From positions 1 through 53,911 of the forward strand of contig CANQFJ010000008.1 of the NCBI GenBank assembly GCA_947598485.1: a stretch of 53,911 nucleotides of DNA, in the 5' to 3' direction. The stretch comes from an uncultured Bacilli bacterium. Lineage in GTDB: Bacteria; Bacillota_I; Bacilli_A; RF39; UBA660. Shown piece after piece: positions 1-53,911 of this stretch (positions are counted from its first letter, which is position 1; each line of letters begins with the position of its first letter). The position numbers and the translations under genes were made by a program. The notes below the pieces were generated by a model. That model ran no database searches and was not told the DNA's origin. It saw nothing but the letters and a program-made list of their open reading frames with translations.

Positions 1-2
1 GT

Positions 3-28
3 GATTATTTTAACAAGTTAAAATAATC
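3..28. repeat. perfect inverted repeat GATTATTTTAAC-AA-GTTAAAATAATC
   Basis: 12-bp arms read directly; no clear T-tract follows. Confidence 0.8.
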
Positions 29-35
29 TATCGTT

Positions 36-72
36 GGTTTGTCGTGACTCTGTCACTTTTGTTTGACAAACC
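36..72. repeat. nested inverted repeat: outer GGTTTGTC/GACAAACC, inner GTGAC-TCT-GTCAC
   Basis: arms read at 36-43/65-72 and 44-48/52-56. Confidence 0.75.
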
Positions 73-164
73 TACAATTTTATTTTTGACTAATATTTTT
101 TCTTAATTTACATATTATAGTTTAAATGGTATAATTTAGAAAGATTAAGAATTGGGGAAATGAT

Positions 165-1811
165 ATGAGTGATATAAAAATAACATTAGATAATGGTCAA
201 ACTAAAACTTTTCCTATAAATACAACTTATAAAGAAATGAGTGAAACTTTTCCTGATGTTGATAAAATCATAGGTGTTAGCGTTAATAATAAAATTACTT
301 CTTTAGCGGATAAATGCGACCAAAACGTAAAGGTAAGATTTATTAAAGTGCATGAAACCGATGGTAATAGAATTTATGTTGCTGGCTTAAAAATGATTTT
401 TGAATATGCTTTAAAAAGATGCTTGCCTAAAGCTCAAGTAGAGTTTTCCTATAATATTCCTTGTGGAATAGTAGCTACTATAAAAAATAGTGAAATACTT
501 AATAGCGATATTTATGCCTTAAAAATGGCAATGGCTCAATTAGTGGAAGATGATAAACGAATTGAAAAATTAATTATAAAAAGCCAAGATGGCATAACAT
601 ATTACGATAAGTTAAATAATAAAGTCAAATCTGATAATATTCAAAATATTATGGATTTAACGATAACCCTATATAGGCTTGAAAATATAGTTAATTATTA
701 CTATTCAGAAATGCCATATTCTACAGGAATTATAGATAAATTTGAAATTAAATATTTAGATAATAACAAGATTCTAATTTCTTATCCAATGGAGTTTTAT
801 GATGGCAGAATTCCTGAGTATCATGATTATAAAGGAATTATGAATTCTTATGAAGATGGAGAATCTTGGCTTAAAAAGATGAAAGTTCCATATATTAACG
901 ATATTAATCGAGAAATATATGATGGTAACATTACAAAATTTGTGCGATCTAGTGAACTTAATTTTAATTTAAGCATAAATGACGCTGCCAAAGAAATAGT
1001 TGAAAGTGATAAAATAAAATATGTTTTAATAGCAGGACCATCTTCAAGTGGAAAAACTACCGTTACGAAAAGAATAGCTAGTTATTTTGAAATATATGGT
1101 AAACATACTTTAGTTATTTCAATTGATGACTATTTCAAAGAAAGAGCCGATAATCCCAAAGATGCTAATGGCGAATATGATTTTGAGTGTGTAGAAGCTA
1201 TAGATATGAAATATTTACAAGAAGATGTTGAAAGAATCCTTAGAGGAGAGAAAATATACCTACCAAGTTTTAACTTTATAACAGGCCATAAAGAAGTATC
1301 AAGTAAGAATGTAAAAATTTATGATGATACAATTATATTATTTGAAGGATTGCATGCTTTAAATCCAAATGTACTATCGTTTTTACCTGATGAGCAAAAA
1401 TATAAGATATATGTAAGTCCATTTATTCCATTAAGATTAGATGAACATAATTATATATCTTTAAATGATTTAAGATTAATTAGAAGAATGGTAAGAGATT
1501 TTCGAACAAGAGGAGCCTCTGTTAACAGCACTTTAGCTTATTGGCAAAAAGTAAGAGCAGGAGAAGAAAGAAATATTATTCCCTATGTAAATAGTGCTAA
1601 TAGAATTATTAATACTTCCCTTCCATATGAAGTGGGCGTATTAAAGATATTAGTAGAACCTCTTTTGTATTCTGTGAAGAAAGATGAGCCATACTATAAT
1701 GAGGCCAGAAGATTATTAAATTTTTTAAAACAATTTTTTACAATTAATACAGAATATGTACCAAAAGATTCAATATTAAGAGAGTTTATAGGAGGAAATG
1801 ATAATGATTAG
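165..1811 (+). CDS. nucleoside (uridine) kinase-like protein with TGS/ThrRS-like N-terminal region
   Basis: P-loop AGPSSSGKTT, phosphoribulokinase/uridine kinase-like C-terminal half, TGS-like N-terminus. Confidence 0.85.
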   Translation: MSDIKITLDNGQTKTFPINTTYKEMSETFPDVDKIIGVSVNNKITSLADKCDQNVKVRFIKVHETDGNRIYVAGLKMIFEYALKRCLPKAQVEFSYNIPCGIVATIKNSEILNSDIYALKMAMAQLVEDDKRIEKLIIKSQDGITYYDKLNNKVKSDNIQNIMDLTITLYRLENIVNYYYSEMPYSTGIIDKFEIKYLDNNKILISYPMEFYDGRIPEYHDYKGIMNSYEDGESWLKKMKVPYINDINREIYDGNITKFVRSSELNFNLSINDAAKEIVESDKIKYVLIAGPSSSGKTTVTKRIASYFEIYGKHTLVISIDDYFKERADNPKDANGEYDFECVEAIDMKYLQEDVERILRGEKIYLPSFNFITGHKEVSSKNVKIYDDTIILFEGLHALNPNVLSFLPDEQKYKIYVSPFIPLRLDEHNYISLNDLRLIRRMVRDFRTRGASVNSTLAYWQKVRAGEERNIIPYVNSANRIINTSLPYEVGVLKILVEPLLYSVKKDEPYYNEARRLLNFLKQFFTINTEYVPKDSILREFIGGNDND

Positions 1812-2808
1812 AGTCGCTATTAATGGTTTTGGTAGAATAGGAAGAATTGCTTTTAGACAAATGATTACATCAACTGATTTTGATGTTGTAGCAATCAATT
1901 CTTTAGATGGAACACCTGAAGAGTTTGCTTATTTTATTAAGTATGACACTGTTCATGGTACTTTTCATGAAAATGAAATTTCATATGATGATAAAGATTT
2001 AATCATATGTGGTAAAAAAAGAATTAAAGTCTTTGCCGATAAGGACCCTGAAAATTTGCCATGGAAAGATTTAAACATTGATTTAGTACTAGAATGTACA
2101 GGAGCTTTTACTTCTGTCGAGGGAGCCTCAAAACATCTTAAAGCGGGAGCTAAAAAAGTTTTAATTAGTGCTCCGGGCAAAGATGAAATGCCTACTATTG
2201 TTTATGGCGTAAATGATGATAGTATGAATCTTGAAGATAAAATTGTTAGTGCCGCTAGCTGTACTACCAATTGCTTGGCCCCTGTTCTTAAGATTATTAA
2301 CGATGAATTTGGCATAGTAAAGGGATTTATGAGTACTATTCATGCCTATACATCTGATCAACTTAATTTAGATAACATTCATAAAAAGGGTATGAATTCA
2401 AGAAGAGGAAGAGCAAGCGCCGAAAATATTGTTCCAGCATCTACCGGAGCAGCAAAAGCTATAGGGCTTGTTATACCTTCTTTAAAAGGCAAAATGGACG
2501 GCTTAGCTTATCGCGTTCCCGTAGCAGATGGTTCAGTTGTTGATGTAACGTTAGAACTTGAGAAACAAGTAACTAAAGAAGAAATAAACGAAGCCTTTAA
2601 AAATAGACAAAATGAGATATTGAAATATACTGAAGATCCAATCGTTTCTTGTGACGTTATTGGTAAAAAGTTTGGTGCTACGGTTGATGGTTTATGTACT
2701 AACGTTATTGAAAGTGATGGTAAACAACTTGTTAAAGTCGTAGCATGGTATGATAATGAATGGGGTTATACCGCACAAATGCTTAGGACCGCTAAAAGGA
2801 TGTTTTAA
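1804..2808 (+). CDS. gap: glyceraldehyde-3-phosphate dehydrogenase
   Basis: MIRVAINGFGRIGR, SAASCTTNCLAP catalytic Cys, WYDNEWGYT; GGAGGA at 1791-1796 favours the 1804 ATG over 1798. Confidence 0.97.
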   Translation: MIRVAINGFGRIGRIAFRQMITSTDFDVVAINSLDGTPEEFAYFIKYDTVHGTFHENEISYDDKDLIICGKKRIKVFADKDPENLPWKDLNIDLVLECTGAFTSVEGASKHLKAGAKKVLISAPGKDEMPTIVYGVNDDSMNLEDKIVSAASCTTNCLAPVLKIINDEFGIVKGFMSTIHAYTSDQLNLDNIHKKGMNSRRGRASAENIVPASTGAAKAIGLVIPSLKGKMDGLAYRVPVADGSVVDVTLELEKQVTKEEINEAFKNRQNEILKYTEDPIVSCDVIGKKFGATVDGLCTNVIESDGKQLVKVVAWYDNEWGYTAQMLRTAKRMF

Positions 2809-2828
2809 ATATAAAAATATCCTTTTTT
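2794..2828 (+). terminator. intrinsic terminator overlapping the gap stop codon
   Basis: AAAAGGAT ... ATCCTTTT stem followed by T-tract. Confidence 0.7.
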
Positions 2829-2885
2829 ATTGAAAAAAAGTGCCCTGTTTGGTAAAATTGTATATAACATAGGTGGTGATTTATA

Positions 2886-4037
2886 GTGATACATTATGTT
2901 GATGAAACAGAAATAAAGAATAAAAAAGTTATTGTAAGATGCGACTTTAATGTACCAATGCAAGATGGTAAAATTATAGATAATAGTAGAATAATAAAGA
3001 GTTTAGAAACAATTAATTATCTTTTAAAAAATAATAATGCTTTAATTTTAATGAGTCATTTAGGAAGAATAAAAACAGCGGAAGATAAAGAAAAATACTC
3101 ATTAAAAGTTGTCCAAAAAGAATTATCAAGACTTCTTAATAAGGAAGTTAAATTTCTGGCATCTCCTGTAGGTATGGAAACTATGAAAACTTGCCACGAA
3201 CTAAAAAATGGTGAAATAGTCTTACTTGAAAATACCCGTTTTTGTGATCTGACTGAAAGACTAGAGAGCAATAATAATGAAAATCTTGCAAAATATTGGG
3301 CTTCCTTAGCAGATGTATTTGTTGTTGATGCTTTTGGATCACTTCATAGAAATCACGCATCTGTTGCCGGTATATCCGCTTATTTGCCAACTTACATTGG
3401 CTTTTTAGTAAAAGAGGAAATAGATAACCTAAATCCCGTTATTATGAATATAAAAAGACCTTTTACGATTTTTATGGGTGGTGCTAAGGTTGATGATAAA
3501 CTTGGCTACATAAAATTATTACTTAAAAAGTGTGATAAGCTTCTTTTAGGTGGCGGTATTGCTAATTCTTTTCTATATGCTTGTGGATATGATGTTGGCG
3601 ATAGTTTATGTACTAGTGACGAAATGACTTTAGATGAAATACGGGAATTAATTAAAGTTTATAAAGATAAGATTATTATGCCAATTGATTTCGTTATTGA
3701 AGATAATAAAATTCTCGATTTAGGAGATAGAACTATTAATAAATATAAAAAATATTTAGATGAAAGTAAAACCATATTTATTAATGGTACCTGTGGAAAA
3801 TTTGAAGAAAGTAGATTCTCTCATGGTACTATAGCATTGCTATCTAGCTTAAAAAATAATTCGGCGATAAAAATTGCTGGTGGTGGCGATACGCTTAATG
3901 CTATTAATGAATTTGGCTTACAAGATGTTTTTACGTTCTTATCTAGTGGCGGAGGAGCTTCTTTAGAGTATATTAGCAACAATAATTTGGCAGCATTAGA
4001 CTATATAAATAAGCATACCGACACGAATCGACAATGA
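2886..4037 (+). CDS. pgk: phosphoglycerate kinase (divergent)
   Basis: VIVRCDFNVPMQDGKI, LMSHLGR, LLENTRF, DAFGSLHRNHAS, GGAKVDDK, SSGGGASLEY. Confidence 0.93.
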   Translation: MIHYVDETEIKNKKVIVRCDFNVPMQDGKIIDNSRIIKSLETINYLLKNNNALILMSHLGRIKTAEDKEKYSLKVVQKELSRLLNKEVKFLASPVGMETMKTCHELKNGEIVLLENTRFCDLTERLESNNNENLAKYWASLADVFVVDAFGSLHRNHASVAGISAYLPTYIGFLVKEEIDNLNPVIMNIKRPFTIFMGGAKVDDKLGYIKLLLKKCDKLLLGGGIANSFLYACGYDVGDSLCTSDEMTLDEIRELIKVYKDKIIMPIDFVIEDNKILDLGDRTINKYKKYLDESKTIFINGTCGKFEESRFSHGTIALLSSLKNNSAIKIAGGGDTLNAINEFGLQDVFTFLSSGGGASLEYISNNNLAALDYINKHTDTNRQ

Positions 4038-4048
4038 TTTACATATAT

Positions 4049-4092
4049 AGACAAAAGGTGACATGGCTCGCTATGGCTTTTTGTCTTTTTTT
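4049..4092 (+). terminator. intrinsic terminator after pgk
   Basis: GACAAAAG...CTTTTTGTC stem followed by TTTTTTT. Confidence 0.75.
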
Positions 4093-4160
4093 ATTTTATA
4101 ATTGTTTTTGTGGTCGAGCAGTATACAGACTAAAAGAGAAAGAGGAGAGATTAAATTCTT

Positions 4161-4925
4161 ATGTCTAATAAGATACGTGCGATTATAATCGACGACAATA
4201 CAATAGTAGTAAATAATTTGACTGATCACTTTAATAAATCTGGCAAAATTGAAGTTGTAAATTCCTTTGCTGATGGAGAATCAGCATTAGAATATATTAT
4301 ATCTAATATTGATAAGTTTGATCTTATTCTAATGGATATCTTATTACCCAAGTTAGATGGTACCGCCCTTTTAGGAGAAATAACTTCAAGAGGCATAAAG
4401 AAGAATGTTATTATTTTATCTAGCTATAAGGATGATAAGGTAATAAAAGAATGTATGAATTACAATGTTACCCATTATATGCTGAAACCTATTAATATTA
4501 CTTCATTAGAACATAGAGTTCAAGAAGCCTTTGAAAATAATGATACTCCGATTGTAAATACTAAAAAGCAAATAGATGTCGAGGTAAGTGAATTACTTCA
4601 TAACCTTGGTATTCCTTCTCATATAAGAGGTTACAAATATCTAAGAGATAGTATCGTGTTAATCTATACTGATGATAAAATTTCTTATATAACAAAGGAG
4701 CTATATCCCAGGATTGCCGAGAAATACGACACTACAGCCTCAAGAGTAGAAAGAGCAATAAGACACGCAATTGAAATTGGGTGTATGCGAGGCAATATAT
4801 CTTTAATGGATGATTTATTTGGTTTTTCAATAAGTTGTGATAAAGATAAACCTACTAATTCAGAATTTATTTCGACTATAGCAGATAGATTTAAGTTAGA
4901 TAAAAACTTTGTTAAAAAGCTATAG
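4161..4925 (+). CDS. spo0A: Spo0A-type response regulator
   Basis: receiver (IIDD, LMDILLPKLDG, LKP) plus Spo0A effector signature LLHNLGIPSHIRGYKYLRD, ITKELYPRIAEKYDTTASRVERAIRHAIE, KPTNSEFI. Confidence 0.93.
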   Translation: MSNKIRAIIIDDNTIVVNNLTDHFNKSGKIEVVNSFADGESALEYIISNIDKFDLILMDILLPKLDGTALLGEITSRGIKKNVIILSSYKDDKVIKECMNYNVTHYMLKPINITSLEHRVQEAFENNDTPIVNTKKQIDVEVSELLHNLGIPSHIRGYKYLRDSIVLIYTDDKISYITKELYPRIAEKYDTTASRVERAIRHAIEIGCMRGNISLMDDLFGFSISCDKDKPTNSEFISTIADRFKLDKNFVKKL

Positions 4926-4994
4926 TTTTAAATAATACTCAATTTGAGTTTTGTTTCCTATTGTGGTATTATCATGTAAGCAAAGGATGAAAAT

Positions 4995-6491
4995 ATGAAA
5001 AAAGTATTAACCATTATATTTGATGGTTTTGGTATGAGAGATGAAGTAGAAGGTAATGCTATCAAAGCTGCTAAAATGCATAACTTTGAAGAGTTTTATC
5101 AAAATTACCCTCATACAACATTATACGCTTCAGAGGAGTATGTTGGCCTATTGCCAGGTCAAATGGGTAACAGCGAAGTTGGCCATTTAACAATTGGAGC
5201 AGGAAGATTAATTAAATCTAGTAAAGAAAAAATTTTAGATTTTTTTACAGATGGCTATAAAGATAATGAGGCAGTAAGAAAACTAGCTGAAACTCCTGAT
5301 AAGACAGTACATATAATGGGACTATGTAGTGATGGTAATATTCATGCTGGTGTTGATGACTTTTTATACATGACAGAGTTACTTTATCGGTTAGGATATA
5401 AGAAAATATATTATCATTTAATTACCGATGGTAGAGATACAAAGGTAGATTCTGCTTATACTTATATTAAAATGGTTGAAGATAAATGTAAGGATTTAAA
5501 GGTTGGCAAAATAGCCACTATCTGTGGACGTTATTATGCTATGGATAGAGATAAAAATTATGATAGAACAAAGAAATATTATGATTTAGTTACTAGAGGC
5601 TATGGAAAGACAATTATAAATATAGATAAAGCTTTGAAAGATTCTTATGCTAAAGATGTAACGGATGAATTTATAAATCCGATGATTATCGATCCTAATG
5701 GGTTAATAAAAAATGGTGATATCTTAATATGGATGAACTTTCGTGCTGACCGAGCTAAACAAATATTATCGGCGTTTACAGATCCTAAATTTGCCGAATT
5801 TTCCGTTAGTGATTTTAATGATTTAACGGTTTATTCTTTCTTCACTGTAGACAACAATATTAATACTACTACTTTTTTAGGAGATAATGTGGTAGACAAT
5901 CCTTTAGGTATTTATTTGTCTAAATTGAATCTCAAACAAGCAAGAGTAGCAGAAAGCGAAAAGTATCCTCATGTTACATATTTCTTTGATGGGGGATATG
6001 AAGGAAAGATTACCAATTGTGATAAATTTCATATTCCATCACCTGATGTACCAACATATGATTTGAAACCGGAAATGAGTGCTGTTAGTGTTACGCAAAA
6101 GATAATTGAATGTATGGAAAAAGACTATGATTTTATCTTTGCTAATTATGCTAACCCTGATATGGTTGGACATACAGGTAGCATGGAGGCTGCTACTAAG
6201 GCTTGTATGGCTTTAGACATATGTTTAGGCAAGATTCTTGAAGCTGCTGAAGAGAATTTTTATACTGTTTTTTTACTTGCGGATCATGGTAACTGTGATA
6301 CAATGATTAACCCAGATGGCTCAATATGTACTACTCACTCACTTGCCAAAGTGCCTTTTGTAGTTAATGATCCAAAGGTCCACTTTAAAGACAATGGTGA
6401 CCTTACAAATGTTGCACCAACATTACTTGATTATATGGATATTGCTATACCGAGCCAAATGACGTCTAATTCAATTTTAGAACGCGAATAG
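4995..6491 (+). CDS. gpmI: 2,3-bisphosphoglycerate-independent phosphoglycerate mutase
   Basis: FDGFGMR, GQMGNSEVGHL, DGRDT, MNFRADR, ADHGNCD. Confidence 0.96.
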   Translation: MKKVLTIIFDGFGMRDEVEGNAIKAAKMHNFEEFYQNYPHTTLYASEEYVGLLPGQMGNSEVGHLTIGAGRLIKSSKEKILDFFTDGYKDNEAVRKLAETPDKTVHIMGLCSDGNIHAGVDDFLYMTELLYRLGYKKIYYHLITDGRDTKVDSAYTYIKMVEDKCKDLKVGKIATICGRYYAMDRDKNYDRTKKYYDLVTRGYGKTIINIDKALKDSYAKDVTDEFINPMIIDPNGLIKNGDILIWMNFRADRAKQILSAFTDPKFAEFSVSDFNDLTVYSFFTVDNNINTTTFLGDNVVDNPLGIYLSKLNLKQARVAESEKYPHVTYFFDGGYEGKITNCDKFHIPSPDVPTYDLKPEMSAVSVTQKIIECMEKDYDFIFANYANPDMVGHTGSMEAATKACMALDICLGKILEAAEENFYTVFLLADHGNCDTMINPDGSICTTHSLAKVPFVVNDPKVHFKDNGDLTNVAPTLLDYMDIAIPSQMTSNSILERE

Positions 6492-6517
6492 ATATTTAAA
6501 CGATATCTATTTTTTTG
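6488..6517 (+). terminator. intrinsic terminator after gpmI
   Basis: ATAGATAT-TTAAACG-ATATCTAT followed by T-tract. Confidence 0.75.
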
Positions 6518-6546
6518 TGGTACGTATAAATATAATTTTCAAAAAT

Positions 6547-6587
6547 AGGGATGATTAAAATTTAATTTTGACCATCTTTTTTTATTT
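6547..6587 (+). terminator. possible second terminator hairpin
   Basis: GATGATTAAAA...TTTTGACCATC imperfect stem followed by TTTTTTT. Confidence 0.4.
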
Positions 6588-6668
6588 TCTTTAAAAAGTC
6601 ATACTTATTTTAGTAAAACAAATTTGAAAAATTTATATATATTTTTATGAAAAAAGTGACATTTTTTC

Positions 6669-6700
6669 TTGCATTTATGCATAAAAATGTGTTATAGTTG
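6669..6700 (+). promoter_or_regulatory. putative sigma-A promoter for the S10 cluster
   Basis: TTGCAT ... TATAGT with about 18-nt spacer. Confidence 0.5.
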
Positions 6701-6704
6701 TTCT

Positions 6705-6823
6705 TGTATGACTGCGAAGACACGCAAGGTTGCTGATACGCTAGGATGAGTTGGTAAATAGTAGCAATCAGGTAATTTGCGTCGAGCAAGCCTATACTAG
6801 ATATAGACGAAAGGAGAAAATTT
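6705..6823 (+). promoter_or_regulatory. structured 5' leader of rpsJ operon (candidate ribosomal-protein autoregulatory leader)
   Basis: nested complementarity ACGCAA/TTGCGT and GGTTGCT/AGCAATC, plus a CTATA-CTAGA-TATAG hairpin just before the SD. Confidence 0.5.
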
Positions 6824-7135
6824 ATGGCAAAAGAAGGACAAGTTCGTATTACTTTAAAAGCCTATGATCACCGTGTACTTGACGTAGCTGCTGGAAAAAT
6901 ATGCGAAACTGTTAAAAGAACGGGAGGAGAAATATCAGGACCAGTTCCACTTCCAACTGAAATTGAAAAATTCACAGTTTTAAGAGCTGTACACAAAGAC
7001 AAAGATGCTCGTGAACAATTTGAAAGAAGAACTCATAAAAGATTAATTGATATTAAAAACCCAAGCAAAGAAACAATAGATGCACTAACTCATTTAGATT
7101 TACCTAGTGGTGTAGATATTAATATTAAATTATAA
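6824..7135 (+). CDS. rpsJ: 30S ribosomal protein S10
   Basis: [13 protein letters not shown] ... GPVPLPTE. Confidence 0.98.
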
Positions 7136-7152
7136 GGAAAGGAAATTTAAAA

Positions 7153-7962
7153 ATGAAAGGAATCTTAGGACGCAAAGCTGGTATGACTCAAGTTTTCTCT
7201 AAAGATGGAAGACTTATACCTGTAACTGTTGTTGAAGTAGAACCTAATATTGTAATGCAAGTTAAGACTACCGAAAAGAATGGTTATAATGCAATCCAAC
7301 TTGGCGTATTTGAAAAGAAAGAAAGAAATACAACTAAAGCAGAAATTGGCAATGCCAAAAAAGCAAATACAACACCTAAGCGCTTCTTAAAAGAAATAAG
7401 AGACTACGAAGGATCTTATAATGTTGGAGATGCAGTTAGTGTTGAAGTATTTGAAAAGGGAGAAATAGTAGATGTAACTGGAACTTCTAAAGGAAAGGGT
7501 TTCCAAGGTGTTATCAAAAGATTTAATCAATCTAGAGGACCTATGGGACATGGTTCACATTATCATAGAAGACCAGGCTCACTTGGAACAATGCTTCCAA
7601 AAAGAGTATTAAAGGGTAAAAAACTAGCTGGACACATGGGTAATGAAACGGTAACAGTTCAAAACCTAGAAATTATTGAAGTTAATAAAGAAGAAAATTA
7701 CATTTTAATAAGTGGTAATGTTCCAGGCGCAAAAAATTCATTAGTATTAATTAAAACTGCGGTTAAAAATAGCCGTAAGAAAGATGTCAAAGATATAATT
7801 TCTTATGAAGAAGAAACTGTAGTAGATGCAGTAGAACCTGCTGTAGAAAATGAAGCAGTTGAAGCTGAAGTAGATAATACTGAAGTTACAGAAGCTGAAG
7901 AAACTACTGAGGAAGCTACTGAAGAAGTTACTAATGAAGAAGCTAAAGAGGAAGACAGGTAG
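7153..7962 (+). CDS. rplC: 50S ribosomal protein L3 with acidic C-terminal extension
   Basis: [29 protein letters not shown]; Glu-rich tail of about 60 aa. Confidence 0.97.
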
Positions 7963-7984
7963 TCTTTAGAAAGGATTTATTGAT

Positions 7985-8608
7985 ATGACAAAGATAAGTA
8001 TAAAAAATCTAAAAGGCGAACAAGTAAAAGATGTTACTTTAGCTGATAGCGTATGGAATGCCGAAGTCAATGATAGCGTAATGAAGAAGGAAATAAGACT
8101 TCAACTAAATGCATCAAGACAAGGAACTGCCAAAACTAAAACTAGAAGTGAAGTTTCTGGTGGTGGAAGAAAACCATGGAAACAAAAAGGCACAGGCCGT
8201 GCTAGACAAGGTTCTATTAGAGCTACTCAATGGCGTGGCGGTGGAATCGCTTTAGGAGTAACTCCTAGAAGTTATGATTTCAAAATTAATAAGAAAGAAA
8301 GAAGCTTAGCTTTAAGAAGTGCTTTAACTGAAAAAGCTAAAGAAAAGAAATTAATGGTAGTTGATTCTCTAGTACTTGATTCATTAAAGACTAAAGATGC
8401 TAAAGCTATTTTAGAAGGTTTAAAACTTGAAGGCAAAATCTTATTTGTAACAAATGAAGATGCTGAAAACTTATATATGGCTACTAGAAATCTTGGCAAT
8501 GTAATCGTACTATTTGCTGACGAAATCAACGTATTTGATGTAGTTAATGCTGATGTATTAGTACTAGATGAAGCAAGCTTAAAACAAATTGAGGAGGTGC
8601 TTAAATAA
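7985..8608 (+). CDS. rplD: 50S ribosomal protein L4
   Basis: RSEVSGGGRKPWKQKGTGRARQGS. Confidence 0.98.
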   Translation: MTKISIKNLKGEQVKDVTLADSVWNAEVNDSVMKKEIRLQLNASRQGTAKTKTRSEVSGGGRKPWKQKGTGRARQGSIRATQWRGGGIALGVTPRSYDFKINKKERSLALRSALTEKAKEKKLMVVDSLVLDSLKTKDAKAILEGLKLEGKILFVTNEDAENLYMATRNLGNVIVLFADEINVFDVVNADVLVLDEASLKQIEEVLK

Positions 8609-8883
8609 TGAAACATTATAGTGATATTATTATTGCACCAGTTATTACTGAAAAATCAATGGCTGAAAGAGCCAATAATGTTTATGTATTTAAAGTAGTT
8701 AATACTGCTACTAAAGATGAAATTAAAAAAGCTGTTGAAGAAGCTTTCAAAGTAGAAGTAGAAAAAGTTAATACATTAAATACTAAATCAAAAAGAAGAA
8801 GAGTTGGAAAGTACTCTGGAAGAACAAAAACATACAAGAAAGCTATTGTTACAGTTAAAGATGGTTCTTCTATTGAACTTTAG
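8608..8883 (+). CDS. rplW: 50S ribosomal protein L23
   Basis: synteny, IIIAPVITEKS. Confidence 0.97.
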   Translation: MKHYSDIIIAPVITEKSMAERANNVYVFKVVNTATKDEIKKAVEEAFKVEVEKVNTLNTKSKRRRVGKYSGRTKTYKKAIVTVKDGSSIEL

Positions 8884-8900
8884 TAAGGAGGTAAAAGAAT

Positions 8901-9731
8901 ATGGCTATAAAACATTACAAACCAACGACTAATGGTCGTAGAGGAATGAGTACTCTTACAAACGAAGAGATTACAACTAGTACTCCTACTAAAAGTTTAC
9001 TTGCTAAAAGCAGAAAAACTGGTGGAAGAAACAATCAAGGTAAAATGACTGTTCGTCATATAGGCGGCGGTGAAAAAAGAAAATATCGTGTAATTGATTA
9101 TAAGAGAAATAAAGTTGGTGTTACTGGTAGAGTTGCTTCTATCGAATATGACCCTAACAGAACTGCTAATATTGCTTTAATTAATTATAAAGATGGTGAA
9201 AAAAGATATATTATTGCCCCAAAAGATTTAAAAGTTGGAGCAATAATTGAAAACGGGCCTGAAGCTGATATTAAAGTTGGTAATAATTTACCTCTTCAAA
9301 ATATCCCAGTAGGTACTGTTATTCACTGTATTGAATTAAAGCCTGGAAAAGGTGCAGAACTTTGCCGTAGTGCTGGAGCATCTGCTCAAATTCTTGGTAG
9401 AGAAGATAAATATGTTCTTGTTAGACTTCAATCTGGTGAAACAAGAAAGATCTTAGGTGTATGTACTGCTACAATCGGTGTAGTAGGAAATGAAGATTCA
9501 AGCCTAGTTAATCTTGGAAAAGCTGGAAGAAAGAGACATATGGGCATTAGACCTACTAACCGTGGATCTGTTATGAACCCTAACGATCACCCTCATGGTG
9601 GTGGTGAAGGTAGAGCTCCAATCGGACGTAAGAGCCCAATGACTCCTTGGGGTAAACCTGCACTTGGTCATAAGACAAGAAAACCTAAAAAAGCTTCTAG
9701 TAAGCTAATTATTAGTAGGAAGTCTAAATAG
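8901..9731 (+). CDS. rplB: 50S ribosomal protein L2
   Basis: [37 protein letters not shown]. Confidence 0.98.
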
Positions 9732-9739
9732 GAGGAAAT

Positions 9740-10003
9740 ATGGCAAGAAGTTTGAAAAAAGGACCTTTTGTTGAAGCTAGTCTTCTTAAAAAGGTTGAAA
9801 AAATGAATGAAGAAAATAAAAAGGCAGTTATTAAAACTTGGTCAAGAAGAAGTACTATTTTCCCTGCATTTGTTGGACATACTATTGCAGTTCATAATGG
9901 TAAAGAATTTATTCCAGTTTATATAACTGAAGAAATGGTAGGACACAAATTAGGTGAGTTTAGTCAAACTCGTAAATTTGGTGGTCACGCTGGAAATAAA
10001 TAG
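9740..10003 (+). CDS. rpsS: 30S ribosomal protein S19
   Basis: [31 protein letters not shown]. Confidence 0.98.
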
Positions 10004-10011
10004 GAGGGAAA

Positions 10012-10359
10012 ATGGAAACATATGCAATTCATAAAACTGCTATGATTAAACCTAGACTTGCAAGAATGACTATGGATCTAATCAGAGGCAAAAGTGTTGA
10101 ATCTGCAAGAGCTATTCTTGAAAATACTAACACTAAAGCAAGTAGATTAATATTAAAAGTACTTAACTCTGCTGCTGCAAACGCTGTTAATAATAATGGT
10201 GCTGATGAAAACGATTTAGTAATTAGTAAATGCTATATTAATCCAGGTCCTATTTACAAGCGTATTCAATTCGCATCTCGTGGAAATGTTGATAGACATG
10301 ATAAAAGAACTAGTCATATCGTAGTATATGTAACTGATAACAAGGAGGTAACTGAGTAA
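10012..10359 (+). CDS. rplV: 50S ribosomal protein L22
   Basis: synteny and length; [15 protein letters not shown]. Confidence 0.96.
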
Positions 10360-10360
10360 T

Positions 10361-11044
10361 ATGGGACAAAAAGTTAATCCTATAGGATACCGTATCGGCG
10401 TAAATAAAGATTGGGATTCAAGATGGTATGCAGATAAAGATTATTCTGAAAAACTTTTAAAAGATATTAAGATAAGAGAATTTATCGCTAAGAATTTAAA
10501 AGATGCTGCTATCTCAAAGGTTGTTATTGAAAGAAAAAAGGATAGATGTGAATTAACTATAAATACTGCTAAACCTGGTGTAATAATTGGCCGTGGTGGC
10601 GAAGATATTGAAAAGCTTAGAAAGAAAATTTCTAAATTAGTTAAAGAAGACGTTTATATCAATATTGTTGAAGAAAAGAATCCTGATTTAAATGCTCAAC
10701 TTGTTGCAGATAATATTGCTCAACAAATTGAAGCTAGAGCTCCATTTAGAAGCGTTCAAAAAAGAGCAATTAGAAATACAATGAAGGCTGGAGCTAAGGG
10801 AATTAAAACTGCTGTATCAGGAAGACTTGGTGGAGCTGAAATGGCTAGAACTGAAGGATATACTGATGGAACAGTTCCTCTACACACAATTAGAGCTGAT
10901 GTAGATTATGCTATTAGTGAAGCAAATACTACATATGGCAAAATTGGTGTTAAAGTTTGGATTTATAAAGATGAAATCCTACCTGTAAGAAAAGCTGCTG
11001 CAAAGAAGGGAGAAGATAAAGATGTTGATGCCAAAGAGAACTAA
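10361..11044 (+). CDS. rpsC: 30S ribosomal protein S3
   Basis: [29 protein letters not shown]. Confidence 0.98.
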
Positions 11045-11447
11045 GTATAGAAAATCTCATAGACTTAGTTATGAAGGTAAAGCAAAAGGAAATCTTACCC
11101 TTACAAATGGTGAATATGGACTTGTAGCACTTGAAGGTGGATGGATTTCTGCAAGACAAATTGAAGCTGCTCGTATTGCAATGACTCGTTTTATGAAAAG
11201 AGGAGGAAATGTATTTATTAATATATTCCCTCATATGCCTAGAACTAAAAAACCTCTAGAAACTAGACAAGGTAAAGGTAAAGGTAACGTAGAAGAGTGG
11301 GTAGCAGTTGTTAAAAAAGGCAAGATTATGTTTGAAATTGCGAACATTGATGAAGCAACAGCTCGTGAAGCTTTAAGACTTGCTTCTCATAAGCTTTCAA
11401 TTAAAACTAAGATTGTAACAAAGGAGAGTGAAACTCTTGGAAATTAA
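11028..11447 (+). CDS. rplP: 50S ribosomal protein L16
   Basis: [12 protein letters not shown]; in-frame ATG at 11028 preferred to 11022. Confidence 0.97.
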
Positions 11448-11637
11448 TGAATTAAGAAAACTTTCTGTAGAAGATCTTAAAAAGAGAGTAACAGAAAAGA
11501 AAGAAGAATTATTTGCTAAAAGAATGCAAGCTTCTTCTGGAACTTTAGATAAACCAACTGAGCTTAGAACTCTTCGTAGAGAAATAGCTAGAATTAAAAC
11601 AATATTAAAAGAAAAAGAAATGGATGGTGAAAAATAA
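11437..11637 (+). CDS. rpmC: 50S ribosomal protein L29 (probable TTG start)
   Basis: [20 protein letters not shown] at 11421-11426 spaces better to TTG 11437 than to GTG 11428. Confidence 0.93.
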
Positions 11638-11894
11638 TGAACGACGTAAAACAAGAATTAATTGGTAAAGTTGTTAGTGATAAAGCTGATAAAACAATTA
11701 CTGTTTTAGTTGAAACTCATAAAAAACATCCATTATATGGTAAAAGAGTTAAATACTCAAAGAAATATGCTGCTCATGATGAAAAGAATGAAGCACAAAT
11801 AGGAGATACAGTTAGAATTAGAATGACTAAACCTATTTCAAAATCTAAAAGATATGAATTAGTAGAAGTTGTTGAAAAAGCTGTAATCTTATAG
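11637..11894 (+). CDS. rpsQ: 30S ribosomal protein S17
   Basis: [22 protein letters not shown]. Confidence 0.97.
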
Positions 11895-11905
11895 GAGGTA
11901 TTATT

Positions 11906-12274
11906 ATGGTAATGCAAGAATCAAGACTTAAAGTTGCAGATAACAGTGGTGCTCGTGAACTTTTAGTAATAAGAGTTATGGGCGGCAGTAAAGTTAAAAC
12001 TGCGAATATTGGTGATGTTGTTGTTGGTACAGTTAAAAAAGCAATACCTAATGGTACTGTAAAAGAAGGAAAAGTAGTTAAAGCTGTAATCGTTAGATCA
12101 GTTGAAGGCGTAAGAAGAAAAGATGGTAGCTATATTAAATTTAGCGACAATGCTTGCGTACTTATTAAAGATGATAAATCACCAATTGGAACTAGAGTTC
12201 TAGGACCAGTTGCTAGAGAGTTAAGAGAAAAAGATTATATGAAGATTGTATCTCTTGCTCCTGAGGTTATATAG
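11906..12274 (+). CDS. rplN: 50S ribosomal protein L14
   Basis: [31 protein letters not shown]. Confidence 0.98.
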
Positions 12275-12283
12275 GAGGTCAAT

Positions 12284-12562
12284 ATGAAAGTAAAAGTTGG
12301 CGATAATGTAAAAATCCTTGCTGGAAAAGATAAAGGTAAAGAAGGAAAAGTTATTAGAACTTTAAAATCTGAAGATCGTGTTGTTGTTGAAGGCATCAAT
12401 ATGGTTAAAAGACATTCTAAACCTCGTACTACAGAGGATAAGGGTGGCATAATTGATATTGAAGCACCTATCCATGTATCTAATGTAAAAGTTTTAACTG
12501 AAAAGAAAGAAATAGCAAAGAAAGCAAATAAAAAAGCTGCTGCTAAGAAAGAAGATAAGTAG
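12284..12562 (+). CDS. rplX: 50S ribosomal protein L24
   Basis: KVGDNVKILAGKDKGKEGKV. Confidence 0.97.
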   Translation: MKVKVGDNVKILAGKDKGKEGKVIRTLKSEDRVVVEGINMVKRHSKPRTTEDKGGIIDIEAPIHVSNVKVLTEKKEIAKKANKKAAAKKEDK

Positions 12563-12569
12563 GTGAGTT

Positions 12570-13109
12570 ATGAGTACATTTAGAGAATTATATGATAAAG
12601 AAATTGTTAAATCTTTAATGAAAGAATATAACTACAAAACTGTAATGCAAGTACCAAAGCTTGAAAAAATCGTTATTAATATGGGCGTTGGTGATGGTGC
12701 TCATGATTCTAAATTCTTAGAAGCTGCTGTTAAAGATCTTACTTTAATAGCAGGACAAAAACCAGTAGTTACTAAAGCTCGTAAATCAATCGCTGGTTTC
12801 AAATTAAGAGAAGGCCAAGCTATTGGAGCTAAAGTTACCCTTCGTGGTGAAAATATGTATAATTTCTTTGAAAAACTTGTTAAAATCGCTTTACCTAGAG
12901 TAAGAGATTTTAGAGGTATTTCACCAAAGAGTTTCGATGGTCATGGAAATTATTCATTAGGTATTAAAGAACAATTAATATTCGCTGAAATTAATTACGA
13001 TGATGTATTAAAGATCAGAGGATTAGATATTATTTTTGTTACTTCTGCAAAAACTGATGAAGAAGCAAAAAGTTTATTAAAAGCATTCGGAATGCCTTTT
13101 AGAGGATAG
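12570..13109 (+). CDS. rplE: 50S ribosomal protein L5
   Basis: [32 protein letters not shown]. Confidence 0.98.
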
Positions 13110-13121
13110 GAGGAAAAAGAT

Positions 13122-13307
13122 ATGGCAAAAACAAGTATGATTGTAAAAAATAATCGTAAACCTAAGTATAAAGTTAGAGCTTATACTAGATGTAAAAGAT
13201 GTGGTAGACCTCATGGCGTATTAAGAAAATTTGGTCTATGCCGTATTTGTTTCCGTGAACTTGCTAATCAAGGACAAATCCCGGGCGTTAAAAAATCTAG
13301 TTGGTAG
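13122..13307 (+). CDS. rpsN: 30S ribosomal protein S14, zinc-binding type
   Basis: 61 aa with CKRCGRPHG...CRIC. Confidence 0.97.
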
Positions 13308-13320
13308 GAAGGAGATAAAA

Positions 13321-13719
13321 ATGTTTGTACAAGATAAAATAGCAGATATGCTTACAAGAATTAGAAATGCGAACCAAATGAGATACCAAACTGTTGAAGT
13401 TGAAGGATCTAAAATGACTAAAGGAATAGCAGAAATTCTAAAGAATGAAGGATATATTGCTGATTATAAATATGAAAAACATGATAATGGTGATAAGCTT
13501 GAATTAACACTTAAATATGGACAAAAGAAAGAAAGAGTTATCACTGGATTAAAAAGAATCAGTAAATCTGGTCTAAGAGTATATGCACAAGCAAATGAAC
13601 TTCCTAGAGTACTAAATGGATTAGGTATTGCGATAATCTCAACATCTAAAGGTCTTATGACTGATAAAGATGCTAGAGAACAAGGGTTAGGAGGCGAAGT
13701 ACTTGCCTATATTTGGTAA
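13321..13719 (+). CDS. rpsH: 30S ribosomal protein S8
   Basis: [18 protein letters not shown]-track start at 13231 is an upstream extension, SD precedes 13321. Confidence 0.97.
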
Positions 13720-13725
13720 GGTATT

Positions 13726-14265
13726 ATGAGTAGAATTGGAAATAGAAGACTTACTATCCCTGAAAAAGTTGAAGTTGCTGTAAATGGTAAAGATGTAACT
13801 GTAAAAGGCCCTAAAGGAGAATTAACATTAACTGTTAGTCCTCTTGTAAAGGTTGAAGTTGATAATAATGAAGTAGTAGTTACTAAAGTAAAAGATACTA
13901 AAGAAGCTAATATGATCTCTGGTACAACAAATTCTAATATTAATAATATGATTATTGGTGTTAGTAACGGATTTACAAGAGAACTTGAAGCTGTTGGTGT
14001 AGGATATCGTTTCAGTGTATTTGGAAACAAGATTTCTGTATCTGCTGGATATTCTCACAATGTTGATGTTGCAGTTCCTGCTGGAATTACAGTATCATCT
14101 CCATCTAATACTGAACTTACTATTTCAGGTATTGATAAACAAAAAGTTTCTGAATTTGCGGCTAACGTTCGTAAAATAAGAGAACCAGAACCTTATAAAG
14201 GTAAAGGTATCCGTTATAAAGAAGAATATGTTCGTCGTAAAGAAGGAAAGAAAGCGGCTAAGTAA
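13726..14265 (+). CDS. rplF: 50S ribosomal protein L6
   Basis: [28 protein letters not shown]. Confidence 0.98.
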
Positions 14266-14276
14266 AGGAGTATAAT

Positions 14277-14633
14277 ATGATAAATAAAACTGTAAAAAGA
14301 GAAGCAAGAATCAGAAGACATGAACGTGTTAGAAAAACCGTTTCTGGCACACCTGAAATGCCTAGATTAAATGTTTTTAGATCAAATAAAGCTATATATG
14401 CTCAAGTTATTGATGATGTAGCAGGTACTACTTTAGTTAGCTCTTCAAGCCTAGAACTTAAGATTGAGAATGGTGGAAACATTGAAGCTGCCAAAGCCGT
14501 TGGTAAAGATATAGCTGACAAATGTAAAAAAGCTAAAATTAATAAAGTTGTATTTGACCGTGGTGGATACTTATATCACGGAAGAGTTGCTGCTCTAGCA
14601 GATGCTGCAAGAGAAGCAGGATTAGAGATATAG
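14277..14633 (+). CDS. rplR: 50S ribosomal protein L18
   Basis: [28 protein letters not shown]. Confidence 0.98.
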
Positions 14634-14643
14634 GGAGGCATTT

Positions 14644-15150
14644 ATGGCAAAAGAATTCGATAATAATAAGAAAAATAATTTATTAGAAGAAAAAGTTATT
14701 AATATCGGAAGAGTAACAAAAGTTACTCAAGGTGGTAGACACTTCCGTTTTAGTGCTACAGTTGCTGTTGGAAACCGTAAAGGTGTTGTAGGAATTGGTA
14801 CAGGAAAAGCTAATGAAGTTCCTGAAGCTATCAAAAAAGCCCTACAAGCAGCTAACAAAAATATTGTTAAAGTAGCACTTGTTGATAACAGAACAATTCC
14901 TCATGAAGCTACAGGAAAAGTTGGTAGAGCTATCGTTTTAGTTAAACCTGCTAAAGAAGGACGTGGAATCATCGCTGGTGGAGCTGCCAGAGCTGTTCTT
15001 GAACTTGCAGGTGTTAAAGATATTGTTGCTAAATCATTAGGAAGCAATACTCAAGTTAACGTAGCTAAAGCAACTTTAAATGCCCTTCAATCTCAACGTA
15101 CTAAAGAGCATATCGCTGAATTAAGAGGAAAGAAAGTTGAGGAGTTATAA
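14644..15150 (+). CDS. rpsE: 30S ribosomal protein S5
   Basis: [30 protein letters not shown]. Confidence 0.98.
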
Positions 15151-15593
15151 TGAGACTAGAAAATTTACCAAAAACTGCTGAACTAAAACAATCAAAAAGA
15201 GTAGGAAGAGGACCTGGAAGTGGAATGGGTAAGACTTCAACTCGTGGTCAAAAAGGCCAAAAGTCAAGAAGTGGTGTTTCAATTAAACCTTGGTTCCAAG
15301 GTGGACAATCTCCACTTTATAGAAGAATACCTAAAAGAGGATTTAATAATTCAAACTTCACAACTCGTTATGCTACAATCAATTTAAGTGATTTAAATAA
15401 ATTCTTTAATGACGGAGATGTAGTTTCTGAAGAAATATTAAAGGAAAGAGGAATTATTAAAAAACCGCTTGCAGGAATTAAGATTTTAGGTAATGGTAAT
15501 TTAGAAAAGAAATTAACTATTAAAGCTAATCGTTTCACTTCATCTGCTGTTACTAAAATTGAAAATGCTGGTGGAAAAGCTGAGGTGATCTAG
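15150..15593 (+). CDS. rplO: 50S ribosomal protein L15
   Basis: RVGRGPGSGMGKTSTRGQKGQKSRSG. Confidence 0.98.
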   Translation: MRLENLPKTAELKQSKRVGRGPGSGMGKTSTRGQKGQKSRSGVSIKPWFQGGQSPLYRRIPKRGFNNSNFTTRYATINLSDLNKFFNDGDVVSEEILKERGIIKKPLAGIKILGNGNLEKKLTIKANRFTSSAVTKIENAGGKAEVI

Positions 15594-16865
15594 ATGTTTC
15601 GTAATATTGCCGGATTATTTAGAAAAGAGAATAAAGATTTAAGAAAGAGAATTTACTTTACATTATTCTGTCTTGGCATATTCTGTTTAGGAACAAATAT
15701 TACTGTATCATCTGCTTCACTTAATTATGAAGAATTAGGCTTCCTTGAAATATTCAACGTTATGTCCGGTGGAGGATTACAAAACTTATCAATTTTTGCC
15801 TTAGGAGTTTCTCCTGTTATAACGGCATCAATTATAACGGAAATCCTTCAAATGGATATAATTCCCTATTTCAAAGACCTAAAAGATCAAGGATATACAG
15901 GAAGACAAAAGATAAATCAAATTACAAGATTCTTAGGAATTGGTATTGCTTTCTTACAAGCTTGGTTTATTTCAGCCTTCTATGTTGAAGGATTATCAGG
16001 TGTAACTATTCTTAAGACAACCTTAATTATGGTTGCTGGTACTGCTTTCTGTGTATGGATGGGTGATCAAATTACTCAAAAAGGAATAGGAAATGGTCTT
16101 TCAATGATCATTATGGCAGGTATTATTCAAAGTATGCCAAACATCTTTAAAGGAGCTTTCGAAGCCCTTATAACAGATGGTCATTATGCTAATGCTGTTG
16201 GCATAATCCTATTCATTGTATTTATATTAATATATGTCTTAATAATTGTTGGTATTATATGGGTACAACTTGCCGAACGAAGAATTCCAATTCAATATTC
16301 AAACAGAACAACTGCTGCATATGGAGCTCAAACAAACTATTTACCTCTTAAAATAAACTCTGCAAGTGTTATTCCCGTAATATTTGCTTCAATTGTTACG
16401 ACTATACCTTCAACTATTGTGGCTTTAACAGGTAGCCAAAAAGCTATGAGCTTTGTTAACAAGTATATCTATTATACTTCTAACACAGGATTTATCTTAT
16501 ATCTTATCTTAATCGTTTTATTCTCATATTTCTATACATTCATGGTAATGAATCCTGAAGAAATGAGTAAAAACCTTAATGAAAGAGGAGGATACATTCC
16601 TGGTGTAAGACCTGGAAAAGATACAACAAACTATATAAGTAAATCATTATCGAGACTTACTTGTGTAGGTAGTATATTCTTAGTAGTTTTAGCAGCACTT
16701 CCTATACTACTATCTAAGTTTACTGTTCTTTCTTCACATCCTGAGGTTACAATCGGAGGTACAGGACTTTTAATCGTAGTAGGTGTTGCAATTGAAACTT
16801 ACAAGCAACTTGAAAGTACTCTTGTAAGCAGAAGTTATACTGCTAAGAGGAAAAATCTAAGATGA
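15594..16865 (+). CDS. secY: preprotein translocase subunit SecY
   Basis: polytopic; QKGIGNGLSMII, NLNERGGYIPGVRPG. Confidence 0.97.
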   Translation: MFRNIAGLFRKENKDLRKRIYFTLFCLGIFCLGTNITVSSASLNYEELGFLEIFNVMSGGGLQNLSIFALGVSPVITASIITEILQMDIIPYFKDLKDQGYTGRQKINQITRFLGIGIAFLQAWFISAFYVEGLSGVTILKTTLIMVAGTAFCVWMGDQITQKGIGNGLSMIIMAGIIQSMPNIFKGAFEALITDGHYANAVGIILFIVFILIYVLIIVGIIWVQLAERRIPIQYSNRTTAAYGAQTNYLPLKINSASVIPVIFASIVTTIPSTIVALTGSQKAMSFVNKYIYYTSNTGFILYLILIVLFSYFYTFMVMNPEEMSKNLNERGGYIPGVRPGKDTTNYISKSLSRLTCVGSIFLVVLAALPILLSKFTVLSSHPEVTIGGTGLLIVVGVAIETYKQLESTLVSRSYTAKRKNLR

Positions 16866-17509
16866 GAAATTTAGTATTATATGCTCCTCCTGCCGCTGGC
16901 AAAGGAACTATATGTGAAAAACTAGAACAAGGTTATGGTTATAGTGTTATATCAATAGGACAAGTACTTAGAAATAATAGAACTCCTGATACAGAAGTAG
17001 GTAGAGCTATTATTGAAACCCAAGATAAGGGAATACTTACTCCCGATGATATAGTTGCTAAAGCTTTAGATATTGAGCTTAAAAAGTATGAAGGAAAACC
17101 TATCGTTCTCGAAGGTTATCCTCGTAATATAAATCAAGCTGAGGCTTTAGATACTATACTTAATAATTACTTAGTTATAGTTATGCAAATTTCTCGTGAA
17201 GAGGCTAAAAAAAGAGCCTTAGGAAGAGTGACATGTTCAAATTGTCATAAGATATATAATATTTATGACAAAGCACTTTCTCCTAAAAATGAAGGAATCT
17301 GTGATGAATGCGGGGCAGCACTTGATATTAGATCTGATGATAATGAAGATTCATTTAACAAAAGATTTGATGTCTTTGAAGAAAATGCTCCAAGCATTAT
17401 AGAATTCTATAAAAATAAAAATTTATTACACTTAGTGGATAGTAGTACTTCCAGAGAAGAAGTCTACAATCAAGTAAAGGAAATAATAAACGGAAGCAAA
17501 AATGATTAG
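16862..17509 (+). CDS. adk: adenylate kinase with variant P-loop and Cys4 LID
   Basis: APPAAGKGT, LEGYPRN, CSNCHKIYN...CDECG, KRFDVFEENAPSIIEFY; secY-adk-map synteny. Confidence 0.92.
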   Translation: MRNLVLYAPPAAGKGTICEKLEQGYGYSVISIGQVLRNNRTPDTEVGRAIIETQDKGILTPDDIVAKALDIELKKYEGKPIVLEGYPRNINQAEALDTILNNYLVIVMQISREEAKKRALGRVTCSNCHKIYNIYDKALSPKNEGICDECGAALDIRSDDNEDSFNKRFDVFEENAPSIIEFYKNKNLLHLVDSSTSREEVYNQVKEIINGSKND

Positions 17510-18245
17510 TATTAAAAGTAATAGAGAAATAGAACTTATGAAGCATGCTGGTCATATTAATTATTTAACTCACCGAGAAGTAGCCAAGCATATTAAGCCA
17601 GGTATAACAACCGGTGAGTTAAATGATATTGCTGACAAGTTCATAAGAAGCATGGATGCCATTCCTAGTTGTCTAGGGTATGAAGGATTTCCTAAGAGTA
17701 TATGTATATCAGTTAATGATGAAGTTGTACATGGTATTCCGGGAAATCGCGTAATTAAAAATGGCGATATAGTATCAGTTGATATGGTTACTACTTATAA
17801 AGGATATCTTGCTGATAGTGCGGAAACGCATATAGTAGGCAGTGTACCTAAAGAAGTAGAAAATTTAGTTAATGATACTAAGGGAGCATTATATGCAGGA
17901 CTTAGTAAAGTAAAAGCTGGTGTTAAACTAGAAGAAGTAAGTGCTGCGATTGAAGATTATGCTCACGAACATGGACTAAGTGTAGTTGAAGAACTTGTAG
18001 GTCATGGCGTTGGTAGTGAAATGCATGAAGATCCAGATGTGCCAAACTACAGAACAAAATCTCCAGTCATTCTCAAAGAAGGGATGACAATAGCGGTTGA
18101 ACCAATGCTTAACTTAGGAGAAAGATATGTGTATCTGGATGATAATGATTGGACTATAAAGACTCAAGATGAAAAGCCAAGTGCCCATTTTGAGCATACC
18201 ATTGTAGTTACTAAAGATGGCTATGAGATACTAACGGGAGAGTGA
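17502..18245 (+). CDS. map: type I methionyl aminopeptidase
   Basis: SVNDEVVHGIPG, GHGVGSEMHEDPDVPNY. Confidence 0.97.
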   Translation: MISIKSNREIELMKHAGHINYLTHREVAKHIKPGITTGELNDIADKFIRSMDAIPSCLGYEGFPKSICISVNDEVVHGIPGNRVIKNGDIVSVDMVTTYKGYLADSAETHIVGSVPKEVENLVNDTKGALYAGLSKVKAGVKLEEVSAAIEDYAHEHGLSVVEELVGHGVGSEMHEDPDVPNYRTKSPVILKEGMTIAVEPMLNLGERYVYLDDNDWTIKTQDEKPSAHFEHTIVVTKDGYEILTGE

Positions 18246-18254
18246 TAAAAAATT

Positions 18255-18524
18255 ATGGCCAACAAAAATAATAATAAAAAAGCTGATGGAGCTTATAAAG
18301 AAAATAAAAAAAATAGCGATAAAATAGAAGTAGAAGGCAAAGTTTCCGAAGTTTTAAAAGGTGGCTTATATCTTGTAGAACTTCCAAACGGGCATACTGT
18401 TGAAGCCTACGTTTCTGGTAAAATGCGTATTAACATGATACGTATCTTACCAGGTGATACTGTTACAGTAATGCTAACGCCTTATGATTTAACACGTGGG
18501 ATAATAACATGGAATAAAAGATAG
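18255..18524 (+). CDS. infA: translation initiation factor IF-1 with Lys/Asn-rich N-terminal extension
   Basis: [45 protein letters not shown]. Confidence 0.96.
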
Positions 18525-18534
18525 GAGTGAAATT

Positions 18535-18648
18535 ATGAAAGTTAGACCATCTGTAAAAAAGATTTGCAAGAAATGCAAAATTATAAGAAGAAAAGGAAAA
18601 GTAATGGTTATTTGTAATAACCCTAAACATAAACAAGTTCAAGGATAG
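18535..18648 (+). CDS. rpmJ: 50S ribosomal protein L36
   Basis: 37-aa ORF below the track cutoff: [37 protein letters not shown]. Confidence 0.97.
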
Positions 18649-18656
18649 GAGAAAAT

Positions 18657-19031
18657 ATGGCAAGAATTAAAAATATTGAATTACCAGGTGAAAAACAAGC
18701 TTGGATAGGTCTTACTGCTATATATGGTATTGGTAAGAGCCTAGGCAAAACTATTTGTAAAGATGCAAAAGTTGATGCTGCAAAAAAGGTTAAGGATTTA
18801 ACTGAAGATGAAATAACTGCTATTCGTAAAGAAGTAGAAAAGTACTTAACTGAAGGAGATCTTCGTAGAGATACGCAAATGAATATTAAGAACAAGATGG
18901 AAATTAACTGCTATGAAGGTATTAGACATAAAAAAGGACTACCTGTTAGAGGACAAAGAACTAACAGAAATGCTCGTACTAGAAAAGGTAGAGGAAAAGT
19001 AGTTGCTAACAAGAAAAAGGTAGGAAAGTAG
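18657..19031 (+). CDS. rpsM: 30S ribosomal protein S13
   Basis: [47 protein letters not shown]. Confidence 0.98.
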
Positions 19032-19042
19032 GAGGATAGACA

Positions 19043-19426
19043 ATGGCATATAATAGAAGAAAGAAAAAAGTAAAGAAGACTGTTGTTGAAGCAGAAGCTC
19101 ATATTCATGCTACTTATAATAATACAATTGTTACAATAAGCGATCCTGATGGTAATGCTATTAGCTGGTCATCTTCAGGAAGAATCGGTTACAAAGGTAG
19201 TAAAAAGAAAACTCCATTTGCTGCAGGACTTGCTGCTGAAGCTGCTGCTACAGCTGCTAAAGATGCAGGCGTTGTTAAAGTAGATGTCTATGTTAAAGGT
19301 TTAGGACCTGGTAGAGAAAATGCTATCAGAAGTCTTCAAACTGCTGGCCTTGAAATTGTAAGTATTAATGACGAAACACCAGTTCCACACAATGGATGTC
19401 GTCCACCAAAAAGACCAAGAAATTAA
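19043..19426 (+). CDS. rpsK: 30S ribosomal protein S11
   Basis: [31 protein letters not shown]. Confidence 0.98.
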
Positions 19427-19446
19427 TATAAAAGGGAGGAATTTTG

Positions 19447-20391
19447 ATGATTAAATTTGAAAAGCCTGAATATAAGATTACAGAATATGATCAAAGCAAT
19501 TTTTATGGCAAATTTGAACTAGAACCACTTGAAAGAGGATTTGGTACTACTATAGGAAATGCTTTAAGAAGAGTCTTACTTTCAAGCTTACCAGGAAGTA
19601 GTGTTATCTCTGTTAAAATTGATGGAGTTATGCATGAATTTCAAAAAATTGACGGAATAGTTGAAGATGTAACAACGATTATTTTAAATATTAAAAAATT
19701 AGTTGTAAAAAATCATACTGAAGATATTAAAGTATTACATTTATCTGCATCAACTGAAGGTGCTGTAACAGCCTCAATGATTGAAAAAGATGCCGATGTT
19801 GAAATAGTCAATCCAGATCTTGAAATATGTACCCTTGTTAAAGGCGGCAAAATTGATATGGAACTTACTATTGCTAATGGTAGAGGATATGTTGAAGCAA
19901 AAGTAAATAAGCAAAGATTAGGTAATATATCTGTAGGAACTATACCAGTTGATTCTAATTTCTCACCAATTGAAGTAGTAAAATACGATGTACTTGATAC
20001 TCGTGTTGGTCAAAATGAAAACTATGATAAATTAATTTTAGAGGTAACTACTGATGGTAGTATGACTCCTGAAGAAGCTATAGCACTTGCTGCTAAAATC
20101 CTTGTTGAACATTTTAATTTATTAGTAGATTTAAATGAAATTGCAAATGTTGCAGATATTATGCAAGAAAAACATGTTGATACTATGGCTAAAACTCTTG
20201 AAACTCCAATTGAAGAAGTTGAATTCTCAGTTAGAGCTTACAATTGTTTAAAGAGAGCCGGTATTCACACAATTCAAGATTTAGTTAACAAAAAAGAAGT
20301 AGAAGTTACTAAGATTAGAAACTTAGGTAAGAAGTCTTTAAAAGAAGTTCTTGATAAAGTTGCTGATCTAGGACTTGAGTTTAAGGAGTAG
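19447..20391 (+). CDS. rpoA: DNA-directed RNA polymerase subunit alpha
   Basis: LEPLERGFGTTIGNALRRVLLSSLPG; alpha-CTD present. Confidence 0.98.
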   Translation: MIKFEKPEYKITEYDQSNFYGKFELEPLERGFGTTIGNALRRVLLSSLPGSSVISVKIDGVMHEFQKIDGIVEDVTTIILNIKKLVVKNHTEDIKVLHLSASTEGAVTASMIEKDADVEIVNPDLEICTLVKGGKIDMELTIANGRGYVEAKVNKQRLGNISVGTIPVDSNFSPIEVVKYDVLDTRVGQNENYDKLILEVTTDGSMTPEEAIALAAKILVEHFNLLVDLNEIANVADIMQEKHVDTMAKTLETPIEEVEFSVRAYNCLKRAGIHTIQDLVNKKEVEVTKIRNLGKKSLKEVLDKVADLGLEFKE

Positions 20392-20395
20392 AATT

Positions 20396-20737
20396 ATGGC
20401 ATATCGTAAATTAGGAAGAAATAACCAAGTTAGAAGAAGCATTCTTGCTGGTCTTACTAAAGATGTAATTATGCATGAAAGCATTATTACAACTGAAGCT
20501 AGAGCTAAAGAAGTTCGTAAATTTGTTGATAAGATGATTACCTATGGTAAAAACGGTACTTTAGTATCTCGTAGAAAAGCACTTGCTTTCTTACATAATG
20601 ATAATGAAGTAGTTTCAAAAGTATTTGATGACTTAGCAAAAAGATATGAAACTCGTAATGGCGGTTATACTAGAATAATTAAAGTTGATGAACGCCGTGG
20701 CGATGATGCTTTACAAGTAAAAATAGAATTAGTATAG
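20396..20737 (+). CDS. rplQ: 50S ribosomal protein L17
   Basis: MAYRKLGRNNQVRRSILAGL. Confidence 0.97.
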   Translation: MAYRKLGRNNQVRRSILAGLTKDVIMHESIITTEARAKEVRKFVDKMITYGKNGTLVSRRKALAFLHNDNEVVSKVFDDLAKRYETRNGGYTRIIKVDERRGDDALQVKIELV

Positions 20738-20758
20738 TGATAAGCTATACTTTTTTTA
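20731..20758 (+). terminator. intrinsic terminator overlapping rplQ stop
   Basis: AGTATAG-TGATAAG-CTATACT followed by T-tract. Confidence 0.8.
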
Positions 20759-20829
20759 TAGATAAAATTATATATACTTTTCTTCTGTTTATATGTTAAA
20801 ATATAGTAGTATGTAAGGAGCGAGTTAGT

Positions 20830-21618
20830 ATGGCTAGAGTAATATCATTAGTAAATCAAAAAGGCGGCGTAGGCAAGACTACATCTAGTATAAATTTAGC
20901 TGCTGCTTTAGGTCAATTAGGCAAGAAAACTTTACTTATTGATATGGATCCCCAAAGTAATGCAACTACTGGATGCGGATTAAATTCTAGCGATTTTGAT
21001 GCTGATATATATGAAGTAGTAACCGGATTATGTAAAACTGAAAAAGCTATTTATAAAACAAAATTTAAAAATTTGAGTATCATACCTTCAACTTTAAATT
21101 TAGCAGGTATCGATGTTGAGTTTGTTAAGAAAATGTTTGCCGATAATACGTTTCAAAGAAATAATCAACTTCGTGCTGCTTTAGAGTCTGTAAAAGATAA
21201 ATACGATTATATTATTATTGATTGCCAACCATCATTAGGTTTATGTACTATGAATGCCTTAGTAGCTAGTGATGCGGTTATAATTCCTGTTCAATGTGAA
21301 TTTTATGCTCTTGAGGGTATTACCCAATTATTAAATTCTATTATTATGGTTCAAAATAGTATGAATCCTGAACTTAGAATCGAAGGGGTTCTTCTTACAA
21401 TGCTTGATGGCAGAACAAATATAGGTTTAGAAGTTATCGAAGAAATAAGAAAATACTTTAAGGATAAAGTATTTAATACTATTATTCCCAGATTAGTAAG
21501 ATTAGTAGAAGCTCCTTCTCATGGAAAACCAATAAATGAATATGATCCTGAAAGCCGTGGTGCTGAGGCTTATCACAATTTAGCAAAGGAAGTGATTGAA
21601 AGAGATGGCGGCGAATAA
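20830..21618 (+). CDS. parA: ParA/Soj chromosome partitioning ATPase
   Basis: NQKGGVGKTTSSINLAAAL, DMDPQSNATTG. Confidence 0.96.
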   Translation: MARVISLVNQKGGVGKTTSSINLAAALGQLGKKTLLIDMDPQSNATTGCGLNSSDFDADIYEVVTGLCKTEKAIYKTKFKNLSIIPSTLNLAGIDVEFVKKMFADNTFQRNNQLRAALESVKDKYDYIIIDCQPSLGLCTMNALVASDAVIIPVQCEFYALEGITQLLNSIIMVQNSMNPELRIEGVLLTMLDGRTNIGLEVIEEIRKYFKDKVFNTIIPRLVRLVEAPSHGKPINEYDPESRGAEAYHNLAKEVIERDGGE

Positions 21619-22471
21619 AAAAGCTCTAGGAAAGGGACTAGAAGAATTATTTTCAAATGCGTCTTTAACATTTGATAGTTTTGAAGAGCAAATAGTTAAA
21701 GAAGAAAAAAATAACAGTATGGAAATACCTTTAAATGATATTAGATCTAATCCATACCAACCTCGTAAAACTTTTGATGAAGATGCCCTAAATGAACTTG
21801 CTGACTCTATTAAAGAATATGGTGTAGTTGAGCCTATTATTGTTAAAAAAAGTATTAAGGGCTATGAGATAGTCGCAGGTGAAAGAAGAACTAAAGCTGC
21901 CAAACTTGCTGGTCTTACTTCCATCCCTGCAATTGTTAAAGATTTTACTGATAATGAAATGCAAGAAATTGCGCTTCTTGAAAATATTCAAAGAGAGGAT
22001 TTAAATCCTATAGAAGAAGCTGAAAGTATAAATGCTATTATTAGTGCTAGGGGCTTAACTCAAGAGGAATTTGCTAAAAAATTTGGTAAAAGTAGAAGTT
22101 ATATAACTAATTTACTTGGTATATTAAAACTTCCTGATGAAGTTAAAGAAATGGTTAAAGATAAATCAATATCTATGAGTCATGCTAGAAGTTTAAGCAA
22201 ACTAGATGACCAAGATAAGATGATTAAAATTGCCAAAAAAATTGTTAAAGAAAATCTTAATGTTCGAGACATCGAAAAACTACTTTCTAGTAAGCCTAGT
22301 GCTCTTAAAGCAAAAGCTAAAGAAGAAAAATATCGTATTTATGAAGATGCTTTTAGCGATGCAATTGGAAATAAAGTTAAGATTTCTAATAAAAAGATTG
22401 AGATATCATATGATTCAATGACTGATTTAGCAAGAATTATGGAAATATTCCATATTGATATAAAGGATTAA
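21605..22471 (+). CDS. parB: ParB/Spo0J partition protein
   Basis: KKALGKGLEELF, NPYQPRKTFDEDALNELADSI, GERRTKAAKLAG, LLENIQREDLNPIEEA. Confidence 0.96.
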   Translation: MAANKKALGKGLEELFSNASLTFDSFEEQIVKEEKNNSMEIPLNDIRSNPYQPRKTFDEDALNELADSIKEYGVVEPIIVKKSIKGYEIVAGERRTKAAKLAGLTSIPAIVKDFTDNEMQEIALLENIQREDLNPIEEAESINAIISARGLTQEEFAKKFGKSRSYITNLLGILKLPDEVKEMVKDKSISMSHARSLSKLDDQDKMIKIAKKIVKENLNVRDIEKLLSSKPSALKAKAKEEKYRIYEDAFSDAIGNKVKISNKKIEISYDSMTDLARIMEIFHIDIKD

Positions 22472-22472
22472 T

Positions 22473-22676
22473 ATGAAATTTGAATATAGTTTAAATGATG
22501 AAGTTGTTATGAAAAAGCCTCATGCTTGTGGTACAAATGAATGGATTATTACTAGAGTTGGTGCCGACATAAAAATTAAATGTAAGCATTGTGGCAGAGA
22601 AATAATGATGGATCGCTTAGAATTTCATAAAAAATTAAAAAAGGTGATTAATTATGAAGAAAAGAAAGAGAAATAA
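22473..22676 (+). CDS. DUF951-type small zinc-ribbon protein
   Basis: KPHACGTNEWIITRVGADIKIKCKHCGREIMMDR; between parB and ychF. Confidence 0.85.
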   Translation: MKFEYSLNDEVVMKKPHACGTNEWIITRVGADIKIKCKHCGREIMMDRLEFHKKLKKVINYEEKKEK

Positions 22677-24201
22677 AGATAGGATTACCCTACATCCCGT
22701 TATTACGTTTATAATAATGGTAGCAATATCTATTGTTATAAGTGGAATTTTATCTTTATTTAATATATCCTTTTCTCATCCGGTTGTTAATGAAGCAAGA
22801 CTTGAATATATATCTGTAACTCAATCAGTTAATTCTTTATTTAGTTTAAGTGGAATTAAATATATATTCTCTAATACAGTAGCCAATTTTGCCAATTTCA
22901 CTGTCTTGTCGCATCTTATAATTGTACTTCTTGGCATAGGAATAATGGATTATTCTGGCTTTTTAAAGACAATGATTGGTGTTCTTACTAAAAAAGCTAA
23001 AAAAAATGTTATTACTTTTGTAATCGTTTTTGTTTGCGTAATATCATCATTAGTTGATAATATTCCTTTTATCGCATTTATTCCTCTTTCAGCGCTTATT
23101 TTTAAGTATGGGAAAAGAAACCCTAATATTGGTATAATTGCTTCTTTTGCTGCTCTTACCTGTGGCTACGGCCTTTCTATAACTCTTACAAGCGTTGACT
23201 CGTCACTATCTAATCTTACAAAACTAGCGGCAAGTGTTTTAAATACTAATTATACAGTAGGAGCTTTTTCAATGATATTTATAATGCTTGTTGCTATCAT
23301 ATTGGTTAGTATTTTTGTAACTTATATTACAGAGAATATTATTGCTAAAAGATTACCAATATATGATTTTGAAGAAACGGAAATATTAGCTGAGAGAAAA
23401 CTAACTAAAGCGCAAATAAGAGGACTTTTACTTGCTGGTTTTGCTAGTTTAATTTATTTAGTAATTTTTATTTATAATATTATCCCAGGCCTTCCGTTAT
23501 CAGGAAATTTCTTGAATAAAAATGCTGAACTTTATATTGATAAACTTTTTGGACCTAATTCTTTCTTTAGTAATGGTTCTGTATTCATCATTACATTGTT
23601 ATTTATTATATGGGGATTATTCTATGGCATAGGAGCTAAAACTATAAAAAATAACCGTGAGGCTGTTACAGCTTTAGGGTATAGCTTAAATGGCATGGGA
23701 AAAACGATTATGTATATTTTTGCTGCTTCAACATTTATCAGTATCTTTAAACAAACAAATGTTGGAAACGTTGTTGTTGCGGGGCTTTCTAACGCGATAT
23801 CTTCTTCCGGATTTACGGGTCTTCCTCTTATAATTCTGTTGTTTGTATGTAGCGCTATAGGAACTTTATTTTTACCTGGAACAGTTAACAAATGGACCAT
23901 TTTTTCTGCACAAGTAGTACCAACGTTCTTAAGCGCTGGCTTATCGGGAGAGTTCGCCCAAGTTATTTTAAGATTTGGTGAATCTGTTACGTTAGGATTA
24001 ACTCCAGTCTTTGCCTATTTTATAGTTTATTTAGCTTACTTAGAAAAATATAGTCAAGAAGAAAATACTTTAAGACTTAGTACTGTTATTAAATATCAAG
24101 TACCATATTCAATTGCTACCGGTTTTATTCTTCTTACTATATTAGTCGTTTGGTATTTGATAGGTTTACCTCTTGGGGTTGGTGGAACTATAGCAATTTA
24201 G
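22654..24201 (+). CDS. AbgT-family transporter
   Basis: polytopic 515 aa; AbgT-like DNIPFIAFIPLSA and SVDSSLSNLT regions. Confidence 0.7.
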   Translation: MKKRKRNKDRITLHPVITFIIMVAISIVISGILSLFNISFSHPVVNEARLEYISVTQSVNSLFSLSGIKYIFSNTVANFANFTVLSHLIIVLLGIGIMDYSGFLKTMIGVLTKKAKKNVITFVIVFVCVISSLVDNIPFIAFIPLSALIFKYGKRNPNIGIIASFAALTCGYGLSITLTSVDSSLSNLTKLAASVLNTNYTVGAFSMIFIMLVAIILVSIFVTYITENIIAKRLPIYDFEETEILAERKLTKAQIRGLLLAGFASLIYLVIFIYNIIPGLPLSGNFLNKNAELYIDKLFGPNSFFSNGSVFIITLLFIIWGLFYGIGAKTIKNNREAVTALGYSLNGMGKTIMYIFAASTFISIFKQTNVGNVVVAGLSNAISSSGFTGLPLIILLFVCSAIGTLFLPGTVNKWTIFSAQVVPTFLSAGLSGEFAQVILRFGESVTLGLTPVFAYFIVYLAYLEKYSQEENTLRLSTVIKYQVPYSIATGFILLTILVVWYLIGLPLGVGGTIAI

Positions 24202-24216
24202 AAAGGATGGGGGATT

Positions 24217-25317
24217 ATGGCTTTAAAAGCGGGCATTGTAGGATTGCCTAACGTTGGAAAATCTACTTTATTTAATGCAATTACCAAAAAAAATATTATT
24301 GCCGCTAATTATCCGTTTGCAACTATTGAACCTAATGTTGGTATTGTTGAAGTTCCTGATGAAAGATTGGACTTCTTAAATGAAATGTATGAACCTAAAA
24401 GTTTAGTGCCAACAGCATACGAATTTATTGATATTGCCGGTCTAGTTGCCGGGGCTTCTCATGGTGAGGGACTAGGGAATAAGTTCTTATCTCACATTAG
24501 AGAAGTTGATGCTATAGTGGAGGTAGTTAGGTGCTTTGATAATGCCGAAATAACTCACGTGGCAGGTTCAACTGATCCTCTTCGTGATATTGATATTATT
24601 AATATTGAACTTATTTTATCTGATTTAGAAATTATTGAATCTCGACTTGGTAGAATTGAGAAAAAAGCTCAAGCAACAAAGGAAAAAGATGCTTTAGCAG
24701 AAGTTGCCCTTTTAAAAAAGCTTCAAGAAGCTTTAATTAATAATATTCCTGTAAGGAGAGTAGAGCTTACTAAAGAAGAAAACTTAATAATTAAAAACTT
24801 CAATTTAATAACGGCTAAAAAGGTTATATACGCTGCTAATGTTGATGAAGATACTGTAGCCGTAGGAGATAATGAATATACCAAAAAAGTTAAGGAATAT
24901 GCAGGTAGCGAAGGCTCTGCTGTTGTAGTTATATGCGCTAAAATGGAAGAAGACTTATCTTCCTTTGATGATGCTGAAAGAAAAGAATATTTAAAAGAAA
25001 TGGGAGTTACTAATTCAGGGCTTGATAAACTTATATATGCTACATATGATTTACTAGGTTTATCCACTTTCTTTACCTGTGGAAAAGATGAGGTAAGAGC
25101 GTGGACTTTTGCTAAAGGAACTAAAGCTCCATCTTGTGCAGGTATTATTCACTCAGACTTTGAAAGAGGCTTTATTAAGGCTGAAGTTATGAGCTTTGAT
25201 GATTTAAAGAAATACGGAAGCGAGGCTAAAGTAAGAGAGGCAGGTCGTTTACGTCTCGAGGGTAAAGACTATGTAATGCAAGATGGCGACATCTGTTACT
25301 TTAGATTTAATGTATAA
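24217..25317 (+). CDS. ychF: redox-regulated GTPase/ATPase YchF
   Basis: KAGIVGLPNVGKSTLFNAIT, NYPFATIEPNVGIV, RAWTFAKGTKAPSCAGIIHSDFERGFIKAEV. Confidence 0.97.
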   Translation: MALKAGIVGLPNVGKSTLFNAITKKNIIAANYPFATIEPNVGIVEVPDERLDFLNEMYEPKSLVPTAYEFIDIAGLVAGASHGEGLGNKFLSHIREVDAIVEVVRCFDNAEITHVAGSTDPLRDIDIINIELILSDLEIIESRLGRIEKKAQATKEKDALAEVALLKKLQEALINNIPVRRVELTKEENLIIKNFNLITAKKVIYAANVDEDTVAVGDNEYTKKVKEYAGSEGSAVVVICAKMEEDLSSFDDAERKEYLKEMGVTNSGLDKLIYATYDLLGLSTFFTCGKDEVRAWTFAKGTKAPSCAGIIHSDFERGFIKAEVMSFDDLKKYGSEAKVREAGRLRLEGKDYVMQDGDICYFRFNV

Positions 25318-26438
25318 TGAGTAAGGTTAATATTTATAAATGTGATTCTTATAATGATGAAGATGTTAAACCTGTTATTGATGAAATAATAGGTTTTTAT
25401 GATGAGCTTAAAAATATAAAACAAGGTACTAAAGTGGTCATTAAAGCTAATTTAGTCAGTGCTATGGCTCCAGAGAAAAGTGCAACTACTCATCCAAGCT
25501 TACTTAAACATTTAACTAATTATCTTTTAGAAAAAGGCTGTAGTGTTGTAATTGGCGATAGTCCCGGAGGAGTTTATACTAAACCTTATCTTAATGCGGT
25601 ATATAATGCTACAAAAATGAAAGAAACTAACGCGAAACTTAATGATAACTTTGCGACAGTTAAAACTACCTATGAAGGAGCTAAATTATTAAAGACTTTT
25701 GAATATACGGCTTATCTTGATGATGCTGATTTATTAATTAATTTTTCTAAGTTAAAGACTCATGGCATGATGGGAATGAGTGCCAGTGTAAAAAATCTAT
25801 TTGGTACTATTCCCGGAACTTTAAAACCCGAATATCATTATCGTTTTCCTAAACATGAAGACTTTGCTGATATGCTAATCGATTTAAATACTTATTTTAA
25901 AATGCCTATAAATATTATTGATGCTATTGATGGCATGGAAGGAAATGGCCCAACCGCGGGAAAATCTCGTCATATAGGATGCATCTTAACAAGCAGTAAC
26001 CCTTACGAACTTGATTATGTTGCTAGTAAGATTATTGGTTTAGTACCAGAAGAAGTCCCAACAATAAAAGAATCAATAAAAAGAGAGCTATGTTATCCTA
26101 ATAAAATAGAGCTTAATGATGATTTAAATAAATATTTAATTAAAGATTATGTTTTAATAAAAAGTCATCCTTTATTTTTTATGGATGATAAGAAACTTAT
26201 AGGAAAAATGGCTAATAAATTATTTAGTAATAAACCAGTTTGCAAAGAAAATAAATGTATTGGCTGCGCTAAATGTGCAAGCATTTGTCCTATGAAAGCC
26301 ATAACAATGGTAAATAAAAAACCTCATATTGATCGCACTAAGTGTATTAAGTGTTATTGTTGCCAAGAGTTTTGTCCTGTAGGAGCGATGCAAGTTAAGT
26401 CATCCATGATAATGAAGGTTTTACATAGACATAAGTAA
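25317..26438 (+). CDS. DUF362-domain protein with C-terminal 4Fe-4S ferredoxin module
   Basis: CIGCAKCASICPMKAI and CIKCYCCQEFCPVGAM. Confidence 0.9.
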   Translation: MSKVNIYKCDSYNDEDVKPVIDEIIGFYDELKNIKQGTKVVIKANLVSAMAPEKSATTHPSLLKHLTNYLLEKGCSVVIGDSPGGVYTKPYLNAVYNATKMKETNAKLNDNFATVKTTYEGAKLLKTFEYTAYLDDADLLINFSKLKTHGMMGMSASVKNLFGTIPGTLKPEYHYRFPKHEDFADMLIDLNTYFKMPINIIDAIDGMEGNGPTAGKSRHIGCILTSSNPYELDYVASKIIGLVPEEVPTIKESIKRELCYPNKIELNDDLNKYLIKDYVLIKSHPLFFMDDKKLIGKMANKLFSNKPVCKENKCIGCAKCASICPMKAITMVNKKPHIDRTKCIKCYCCQEFCPVGAMQVKSSMIMKVLHRHK

Positions 26439-26468
26439 TAAAATGTGCTCAAGTGCATTTTATTTTAT
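26437..26468 (+). terminator. intrinsic terminator
   Basis: AATAAAATG...CATTTTATT followed by T-rich tract. Confidence 0.75.
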
Positions 26469-26498
26469 TATATGATAAAATATGGTTGTGATTTGCAT

Positions 26499-27452
26499 AT
26501 GAAAAAGATTGTAATTTTCGGGGGAGGATCTGGCCTTTCTCAAATTTTAAAGGGATTAAAATTATTCCCTGTTGATATAACTGCTGTTGTTACTGTTTGT
26601 GACAATGGAGCCTCTACGGGTAAACTTCGTAAAGAAATGAATATACCTGCCGTTGGCGACATTACCAAAGTAATGGTGTCAATGTCTAACGCTAGTGAAG
26701 ATGTTATTAATCTTATGAACTACCGGTTTAAAAATCAAAGTGTTTATAATCACTCTATTAAGAATTTACTATTAACAGCCCTTTTAGATATGCATGGCAA
26801 TTTTGCAAATAGTTTGCCGGTTTTAGAAAATATTCTTGATATTGAAAATGGTAAAGTTTTACCTCTTACCGAAGATTCAGTTGATTTAATAGGAATCGCC
26901 GAAGACGGTCGTGAAATATATGGAGAAAATGAGGTTACTCACTCTCTTAGCAAAATAAGAGGTCTAAAATATAGTAAGCCAATTAATGTTAATCCTAAAG
27001 TTTTAAAGGCAGTTAAAGAAGCTGATTTAATAATTATATCTTCAGGTAGTTTAATTACTAGTATTCTTCCTCATTTAATTAGTGAAGAAGTAGTAAATGC
27101 TATTAAAAATAGTAAGGCTAAAACTATGTATATTTGTAACTTATTTACTCAACCTGGAGAAACTGATGATTTTAAAGTATCAGATCATATTAAGATATTA
27201 GAAAAATATTTAGGAAAAAATTCTATAGACATCGTACTTGCTAATTCTAAAAAAATGAGCAGTAAGCTTGCTTTAAAATACTCTACTAAAGAGCAAAAAG
27301 ATCCTGTAGAGCTTGATGAAGAAGAGCTTGAAAAGATGGGCGTACACGTTATAGGAGATGTTTTATATAAAATTGAAGATGGTTTTTACCGTCATGATTC
27401 ACTAAAAGTAGGATATCTAGTATTTTCTTACTTAATGGAAGGTAGAAAATGA
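26499..27452 (+). CDS. yvcK: YvcK/CofD-like protein (gluconeogenesis factor)
   Basis: KIVIFGGGSGLSQILKGL, VVTVCDNGASTGKLR, PAVGDI; start moved from 26445 to ATG 26499. Confidence 0.93.
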   Translation: MKKIVIFGGGSGLSQILKGLKLFPVDITAVVTVCDNGASTGKLRKEMNIPAVGDITKVMVSMSNASEDVINLMNYRFKNQSVYNHSIKNLLLTALLDMHGNFANSLPVLENILDIENGKVLPLTEDSVDLIGIAEDGREIYGENEVTHSLSKIRGLKYSKPINVNPKVLKAVKEADLIIISSGSLITSILPHLISEEVVNAIKNSKAKTMYICNLFTQPGETDDFKVSDHIKILEKYLGKNSIDIVLANSKKMSSKLALKYSTKEQKDPVELDEEELEKMGVHVIGDVLYKIEDGFYRHDSLKVGYLVFSYLMEGRK

Positions 27453-28360
27453 CCTATACAACATCACTTAAAGAAGAAATATCTAAAAGTGATTATAGTT
27501 TAATGGAGGCTAGATATGAACTCGAGGCCTTTATTAAATGCAGTGGTAAAATAAAATCAGATATAAAACTAACCCTAGAAAATGCTTCAGTAGCTCGCAA
27601 AATATATAAAGAAATGAAAATGGTTTATGATATTAATCCTACAATTACGATTCGTTTACAAAAACGTTTTAGAGTAAAACAAATATATATCTTAACCATT
27701 AAAGATAAAGTAGAATTTATCAAAGATGATTTAAATCTTTCAAGAATGACAAATGTGCCTTCGGTAAATGAAGAAAAAATTGCTTTCTTACAAGGTGCCT
27801 TTTTGGCATGTGGCAATGTATCCAATCCTCAAACAAGTGGCTATCATTTAGAATTTATTTGTAACAATACAGCGATGGCTAAAACAATCCAAAAGCTCTT
27901 AAATGATTTTAATCTAAATGCTAAAATAGTAGAAAGAGGCTATAAATATATTGTATATTTAAAATCTAGCGATAGTATAAGTGATTTATTAAGACTTTTT
28001 AAAGCAACATCATCTCTTTTCTTTTTTGAAGATATAAGAATATATAGAGATCATAAAAATATGGTTAATAGATTAAATAATTGTGAGATATCTAATCAAA
28101 CAAGAAGTATTGAAACAGGTGTGAAGCAGCTTGAAGAAATTAATTTCTTAAAAGAGCATGATTTAGTAGATATTTTAGATGATAAAACCAAAATAGTTTT
28201 GGAAGTTAGAGAGAAATATCCTGAATCATCTTTATCAGAGCTCGCCGAAATTATAACTTTGGAGTATAATTATAAAATAGGTAAATCAGGAGTTAATCAT
28301 CACTTTATAAAAATTAGTAATTTAGTAAAGAGGTATAAAGAAAATAATGAACATAAATAA
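27449..28360 (+). CDS. whiA: WhiA-like protein
   Basis: follows yvcK; LAGLIDADG-like AFLQGAFLACGNVSNPQTSGYHLEF; C-terminal HTH region. Confidence 0.93.
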   Translation: MTYTTSLKEEISKSDYSLMEARYELEAFIKCSGKIKSDIKLTLENASVARKIYKEMKMVYDINPTITIRLQKRFRVKQIYILTIKDKVEFIKDDLNLSRMTNVPSVNEEKIAFLQGAFLACGNVSNPQTSGYHLEFICNNTAMAKTIQKLLNDFNLNAKIVERGYKYIVYLKSSDSISDLLRLFKATSSLFFFEDIRIYRDHKNMVNRLNNCEISNQTRSIETGVKQLEEINFLKEHDLVDILDDKTKIVLEVREKYPESSLSELAEIITLEYNYKIGKSGVNHHFIKISNLVKRYKENNEHK

Positions 28361-28796
28361 AAGCATTAATACAACAATTATAACGGATAATAATGTAAAA
28401 GTCCTTGAATACTTCAAAGGAGAAAACATTGTTTCAAATCCCTTGAATCTCAAACTCGTAGATTCTGATTTTGTAGTGCTTAATGATGTTCTTAGATATT
28501 TAAAAGATAGTGATGTCCAAATTTTTTTAAAGAAATTAGAAAGTAAAAATATTCATTTTGTTAATATAACCTCGAAGATAGAGGAGGTTTTATATGCTCA
28601 AAGGCTTATTGTGTACACAGATGATAAAGTACAAATCGAAGGACCCGTTATAAGCGTTTTAAAAGAAGAGAGAATATTAAAAAAATTAGGTTTTGGCTTA
28701 CCTTTTATTTATGATTTATCTCTTCAGTTAAATTACTATGGTCTTATAGATTCCATATATTTAGATGAAAAAGTGTTGGTGGATAAACTATGGTAG
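28347..28796 (+). CDS. degenerate EcfA1-like protein lacking Walker A
   Basis: C-terminal similarity by eye: NITSKIEEVLYAQRLIVYTDDKVQIEGPVISVLKEERILKKLGFGLPFIYDLSLQLNYYGL; ecfA locus position. Confidence 0.6.
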   Translation: MNINKSINTTIITDNNVKVLEYFKGENIVSNPLNLKLVDSDFVVLNDVLRYLKDSDVQIFLKKLESKNIHFVNITSKIEEVLYAQRLIVYTDDKVQIEGPVISVLKEERILKKLGFGLPFIYDLSLQLNYYGLIDSIYLDEKVLVDKLW

Positions 28797-29341
28797 AAGA
28801 TATTTTAAAATTAGATTTTAACATTATTGGCGTAATTACTCCAAGAATTAACTTGCCCTCTTTTCCTAAAGACTTAAGCAAGGTAGTAACTTATAAGCCT
28901 GAAGAAAGTTTAAAAATTGTTGGGCTTGATATCAAAGATTTAGACAATTTATCAACAAAAGAATTTAGCAAATTACAGTTAGCAGCTTCATTAGGTAATG
29001 ATGTTATTGTTTTATATGACTTTTCTAAAGGGTTAAATCGCAAAGAAATAAACTACTTTAAATTAGTTTTTAAAAGAATTACTAAGCATTATAAAAAGGT
29101 AATTTTAGTTTCAAGAGATATTGAATTTTTAGCTACAACTTGCGATTATTTTGCCATTTATACCAATCATATTGTTTATAAAACTGATAATATATTTGAT
29201 GATAACTTATATAAGTATATCGATATGCCTAAGATAGTTAAGTTTATTAAATATGCCAATAGTAAAGGTGCATGCTTAAATGAAACAACTGACATTAATG
29301 AACTTATGAAAGATATATATCGGAGGGTCAATGAGAATTAA
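28790..29341 (+). CDS. degenerate EcfA2-like protein lacking Walker A
   Basis: LSTKEFSKLQLAASLGNDVIVLYDFSKGLN...KKVILVSRDIEFLATTCDYFAIYTNHIVYK aligns in order with signature/Walker B/H-loop. Confidence 0.65.
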   Translation: MVEDILKLDFNIIGVITPRINLPSFPKDLSKVVTYKPEESLKIVGLDIKDLDNLSTKEFSKLQLAASLGNDVIVLYDFSKGLNRKEINYFKLVFKRITKHYKKVILVSRDIEFLATTCDYFAIYTNHIVYKTDNIFDDNLYKYIDMPKIVKFIKYANSKGACLNETTDINELMKDIYRRVNEN

Positions 29342-30050
29342 ATTAATATTTAGTTATGATGGTTCTAAGTTTAATGGCTTTCAAAGGCAAAAAAATAGTC
29401 GAACCGTCCAAGGCGATATTGAAAAAGCTTTAAGTACTATTTATAATGACAAAATTGAAATAAAGGGTGCTGGTAGAACTGATGCTGGTGTACATGCCAT
29501 TGGTCAATGCGCTCATTTTGACGCTATTGACGATATACCCAAATTAAAAGATAGACTTAATGGTCTATTAAACCCCGATATTGTTATCAAAAAAGTTTCT
29601 AAAGAATCATTTAATTTTCACGCTAGATTCAGCGCTATAAAGAAGGAATATGTTTATAAGATTAATGTCGGAGCATATCAGGCTTTCTTAAATGGCTATT
29701 ATTATCAGCCTAGATTTAAATTAGATATTAATGCGATGAAAAAGGCTTCTAAATTATTCATAGGGACATACGATTTCAAAAACTTTGTTGCCGGTGAGAA
29801 AGATGATACTACAACGACAATATATAGCATAAAATTTAAAGAAAGATTTGGTAAGTTGGAAATCAGTTTTATTGGCGCGGGCTTTTACCGTTATATGGTA
29901 CGCAATTTAATGGGAGCTTTAATTGAGATAGGTAAATATAAAATAAATGAAGATACTATTAAGGAAATGCTATATAATCCACGAATCGCTAAAAGCTTAC
30001 CAACCGCTCCAAGTGAGGGTCTATATTTAAAGAAAATATGGTATAAATAG
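29331..30050 (+). CDS. truA: tRNA pseudouridine synthase A
   Basis: YDGSKFNGFQRQKNSRTVQGDIE, GAGRTDAGVHAIGQ. Confidence 0.97.
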   Translation: MRIKLIFSYDGSKFNGFQRQKNSRTVQGDIEKALSTIYNDKIEIKGAGRTDAGVHAIGQCAHFDAIDDIPKLKDRLNGLLNPDIVIKKVSKESFNFHARFSAIKKEYVYKINVGAYQAFLNGYYYQPRFKLDINAMKKASKLFIGTYDFKNFVAGEKDDTTTTIYSIKFKERFGKLEISFIGAGFYRYMVRNLMGALIEIGKYKINEDTIKEMLYNPRIAKSLPTAPSEGLYLKKIWYK

Positions 30051-30110
30051 GTAATTTTTTAAATTATTGACTTAAATAAGGTAAAAAAATAGCATTTGGT
30101 TAGATTTTAA

Positions 30111-30139
30111 TTGACTTTTAGACCTGTTTTTCATATAAT
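30111..30139 (+). promoter_or_regulatory. sigma-A promoter for rplM-rpsI
   Basis: TTGACT-17 nt-TATAAT. Confidence 0.85.
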
Positions 30140-30216
30140 TTTAAATGGTACATTTTATTTATGAACTAGTTAAGCGTGGGAAACTGAAGCTAGGGATTAA
30201 TGAAAGGAATTTATAT

Positions 30217-30645
30217 ATGAAATCATTTATGCAAACTAAAGAAAATATCAAAAGAGATTGGTATGTAATTGATGCCGAAGGACAAACTTTAGGACGCGTT
30301 GCTACTAAAGCTGCTCATGTTCTAAGTGGAAAACATAAACCAACTTATACTCCATATGTTGATTGTGGAGACTATGTAATAATCATTAATGCAACAAAAG
30401 TAGTTCTAACAGGAAATAAACTTGAAGATAAGAAATATTACAATCATTCAGGTTATCCAGGAGGACTAAGAGAAAGAACTGCTAAAACAATGATTAAAGA
30501 TTATCCTGAAGAAATGATGGAAAGAGCTGTTAAAGGCATGCTTCCTCATAATAGCTTAGGTAGAGCAATGGGTAAGAAATTATTCGTATATCGTGATGAA
30601 AATCATAAACATGAAGCTCAAAAACCTAGCAAGATGGAAATATAA
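30217..30645 (+). CDS. rplM: 50S ribosomal protein L13
   Basis: [21 protein letters not shown] at 30217 after GAAAGG, not 30145. Confidence 0.97.
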
Positions 30646-30657
30646 TAGGGAGGAAAT

Positions 30658-31077
30658 ATGGCAAATAAACAAGTATGGACTGCAACCGGTAGAAGAAAGA
30701 AAAGTATTGCAAAAGTTACTTTGACTGGTGGTACAGGTAATATTACTGTTAATGGTGTAGATGTTAATGAATATATGCCTTATCAAACACTAGTTATGGA
30801 TTTAACTCAACCATTAGTTCTAACTGATAACTTAAATCGTTTCGATATTACTGTTGAAGTTACAGGTGGTGGATTCTCTGGTCAAACAGGAGCTATTCGT
30901 TTAGGTATAACTAGAGCTTTATTAAAGTTCGATGAAAAAACTGATCAAACAAGAGAAGATAGTTATAGACATATCTTAAAGAATGCTGGATTTGTTACAA
31001 GAGACCCAAGAGTTAAAGAAAGAAAGAAATACGGTCTTAAGAAAGCTCGTAGAGCTCCACAATTTAGTAAACGTTAA
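30658..31077 (+). CDS. rpsI: 30S ribosomal protein S9
   Basis: [29 protein letters not shown]. Confidence 0.98.
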
Positions 31078-31088
31078 TATTTATTACC

Positions 31089-31115
31089 AAAGCCCAATAT
31101 ACTGGGCTTTTTTGT
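31089..31115 (+). terminator. intrinsic terminator after rpsI
   Basis: AAAGCCCA-ATATAC-TGGGCTTT followed by T-tract. Confidence 0.9.
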
Positions 31116-31147
31116 TTATTTTGATATAATTAATATGGGAGAGTATT

Positions 31148-32059
31148 ATGAATAAAGATTTTATATATGTTTGTCAAAACGCTAAATATGTTCATATTAA
31201 TTATAAAAAAGTAGATGAAATAATTAATTTAATTGAAGATAAAGGCGTAAGCCATTGGCTTGACTCTAACCCTTATGGTATTTTAGATTTAAATATTAAT
31301 GATTTAATACTATTCTTATTTATATATCATGCTATTGGTGATTATTGTCTATGGGGTGAGCCTAAATGGCAAATAAAGGCTGATGATCGAATACTTGATG
31401 GTTCTTATGCGACTATATACATTATCGTAAAAAGATTTAAACATAATCAAAATTTTGATATGAGCTATAAAGAATTTAAAGATTTTATGAAAGGCAATGT
31501 CGAAATCCCTTTATTAGACGATAGATATAATAATTTAAAAACATTATATGAATTTATAAATTCTTTAGATAAACCATTATCATCAATAATTTTAGATATA
31601 AAATCAGACATTGAGTTATTAGAATATCTAGTTAATAACTTATCTTTCTTTGATGATAAAGCCTCTTATCAAGGAAAAGTAATTCACTTTTATAAAAGGG
31701 CTCAATTACTCGCCTCTGACTTAATTCATGTTATTAATAAAAAGCTAAATAAAGATATAGATTATTCACATTTAATAGGATGTGCGGATTATAAAGTACC
31801 TCAGGTAATGAGATGCTATGGAATGCTTGAATTTGATGATAGTTTAGCATCTAAAGTTGATAATAAAATAGAAATTAAGGAAAATAGTGAAGAAGAAGTT
31901 GAAATTAGAGCTAGTGACTTAATGGTAATAGATTATATTTATGAAAAGTTAAATAAAAAATATTCGCGAATGGATATCAATGACTTTATTTGGCTTTTGG
32001 GTCAAGATAAAACTAAAATGACTAAACCGTATCATCGTACTATAACGAGTCATTACTAA
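31148..32059 (+). CDS. DUF2419-family queuosine salvage N-glycosylase (Qng1-like)
   Basis: VHINYKKVDEII, GKVIHFYKRAQLLASDL, ADYKVPQVMRCYGMLEFDDSLASKVDN, EEVEIRAS, PYHRTITSHY. Confidence 0.8.
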   Translation: MNKDFIYVCQNAKYVHINYKKVDEIINLIEDKGVSHWLDSNPYGILDLNINDLILFLFIYHAIGDYCLWGEPKWQIKADDRILDGSYATIYIIVKRFKHNQNFDMSYKEFKDFMKGNVEIPLLDDRYNNLKTLYEFINSLDKPLSSIILDIKSDIELLEYLVNNLSFFDDKASYQGKVIHFYKRAQLLASDLIHVINKKLNKDIDYSHLIGCADYKVPQVMRCYGMLEFDDSLASKVDNKIEIKENSEEEVEIRASDLMVIDYIYEKLNKKYSRMDINDFIWLLGQDKTKMTKPYHRTITSHY

Positions 32060-32075
32060 AATTAAAGGAGGTATT

Positions 32076-32522
32076 ATGAATCTGGTAATTGAAAAACTTA
32101 AAAAAGAAGACTTAAAAGAAGCTGTTAAAATATATGATGAAAACCATAATTTGCAGACAAATGAAGAAAAATTGTTAGCCACATATGATGAAATATATAA
32201 TAATCCTGCTTATCATAATATTGTTGCTAAAGTAGACAATAAGATAGTAGGTCTTGCAACTATTATTATAAATTATGATATAGTCGAGGAATTAAAACCC
32301 TTTTTAACTGTGTGGAATTTTGGCATAAAAAAAGAGTATCGCAGAAAAAAGATAGGTACTAAAATGTTTGAATATATTTATGAATTTGCTAAAAATTCTA
32401 ACTGTGATTTCATTTCTTTAATCGCTGAGGCTAATAACAAAGTTGCTCAATCATTTTATGAAAGCCTTGGCTATAACAAAGAAGTTGGTTATGTAAAACT
32501 AATTGATAAGGAAAAATGGTAG
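32076..32522 (+). CDS. GNAT-family N-acetyltransferase
   Basis: FGIKKEYRRKKIGTKMFEYIYEFAK, AQSFYESLGY. Confidence 0.88.
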   Translation: MNLVIEKLKKEDLKEAVKIYDENHNLQTNEEKLLATYDEIYNNPAYHNIVAKVDNKIVGLATIIINYDIVEELKPFLTVWNFGIKKEYRRKKIGTKMFEYIYEFAKNSNCDFISLIAEANNKVAQSFYESLGYNKEVGYVKLIDKEKW

Positions 32523-32538
32523 GAAAGGATTAAAAAAT

Positions 32539-32898
32539 ATGAATTATAGTTATATAATGGGCATTAAAAATGTTGATGAATTAAAAAACAAGAATTTTAA
32601 AATTGAGCCAATTGATGAAGATTATGGCATCACTTTTGATGATAGCCAAAGATCGGAGTATGAATCATTTATTTTCCGAAATTTAGAAAATGGCTATTGG
32701 AACGAATATTTAGGTAAAGAAATAGTTTTTATATTTAAGTTTAATGACTCTGAAATTAAAAGATATGTGTTAAATAAAAATAATGAAAAAGAAATATTAA
32801 AGTTATGTTGTGACTTTGCTGAGTGTAATTTTAATTCTATTGAAGAAATGTTAAAAGAAAACGAATTTTACCTAAAAAATTATTTTGATAATAAGTAA
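32539..32898 (+). CDS. hypothetical protein
   Basis: ATG at 32539 preferred. Confidence 0.65.
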   Translation: MNYSYIMGIKNVDELKNKNFKIEPIDEDYGITFDDSQRSEYESFIFRNLENGYWNEYLGKEIVFIFKFNDSEIKRYVLNKNNEKEILKLCCDFAECNFNSIEEMLKENEFYLKNYFDNK

Positions 32899-33518
32899 TG
32901 CGTATGATTTTAGAAGATTATAAAGATTTAAAATATAAAGAATTTACTATGAAAATTACTTCATCTAAATATCCTATTTTGGGAATAAGAATACCGGTTT
33001 TAAGAAAATTAGCTAAAAAGATAAGCTATGAAGAATTTATTAAAGAAAGTAATCTTGCTACTTATGAAGAAGTTATGTTACTTGGTATGCTTATTCCTAA
33101 AATTAAAGATGAAGAAAAAAGACTTCAAGCTATAAAAAATTACATAAAATATATTGATTGCTGGAGCCTATGTGATACTTTCTGCAGTAATTTAAAGTTC
33201 ATAAAAAAAGATTTAGATAAATATTATTCCTTTATAGTTGATTATCTATCTAAATCTAAAACTTATTATATAAGATTTGGCCTAGTAATGCTTTTAAAAT
33301 ATGCTAAAGAAGATAGATTCTGGGATGATACCTTAAATAAACTTTTACTTATAACTAATAATGATTATTATGTTCAAATGGCTATGGCGTGGCTTCTTAG
33401 TGAAATGGCTGTATACAACAAAACAAAAATCATTAGTTATGCTGAAAGTATTAATCCTGTTGTTAAGAAAATGCTATATCAAAAGATGAAAGATTCATAT
33501 AGAATAGAGACTAGATAA
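32898..33518 (+). CDS. AlkD-like DNA alkylation repair protein
   Basis: GIRIPVLRKLAKKI, WSLCDTFC, MAMAWLLSEMAV. Confidence 0.85.
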   Translation: MRMILEDYKDLKYKEFTMKITSSKYPILGIRIPVLRKLAKKISYEEFIKESNLATYEEVMLLGMLIPKIKDEEKRLQAIKNYIKYIDCWSLCDTFCSNLKFIKKDLDKYYSFIVDYLSKSKTYYIRFGLVMLLKYAKEDRFWDDTLNKLLLITNNDYYVQMAMAWLLSEMAVYNKTKIISYAESINPVVKKMLYQKMKDSYRIETR

Positions 33519-33520
33519 TT

Positions 33521-34531
33521 TTAAAAAATATATTTATTTACAAAAGGAATCTTTTTAAGTAAATAAACAGTGATATAGGAAATACCTAAAATTAAAAATA
33601 CATATAATATAAATCCCAAATAAGGTGAAGTTAGGATAAATTTAAATTTCAACAATTTATAAACAACATTAATAAAAAATTGATGAATAACATATATTCC
33701 TAAACTACAAGAGCCTAATGATGCAATAAAAACTTGTAGTTTTTTTGGCATCTTTATTTCTTTATTTTTAAATAATACTAATACCATATTAGCAACTAAG
33801 AAAACAGTAATAGAACCATAAGAAATTGGAATATAAGGTGTCTTAGTAATAGAACTTATAATAATTAAAACCATAGAAACAATACCAAGAAAGATACTTA
33901 TTAAAGTTTCCCATAAAGTGGATTTATGATTAATGATATAAGCCCCATATATGTAGTAAAAAACAAAGGCTGAAGCAATAGGAATTGTAAAGGCAATATT
34001 AACATTAAAGATACTTTGAATATCCGGAATTAAGATAGAGAATATAAATAGTAAAATAAGAAAATATTTATAGTCTTTTTCTTTTATATTCTTAGTTATT
34101 ATTCTTAAAAAAGGCGTTATTAAATATAGACCTAATATTGTATATAAGTACCACATATGAGCCCAAAGATTGCCTGTTATAATGTTTTTGAGAGTCTTAG
34201 GTATATAATTGATACTTATTACTCTTGTATCAAAATATAGTTCTAAAAAGGAAAAGGCACCACCGAATATTAAGATGATTAATAATATTCTTTTACAATA
34301 TTTCTTAAGCATTAAAGAAACATCTATGTCTTTATTTAAAAAATACATTCCACTTAGCATTATAAAAAGTGGTATAGAAAAGTAGCATAATAAAGCAACG
34401 GTGCTATATATTACTTGTGCATTACCTGCTAAATGGAAAGTATTTATAGTGTTTCCCACAATGTGCATCATAATAACACAAATCATTCCAATTATGCGCA
34501 AAAGATCAAGCCAAACCATTCTCTTTTTCAT
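33521..34531 (-). CDS. acyltransferase family 3 membrane protein
   Basis: LDLLRIIGMICVIMMHI, about 10 TM segments. Confidence 0.85.
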   Translation of the reverse strand: MKKRMVWLDLLRIIGMICVIMMHIVGNTINTFHLAGNAQVIYSTVALLCYFSIPLFIMLSGMYFLNKDIDVSLMLKKYCKRILLIILIFGGAFSFLELYFDTRVISINYIPKTLKNIITGNLWAHMWYLYTILGLYLITPFLRIITKNIKEKDYKYFLILLFIFSILIPDIQSIFNVNIAFTIPIASAFVFYYIYGAYIINHKSTLWETLISIFLGIVSMVLIIISSITKTPYIPISYGSITVFLVANMVLVLFKNKEIKMPKKLQVFIASLGSCSLGIYVIHQFFINVVYKLLKFKFILTSPYLGFILYVFLILGISYITVYLLKKIPFVNKYIF

Positions 34532-34601
34532 ACCATCACCAAATTAATTTTAACATTTGCCAAGTATAATAACAATATTTAGGATAATTAAATAACCTAA
34601 G

Positions 34602-34639
34602 AAACTCATATATTTAAATATGAAAAAGTATATGAGTTT
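34602..34639 (+). repeat. perfect 11-bp inverted repeat with amidase start codon in its loop
   Basis: AAACTCATATA (34602-34612) / TATATGAGTTT (34629-34639), ATG at 34620. Confidence 0.8.
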
Positions 34640-35267
34640 TATTCTGTTTAGTTTTTTATTACTATTAACTGTGGTAGGTTTTGCTAGTGCTAAAGAAAAT
34701 AAGTTAAAAGATAAAGTGATTCTTGTCGATCCTGGTCACGGAAACAAGGATCCCGGGACTGTCGTGGGCGATATCTATGAAAAAAATATTAATTTAAAGA
34801 TTAGTTTAAAGCTTAAAGAAGAGTTAGAAAAACAAGGAGCAAAAGTTATCTTAACAAGAGATGGAGATTATGATTTAGCGTATCCCAATGCTTCTTATCG
34901 CAAGAAAAGTGATTTTGATAATCGTATTAAATTAATTAATAACTCGCATGGTGATTTATATTTATCAATTCATTTAAACTATCTTGCAAACAGTAAGTAT
35001 TATGGACCTCAGGTATTTTATGATAAAGACAATAAAAACCTTGCTGAAATAGTTCAACAAACTCTCAACAAAGACATTAAAAGTGATAGAGAAATAAAAA
35101 AAATACCTAGCAGTACTTATATGTATGATAAACTAAAGGTGCCTGGTGTACTTATAGAATGCGGCTTTTTATCAAATACTAATGAAAGAGATTTACTACA
35201 GTCTGATACTTATCAAGATAAATTATCTAAATCAATTACAAAAGCTTTAAAAAAATATTTCACTTAA
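34620..35267 (+). CDS. secreted N-acetylmuramoyl-L-alanine amidase, CwlD-like
   Basis: signal peptide; VILVDPGHGNKDPGTV, SIHLNYL, IECGFLSN. Confidence 0.9.
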   Translation: MKKYMSFILFSFLLLLTVVGFASAKENKLKDKVILVDPGHGNKDPGTVVGDIYEKNINLKISLKLKEELEKQGAKVILTRDGDYDLAYPNASYRKKSDFDNRIKLINNSHGDLYLSIHLNYLANSKYYGPQVFYDKDNKNLAEIVQQTLNKDIKSDREIKKIPSSTYMYDKLKVPGVLIECGFLSNTNERDLLQSDTYQDKLSKSITKALKKYFT

Positions 35268-35361
35268 CTTTCACAAAAAACACTAAAAATGTACAAATAA
35301 TAATATTATATTTAAAATGATTTGTGATATAATGATAATGCGAAAAAATAAGGTGGCTATT

Positions 35362-36294
35362 GTGAAAGATAAAACATTTAAATCATTAGATGAACAAATC
35401 GCTATTTTAAGAACAAAAGGATTAGTAATTAATGATGAAGAATTTACTAAAGATATCCTTTTGCGAGAAAACTATTTCTTTTTAACAGGATATAGGTTTT
35501 TGTTTATGAGATCTTTAAGTGATAGACGCTTTATCGAGGGTACTAAATTTGAAGAACTTTATGCTATGTTTGTTTTTGATAGGCAATTAAGAAATATACT
35601 ATTTAAAAATATCTTAGTTGTTGAAAACAACCTTAAAAGTATTATGTCTTACGTATTAAGTAAGAATCATGGCTTTAAGGAAAAAAATTACTTAAATCCT
35701 AATAATTTTGTTCATGACTCCTCAAAAAATAGGCAAATTAATGATTTAATCCACAAAATGAAAAGACAAATTAGCATAAATGGTAAACAACATAGTGCAA
35801 CAAGTCACTATTTAGCCAATTATGGTTACATACCACTTTGGGTAGTTGTAAAAGTTTTATCTTTCGGCATTGTTGGAGAGCTTTATACAGTATTACAACA
35901 CGAGGATCAATTAGAAATAGCAGATGTGTTTAGAGTTGAGATTGATTCCTTAGAAGAATATCTCCCAATTCTAGCTAATTATCGAAATTTATGTGCACAT
36001 GAAGATATATGCTATTTAAATAGATCACAATCAATAATCGGTAACACCTTATATCATAACCTACTTAACATACCGAAAATGGATGGCGAATATATATATG
36101 GTAAAGATGACTTGTTTGCACTAATTATTATTTTAAAGAGAATCTTAAAAAGAGATGATTTTTCTTTAATGTTAAATGAACTTAGTTATGAATTAGATAT
36201 ATTGGAAGGCAAATTAAGTTCTATACCAATAGAGAAAATTCTTGATCAAATGGGATTTCCTGTCAATTATCGAGACATAGGAAGGATGAATTGA
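35362..36294 (+). CDS. Abi_2 (AbiD/AbiF-type) HEPN-family protein
   Basis: SLDEQIAILRTKGLVI, RENYFFLTGYRFLF, FDRQLRNILFKNILVVENNLKS, ANYRNLCAHED (RX4H); GTG 35362 after AAGGTGG. Confidence 0.85.
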   Translation: MKDKTFKSLDEQIAILRTKGLVINDEEFTKDILLRENYFFLTGYRFLFMRSLSDRRFIEGTKFEELYAMFVFDRQLRNILFKNILVVENNLKSIMSYVLSKNHGFKEKNYLNPNNFVHDSSKNRQINDLIHKMKRQISINGKQHSATSHYLANYGYIPLWVVVKVLSFGIVGELYTVLQHEDQLEIADVFRVEIDSLEEYLPILANYRNLCAHEDICYLNRSQSIIGNTLYHNLLNIPKMDGEYIYGKDDLFALIIILKRILKRDDFSLMLNELSYELDILEGKLSSIPIEKILDQMGFPVNYRDIGRMN

Positions 36295-36295
36295 A

Positions 36296-37480
36296 ATGGA
36301 AGAAAATGAAGAAAAAATTTTAGAAGAAGTAAGTGATAATAATTTTGCAAGTAAAAACGCAAGTAAGAGAAAAAAAGGTAGCCGTATTTTAGTTGTCATT
36401 GCTATGATAGGCGTCTTTTTTGCTGGCTGTGCAGGAATGTTTGGTTTAATTTACGCTTTTCCTTCATTATTTACTAGTGAACTAACAAGAATTGAAAAAA
36501 ATGTTACAATAACTGATACAGGCATTGCCGAAGCTGTTGATAAAGTTTATAACTCCGTTGTTATAGTATCTGTTTATAATAAAAATAATTTATATGGTTC
36601 TGGTACAGGTTTCGTTTACTCTAAAGATGATGATAATGCTTATATATTAACAAATAACCATGTAGTTGAAAATTCTGATAAAGTTATGGTTAGCTTTACT
36701 GATGGAAAAGTTATTGAAGCCAAGCTTGTGGGTACCAATGAACTTGCTGATATTGCTGTACTTTCCGTGGATGCTGATGAGTCTTTAGCTGTTGCGGAAA
36801 TAGGCAGTAGTGAAAATGTTAGAGTTGGTGATACAACTTTTACGGTAGGTGCTCCTCTTGATAGTGTTTATTCTTGGACTGTAACAAGAGGAATTATTTC
36901 TGGTAAAGATCGTATGGTTCAAGTAGCCGTTAACAGTGGGGACTACATAATGAAAGTAATTCAAACGGATGCTGCTATTAATAATGGTAATAGTGGCGGC
37001 CCATTATGCAATGCTAATGGGGAAGTAATAGGCATTAACTCTCTAAAGCTTGTTGATGAATCTGTCGAAGGAATGGGCTTTGCTATTCCTATTGAACGAG
37101 CAATAAAATATGCTGATATGATTAGAAAAGGTGAGATAATTGTTCAACCTCATCTTGGAACATCAATGCTTAATGTAGTTGATATACTATATTCTTATCC
37201 AACTAGATATGCTTCTATATATCGTGAACTTGTTGAAAATGATATTAATGAGGGCGTTGTTGTATATAGTGTTGAAAAGGATTCTTCTGCTGCTAAAGCA
37301 GGATTAGAATCAGGAGATATTATCACTAAAATTAATGAAGATGATGTCATAAATGTAGCTTATTTTAAGTATTATTTATATAATTATAATGTTGGTGATA
37401 AAATTACAATTACTTATATTAGAGATGGTAAAGAGAAAACCGTCACTATTACACTTGAAGGCGCCAGTAAAACTTATTAG
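36296..37480 (+). CDS. HtrA/DegP-like trypsin family protease with PDZ domain
   Basis: TNNHVV, LADIAVL, NNGNSGGPL triad; N-terminal TM; PDZ. Confidence 0.95.
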   Translation: MEENEEKILEEVSDNNFASKNASKRKKGSRILVVIAMIGVFFAGCAGMFGLIYAFPSLFTSELTRIEKNVTITDTGIAEAVDKVYNSVVIVSVYNKNNLYGSGTGFVYSKDDDNAYILTNNHVVENSDKVMVSFTDGKVIEAKLVGTNELADIAVLSVDADESLAVAEIGSSENVRVGDTTFTVGAPLDSVYSWTVTRGIISGKDRMVQVAVNSGDYIMKVIQTDAAINNGNSGGPLCNANGEVIGINSLKLVDESVEGMGFAIPIERAIKYADMIRKGEIIVQPHLGTSMLNVVDILYSYPTRYASIYRELVENDINEGVVVYSVEKDSSAAKAGLESGDIITKINEDDVINVAYFKYYLYNYNVGDKITITYIRDGKEKTVTITLEGASKTY

Positions 37481-37505
37481 AAGTGAGGAGTTCACTTCTT
37501 TTTCA
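37479..37505 (+). terminator. intrinsic terminator after htrA-like gene
   Basis: AGAAGTGA-GGAGT-TCACTTCT followed by TTTT. Confidence 0.75.
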
Positions 37506-37555
37506 TTGACTTTTGTATATAGTAAATTTAAAATAAATAGACAAGGAGACTAAAT

Positions 37556-38548
37556 ATGAATAATGTTAAACTAAGAAGATTTACAGCATATTGCCTAGAC
37601 CTTTTAATTATAACTTTAATAGCTACGGGGCTGTTTGAAATAAAGGCTTTGCATCCATATGCTGATAAATATGAAGATGCCTATAATGAATACAACGATT
37701 ATGTTACAAAAGTAAGAGAAGCTACAACAGGAGAGAAAGCCAAAGAGGGCACTTTAATTGCTTATTTTAATAGTGATTTAAGTGAAGAAGATTTTAAGAA
37801 AATTGAAACGGATTTAAATAAGATAGATAATGTCACTGACACTAAACTAGTAACAAAAGAAGATATTTCTAGTGAAGAAAAAGATAAGTTAATCTTATCT
37901 ATAAAAGATTATTTTAATACTAATGAAAATGTAAGTGCCTACATAGTTTCTATCAAAGATATTGATAAAGCCGATGATATTATAAAAGATATCCAAAAGG
38001 TTGAAAATATTGATGAAACATTAGAATATAAAGATTCAGAAGAAATTAAATCAATAGTTGATATGACTGATAGTGAACGGAAAGAATACTTGGCTAAAAC
38101 GGGTTCTTTACTTAGAGATGTAGATTATTATGGTATTAGCTATAACATATGTTGGCTAGCAGTTATAATTTTATATTTTACTTTATTCCCATATTTTAAT
38201 AAAGGAATGACAATTGGTAAAAGAGTAGTTAAACTTCAAATGGTAAGAAGTGATGATGAGAAGAAAAAAGTTAGCTTATGGCAATATTTAGTTAAAGCTA
38301 TTTTATGTCCTATTTATGGTACGGCAGCTTTATCAAATAGTTTAACATTTATTGTTATGGTAATAACTCCATTATTACTAGATGGAGCAAATTTTGCCTA
38401 TGTTACTACATATATTAATTTAGCAATAAGTTTAATTTGTTATATTGACTTTTTTGTCATTGCGTTTAGAAAAGATGGTTTAGGCATTAGTGATAAATTA
38501 GCAAAGGTTAAGGTGATAGATTATGTTGGAAATCAAGAAAATAACTAA
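37556..38548 (+). CDS. RDD-family membrane protein with large insert after TM1
   Basis: LRRFTAYCLDLLIITLIA, NKGMTIGKRVVKLQMV. Confidence 0.8.
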   Translation: MNNVKLRRFTAYCLDLLIITLIATGLFEIKALHPYADKYEDAYNEYNDYVTKVREATTGEKAKEGTLIAYFNSDLSEEDFKKIETDLNKIDNVTDTKLVTKEDISSEEKDKLILSIKDYFNTNENVSAYIVSIKDIDKADDIIKDIQKVENIDETLEYKDSEEIKSIVDMTDSERKEYLAKTGSLLRDVDYYGISYNICWLAVIILYFTLFPYFNKGMTIGKRVVKLQMVRSDDEKKKVSLWQYLVKAILCPIYGTAALSNSLTFIVMVITPLLLDGANFAYVTTYINLAISLICYIDFFVIAFRKDGLGISDKLAKVKVIDYVGNQENN

Positions 38549-41057
38549 AACATACGAAACAGAAAGCTTTAAACAAAAAGCCTTAGATAGTGTTTCTATA
38601 AACTTTAGAAAAAATGAATTCGCCGCAATATTAGGACCATCCGGATCGGGAAAAACTACTCTTCTTAATATAATTGGAGGACTTGATCGTTATGATTATG
38701 GTGACTTAATTATTAATGGCATAAGTACTAAAAAATATAAAGATCGAGATTGGGATACTTATCGTAATCATCGAGTAGGCTTTGTTTTTCAAAGCTATAA
38801 CTTAATTGGGCATCAATCTGTCCTTGCCAATGTAGAGCTTGCTTTAACATTATCAGGAGTTGGTAAAAAAGAAAGGACAAAAAGAGCCAAAGCTGCTCTT
38901 GAAAAAGTGGGCTTAAAGCAACATATGCGCAAAAAACCAAACCAATTATCTGGTGGCCAAATGCAAAGAGTTGCTATCGCTAGAGCTTTAGTCAATGATC
39001 CAGAAATTTTACTTGCTGACGAACCAACAGGAGCTCTTGATACTGAAACAAGTAAGCAAGTTATGGATATTTTAAAAGAAGTTGCTAAACAAAGACTTGT
39101 TATTATGGTTACTCATAATCCTGATCTTGCTAAAGAATACGCTACCCGTATAATTAACTTAAAAGATGGTAAAATTGAAGGGGACTCAGATCCTTATGAT
39201 GGTAAAGAAGAAGCAAAAGAGGAAGAAACCGTAAGCAAGAAAAAGGCCAAGAAGACTTCGATGAAATTCAGAACGGCCCTAGGTTTATCTGTCAATAATT
39301 TACTTACTAAAAAAGGTAGAACTATTTTAACTTCTTTCGCGGGAGCCATAGGCATAATTGGTATAGCTTTAATTCTTAGTATTTCAACAGGAGTTCAAGA
39401 TTATATTGACTCTATTGAAGAGGATACATTATCTAGTTATCCTATTACAATCGAAGCTCAAAGAATTGATGCAAGCAATTTAATGGAAGCTATGAATGAT
39501 GATCAATATAAAAATGATAAAGAAGATAATATTGCGACCAAAGATATAATGGGCAATATGATTTCTATAATGTCATCAGGTATTGAAACTAATGATTTAA
39601 AAACATTTAAAAAATATCTCGAATCTAATAAAAGCGATATTAAAAATTATGCCAATGTTATTAGATATTCATATAATTTACAATTACAAATTTATAGCAG
39701 TGATTTATCAAAAATAGATAAATTAAATCCCTCAAACTTATTTGATTCATTTGGCTTTGGCATGGAAGCCTATTCAAGCTTAGCTACTCCTGTTTTTTCT
39801 GAAATGCTTGATAATGATGAATTAATTAAAGATCAATATGATGTAGTTGCGGGACATCTACCAGAAGATTATGATGAAGTAGTTCTAGTTGTTGATAAAA
39901 ACAATATGATAAGTGATTATACAGCTTATACATTAGGGCTTAAAGACAAAAAAGATTTAGAAGAAGTAGTTAGTAAAATGGTTTCTGGCCAAAAGGTAGA
40001 ATTTACTCAAGATAATTACTCTTTTGATGATATTTTAAATACTAAATTTAAAGTATTGTTAAATACAGATTATTATCAAAAAGTAGGCAGTATTTGGAAA
40101 GATATGTCTAGTAATGAAGAGTATTTAAAAAATAAGCTTCAAAATGCTTTAGAAATTAAAATAGTAGGAATTGTAAAAGTAGATGATGAATCTGTTTTAA
40201 GCTCTAACAATAGTTTTGGTAATATACTTTATACTAAAGATTTAACGGAATACGTTATTAATAAAATTAATGATGCCCAAATAGTTAAAGAACAAAAAGC
40301 AAAACCAGAAATTAATATCTTCACAGGTTCTAAGTTTGGTAGTGGTACAACCAATTTAACAAATGAGCAAAAGCAATACTTAGCCTCTCTTTCTGATGAA
40401 CAAAGAGAAGAGTTTATGAAGACCTTATCTACTACAAGCTATGAAACAAATCTGATGAGTTTGGGTGTAGTAGATATTGAAAGTCCTAGTATCATTTATA
40501 TTTATCCAAAAGACTTTGCTAGCAAAGATAAAATAAAAAAGATAATTGAGGATTATAATACCGAAAAAACTAATAAGAAATTAGATGATGAAGTTATTAC
40601 TTATACTGATTATGTTGGACTTCTTATGAGTAGTGTTACAACTATTGTAGATATTATCAGTTATGTATTAATTGCCTTTGTTTCTGTATCTCTTATTGTA
40701 TCATCAATTATGATAGGTATTATAACCTACATATCTGTTCTTGAAAGAACGAAAGAAATTGGTATTTTACGTAGTATTGGCGCATCAAAGAAAGATATAT
40801 CAAGAGTATTCAATGCTGAAACATTTATCGTAGGATCTTTATCAGGTATTATAGGTGTATTAGTTACTTTACTATTAAATATTCCTATAAATATTATAAT
40901 TAAGAATTTAACTGATATAAGTACCATAGCTAAGCTTCCGGTTATTGGTGCAATAATCCTTGTGGCAATAAGTATGATCCTAACTATGATCGCGGGATTA
41001 ATTCCTGCGCGTATGGCAAGTAAAAAAGATCCTGTCATCGCTTTAAGAACTGAGTAG
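38523..41057 (+). CDS. MacB-like ABC transporter, ATPase fused to FtsX-type permease
   Basis: GPSGSGKTTLLNIIGGLD, LSGGQMQRVAIARAL, LADEPTGALD; C-terminal FtsX permease. Confidence 0.95.
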   Translation: MLEIKKITKTYETESFKQKALDSVSINFRKNEFAAILGPSGSGKTTLLNIIGGLDRYDYGDLIINGISTKKYKDRDWDTYRNHRVGFVFQSYNLIGHQSVLANVELALTLSGVGKKERTKRAKAALEKVGLKQHMRKKPNQLSGGQMQRVAIARALVNDPEILLADEPTGALDTETSKQVMDILKEVAKQRLVIMVTHNPDLAKEYATRIINLKDGKIEGDSDPYDGKEEAKEEETVSKKKAKKTSMKFRTALGLSVNNLLTKKGRTILTSFAGAIGIIGIALILSISTGVQDYIDSIEEDTLSSYPITIEAQRIDASNLMEAMNDDQYKNDKEDNIATKDIMGNMISIMSSGIETNDLKTFKKYLESNKSDIKNYANVIRYSYNLQLQIYSSDLSKIDKLNPSNLFDSFGFGMEAYSSLATPVFSEMLDNDELIKDQYDVVAGHLPEDYDEVVLVVDKNNMISDYTAYTLGLKDKKDLEEVVSKMVSGQKVEFTQDNYSFDDILNTKFKVLLNTDYYQKVGSIWKDMSSNEEYLKNKLQNALEIKIVGIVKVDDESVLSSNNSFGNILYTKDLTEYVINKINDAQIVKEQKAKPEINIFTGSKFGSGTTNLTNEQKQYLASLSDEQREEFMKTLSTTSYETNLMSLGVVDIESPSIIYIYPKDFASKDKIKKIIEDYNTEKTNKKLDDEVITYTDYVGLLMSSVTTIVDIISYVLIAFVSVSLIVSSIMIGIITYISVLERTKEIGILRSIGASKKDISRVFNAETFIVGSLSGIIGVLVTLLLNIPINIIIKNLTDISTIAKLPVIGAIILVAISMILTMIAGLIPARMASKKDPVIALRTE

Positions 41058-41121
41058 CAATACTTGGTTTTTAATTGATAATTTTTATATATTAAGATAA
41101 AATAAATTTAGGTGATTATGT

Positions 41122-41550
41122 ATGGCAGTATATGATTATGTAAACAAATTTATAACAAAATATCCATCAACTATTGCTTGGCGCTTAAAAAAACATTCCC
41201 AAGTTATTGATGACTATTTAAATCCTGATGAAGAAATTATATACGCGTTTTGTGGTCAAAAAAATAATGATTGGTGGGATTTGTTTACTTCTTGTGTTGT
41301 TGTTTTAACTAATAAAAGAATTTTAATAGGCCAAAAAAGAGTAGTATGGGGAAGTTTTTATAATCAAATAACTCCCGATTTATATAATGATATGCAAGTA
41401 TATAAAGGCTTGTTTTGGGGAAAGGTAACAATTGATACCGTAAAGGAAAAAGTGTATATATCAAACTTGGCTAAAGAAGCTCTAGATGAAATTGAAACAC
41501 AAATTTCTGAATATATGCTTGAAGCGAAAAAGGAATATAAGAAATCATAA
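41122..41550 (+). CDS. small PH-like domain protein
   Basis: LTNKRILIGQKRVVWGSF. Confidence 0.55.
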   Translation: MAVYDYVNKFITKYPSTIAWRLKKHSQVIDDYLNPDEEIIYAFCGQKNNDWWDLFTSCVVVLTNKRILIGQKRVVWGSFYNQITPDLYNDMQVYKGLFWGKVTIDTVKEKVYISNLAKEALDEIETQISEYMLEAKKEYKKS

Positions 41551-42593
41551 TGAAAAAAGTAGTTATATTTATTATTATCTTATTAATAATATTTAGCGCC
41601 TTTGCTATATTTCAAAACATACCTAAAAACTATTCCTATAATTATGAAATAGATAAGTTTAATATTGTTGAAAAATATGACAAAGATAAGAAAATATATA
41701 GCTTTAATGTAAAAAGCAAAGATAAAGAGTACAATTATTCTATTGAAAGTAAATATTACATGCAAAGAGGCTTAATTACTAAAATAAAAGCTACAGGAAA
41801 CTGTATTGAGGTAAAACTTAAAAAAATTAATGATTTTTCCATTTGTAAAGATGGGGATAATTACTATACAAAATATTATGATAATGAGTATAATACTAAA
41901 AAGATATCTAATTATGAAAATATTGATATTTATGATTTAAATGATGATCATTATCTTATTTGGAACTATAATTATTTTATTGGTATTAGTGATGATAAAA
42001 AAGAAAAGATATCTTTATTTAATGATGATTATATAAAACTTAATGTTATTACGAAATATCAAAATAAGCTTGTTATAGCTGATTATAATGAGGAATATAT
42101 TTTTCAAAAATTTTATATAATTGATCCTATTAAAATGAAAACGGATACTATTAAGTTAGACATTCCTATTTATTTAAATAGTTACTTTATGGGCGAATAT
42201 AAAGATTATTTATACTTATTTGATATACAAAAAAAACAAGAATATAAAATAGATTTAGATGAAGGAATTGTCTATCGTAATAAGCCTGAGGTATTAAAAA
42301 ATGGTCAAATGGAGGACTCAAGCGTCATTAAGCTTACAAATAATCAAGAATTATTTACTTATAAGGAATCATTTAACTACATTTTAGAAAATAATAAATT
42401 ATATTATGAAACCCCTTCGGGAAAAATTGCTATAACAAATATGAATGTTGATAAGATAATATCTCAAGAAGGAAAAGAAGCTTATTTCTTAAATCAAGAT
42501 ACGCTTTATTATGTTAATTTAAATAAGGGAATTAAGAAACTTTTATCCTATAGTGAATGGCAATTTAATAATAGTAATATCTATATTTTTTAA
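41550..42593 (+). CDS. hypothetical membrane-anchored protein
   Basis: N-terminal TM. Confidence 0.7.
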   Translation: MKKVVIFIIILLIIFSAFAIFQNIPKNYSYNYEIDKFNIVEKYDKDKKIYSFNVKSKDKEYNYSIESKYYMQRGLITKIKATGNCIEVKLKKINDFSICKDGDNYYTKYYDNEYNTKKISNYENIDIYDLNDDHYLIWNYNYFIGISDDKKEKISLFNDDYIKLNVITKYQNKLVIADYNEEYIFQKFYIIDPIKMKTDTIKLDIPIYLNSYFMGEYKDYLYLFDIQKKQEYKIDLDEGIVYRNKPEVLKNGQMEDSSVIKLTNNQELFTYKESFNYILENNKLYYETPSGKIAITNMNVDKIISQEGKEAYFLNQDTLYYVNLNKGIKKLLSYSEWQFNNSNIYIF

Positions 42594-42639
42594 TAGCAAT
42601 TTTAAACTAGTTTCATATCCTATATTAGGAAGTGAAAAT

Positions 42640-43092
42640 ATGTTTGAAAAATACCGCGTTAAGGCTAATGATAATCTTGACGAAATAGCTAAAAAGTTTA
42701 GAACAAATAAATCATATATTGAAGATTTAAATAATTTAGTTTATGATGAAAGCTTAAGAGAAGGTATGGATATCATAGTACCTAAAGCAAGAGAAAAATA
42801 TTTTGATACTTATACTATTAATAAAGGAGATAGCTTATATGCTATCAGTAAGAAATATAATATTAATCCCACTTTACTCGCGGCGTTAAATGGGTTAGAC
42901 AGTAATGATTACATATATCCTAATCAAGTATTATTGTTGCCTGTCGGAAGCTATAGTTATTATATTACTAAAGATGGCGATACTTTAGATATAGTAAGTG
43001 ATATGTTTAATAAAGGCAAAGATGAAGTAATTAGAGAAAATGGTACAATTTATTTATTGCCAGGACAAGTTTTAGTCAGTAAACGTAAGTAA
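42640..43092 (+). CDS. LysM-repeat protein
   Basis: YRVKANDNLDEIAKKF, YTINKGDSLYAISKKYNINPTLLAALNGL, YYITKDGDTLDIVSDMF. Confidence 0.88.
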   Translation: MFEKYRVKANDNLDEIAKKFRTNKSYIEDLNNLVYDESLREGMDIIVPKAREKYFDTYTINKGDSLYAISKKYNINPTLLAALNGLDSNDYIYPNQVLLLPVGSYSYYITKDGDTLDIVSDMFNKGKDEVIRENGTIYLLPGQVLVSKRK

Positions 43093-43149
43093 ATATGGTC
43101 TATGCACCATTTTCTTTTTGTGTTAAAATAAATAGTAGGGTGGGTATAA

Positions 43150-44769
43150 GTGATACTAAAAAAGCCTTATGCATATTTAATCAAGTATTTCAAGGTAATT
43201 CATTTAGTAATTGCAGTTTTATTGTGCCTAGTTTTACATGAAGGTTATAGTATTTATGAATTCTTTAACACCTATGTCCAAAATAATTATACAACCTCTG
43301 TTACGATGGGGCTTTCAGCTCAATATTTACCCTTTACTTTATATTTAAAAATATTTTTGATACTTCTTTTGGTAATCACCATTATTGTTCTACTTGTTCA
43401 TAAGAAAAAGCCTAATATTCTATATTTTGGTGTAGCTATTTATTATGTAGCTTATATTATTTTCCTTACTTATTTATCCACTGTATTTAAAGGATTTGAA
43501 TATTCATTACTTGAATCAACTGCAGCCAGAACAATTAGAGATATATCTTTAATGATATTACTGCCTCAGGTTATTTTTATTATTTTTATTATTCTTAGAA
43601 CCTTAGGCTTTAATTTAAAGAAGTTTAATTTTAGCCAAGATATAAAAGAACTACAACTTACTGAAGGTGATTCTGAAGAAGTAGAAGTTAATATAAATTT
43701 CGACCCATACAAGGCTAAAAGAGGAATTCGTCGTATTGCAAGAGAACTTTTATACTATGTTAAAGAAAATAAAATGATGGTTACCGCGATAGGGGTAGTA
43801 GTTGTTGGAGTAGGCCTTTACTTTTTATATTCTACATCTTCTACCAACTATGATAATACTTATAAAGTAGGTAAACAATTTACTTATCAAAATTTACAAA
43901 TAACTATTAAAGATTCTATAATAAGTAATTTAAATTACCAAGGTTCTGTCATAAATAAAGGCAAATATTATTTAGTTTTAAAAATGAATGTTCAAAATAA
44001 TTTTGGCAATGCTGTTTCTTTAGATTACAATAGTTTTAAAATAATAACCGGAGGTATTGGTTTAGTTCCAAGTAATGCTTTAGCAAAAAGCTTTTTGGAC
44101 TATAATGCTTCTTCTTTACCTATGATGTATACGTCTAAAGATAACAAAGATGTTATATTGATTTATGAACTAAGTGAAAAAATGATAAACAAGAGTATGA
44201 AAATTCAGTTATATAATGGTTCAACATATGAAAATGGCAAATACTATGATAGAAATATTTTTATCCCTATCAAGCCTAGAATTATTGATGAAGTAGAGAT
44301 GGTAGGTAGCTATAATATTAAAGATTCAATTAAACTTGATAATACTTTCCTAGGCAATTCTACAGTATCATTTAATTCTCTTAGTATAGCTAAGAATCAA
44401 ATTTTTACTTATCAAGTTTGTAGCAGTGATAACGAATGTAAAGAATATAAAGATATGATTACAGCATCTATGTTAAATGGAAGAAGTAATAATTATATTT
44501 TATTAATAGATTCCGAATTAATATTAGATAAAAATTCTGCTTATGCTAAAACTTATGAATCTTATTCATCTTTTGCCGAAAACTTTATATCAATACAATA
44601 TAAAATTGGCGATAAAGTAGTCAGCGATAAAGCTATTAATGTTACTCCAACGACAGACGGCATTAATTTCTTTGCATTTGAAGTACCATCTGAAATTACC
44701 GAAGCTAGTATTATTCAAGCTATTATATCTATTAGAAATAGTAGATATATAGTTAATCTTAAAGCATAA
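43150..44769 (+). CDS. hypothetical multi-TM protein
   Basis: several TM helices then extracytoplasmic region. Confidence 0.75.
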   Translation: MILKKPYAYLIKYFKVIHLVIAVLLCLVLHEGYSIYEFFNTYVQNNYTTSVTMGLSAQYLPFTLYLKIFLILLLVITIIVLLVHKKKPNILYFGVAIYYVAYIIFLTYLSTVFKGFEYSLLESTAARTIRDISLMILLPQVIFIIFIILRTLGFNLKKFNFSQDIKELQLTEGDSEEVEVNINFDPYKAKRGIRRIARELLYYVKENKMMVTAIGVVVVGVGLYFLYSTSSTNYDNTYKVGKQFTYQNLQITIKDSIISNLNYQGSVINKGKYYLVLKMNVQNNFGNAVSLDYNSFKIITGGIGLVPSNALAKSFLDYNASSLPMMYTSKDNKDVILIYELSEKMINKSMKIQLYNGSTYENGKYYDRNIFIPIKPRIIDEVEMVGSYNIKDSIKLDNTFLGNSTVSFNSLSIAKNQIFTYQVCSSDNECKEYKDMITASMLNGRSNNYILLIDSELILDKNSAYAKTYESYSSFAENFISIQYKIGDKVVSDKAINVTPTTDGINFFAFEVPSEITEASIIQAIISIRNSRYIVNLKA

Positions 44770-44770
44770 A

Positions 44771-44795
44771 AAAAGAAGCTTCTTTGCTTCTTAAA
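44771..44795. terminator. bidirectional terminator between convergent gene and tRNA
   Basis: AAGAAGC-TTCTTT-GCTTCTT flanked by A- and T-rich tracts. Confidence 0.75.
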
Positions 44796-44802
44796 TTTAA
44801 AC

Positions 44803-44877
44803 TGGAGGAACCGGCCAGATTCGAACTGGCGATCAGGGTGTTGCAGACCCACGCCTTAGCCACTTGGCTACGGTTCC
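44803..44877 (-). tRNA. tRNA-Cys(GCA), CCA encoded
   Basis: reverse complement GGAACCGTAGCCAAGTGGCTAAGGCGTGGGTCTGCAACACCCTGATCGCCAGTTCGAATCTGGCCGGTTCCTCCA; U73; anticodon GCA. Confidence 0.93.
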
Positions 44878-45044
44878 GTGACTAACAAACTGATTATATC
44901 AAAATATATTCATTTTTTCAATTAAAATGCTAAGTAAATATAAAGGATACAATTTAGTAGATGCGAGTTTACATATAAAAATGGTTAATATTTAGGCATT
45001 ATGCTTTTTTCATGCTAAAATATAATATATAATGTGGAGGAACT

Positions 45045-46763
45045 ATGTTTATATTCAGCAAAATAAAAAGAAGATTAAAGTCTTATACTAGGTGGGGCAA
45101 ATTTTATACTTGGCAAGAAAGACATACTAAAGTACAAAACAAAACTATATATGAAATATTTAATGATTATGCCATAAGGCATTTAGATGATAATGCGATT
45201 GAGTATTTTGGCAAACACTTTACTTATAGAAAAATGCTTGAATTAATTCAAAATACTGCAGACTCTTTAATGAGTTTAGGCATAAAAAGATATGATATTG
45301 TTACAATAATTATGCCTAATACCCCTGAGGCTTTACTTATATTTTATGCTGTTTCAAAAGTTGGCGCTGTTTCCAATTTTATTCATCCTCTTTCAAGTAG
45401 TATTGAAATTAATAATTGTCTTAAAAATACCCAAAGTAAATATGTCTTTGTAATTGATGCCTCTTATGATAAGTTAGATTTTGACTTAAATAATACTAAT
45501 GTAGAAAATATAATCGGTATTAGTGCCGGTAGCTCGATGCCATTTTATATGCGTTTTGCTTATTATTTAAAAGCGGGTCATAAATATAAGAAACCACATA
45601 AAGAAAAAATCATGAGTTGGCGAAAGTTTTTACTATTAAAAAGTGAAAGAGTAAATATTATTAAAGATAAAGATGTTAGAGATAATCCTGCGGTTATTCT
45701 CCAAAGTGGAGGCACTACAGGAGTTTCTAAAGGAATAGTTCTATCAAATGGTAACTTTGCTTCAATGTTTTTTCAAGCTAAAACCTTTTGGAAAGGCGTA
45801 GTACCTGGTGACAAGATATTATCAATTATGCCTGTTTTTCATGGCTTTGGTCTTGCCCTTTCTATTCACTGTCCTATAAGCATGGGTGTTGAGAGTATTC
45901 TAGTACCTCAATTTAGTGCTAAAACATTTGATAAACTTTTAAACAAGCATAAACCAAATTTAGTGTTTGGCGTTCCAACATTATTCGAAGCTTTAACTCA
46001 GTCTAATAATGTTAAAAATCTAGATTTGTCTTGTTTAAAATATATTGTAAGTGGTGGCGATAGTTTGTCTTCATCATTACAACAAAAAATAAATAATTAT
46101 TTGAAGGAGCATGGAGCATCTTGCAAAGTTAGCCAAGGTTATGGAATGACCGAGTGTTTAGCAGGTGCTGTAGTTAATTTAGGTATTAATGATAAACCGG
46201 GATGCATAGGGATACCAGGACCACAGATTGATATTAAAATTTGTGAGCCATATAGTCAAAAAGAAGTTAGAGATGGTGTTGAGGGAGAAATATGCATATC
46301 TTCACCTACAGTTATGCTAGGTTATCTAAATAATGAAGAGGAAACCAATAATGCTTTGCAAATTCACTCGGATGGCTTTACTTGGCTTCATACGGGAGAC
46401 TTGGGATATATTGATCCAAAAGATAGAATGATATATTATACACAAAGACTTAAAAGAATGATTATTTCAAGTGGCTATAATGTATATCCAAGTCAAATTG
46501 AGGAAGTAATTGAATCTCATGAAGCAGTTCTTTCTTGTACTGTAGTAGGCATACCTCATCCATATAAAGTTGAAGTTGCCAAAGCTTGCATCGTATTAAA
46601 AAATAATTACTTAGATACTCCGCTTCTTAGAGCTAGCATTAGAAAACATTGTGAGAAAAATTTGGCTAAGTATGAATGGCCGTATAAATATGATTTTAGA
46701 AAATCATTACCTAAAACTAAACTAGGTAAAATAGATTTTAAAAAGTTACAAGAGGAAGAATAG
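45045..46763 (+). CDS. AMP-binding acyl-CoA synthetase/ligase
   Basis: VILQSGGTTGVSKGIVLSN, QGYGMTE, WLHTGDLGYIDPKDRM. Confidence 0.93.
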   Translation: MFIFSKIKRRLKSYTRWGKFYTWQERHTKVQNKTIYEIFNDYAIRHLDDNAIEYFGKHFTYRKMLELIQNTADSLMSLGIKRYDIVTIIMPNTPEALLIFYAVSKVGAVSNFIHPLSSSIEINNCLKNTQSKYVFVIDASYDKLDFDLNNTNVENIIGISAGSSMPFYMRFAYYLKAGHKYKKPHKEKIMSWRKFLLLKSERVNIIKDKDVRDNPAVILQSGGTTGVSKGIVLSNGNFASMFFQAKTFWKGVVPGDKILSIMPVFHGFGLALSIHCPISMGVESILVPQFSAKTFDKLLNKHKPNLVFGVPTLFEALTQSNNVKNLDLSCLKYIVSGGDSLSSSLQQKINNYLKEHGASCKVSQGYGMTECLAGAVVNLGINDKPGCIGIPGPQIDIKICEPYSQKEVRDGVEGEICISSPTVMLGYLNNEEETNNALQIHSDGFTWLHTGDLGYIDPKDRMIYYTQRLKRMIISSGYNVYPSQIEEVIESHEAVLSCTVVGIPHPYKVEVAKACIVLKNNYLDTPLLRASIRKHCEKNLAKYEWPYKYDFRKSLPKTKLGKIDFKKLQEEE

Positions 46764-46786
46764 AACTTATTACAAGTTCTTTTTCT
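46762..46786 (+). terminator. intrinsic terminator
   Basis: AGAACTT-ATTAC-AAGTTCT followed by TTTTC. Confidence 0.75.
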
Positions 46787-46841
46787 ATTGGATAATAAAT
46801 AAAATTATGATAGAATAAAACACATATAAAAAGGAGAGAAA

Positions 46842-47414
46842 ATGAATAATTATAATTTTACGTCTATGAATGACGATGATATAAAAAATGTTTTCCCTAG
46901 CTATTATGAATATTTTAACCATATATACGGAACTTCTTTGTTTACGGATTTATGTAGAAAAAGAATAACCAAAGGAGAATACAAATCTAAAACTTTAGCG
47001 GTTTTTGATCCTGCATATGGGCAAGCAAAAGAAGCCATGGCTAAAAGTGAAAACGGAGATATAAAAATTGTCATCATGCGAACAGCTGAAGGGCAAGATA
47101 TAGGTTATTTTCGCATTAGATTTTTAAATATTGAAGGGGTGAATATTGCCTGTGTAGCAGAACTAGTATTACCTACTGAGCTTGAAGGCAATAGAGCAGA
47201 TAGTTTAAAAGAAATGATAAGTGCAATAGAAACACAAGTTGCTACGGATTGCCTTGATACAGATAGATTAGATTTTGAAGTAGGAGTAAATGATTTGGAA
47301 ATGCAAATAGCTCTTGTTGAAGCAGGATGTATACCTTTACCTGGACAAGATGATAGCGCAAAATTAACTTTTATGTACGAAAAGCAATTAAGAAAACAAA
47401 AAGCTACCCGATAG
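46842..47414 (+). CDS. hypothetical protein
   Basis: intact ORF with GGAGAG SD. Confidence 0.75.
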   Translation: MNNYNFTSMNDDDIKNVFPSYYEYFNHIYGTSLFTDLCRKRITKGEYKSKTLAVFDPAYGQAKEAMAKSENGDIKIVIMRTAEGQDIGYFRIRFLNIEGVNIACVAELVLPTELEGNRADSLKEMISAIETQVATDCLDTDRLDFEVGVNDLEMQIALVEAGCIPLPGQDDSAKLTFMYEKQLRKQKATR

Positions 47415-47426
47415 TAGCCTTTTTTC
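47397..47426. terminator. bidirectional terminator overlapping both convergent gene ends
   Basis: GCTAC-CCGATA-GTAGC flanked by A-rich and T-rich tracts. Confidence 0.7.
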
Positions 47427-48018
47427 TTGCAACATTTTCATCTTGGACAATACTATTTGCAATGTCTATTAATTGGTCACTTAAAGAATGGTCATTATCA
47501 TTATACACGTTAAATGAAGGCGTAGGGCCTTCACAATTTCTTTGAGAATTTCTTACTCTTCGTTGAAGATATTGATCATTCCAATGGTCGATTGCTCCAT
47601 CTTTAGTAAGACGCGCCTTTAATCTTGCAATTTTAACCTCATCATTACCATTGACTAAAATCGTGTAATCACATCTGTCAAAAAGATCTATATAGCTAAG
47701 AAAGGCCCAGTCTACTATAACGTAATCCATATCACGATAAGCATCGATAAAGTCCATAGCATCTTTTTCTACATCGCTTTTAATTGTATCCATCCAAACA
47801 ACATTATTTTCATTTTTGCTAGAAATATAGCTTAATAGATGTTTAGGTTTTTGCGTTATACCAAATTTTTGGCATAATTCATCGGCTTTTTCAAAAGTAT
47901 ATTTATGCATAGAATGATCAAGATGTAGGACAACGGAATCATCTAATAATTGATTTAGGATATTAGTTACAGTACTTTTACCAGCACCAGATCCGCCATA
48001 TACACCAATTAATTTCAT
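47404..48018 (-). CDS. P-loop kinase, dephospho-CoA kinase/uridine kinase-like
   Basis: IGVYGGSGAGKSTVTNIL. Confidence 0.7.
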   Translation of the reverse strand: MKLIGVYGGSGAGKSTVTNILNQLLDDSVVLHLDHSMHKYTFEKADELCQKFGITQKPKHLLSYISSKNENNVVWMDTIKSDVEKDAMDFIDAYRDMDYVIVDWAFLSYIDLFDRCDYTILVNGNDEVKIARLKARLTKDGAIDHWNDQYLQRRVRNSQRNCEGPTPSFNVYNDNDHSLSDQLIDIANSIVQDENVARKKATIG

Positions 48019-48142
48019 ATTACTCCTTTTTTTTGCTATTTATTATAGATATTAAACCTAAAATGTCAATCTATTAAATATACAAATAATGCTATTATGG
48101 AAATTAAAATAAGTAGTATAATATTGTTTGAAAGGTTATATT

Positions 48143-48346
48143 ATGGGTATAATTTGGGAATTAATAAAACTTTTAGGAGAAACTCCATCGCCAAAAGATA
48201 AGGAAAAAGAACGTAAAGAAAAGGAATTTAATGAGTTAGCAGACTATCTAGGCATGACAGAAGATGAAAAAGAAGACTGTAAGTTAAGTGGGATAACTCC
48301 TGAGGAATGGGCCGAAGAAAATGACCCGGATTATGAAGATGATTAA
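48143..48346 (+). CDS. small hypothetical acidic protein
   Basis: SD GAAAGG before ATG 48143. Confidence 0.65.
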   Translation: MGIIWELIKLLGETPSPKDKEKERKEKEFNELADYLGMTEDEKEDCKLSGITPEEWAEENDPDYEDD

Positions 48347-48347
48347 T

Positions 48348-48833
48348 ATGGATGATAAGATAAGAGAATTAATTAAAATATTAACGGATAATAATAAAAC
48401 TATTAGCACAATGGAATCTTGTACAGGTGGAGGTCTTGCTAATGCTATAACAAGTATTGAAGGTGCAAGTGATATCCTAAGATTTAGTGCCGTTACTTAT
48501 TCAAATGAATATAAAATTAAAATGGGCGTAAGTAAAGATGTTATTGATAAATACACAGTTTATAGTATTGAAACCGCAAGAGAGATGGCCTATAACATCG
48601 CCAAATTTGCTGAATTCAATTATGGTGTAGGCATAACAGGTAAACTTAATAGAGCTGATAAGCAAAATTTATTTGGTGAAGATAATAAAGTCTTTTTTAG
48701 TATTTATGATAAAGATAATGATAAATACTATGATAGTGATTTAATAGTCAAAGGACCAAGTCGCAGAAAAAACAAAGAAGAAGTAATAAACAAGATAATA
48801 GATAATTTACTTAAAATAATTAAAGGTTACTAG
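48348..48833 (+). CDS. CinA C-terminal domain / nicotinamide-nucleotide amidase
   Basis: STMESCTGGGLANAITSIEGASD, VGITGKL. Confidence 0.9.
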   Translation: MDDKIRELIKILTDNNKTISTMESCTGGGLANAITSIEGASDILRFSAVTYSNEYKIKMGVSKDVIDKYTVYSIETAREMAYNIAKFAEFNYGVGITGKLNRADKQNLFGEDNKVFFSIYDKDNDKYYDSDLIVKGPSRRKNKEEVINKIIDNLLKIIKGY

Positions 48834-48850
48834 CAATAGTAATTTTTTTA
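48827..48850 (+). terminator. intrinsic terminator overlapping stop codon
   Basis: TTACTA-GCAA-TAGTAA followed by T-tract. Confidence 0.65.
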
Positions 48851-48917
48851 ATTTAATGTAACCAAATTATAACTTAGAAAGTATTATTAGTGAGATGTCT
48901 CAAAAGAGGAGTTTAAC

Positions 48918-49382
48918 ATGATAGATTTTGATAATATATATGAAGAGTATAAAAACACCGTTTATCACTTAGCAATAAGTTATCTCAAAAATTCTTATGA
49001 TGCTGAAGACATAGTTCAAAATGTTTTCTTAAAACTTCATAAGAATTTAGCAAAGCTAGAAAATGATAATCATATTAAAAACTGGCTTATTAGAGTGACT
49101 ATTAATGAGTGTAAGACTTATCTATTATCAAACTGGCATAAAAAAGTAAGGCCCTTTGTAGATAATGAAGAAAATTCTATAAAAGATCCTGTTAAAGATG
49201 ATGAAACATTAAATAGTGTATTCTTACTACCTAAGAAGGACCGTTTAATAATTCACTTATATTATTATGAAAATTATAAAGTAAAAGAAATAGCTAGTAT
49301 TTTAAAAATAAAAGAAAATACTGTTAAACAAAGATTAGCAAGATCAAGAGAAAAACTAAAAGACATTTTAAAGGAGGAATAA
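48918..49382 (+). CDS. ECF-type RNA polymerase sigma factor
   Basis: SYDAEDIVQNVFLKLHKNL, KDRLIIHLYYYENYKVKEIASILKIKENTVKQRLARSREKLK. Confidence 0.94.
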   Translation: MIDFDNIYEEYKNTVYHLAISYLKNSYDAEDIVQNVFLKLHKNLAKLENDNHIKNWLIRVTINECKTYLLSNWHKKVRPFVDNEENSIKDPVKDDETLNSVFLLPKKDRLIIHLYYYENYKVKEIASILKIKENTVKQRLARSREKLKDILKEE

Positions 49383-49384
49383 GT

Positions 49385-50203
49385 ACGAATAAGTATAAAG
49401 ATAGTTTTAAAAAATATGAAGTTAAAGATGAAGTCAAAGAAAATATTATGCGAAAAATAGAAAATCCTAAAAGATTTAAAGCCTGTTATGCTCTATTATT
49501 CGTGGGTATATTAGGTATTATATCTCTTACTACAGTATATGCTGAGCAGATAAAAGAGTTCTTTAAATCATGGAGCGTAGAAGACTCTGCTGCTATTGTG
49601 CCTGAGGGAGCATCCGTTGATGTAATTGCCCAAAAGACTAACTTTGATGCTGTTAAACTCGAAGAAAATCATAAACGAAGCGAAGAAATGCCCGTGAGTC
49701 AGGCTGAAGAAGAAATAGGAATAGATTTACTAAAATATAAAGATAATAAAGTTGTTTATACCTTAGGTAATTTCTATAATAAAGAGGGTTTAGTTTCTGA
49801 TATTTATGTAGGATACGAAATGATATATCAAGATAAAGATATATCTGAATTTGAAAACATTACCGAAGGCAATAATAAGATCAAAAGACTTAGTCTTCAT
49901 GCTGATATTTATACCAATAATTTTGAAGAAGATGCTTTGCTTAATGATTTATGGTTTATTTATGTTGATGGAGACAACCCAAATTTAAGTAATTATCAAA
50001 AAATAGATCTAAAGAATATAGGTGTTACAGCAGTATACTATGAGATTGATACTAGAGATCCAGAAAAAGATCCAAAAACAGATAGGTTTCAAAGTGTGGG
50101 TAATGAATTAAGATTTGCTTATAAAGGAGTAGCTTATACTTTGACTGGTCAAAATATGACTTTAGAGGAAGTTATTAATATAGCTAATGAATTAAGCATT
50201 TAA
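49385..50203 (+). CDS. probable anti-sigma/regulator membrane protein; putative ACG start (track start 49448)
   Basis: AAGGAGGA at 49371-49378, 7-nt spacer to ACG 49385 in frame: (M)NKYKDSFKKYEVKDEVKENIMRKIENPKRFKACYALLFVGILG. Confidence 0.65.
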   Translation, partial: TNKYKDSFKKYEVKDEVKENIMRKIENPKRFKACYALLFVGILGIISLTTVYAEQIKEFFKSWSVEDSAAIVPEGASVDVIAQKTNFDAVKLEENHKRSEEMPVSQAEEEIGIDLLKYKDNKVVYTLGNFYNKEGLVSDIYVGYEMIYQDKDISEFENITEGNNKIKRLSLHADIYTNNFEEDALLNDLWFIYVDGDNPNLSNYQKIDLKNIGVTAVYYEIDTRDPEKDPKTDRFQSVGNELRFAYKGVAYTLTGQNMTLEEVINIANELSI

Positions 50204-50210
50204 ATACATT

Positions 50211-50241
50211 AAAAAGGATAACCAAGGTGGTTATCTTTTTT
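50211..50241. terminator. bidirectional terminator
   Basis: GATAACCA-AGG-TGGTTATC flanked by A- and T-tracts. Confidence 0.85.
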
Positions 50242-50243
50242 GG

Positions 50244-50768
50244 TTAGTTATTTATATTTAGCATCTCACGATATATAGTATAATCTAATTCTTCATAGCA
50301 AACAAATATAACATTAATTTTATCATAACTACTATTAGAAACGGTATCTATAGCAATTTTGCAGGCTCTAGCTTTAGGAAAACGAAATGCTCCGGTGCTT
50401 ATGCAAGGAAAAGCAATCGTTATTTCATCTAGGTTATTTTCTAGACGATACTGCTCTGCTAAAGCCATAGAGTTAATGTAACAATTTCTAAGTACTTGTT
50501 CTTCATCATGCTTACCATCTTTATATATAGGACCAACTGTATGAATAATTTTCTTGCATTTTAGATTATAAGCATTAGTTATTTTAGCTTCACCATCTTT
50601 GCAACCACCAAGCTTACGGCATTCTTCTTTAAGCTCTGGCCCTGCCATATAGTGTATTGCTCCATCAACACCGCCGCCACCTAGTAAAGAGTTATTAGCA
50701 GCATTTACTATTATATCAACATCAAGTGTCGTTATATCTCCTAACAATACAGTTATTTTATTTACCAT
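50244..50768 (-). CDS. macro-domain protein (O-acetyl-ADP-ribose deacetylase-like)
   Basis: DIIVNAANNSLLGGGGVDGAIH, TVGPIY, AFPCISTGAFRFP. Confidence 0.95.
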   Translation of the reverse strand: MVNKITVLLGDITTLDVDIIVNAANNSLLGGGGVDGAIHYMAGPELKEECRKLGGCKDGEAKITNAYNLKCKKIIHTVGPIYKDGKHDEEQVLRNCYINSMALAEQYRLENNLDEITIAFPCISTGAFRFPKARACKIAIDTVSNSSYDKINVIFVCYEELDYTIYREMLNINN

Positions 50769-50894
50769 ATTATCACCGACCTTAGATTCAATATGATTAT
50801 TATACCATTAGCGAAGTAAATTAATTATATTAAATTTAGTAGCTTTAAAAGAACCATTTATTATTTATTTCATACCTTATATTAGGTGATTTTC

Positions 50895-51335
50895 ATGAAT
50901 GATGAAAGAGCTAAGAAAAAGGTCGTAATTGACGCTGGGCATGGTGGTACCGATAGCGGAACAGTTCATAACGATATAGTAGAAAAGGACTTGACTTTAA
51001 AAATAAGTAATTATATTAAAGAAAGATTAGATGATTTAGGAATAGAAAATTCTTTAAGCAGAACTGGCGATGAATTGCTAGATCAAAATACAAGACCTGA
51101 ACGAATACAAAGCTTTTATGGCAATGGCAATGATGTTATAGTTTTATCCAATCACATAAATGCAGGAGGCTTAGATACTAGTAATTATCAAGGATTAAGT
51201 GATATAATGTTTATGTATGGAGTTGAATTTTATGTTAAATATGACGAAAGAAGATTCCTTAAGAAATTACTTAGGCAAAGAAAGAATACAAAATCTAAAA
51301 AAACTTTATATACTTGTTCAAGAAAACAATCTTGA
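50895..51335 (+). pseudogene. N-acetylmuramoyl-L-alanine amidase, 3' part replaced by foreign sequence
   Basis: VVIDAGHGGTDSGTV...VIVLSNHINAGG then non-amidase sequence without the second catalytic Glu region; overlaps next ORF. Confidence 0.75.
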
Positions 51336-52170
51336 AATTGATGATAAGGCTTATAATAATATGCTAGAAATCTTAAATAAGTATTCTTCTGCTAAAAAAA
51401 ATTATTTCTATACTTACTTTATAACTAAAAATATATTAGAGAAATATTGTGACTTAAGTTATAATGTAATATCTAAAATTACTATTTTAAAAAATGTAGA
51501 ACTTTATAAGATGCTTGATTTTATTAATGAATATACAAAGTTTAACTTGGACTTTAAAATATCAATAGTGGATGAATTTTCAAAAATTGGTATAATAGAA
51601 GAACGAGCTTTATTTAAACCAATATCAAGCGACTTATATAAAAAGCTTCTTCAAATTTTTAGTATAAAATATAAAAAGGGATACACTAAAGAATCTAGAG
51701 ACTTATATGAGCAATCAAAATTAAGCACTATTCAAAAGAAATCCAAATATATTACAAAGACTATTATATCATACAATAAAAATTCTTATTTAGTGAATCA
51801 AGAACATTTTATTAAACCTACTAATTCAGTTCTAGAAATTATGTGCTCTTTATCAGATATAATTGTAGATAATGAAGATGATTTTAAAAAGTTTATTGAT
51901 TATCTATATAAACTGTTTTGGGAAAATAATGTAAAAAATTATGCTAAAAATAAAGAACTAGATTTTATAAATAATATTAGGAGGTATTATTATCATGATT
52001 TAGAACACGGAAAAAACACTGATGTGAAAAAGAAATTTAAGCATGTTAAAGATTTTTACATAGAGTCAATTAATAAAAGCATACCTAAAACAGCAAAGGA
52101 TTGGCAAAATATTCAGGAACACATCTATGACCTGTTAATAGAATTTTTAGAGAAAATAGAAATAAAATAG
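51232..52170 (+). CDS. element cargo protein of unknown function, possible C-terminal HEPN-like motif
   Basis: ORF with TATAAT near 51203 and GGAG before ATG 51232; FINNIRRYYYHDLEHG (RX4H). Confidence 0.7.
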   Translation: MLNMTKEDSLRNYLGKERIQNLKKLYILVQENNLEIDDKAYNNMLEILNKYSSAKKNYFYTYFITKNILEKYCDLSYNVISKITILKNVELYKMLDFINEYTKFNLDFKISIVDEFSKIGIIEERALFKPISSDLYKKLLQIFSIKYKKGYTKESRDLYEQSKLSTIQKKSKYITKTIISYNKNSYLVNQEHFIKPTNSVLEIMCSLSDIIVDNEDDFKKFIDYLYKLFWENNVKNYAKNKELDFINNIRRYYYHDLEHGKNTDVKKKFKHVKDFYIESINKSIPKTAKDWQNIQEHIYDLLIEFLEKIEIK

Positions 52171-52176
52171 CTAGTA

Positions 52177-53859
52177 TTAAATTGATTTTTTACCTTTTCT
52201 GCCAAATGGATTATGGACCCGATTGTCATAATATTTAAATGTATGAGTCTCTAAAATATCATACTTAAATATTATGGATATATTTCTGTCTTTATCTGTT
52301 TCAATTCTTTCTATTAAAGCAAAGAGTAAATCTCTATTAGGATTGCTTAAGTTCAATAAAAATTTTATATTGCCTATATAATCTGGTTTTTTGTTATTAT
52401 TATGTTTTGCTTTTAAGATCTCCATATTTATATCTTCTAATTGCCTATTTAAATTCTTAAGTTTTTCTTCAATAGGTATAGATAATAATTTATATTGTTC
52501 AAGAGAAATATCCCCATCTATTCTATCTTGATATAGTGTCTGCATAGATTCAATAATTTTTATCTGTTCTTTTTCAATATTTTCTTTTTTTCTAAGAAAG
52601 TCATTAGAATTGTTTTTTGTTCTTTTTATTATTTCATCATTTAGATCATTATAATTTAAATCGTTAAACAACCCATCTAAACAATTTTTGATTTCTTTAA
52701 GAACTAATTCTTCAAAATAATTATAAGCAAAGAAATGTGGTTCACATAAACGTCTAATAGGATCTCTTGCATATCTGTTACAATTGATACACCAGTAATC
52801 TTGCTTTTTTCTATAAAGGATACCTAAACGACTTCCACATTCTTTGCAAAATAATAATCCTTCTAAAAGCCTTTCGGGCCTTTTTCTTTTTTGATAAGTT
52901 CTATTTTTGCTTTTTTTCTTTCGATTAATTAACATAAATGTTTCTTTATCCACTAATGGTTCATGAGTATTTTCAACAATAATCCATAAATTTTCATCAA
53001 GAACTATTTTTTTCTTTGATTTATAACTTGCGTTAGTTTGCGTATGTTGAACCATATCACCTGCATACATTCTATTTTTTAAAATAGTATATACTGAATG
53101 AGATGACCATTTTTTTTCCCTTCTTACTCCTGAGGTTAGTAGCATATTCTTATATTCAGCAGGTGTTGGTGCACCTAATTTGGTTAATCTAGTTGCTATT
53201 TCACTAATTCCTATTTCATTACTTTTCCATTCAAATATTTTTTTGACGTATTCGCAAACTTTAGGATCGGGGATTAAATGGCCTTTATCGTTTGAATCTC
53301 TCATATAACCATAACAAGGTTTACTACCTATAAATTTGCCTGCTGTTCTTTTAGAATCTAATACATTTCGAACTTTTAAAGAGTTTTGTTTGCTATAATA
53401 ATCGTTGCAAGCAATAATAAAAGTAGATGAATCGTTACTAGCTTGATTTTTCATACTATCATAGTTTTCAACAATAGATATAAATCTTACTTTATTTTCT
53501 GGAAAATAAGTTTCAATATAATAACCAGTCATAACATGGTCTCTACCTAATCGTGATAAATCTTTTACAATGACAAGATTTATTTTTTTTGCTTTAATAT
53601 CTTCAATCATTTTTGCAAATCCAGGTCTATCAAAATTAGTTCCAGAGTAACCATCATCAACATATTCATTTACTAAATTAAGACTATTATGCTTACAATA
53701 ATTTCTTAATATTTCTTTTTGATTGGAGACACTTTCACTATCAGATTCATATTTTTTATCTTTATCTTCTTGGGAAAGTCTAATATATATACCAGCATTA
53801 TAATCTAAGTTAGATAAGTAACTATTATTCATTCTTCTAAACATTCCTTTCCGTCTCAC
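52177..53859 (-). CDS. large serine recombinase
   Basis: AGIYIRLSQED catalytic Ser, YVDDGYSGTNFDRPGF, VKDLSRLGRDH, recombinase domain, zinc ribbon CKECG...CINC, coiled coil; start may be 53832. Confidence 0.95.
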   Translation of the reverse strand: MRRKGMFRRMNNSYLSNLDYNAGIYIRLSQEDKDKKYESDSESVSNQKEILRNYCKHNSLNLVNEYVDDGYSGTNFDRPGFAKMIEDIKAKKINLVIVKDLSRLGRDHVMTGYYIETYFPENKVRFISIVENYDSMKNQASNDSSTFIIACNDYYSKQNSLKVRNVLDSKRTAGKFIGSKPCYGYMRDSNDKGHLIPDPKVCEYVKKIFEWKSNEIGISEIATRLTKLGAPTPAEYKNMLLTSGVRREKKWSSHSVYTILKNRMYAGDMVQHTQTNASYKSKKKIVLDENLWIIVENTHEPLVDKETFMLINRKKKSKNRTYQKRKRPERLLEGLLFCKECGSRLGILYRKKQDYWCINCNRYARDPIRRLCEPHFFAYNYFEELVLKEIKNCLDGLFNDLNYNDLNDEIIKRTKNNSNDFLRKKENIEKEQIKIIESMQTLYQDRIDGDISLEQYKLLSIPIEEKLKNLNRQLEDINMEILKAKHNNNKKPDYIGNIKFLLNLSNPNRDLLFALIERIETDKDRNISIIFKYDILETHTFKYYDNRVHNPFGRKGKKSI

Positions 53860-53911
53860 TCCGTTCGTCTTTAAGAAACAAACGACAATGAAAATAAATA
53901 TTTATAAATTT

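Follow-up and report, generated by a model that had tools for sequence, protein, structure and literature searches.

Remnants of EcfA1 and EcfA2 that have lost catalytic motifs are maintained next to truA in a family of gut Bacilli

The classical ecfA1-ecfA2-ecfT-truA locus is represented in this DNA by two small open reading frames beside truA, which raises the question of what the two encode and why they are kept. The window analyzed is the whole stretch of 53,911 nucleotides; it is contig C8 in an assembly of 1.26 Mb that is 96.6% complete and whose relatives are uncultured Bacilli from rabbit gut. It contains a run of genes in the same direction: ychF, a DUF362/ferredoxin-like gene, yvcK, whiA, A1r, A2r, truA, rplM and rpsI. 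All of these names were read from translations except those of whiA and truA (Table 1). The two small frames (A1r and A2r) are present where the original prediction placed them; whiA and A1r overlap by 14 nt, A1r and A2r by 7 nt, and A2r and truA by 11 nt. The order A1-A2-truA is present and ecfT is missing from it. In the remaining family members examined, the genes upstream of the pair are other than whiA. The DUF362-like protein encoded at 25317-26438 has a C-terminal ferredoxin-type domain with two CxxCxxCxxxCP motifs; its gene overlaps ychF by one base, and this adjacency is conserved in the genus.

Table 1. Positions of the remnant genes, their degenerate motifs and domains, and the flanking genes in the window
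Feature	Position	Strand	Basis
whiA, upstream neighbor in the window's genus	27449..28360	+	Pfam, locus comparison
A1r, EcfA1 remnant, 149 aa, without P-loop and signature	28347..28796	+	76.5 bits on the intact-only EcfA1 profile; NCBIfam; PDB chains
A1r C-terminal (EcfA heterodimer) domain, residues 104-149	28656..28793	+	Residue conservation in relatives
A2r, EcfA2 remnant, 183 aa, without P-loop	28790..29341	+	62.7 bits on the intact-only EcfA2 profile; fold match
A2r LSTKE at the position of the ABC signature LSGGQ, both glycines lost	28949..28963	+	Alignment
A2r IVLYDF at the Walker B position; Asp to Tyr, catalytic Glu to Asp	29006..29023	+	Alignment
A2r SRD at the H-loop position; switch His to Arg	29111..29119	+	Alignment
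A2r C-terminal domain, residues 134-183	29189..29338	+	Residue conservation in relatives
truA, constant downstream neighbor; ecfT absent between A2r and truA	29331..30050	+	Pfam, locus comparison

Pfam returns no match for either protein. A1r matches the NCBIfam model ECF_ATPase_1 (E = 3e-10) and solved EcfA1 chains (E = 2e-6), and the curated NCBIfam cut-offs are not reached: A1r scores 39.9 bits to TIGR04520 (315 needed), and A2r is unlisted for TIGR04520 and TIGR04521 (330). The identity test relied on profiles that exclude the remnants themselves and were built from only 22 relatives, each of which has EcfT and its full set of motifs. A1r scores 76.5 bits on the EcfA1 profile and A2r 62.7 bits on the EcfA2 profile, compared to 10 bits for the best of 1,000 shuffles. 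Profile-profile comparison gave E = 5e-26 for A1r and 9e-17 for A2r, with each protein preferring its own paralogue. Homology to EcfA1 and EcfA2 covers the C-terminal half and the C-terminal domain. A1r aligns only from residue 44 on, to positions 159-268 of the EcfA1 profile, which is approximately from Walker B onward and agrees with the prediction that just an EcfA1-like C-terminal part is retained. The coverage of EcfA2 by A2r starts just before the signature. These results identify A1r and A2r as the orthologues of ecfA1 and ecfA2.

The expectation of an EcfA fold was examined by structure prediction. The AlphaFold model of A2r (pLDDT 59, from a four-sequence alignment) was used for a Foldseek search of the PDB, which returned CbiO chains first (E = 1.7e-5) and EcfA chains shortly after; this match speaks against the refuting condition of no structural similarity to EcfA. 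For A1r the predicted model has too low a confidence to be used (pLDDT 44.5) and gave no significant fold match. When the four-sequence A2r alignment was used as a profile against the PDB, only chance-level matches came back, and the identity of A2r therefore rests on the intact-relative profiles and the fold match. The N-terminal piece of each predicted model is a strand followed by a helix; these short stretches may be what is left of the strand and helix that open the P-loop region.

The Walker A P-loop GxxGxGK[ST] is absent from both proteins in all six pair-bearing species of the genus. The LSGGQ signature, the Walker B DE and the H-loop histidine have no counterpart in A1r; A2r has LSTKE, LYDF and SRD instead, in the order of the canonical motifs and with the key residues replaced, as had been read from the translation. 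EcfT (PF02361) has no match anywhere in the assembly, and the S components PF12822 and PF07155 have none in the same genome. EcfT plus at least one S component, the combination taken to indicate a functional ECF transporter, was thus not found with these three families. A second, intact EcfAA' was sought among 11 ABC matches of solitary-ATPase length and rejected, since the best score 135-144 bits on the intact EcfA profiles versus at least 324 for true members. The predicted loss of both P-loops and of ecfT therefore holds, and none of these ABC matches is another EcfA.

A comparison across the family places this state in context. PF02361 is matched in only 117 of 386 genomes of the family. 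Because a good EcfA2 match was required for a locus to be picked, the counts do not give family-wide frequencies; 135 loci were retrieved and classified as 36 with a clear EcfT (4 of them outgroups), 17 with a short EcfT-like ORF and 82 with no recognizable EcfT. Both EcfA frames are retained in these 82, which come from approximately 50 genera by genome handle codes. The state therefore extends beyond the present genome. Among the clear-EcfT loci (n = 36), the P-loop is present in 35 for A1 and 35 for A2, and the H-loop in 24 and 25, respectively. Among the EcfT-less loci (n = 82), the signature is lost in 81 (A1) and 82 (A2) and kept in 1 and 0; the H-loop histidine is lost in 80 and 75 and kept in 2 and 7; and the P-loop is kept in 69 and 25. 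"Walker-A-less" is consequently an accurate description of the window's genus and a few others, but most EcfT-less relatives keep the A1 P-loop and lose only that of A2. The apparent order of loss runs from the signature and H-loop to EcfT, then to the A2 P-loop, the A1 P-loop and finally deletion, and the window, as judged from the motifs of these loci, is the extreme of a family-wide series. Parsimony on the truA tree, which represents one gene and has many forks open, gives 13 changes in the presence of EcfT, with at least 5 on starred branches.

Individual loci depart from these patterns. Three loci of one genus (L128, L129 and L117 from G202, G069 and G367) combine a good A2 P-loop with a signature of the form IS[DE]SE in an A2 that is only 223-228 aa long, which inverts the usual sequence of losses. 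Clear-EcfT genomes of family f1 (e.g. G024, G031, G034 and G018) have EcfAA'T and no PF12822 S component; PF07155 is also negative for G024 and G018.

In 23 genomes with a motif-poor EcfAA', the ecfT slot is occupied by a membrane ORF of 189-248 aa with 3-6 predicted TM segments. Seventeen of these are recognizable as EcfT-like, and the other six, which belong to the 82, are unrecognized by the EcfT profile. Several slot ORFs are barely or not recognized by Pfam CbiQ (L074, L075, L076, L081, L083, L086, L120, L141 and others). The presence of short EcfT-like or membrane ORFs at this position suggests that EcfT appears to shrink before being lost.

Selection on the frames was measured by comparing species. 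Within the window's genus, the four closest species give NG86 dN/dS values of 0.04-0.12; beyond the closest pairs, dS approaches saturation. Between G000 and G009, A1r has 37 synonymous and 8 non-synonymous differences (pN/pS 0.05, Fisher p = 1e-21) and A2r has 56 and 42 (pN/pS 0.18, Fisher p = 1e-21); truA has 88 and 45, with a Fisher p near 1e-21 or below. Between G003 and G004, pN/pS is 0.20 for A1r and 0.18 for A2r. The range of 0.05-0.20 for the pair in the genus is similar to that of the adjoining truA. Values of pN/pS lie at 0.13-0.33, all with p < 1e-5, in EcfT-less pairs of five other genera and in one pair whose EcfT has shrunk. The pair is found at the same position in 6 of 10 species of the genus, with open frames and no frameshift in any of the six. 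A neutral simulation with the base composition of each gene and 0.3 substitution events per site left 0.55% of A1r and 0.15% of A2r frames open with indels uncounted, and the conserved open frames are therefore far beyond chance. A pseudogene reading of A1r and A2r is rejected by the open frames and low dN/dS. Both frames are under purifying selection, as the original prediction had argued from the overlaps, and dN/dS is not near 1.

The constraint is distributed unevenly along the proteins. Residues P119, F120, L124, S125, L128, Y131 and W149 of A1r are 90-100% conserved in 81 EcfT-less relatives, and P147, F152, K174 and Y177 of A2r are 91-100% conserved in 82. In nearly all aligned EcfT-less relatives, P119, L128 and Y131 (A1r) and K174 (A2r) are unchanged, while W149 is identical in 94% and Y177 in 95%. 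Pairs matched at a TruA identity of 0.55-0.70, with an EcfT-intact reference from the same family, were used to compare domains. Identity in the ATPase C-half falls from 0.49 to 0.34 (A1) and from 0.59 to 0.41 (A2) between EcfT-intact and EcfT-less loci, and identity in the C-terminal domain falls from 0.58 to 0.53 (A1) and from 0.56 to 0.48 (A2). Among close species of the window's genus, the C-terminal domains are 0.95 (A1) and 0.90 (A2) identical. Constraint thus persists in both C-terminal domains and is relaxed in the ATPase cores. Across 79 EcfT-less loci, co-variation with TruA distance removed is 0.45 between the two C-terminal domains, 0.42 between the two cores and 0.19 for crossed comparisons, with a permutation maximum of 0.13. 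Domain-specific co-variation is the pattern expected of a retained side-by-side heterodimer, and part of it could come from shared rate changes.

We favor, with moderate confidence, the interpretation that the pair is a maintained, non-hydrolyzing EcfA1-EcfA2 heterodimer, held together by its C-terminal domains, that derives from an ECF vitamin transporter and was exapted to serve as scaffold or regulator. The two proteins would be made in step via the overlapping stop and start, and would stay paired through their C-terminal domains as in an intact EcfAA', a pairing to which the constraint and the domain-specific co-variation point indirectly. The loss of all catalytic motifs suggests that the pair does not hydrolyze ATP. 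In the bulk of the family the retained EcfA1 P-loop means that the pair probably still binds nucleotide without turnover. In the window's genus the P-loop would have been shed too, leaving the fold core and dimer domain, and nucleotide binding would be impossible by any known motif. The pair may then act as a small cytosolic scaffold or regulator of a putative partner, a role compatible with the findings.

The main rival is slow decay, in which vitamin uptake becomes dispensable, the ECF module erodes stepwise, and residual constraint such as fold stability or the avoidance of toxic misfolding holds the frames for a while before deletion, with no new function. It accounts for the full gradient from intact to absent. 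In 4 of the 10 congeners (L035, L036, L038 and L039 from G008, G002, G005 and G001), whiA directly abuts truA and nothing of the pair remains; these junctions read as clean deletions, and the pair is therefore dispensable. It is absent also from G035 and probably G026, which belong to other genera. Divergence just after EcfT loss is rapid: G227 and G383 have TruA proteins that are 89% identical, and their A1 and A2 are 40% and 46% identical. Such fast change is the pattern expected of relaxed selection and was counted against a maintained heterodimer. The family has almost no S components of PF12822 or PF07155, which may mean that the transporter is losing its use. Slow decay does not account for the strong constraint in the most degenerate genus, where pN/pS resembles that of truA, or for the near-invariant C-terminal residues, and frames that close quickly in the neutral simulation are open in 6 of 6 congeners and 82 EcfT-less loci. 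We consider it unlikely, and still the most serious competitor.

A second rival keeps the pair at the membrane, as an ATP-binding, non-hydrolyzing EcfAA' that forms a gated facilitator together with a membrane protein, either a strongly diverged EcfT-like one or another, or that binds the membrane part of a different ABC system. The slot ORFs of the 23 motif-poor genomes and the A1 P-loop of most EcfT-less loci speak for this model. However, the spacing between A2 and truA is -25 to +60 nt in 70 of the 82 EcfT-less loci, so the ecfT slot is empty there, and the window's genome has no EcfT and its pair no P-loop. The window pair also lacks the part of the ATPase core upstream of the signature; judging by the known structures of ECF transporters, that part would make up the bulk of the groove that binds EcfT. 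These points make a membrane complex quite improbable. Retention for operon reasons only, with coupled translation through A1 and A2 bringing ribosomes to truA and the protein products irrelevant, would agree with the overlaps with whiA and truA and with the A1/A2 overlap kept in 133 of 134 loci, but it is already disfavored by the amino-acid constraint, which such a role would not yield, and by the congeners that join whiA straight to truA, and is very improbable. A 218 aa opposite-strand ORF lies between A1 and A2 at L119 (G185), the only sampled locus with a separated pair.

The constant position beside truA is ancestral and gives a weak hint that the proposed heterodimer may be linked to translation; a published cross-link of the ECF module to GatC in M. 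pneumoniae (PMC13047044) and the ancestral operon with truA, rplM and rpsI (PMC8046335) are hints of the same kind. More broadly, we tentatively suggest that these pairs may represent a new class of small proteins that are not ATPases, namely EcfA1-EcfA2 heterodimers that have given up ATP hydrolysis, EcfT and finally nucleotide binding, that are selected for a cytosolic function in the C-terminal dimer domain, and that arose in parallel several times in one gut Bacilli family with all intermediates alive. ABC-type ATPases are defined by their catalytic motifs, and a lineage that sheds these motifs one by one together with the transporter, yet selects for the leftovers, would be a natural experiment in turning a motor into a scaffold. 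The presence of ecfA1 and ecfA2 genes in such gut genomes is not in itself a sign of vitamin uptake, a point that matters when auxotrophies are predicted for a common gut group that is uncultured. RF39-type gut Bacilli are described as having strong genome reduction and lost vitamin pathways (PMC6784871, PMC7301438, PMC10868615), and these papers, as far as they were searched, contain no mention of ECF modules. No description of EcfT-less, ATPase-dead EcfA pairs was found in the open-licence PMC literature, in line with the initial impression of an undescribed state.

The closest known relatives are EcfA1 and EcfA2 of group II ECF transporters (NCBIfam TIGR04520 and TIGR04521; PDB 5JSZ, 8BMR and 4HLU), whose two genes overlap as well. 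Unlike them, the pair described here lacks the P-loop, the signature glycines, the catalytic glutamate and the switch histidine, is 149 and 183 aa long rather than approximately 265-285 aa, and has neither EcfT nor a recognized S component in its genome. In TAP, SUR1 and similar heterodimeric ABC proteins, one of the ATP sites is degenerate. The asymmetric catalytic loss is shared with these, and nucleotide binding can survive in one subunit, as with the A1 P-loop of most EcfT-less relatives. TAP- and SUR1-type proteins retain their membrane domains and one site that still works or binds, whereas in the window's genus both sites are lost and there is no transmembrane partner. A Mycoplasma GatC with an S-component domain is predicted to dock on EcfA1A2T (PMC13047044). 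It resembles the present case in that ECF parts of a reduced Bacilli lineage are tied to a non-transport enzyme, there one of translation, and differs in that the ECF module is intact and the link is made via the S domain (PMC13047044).
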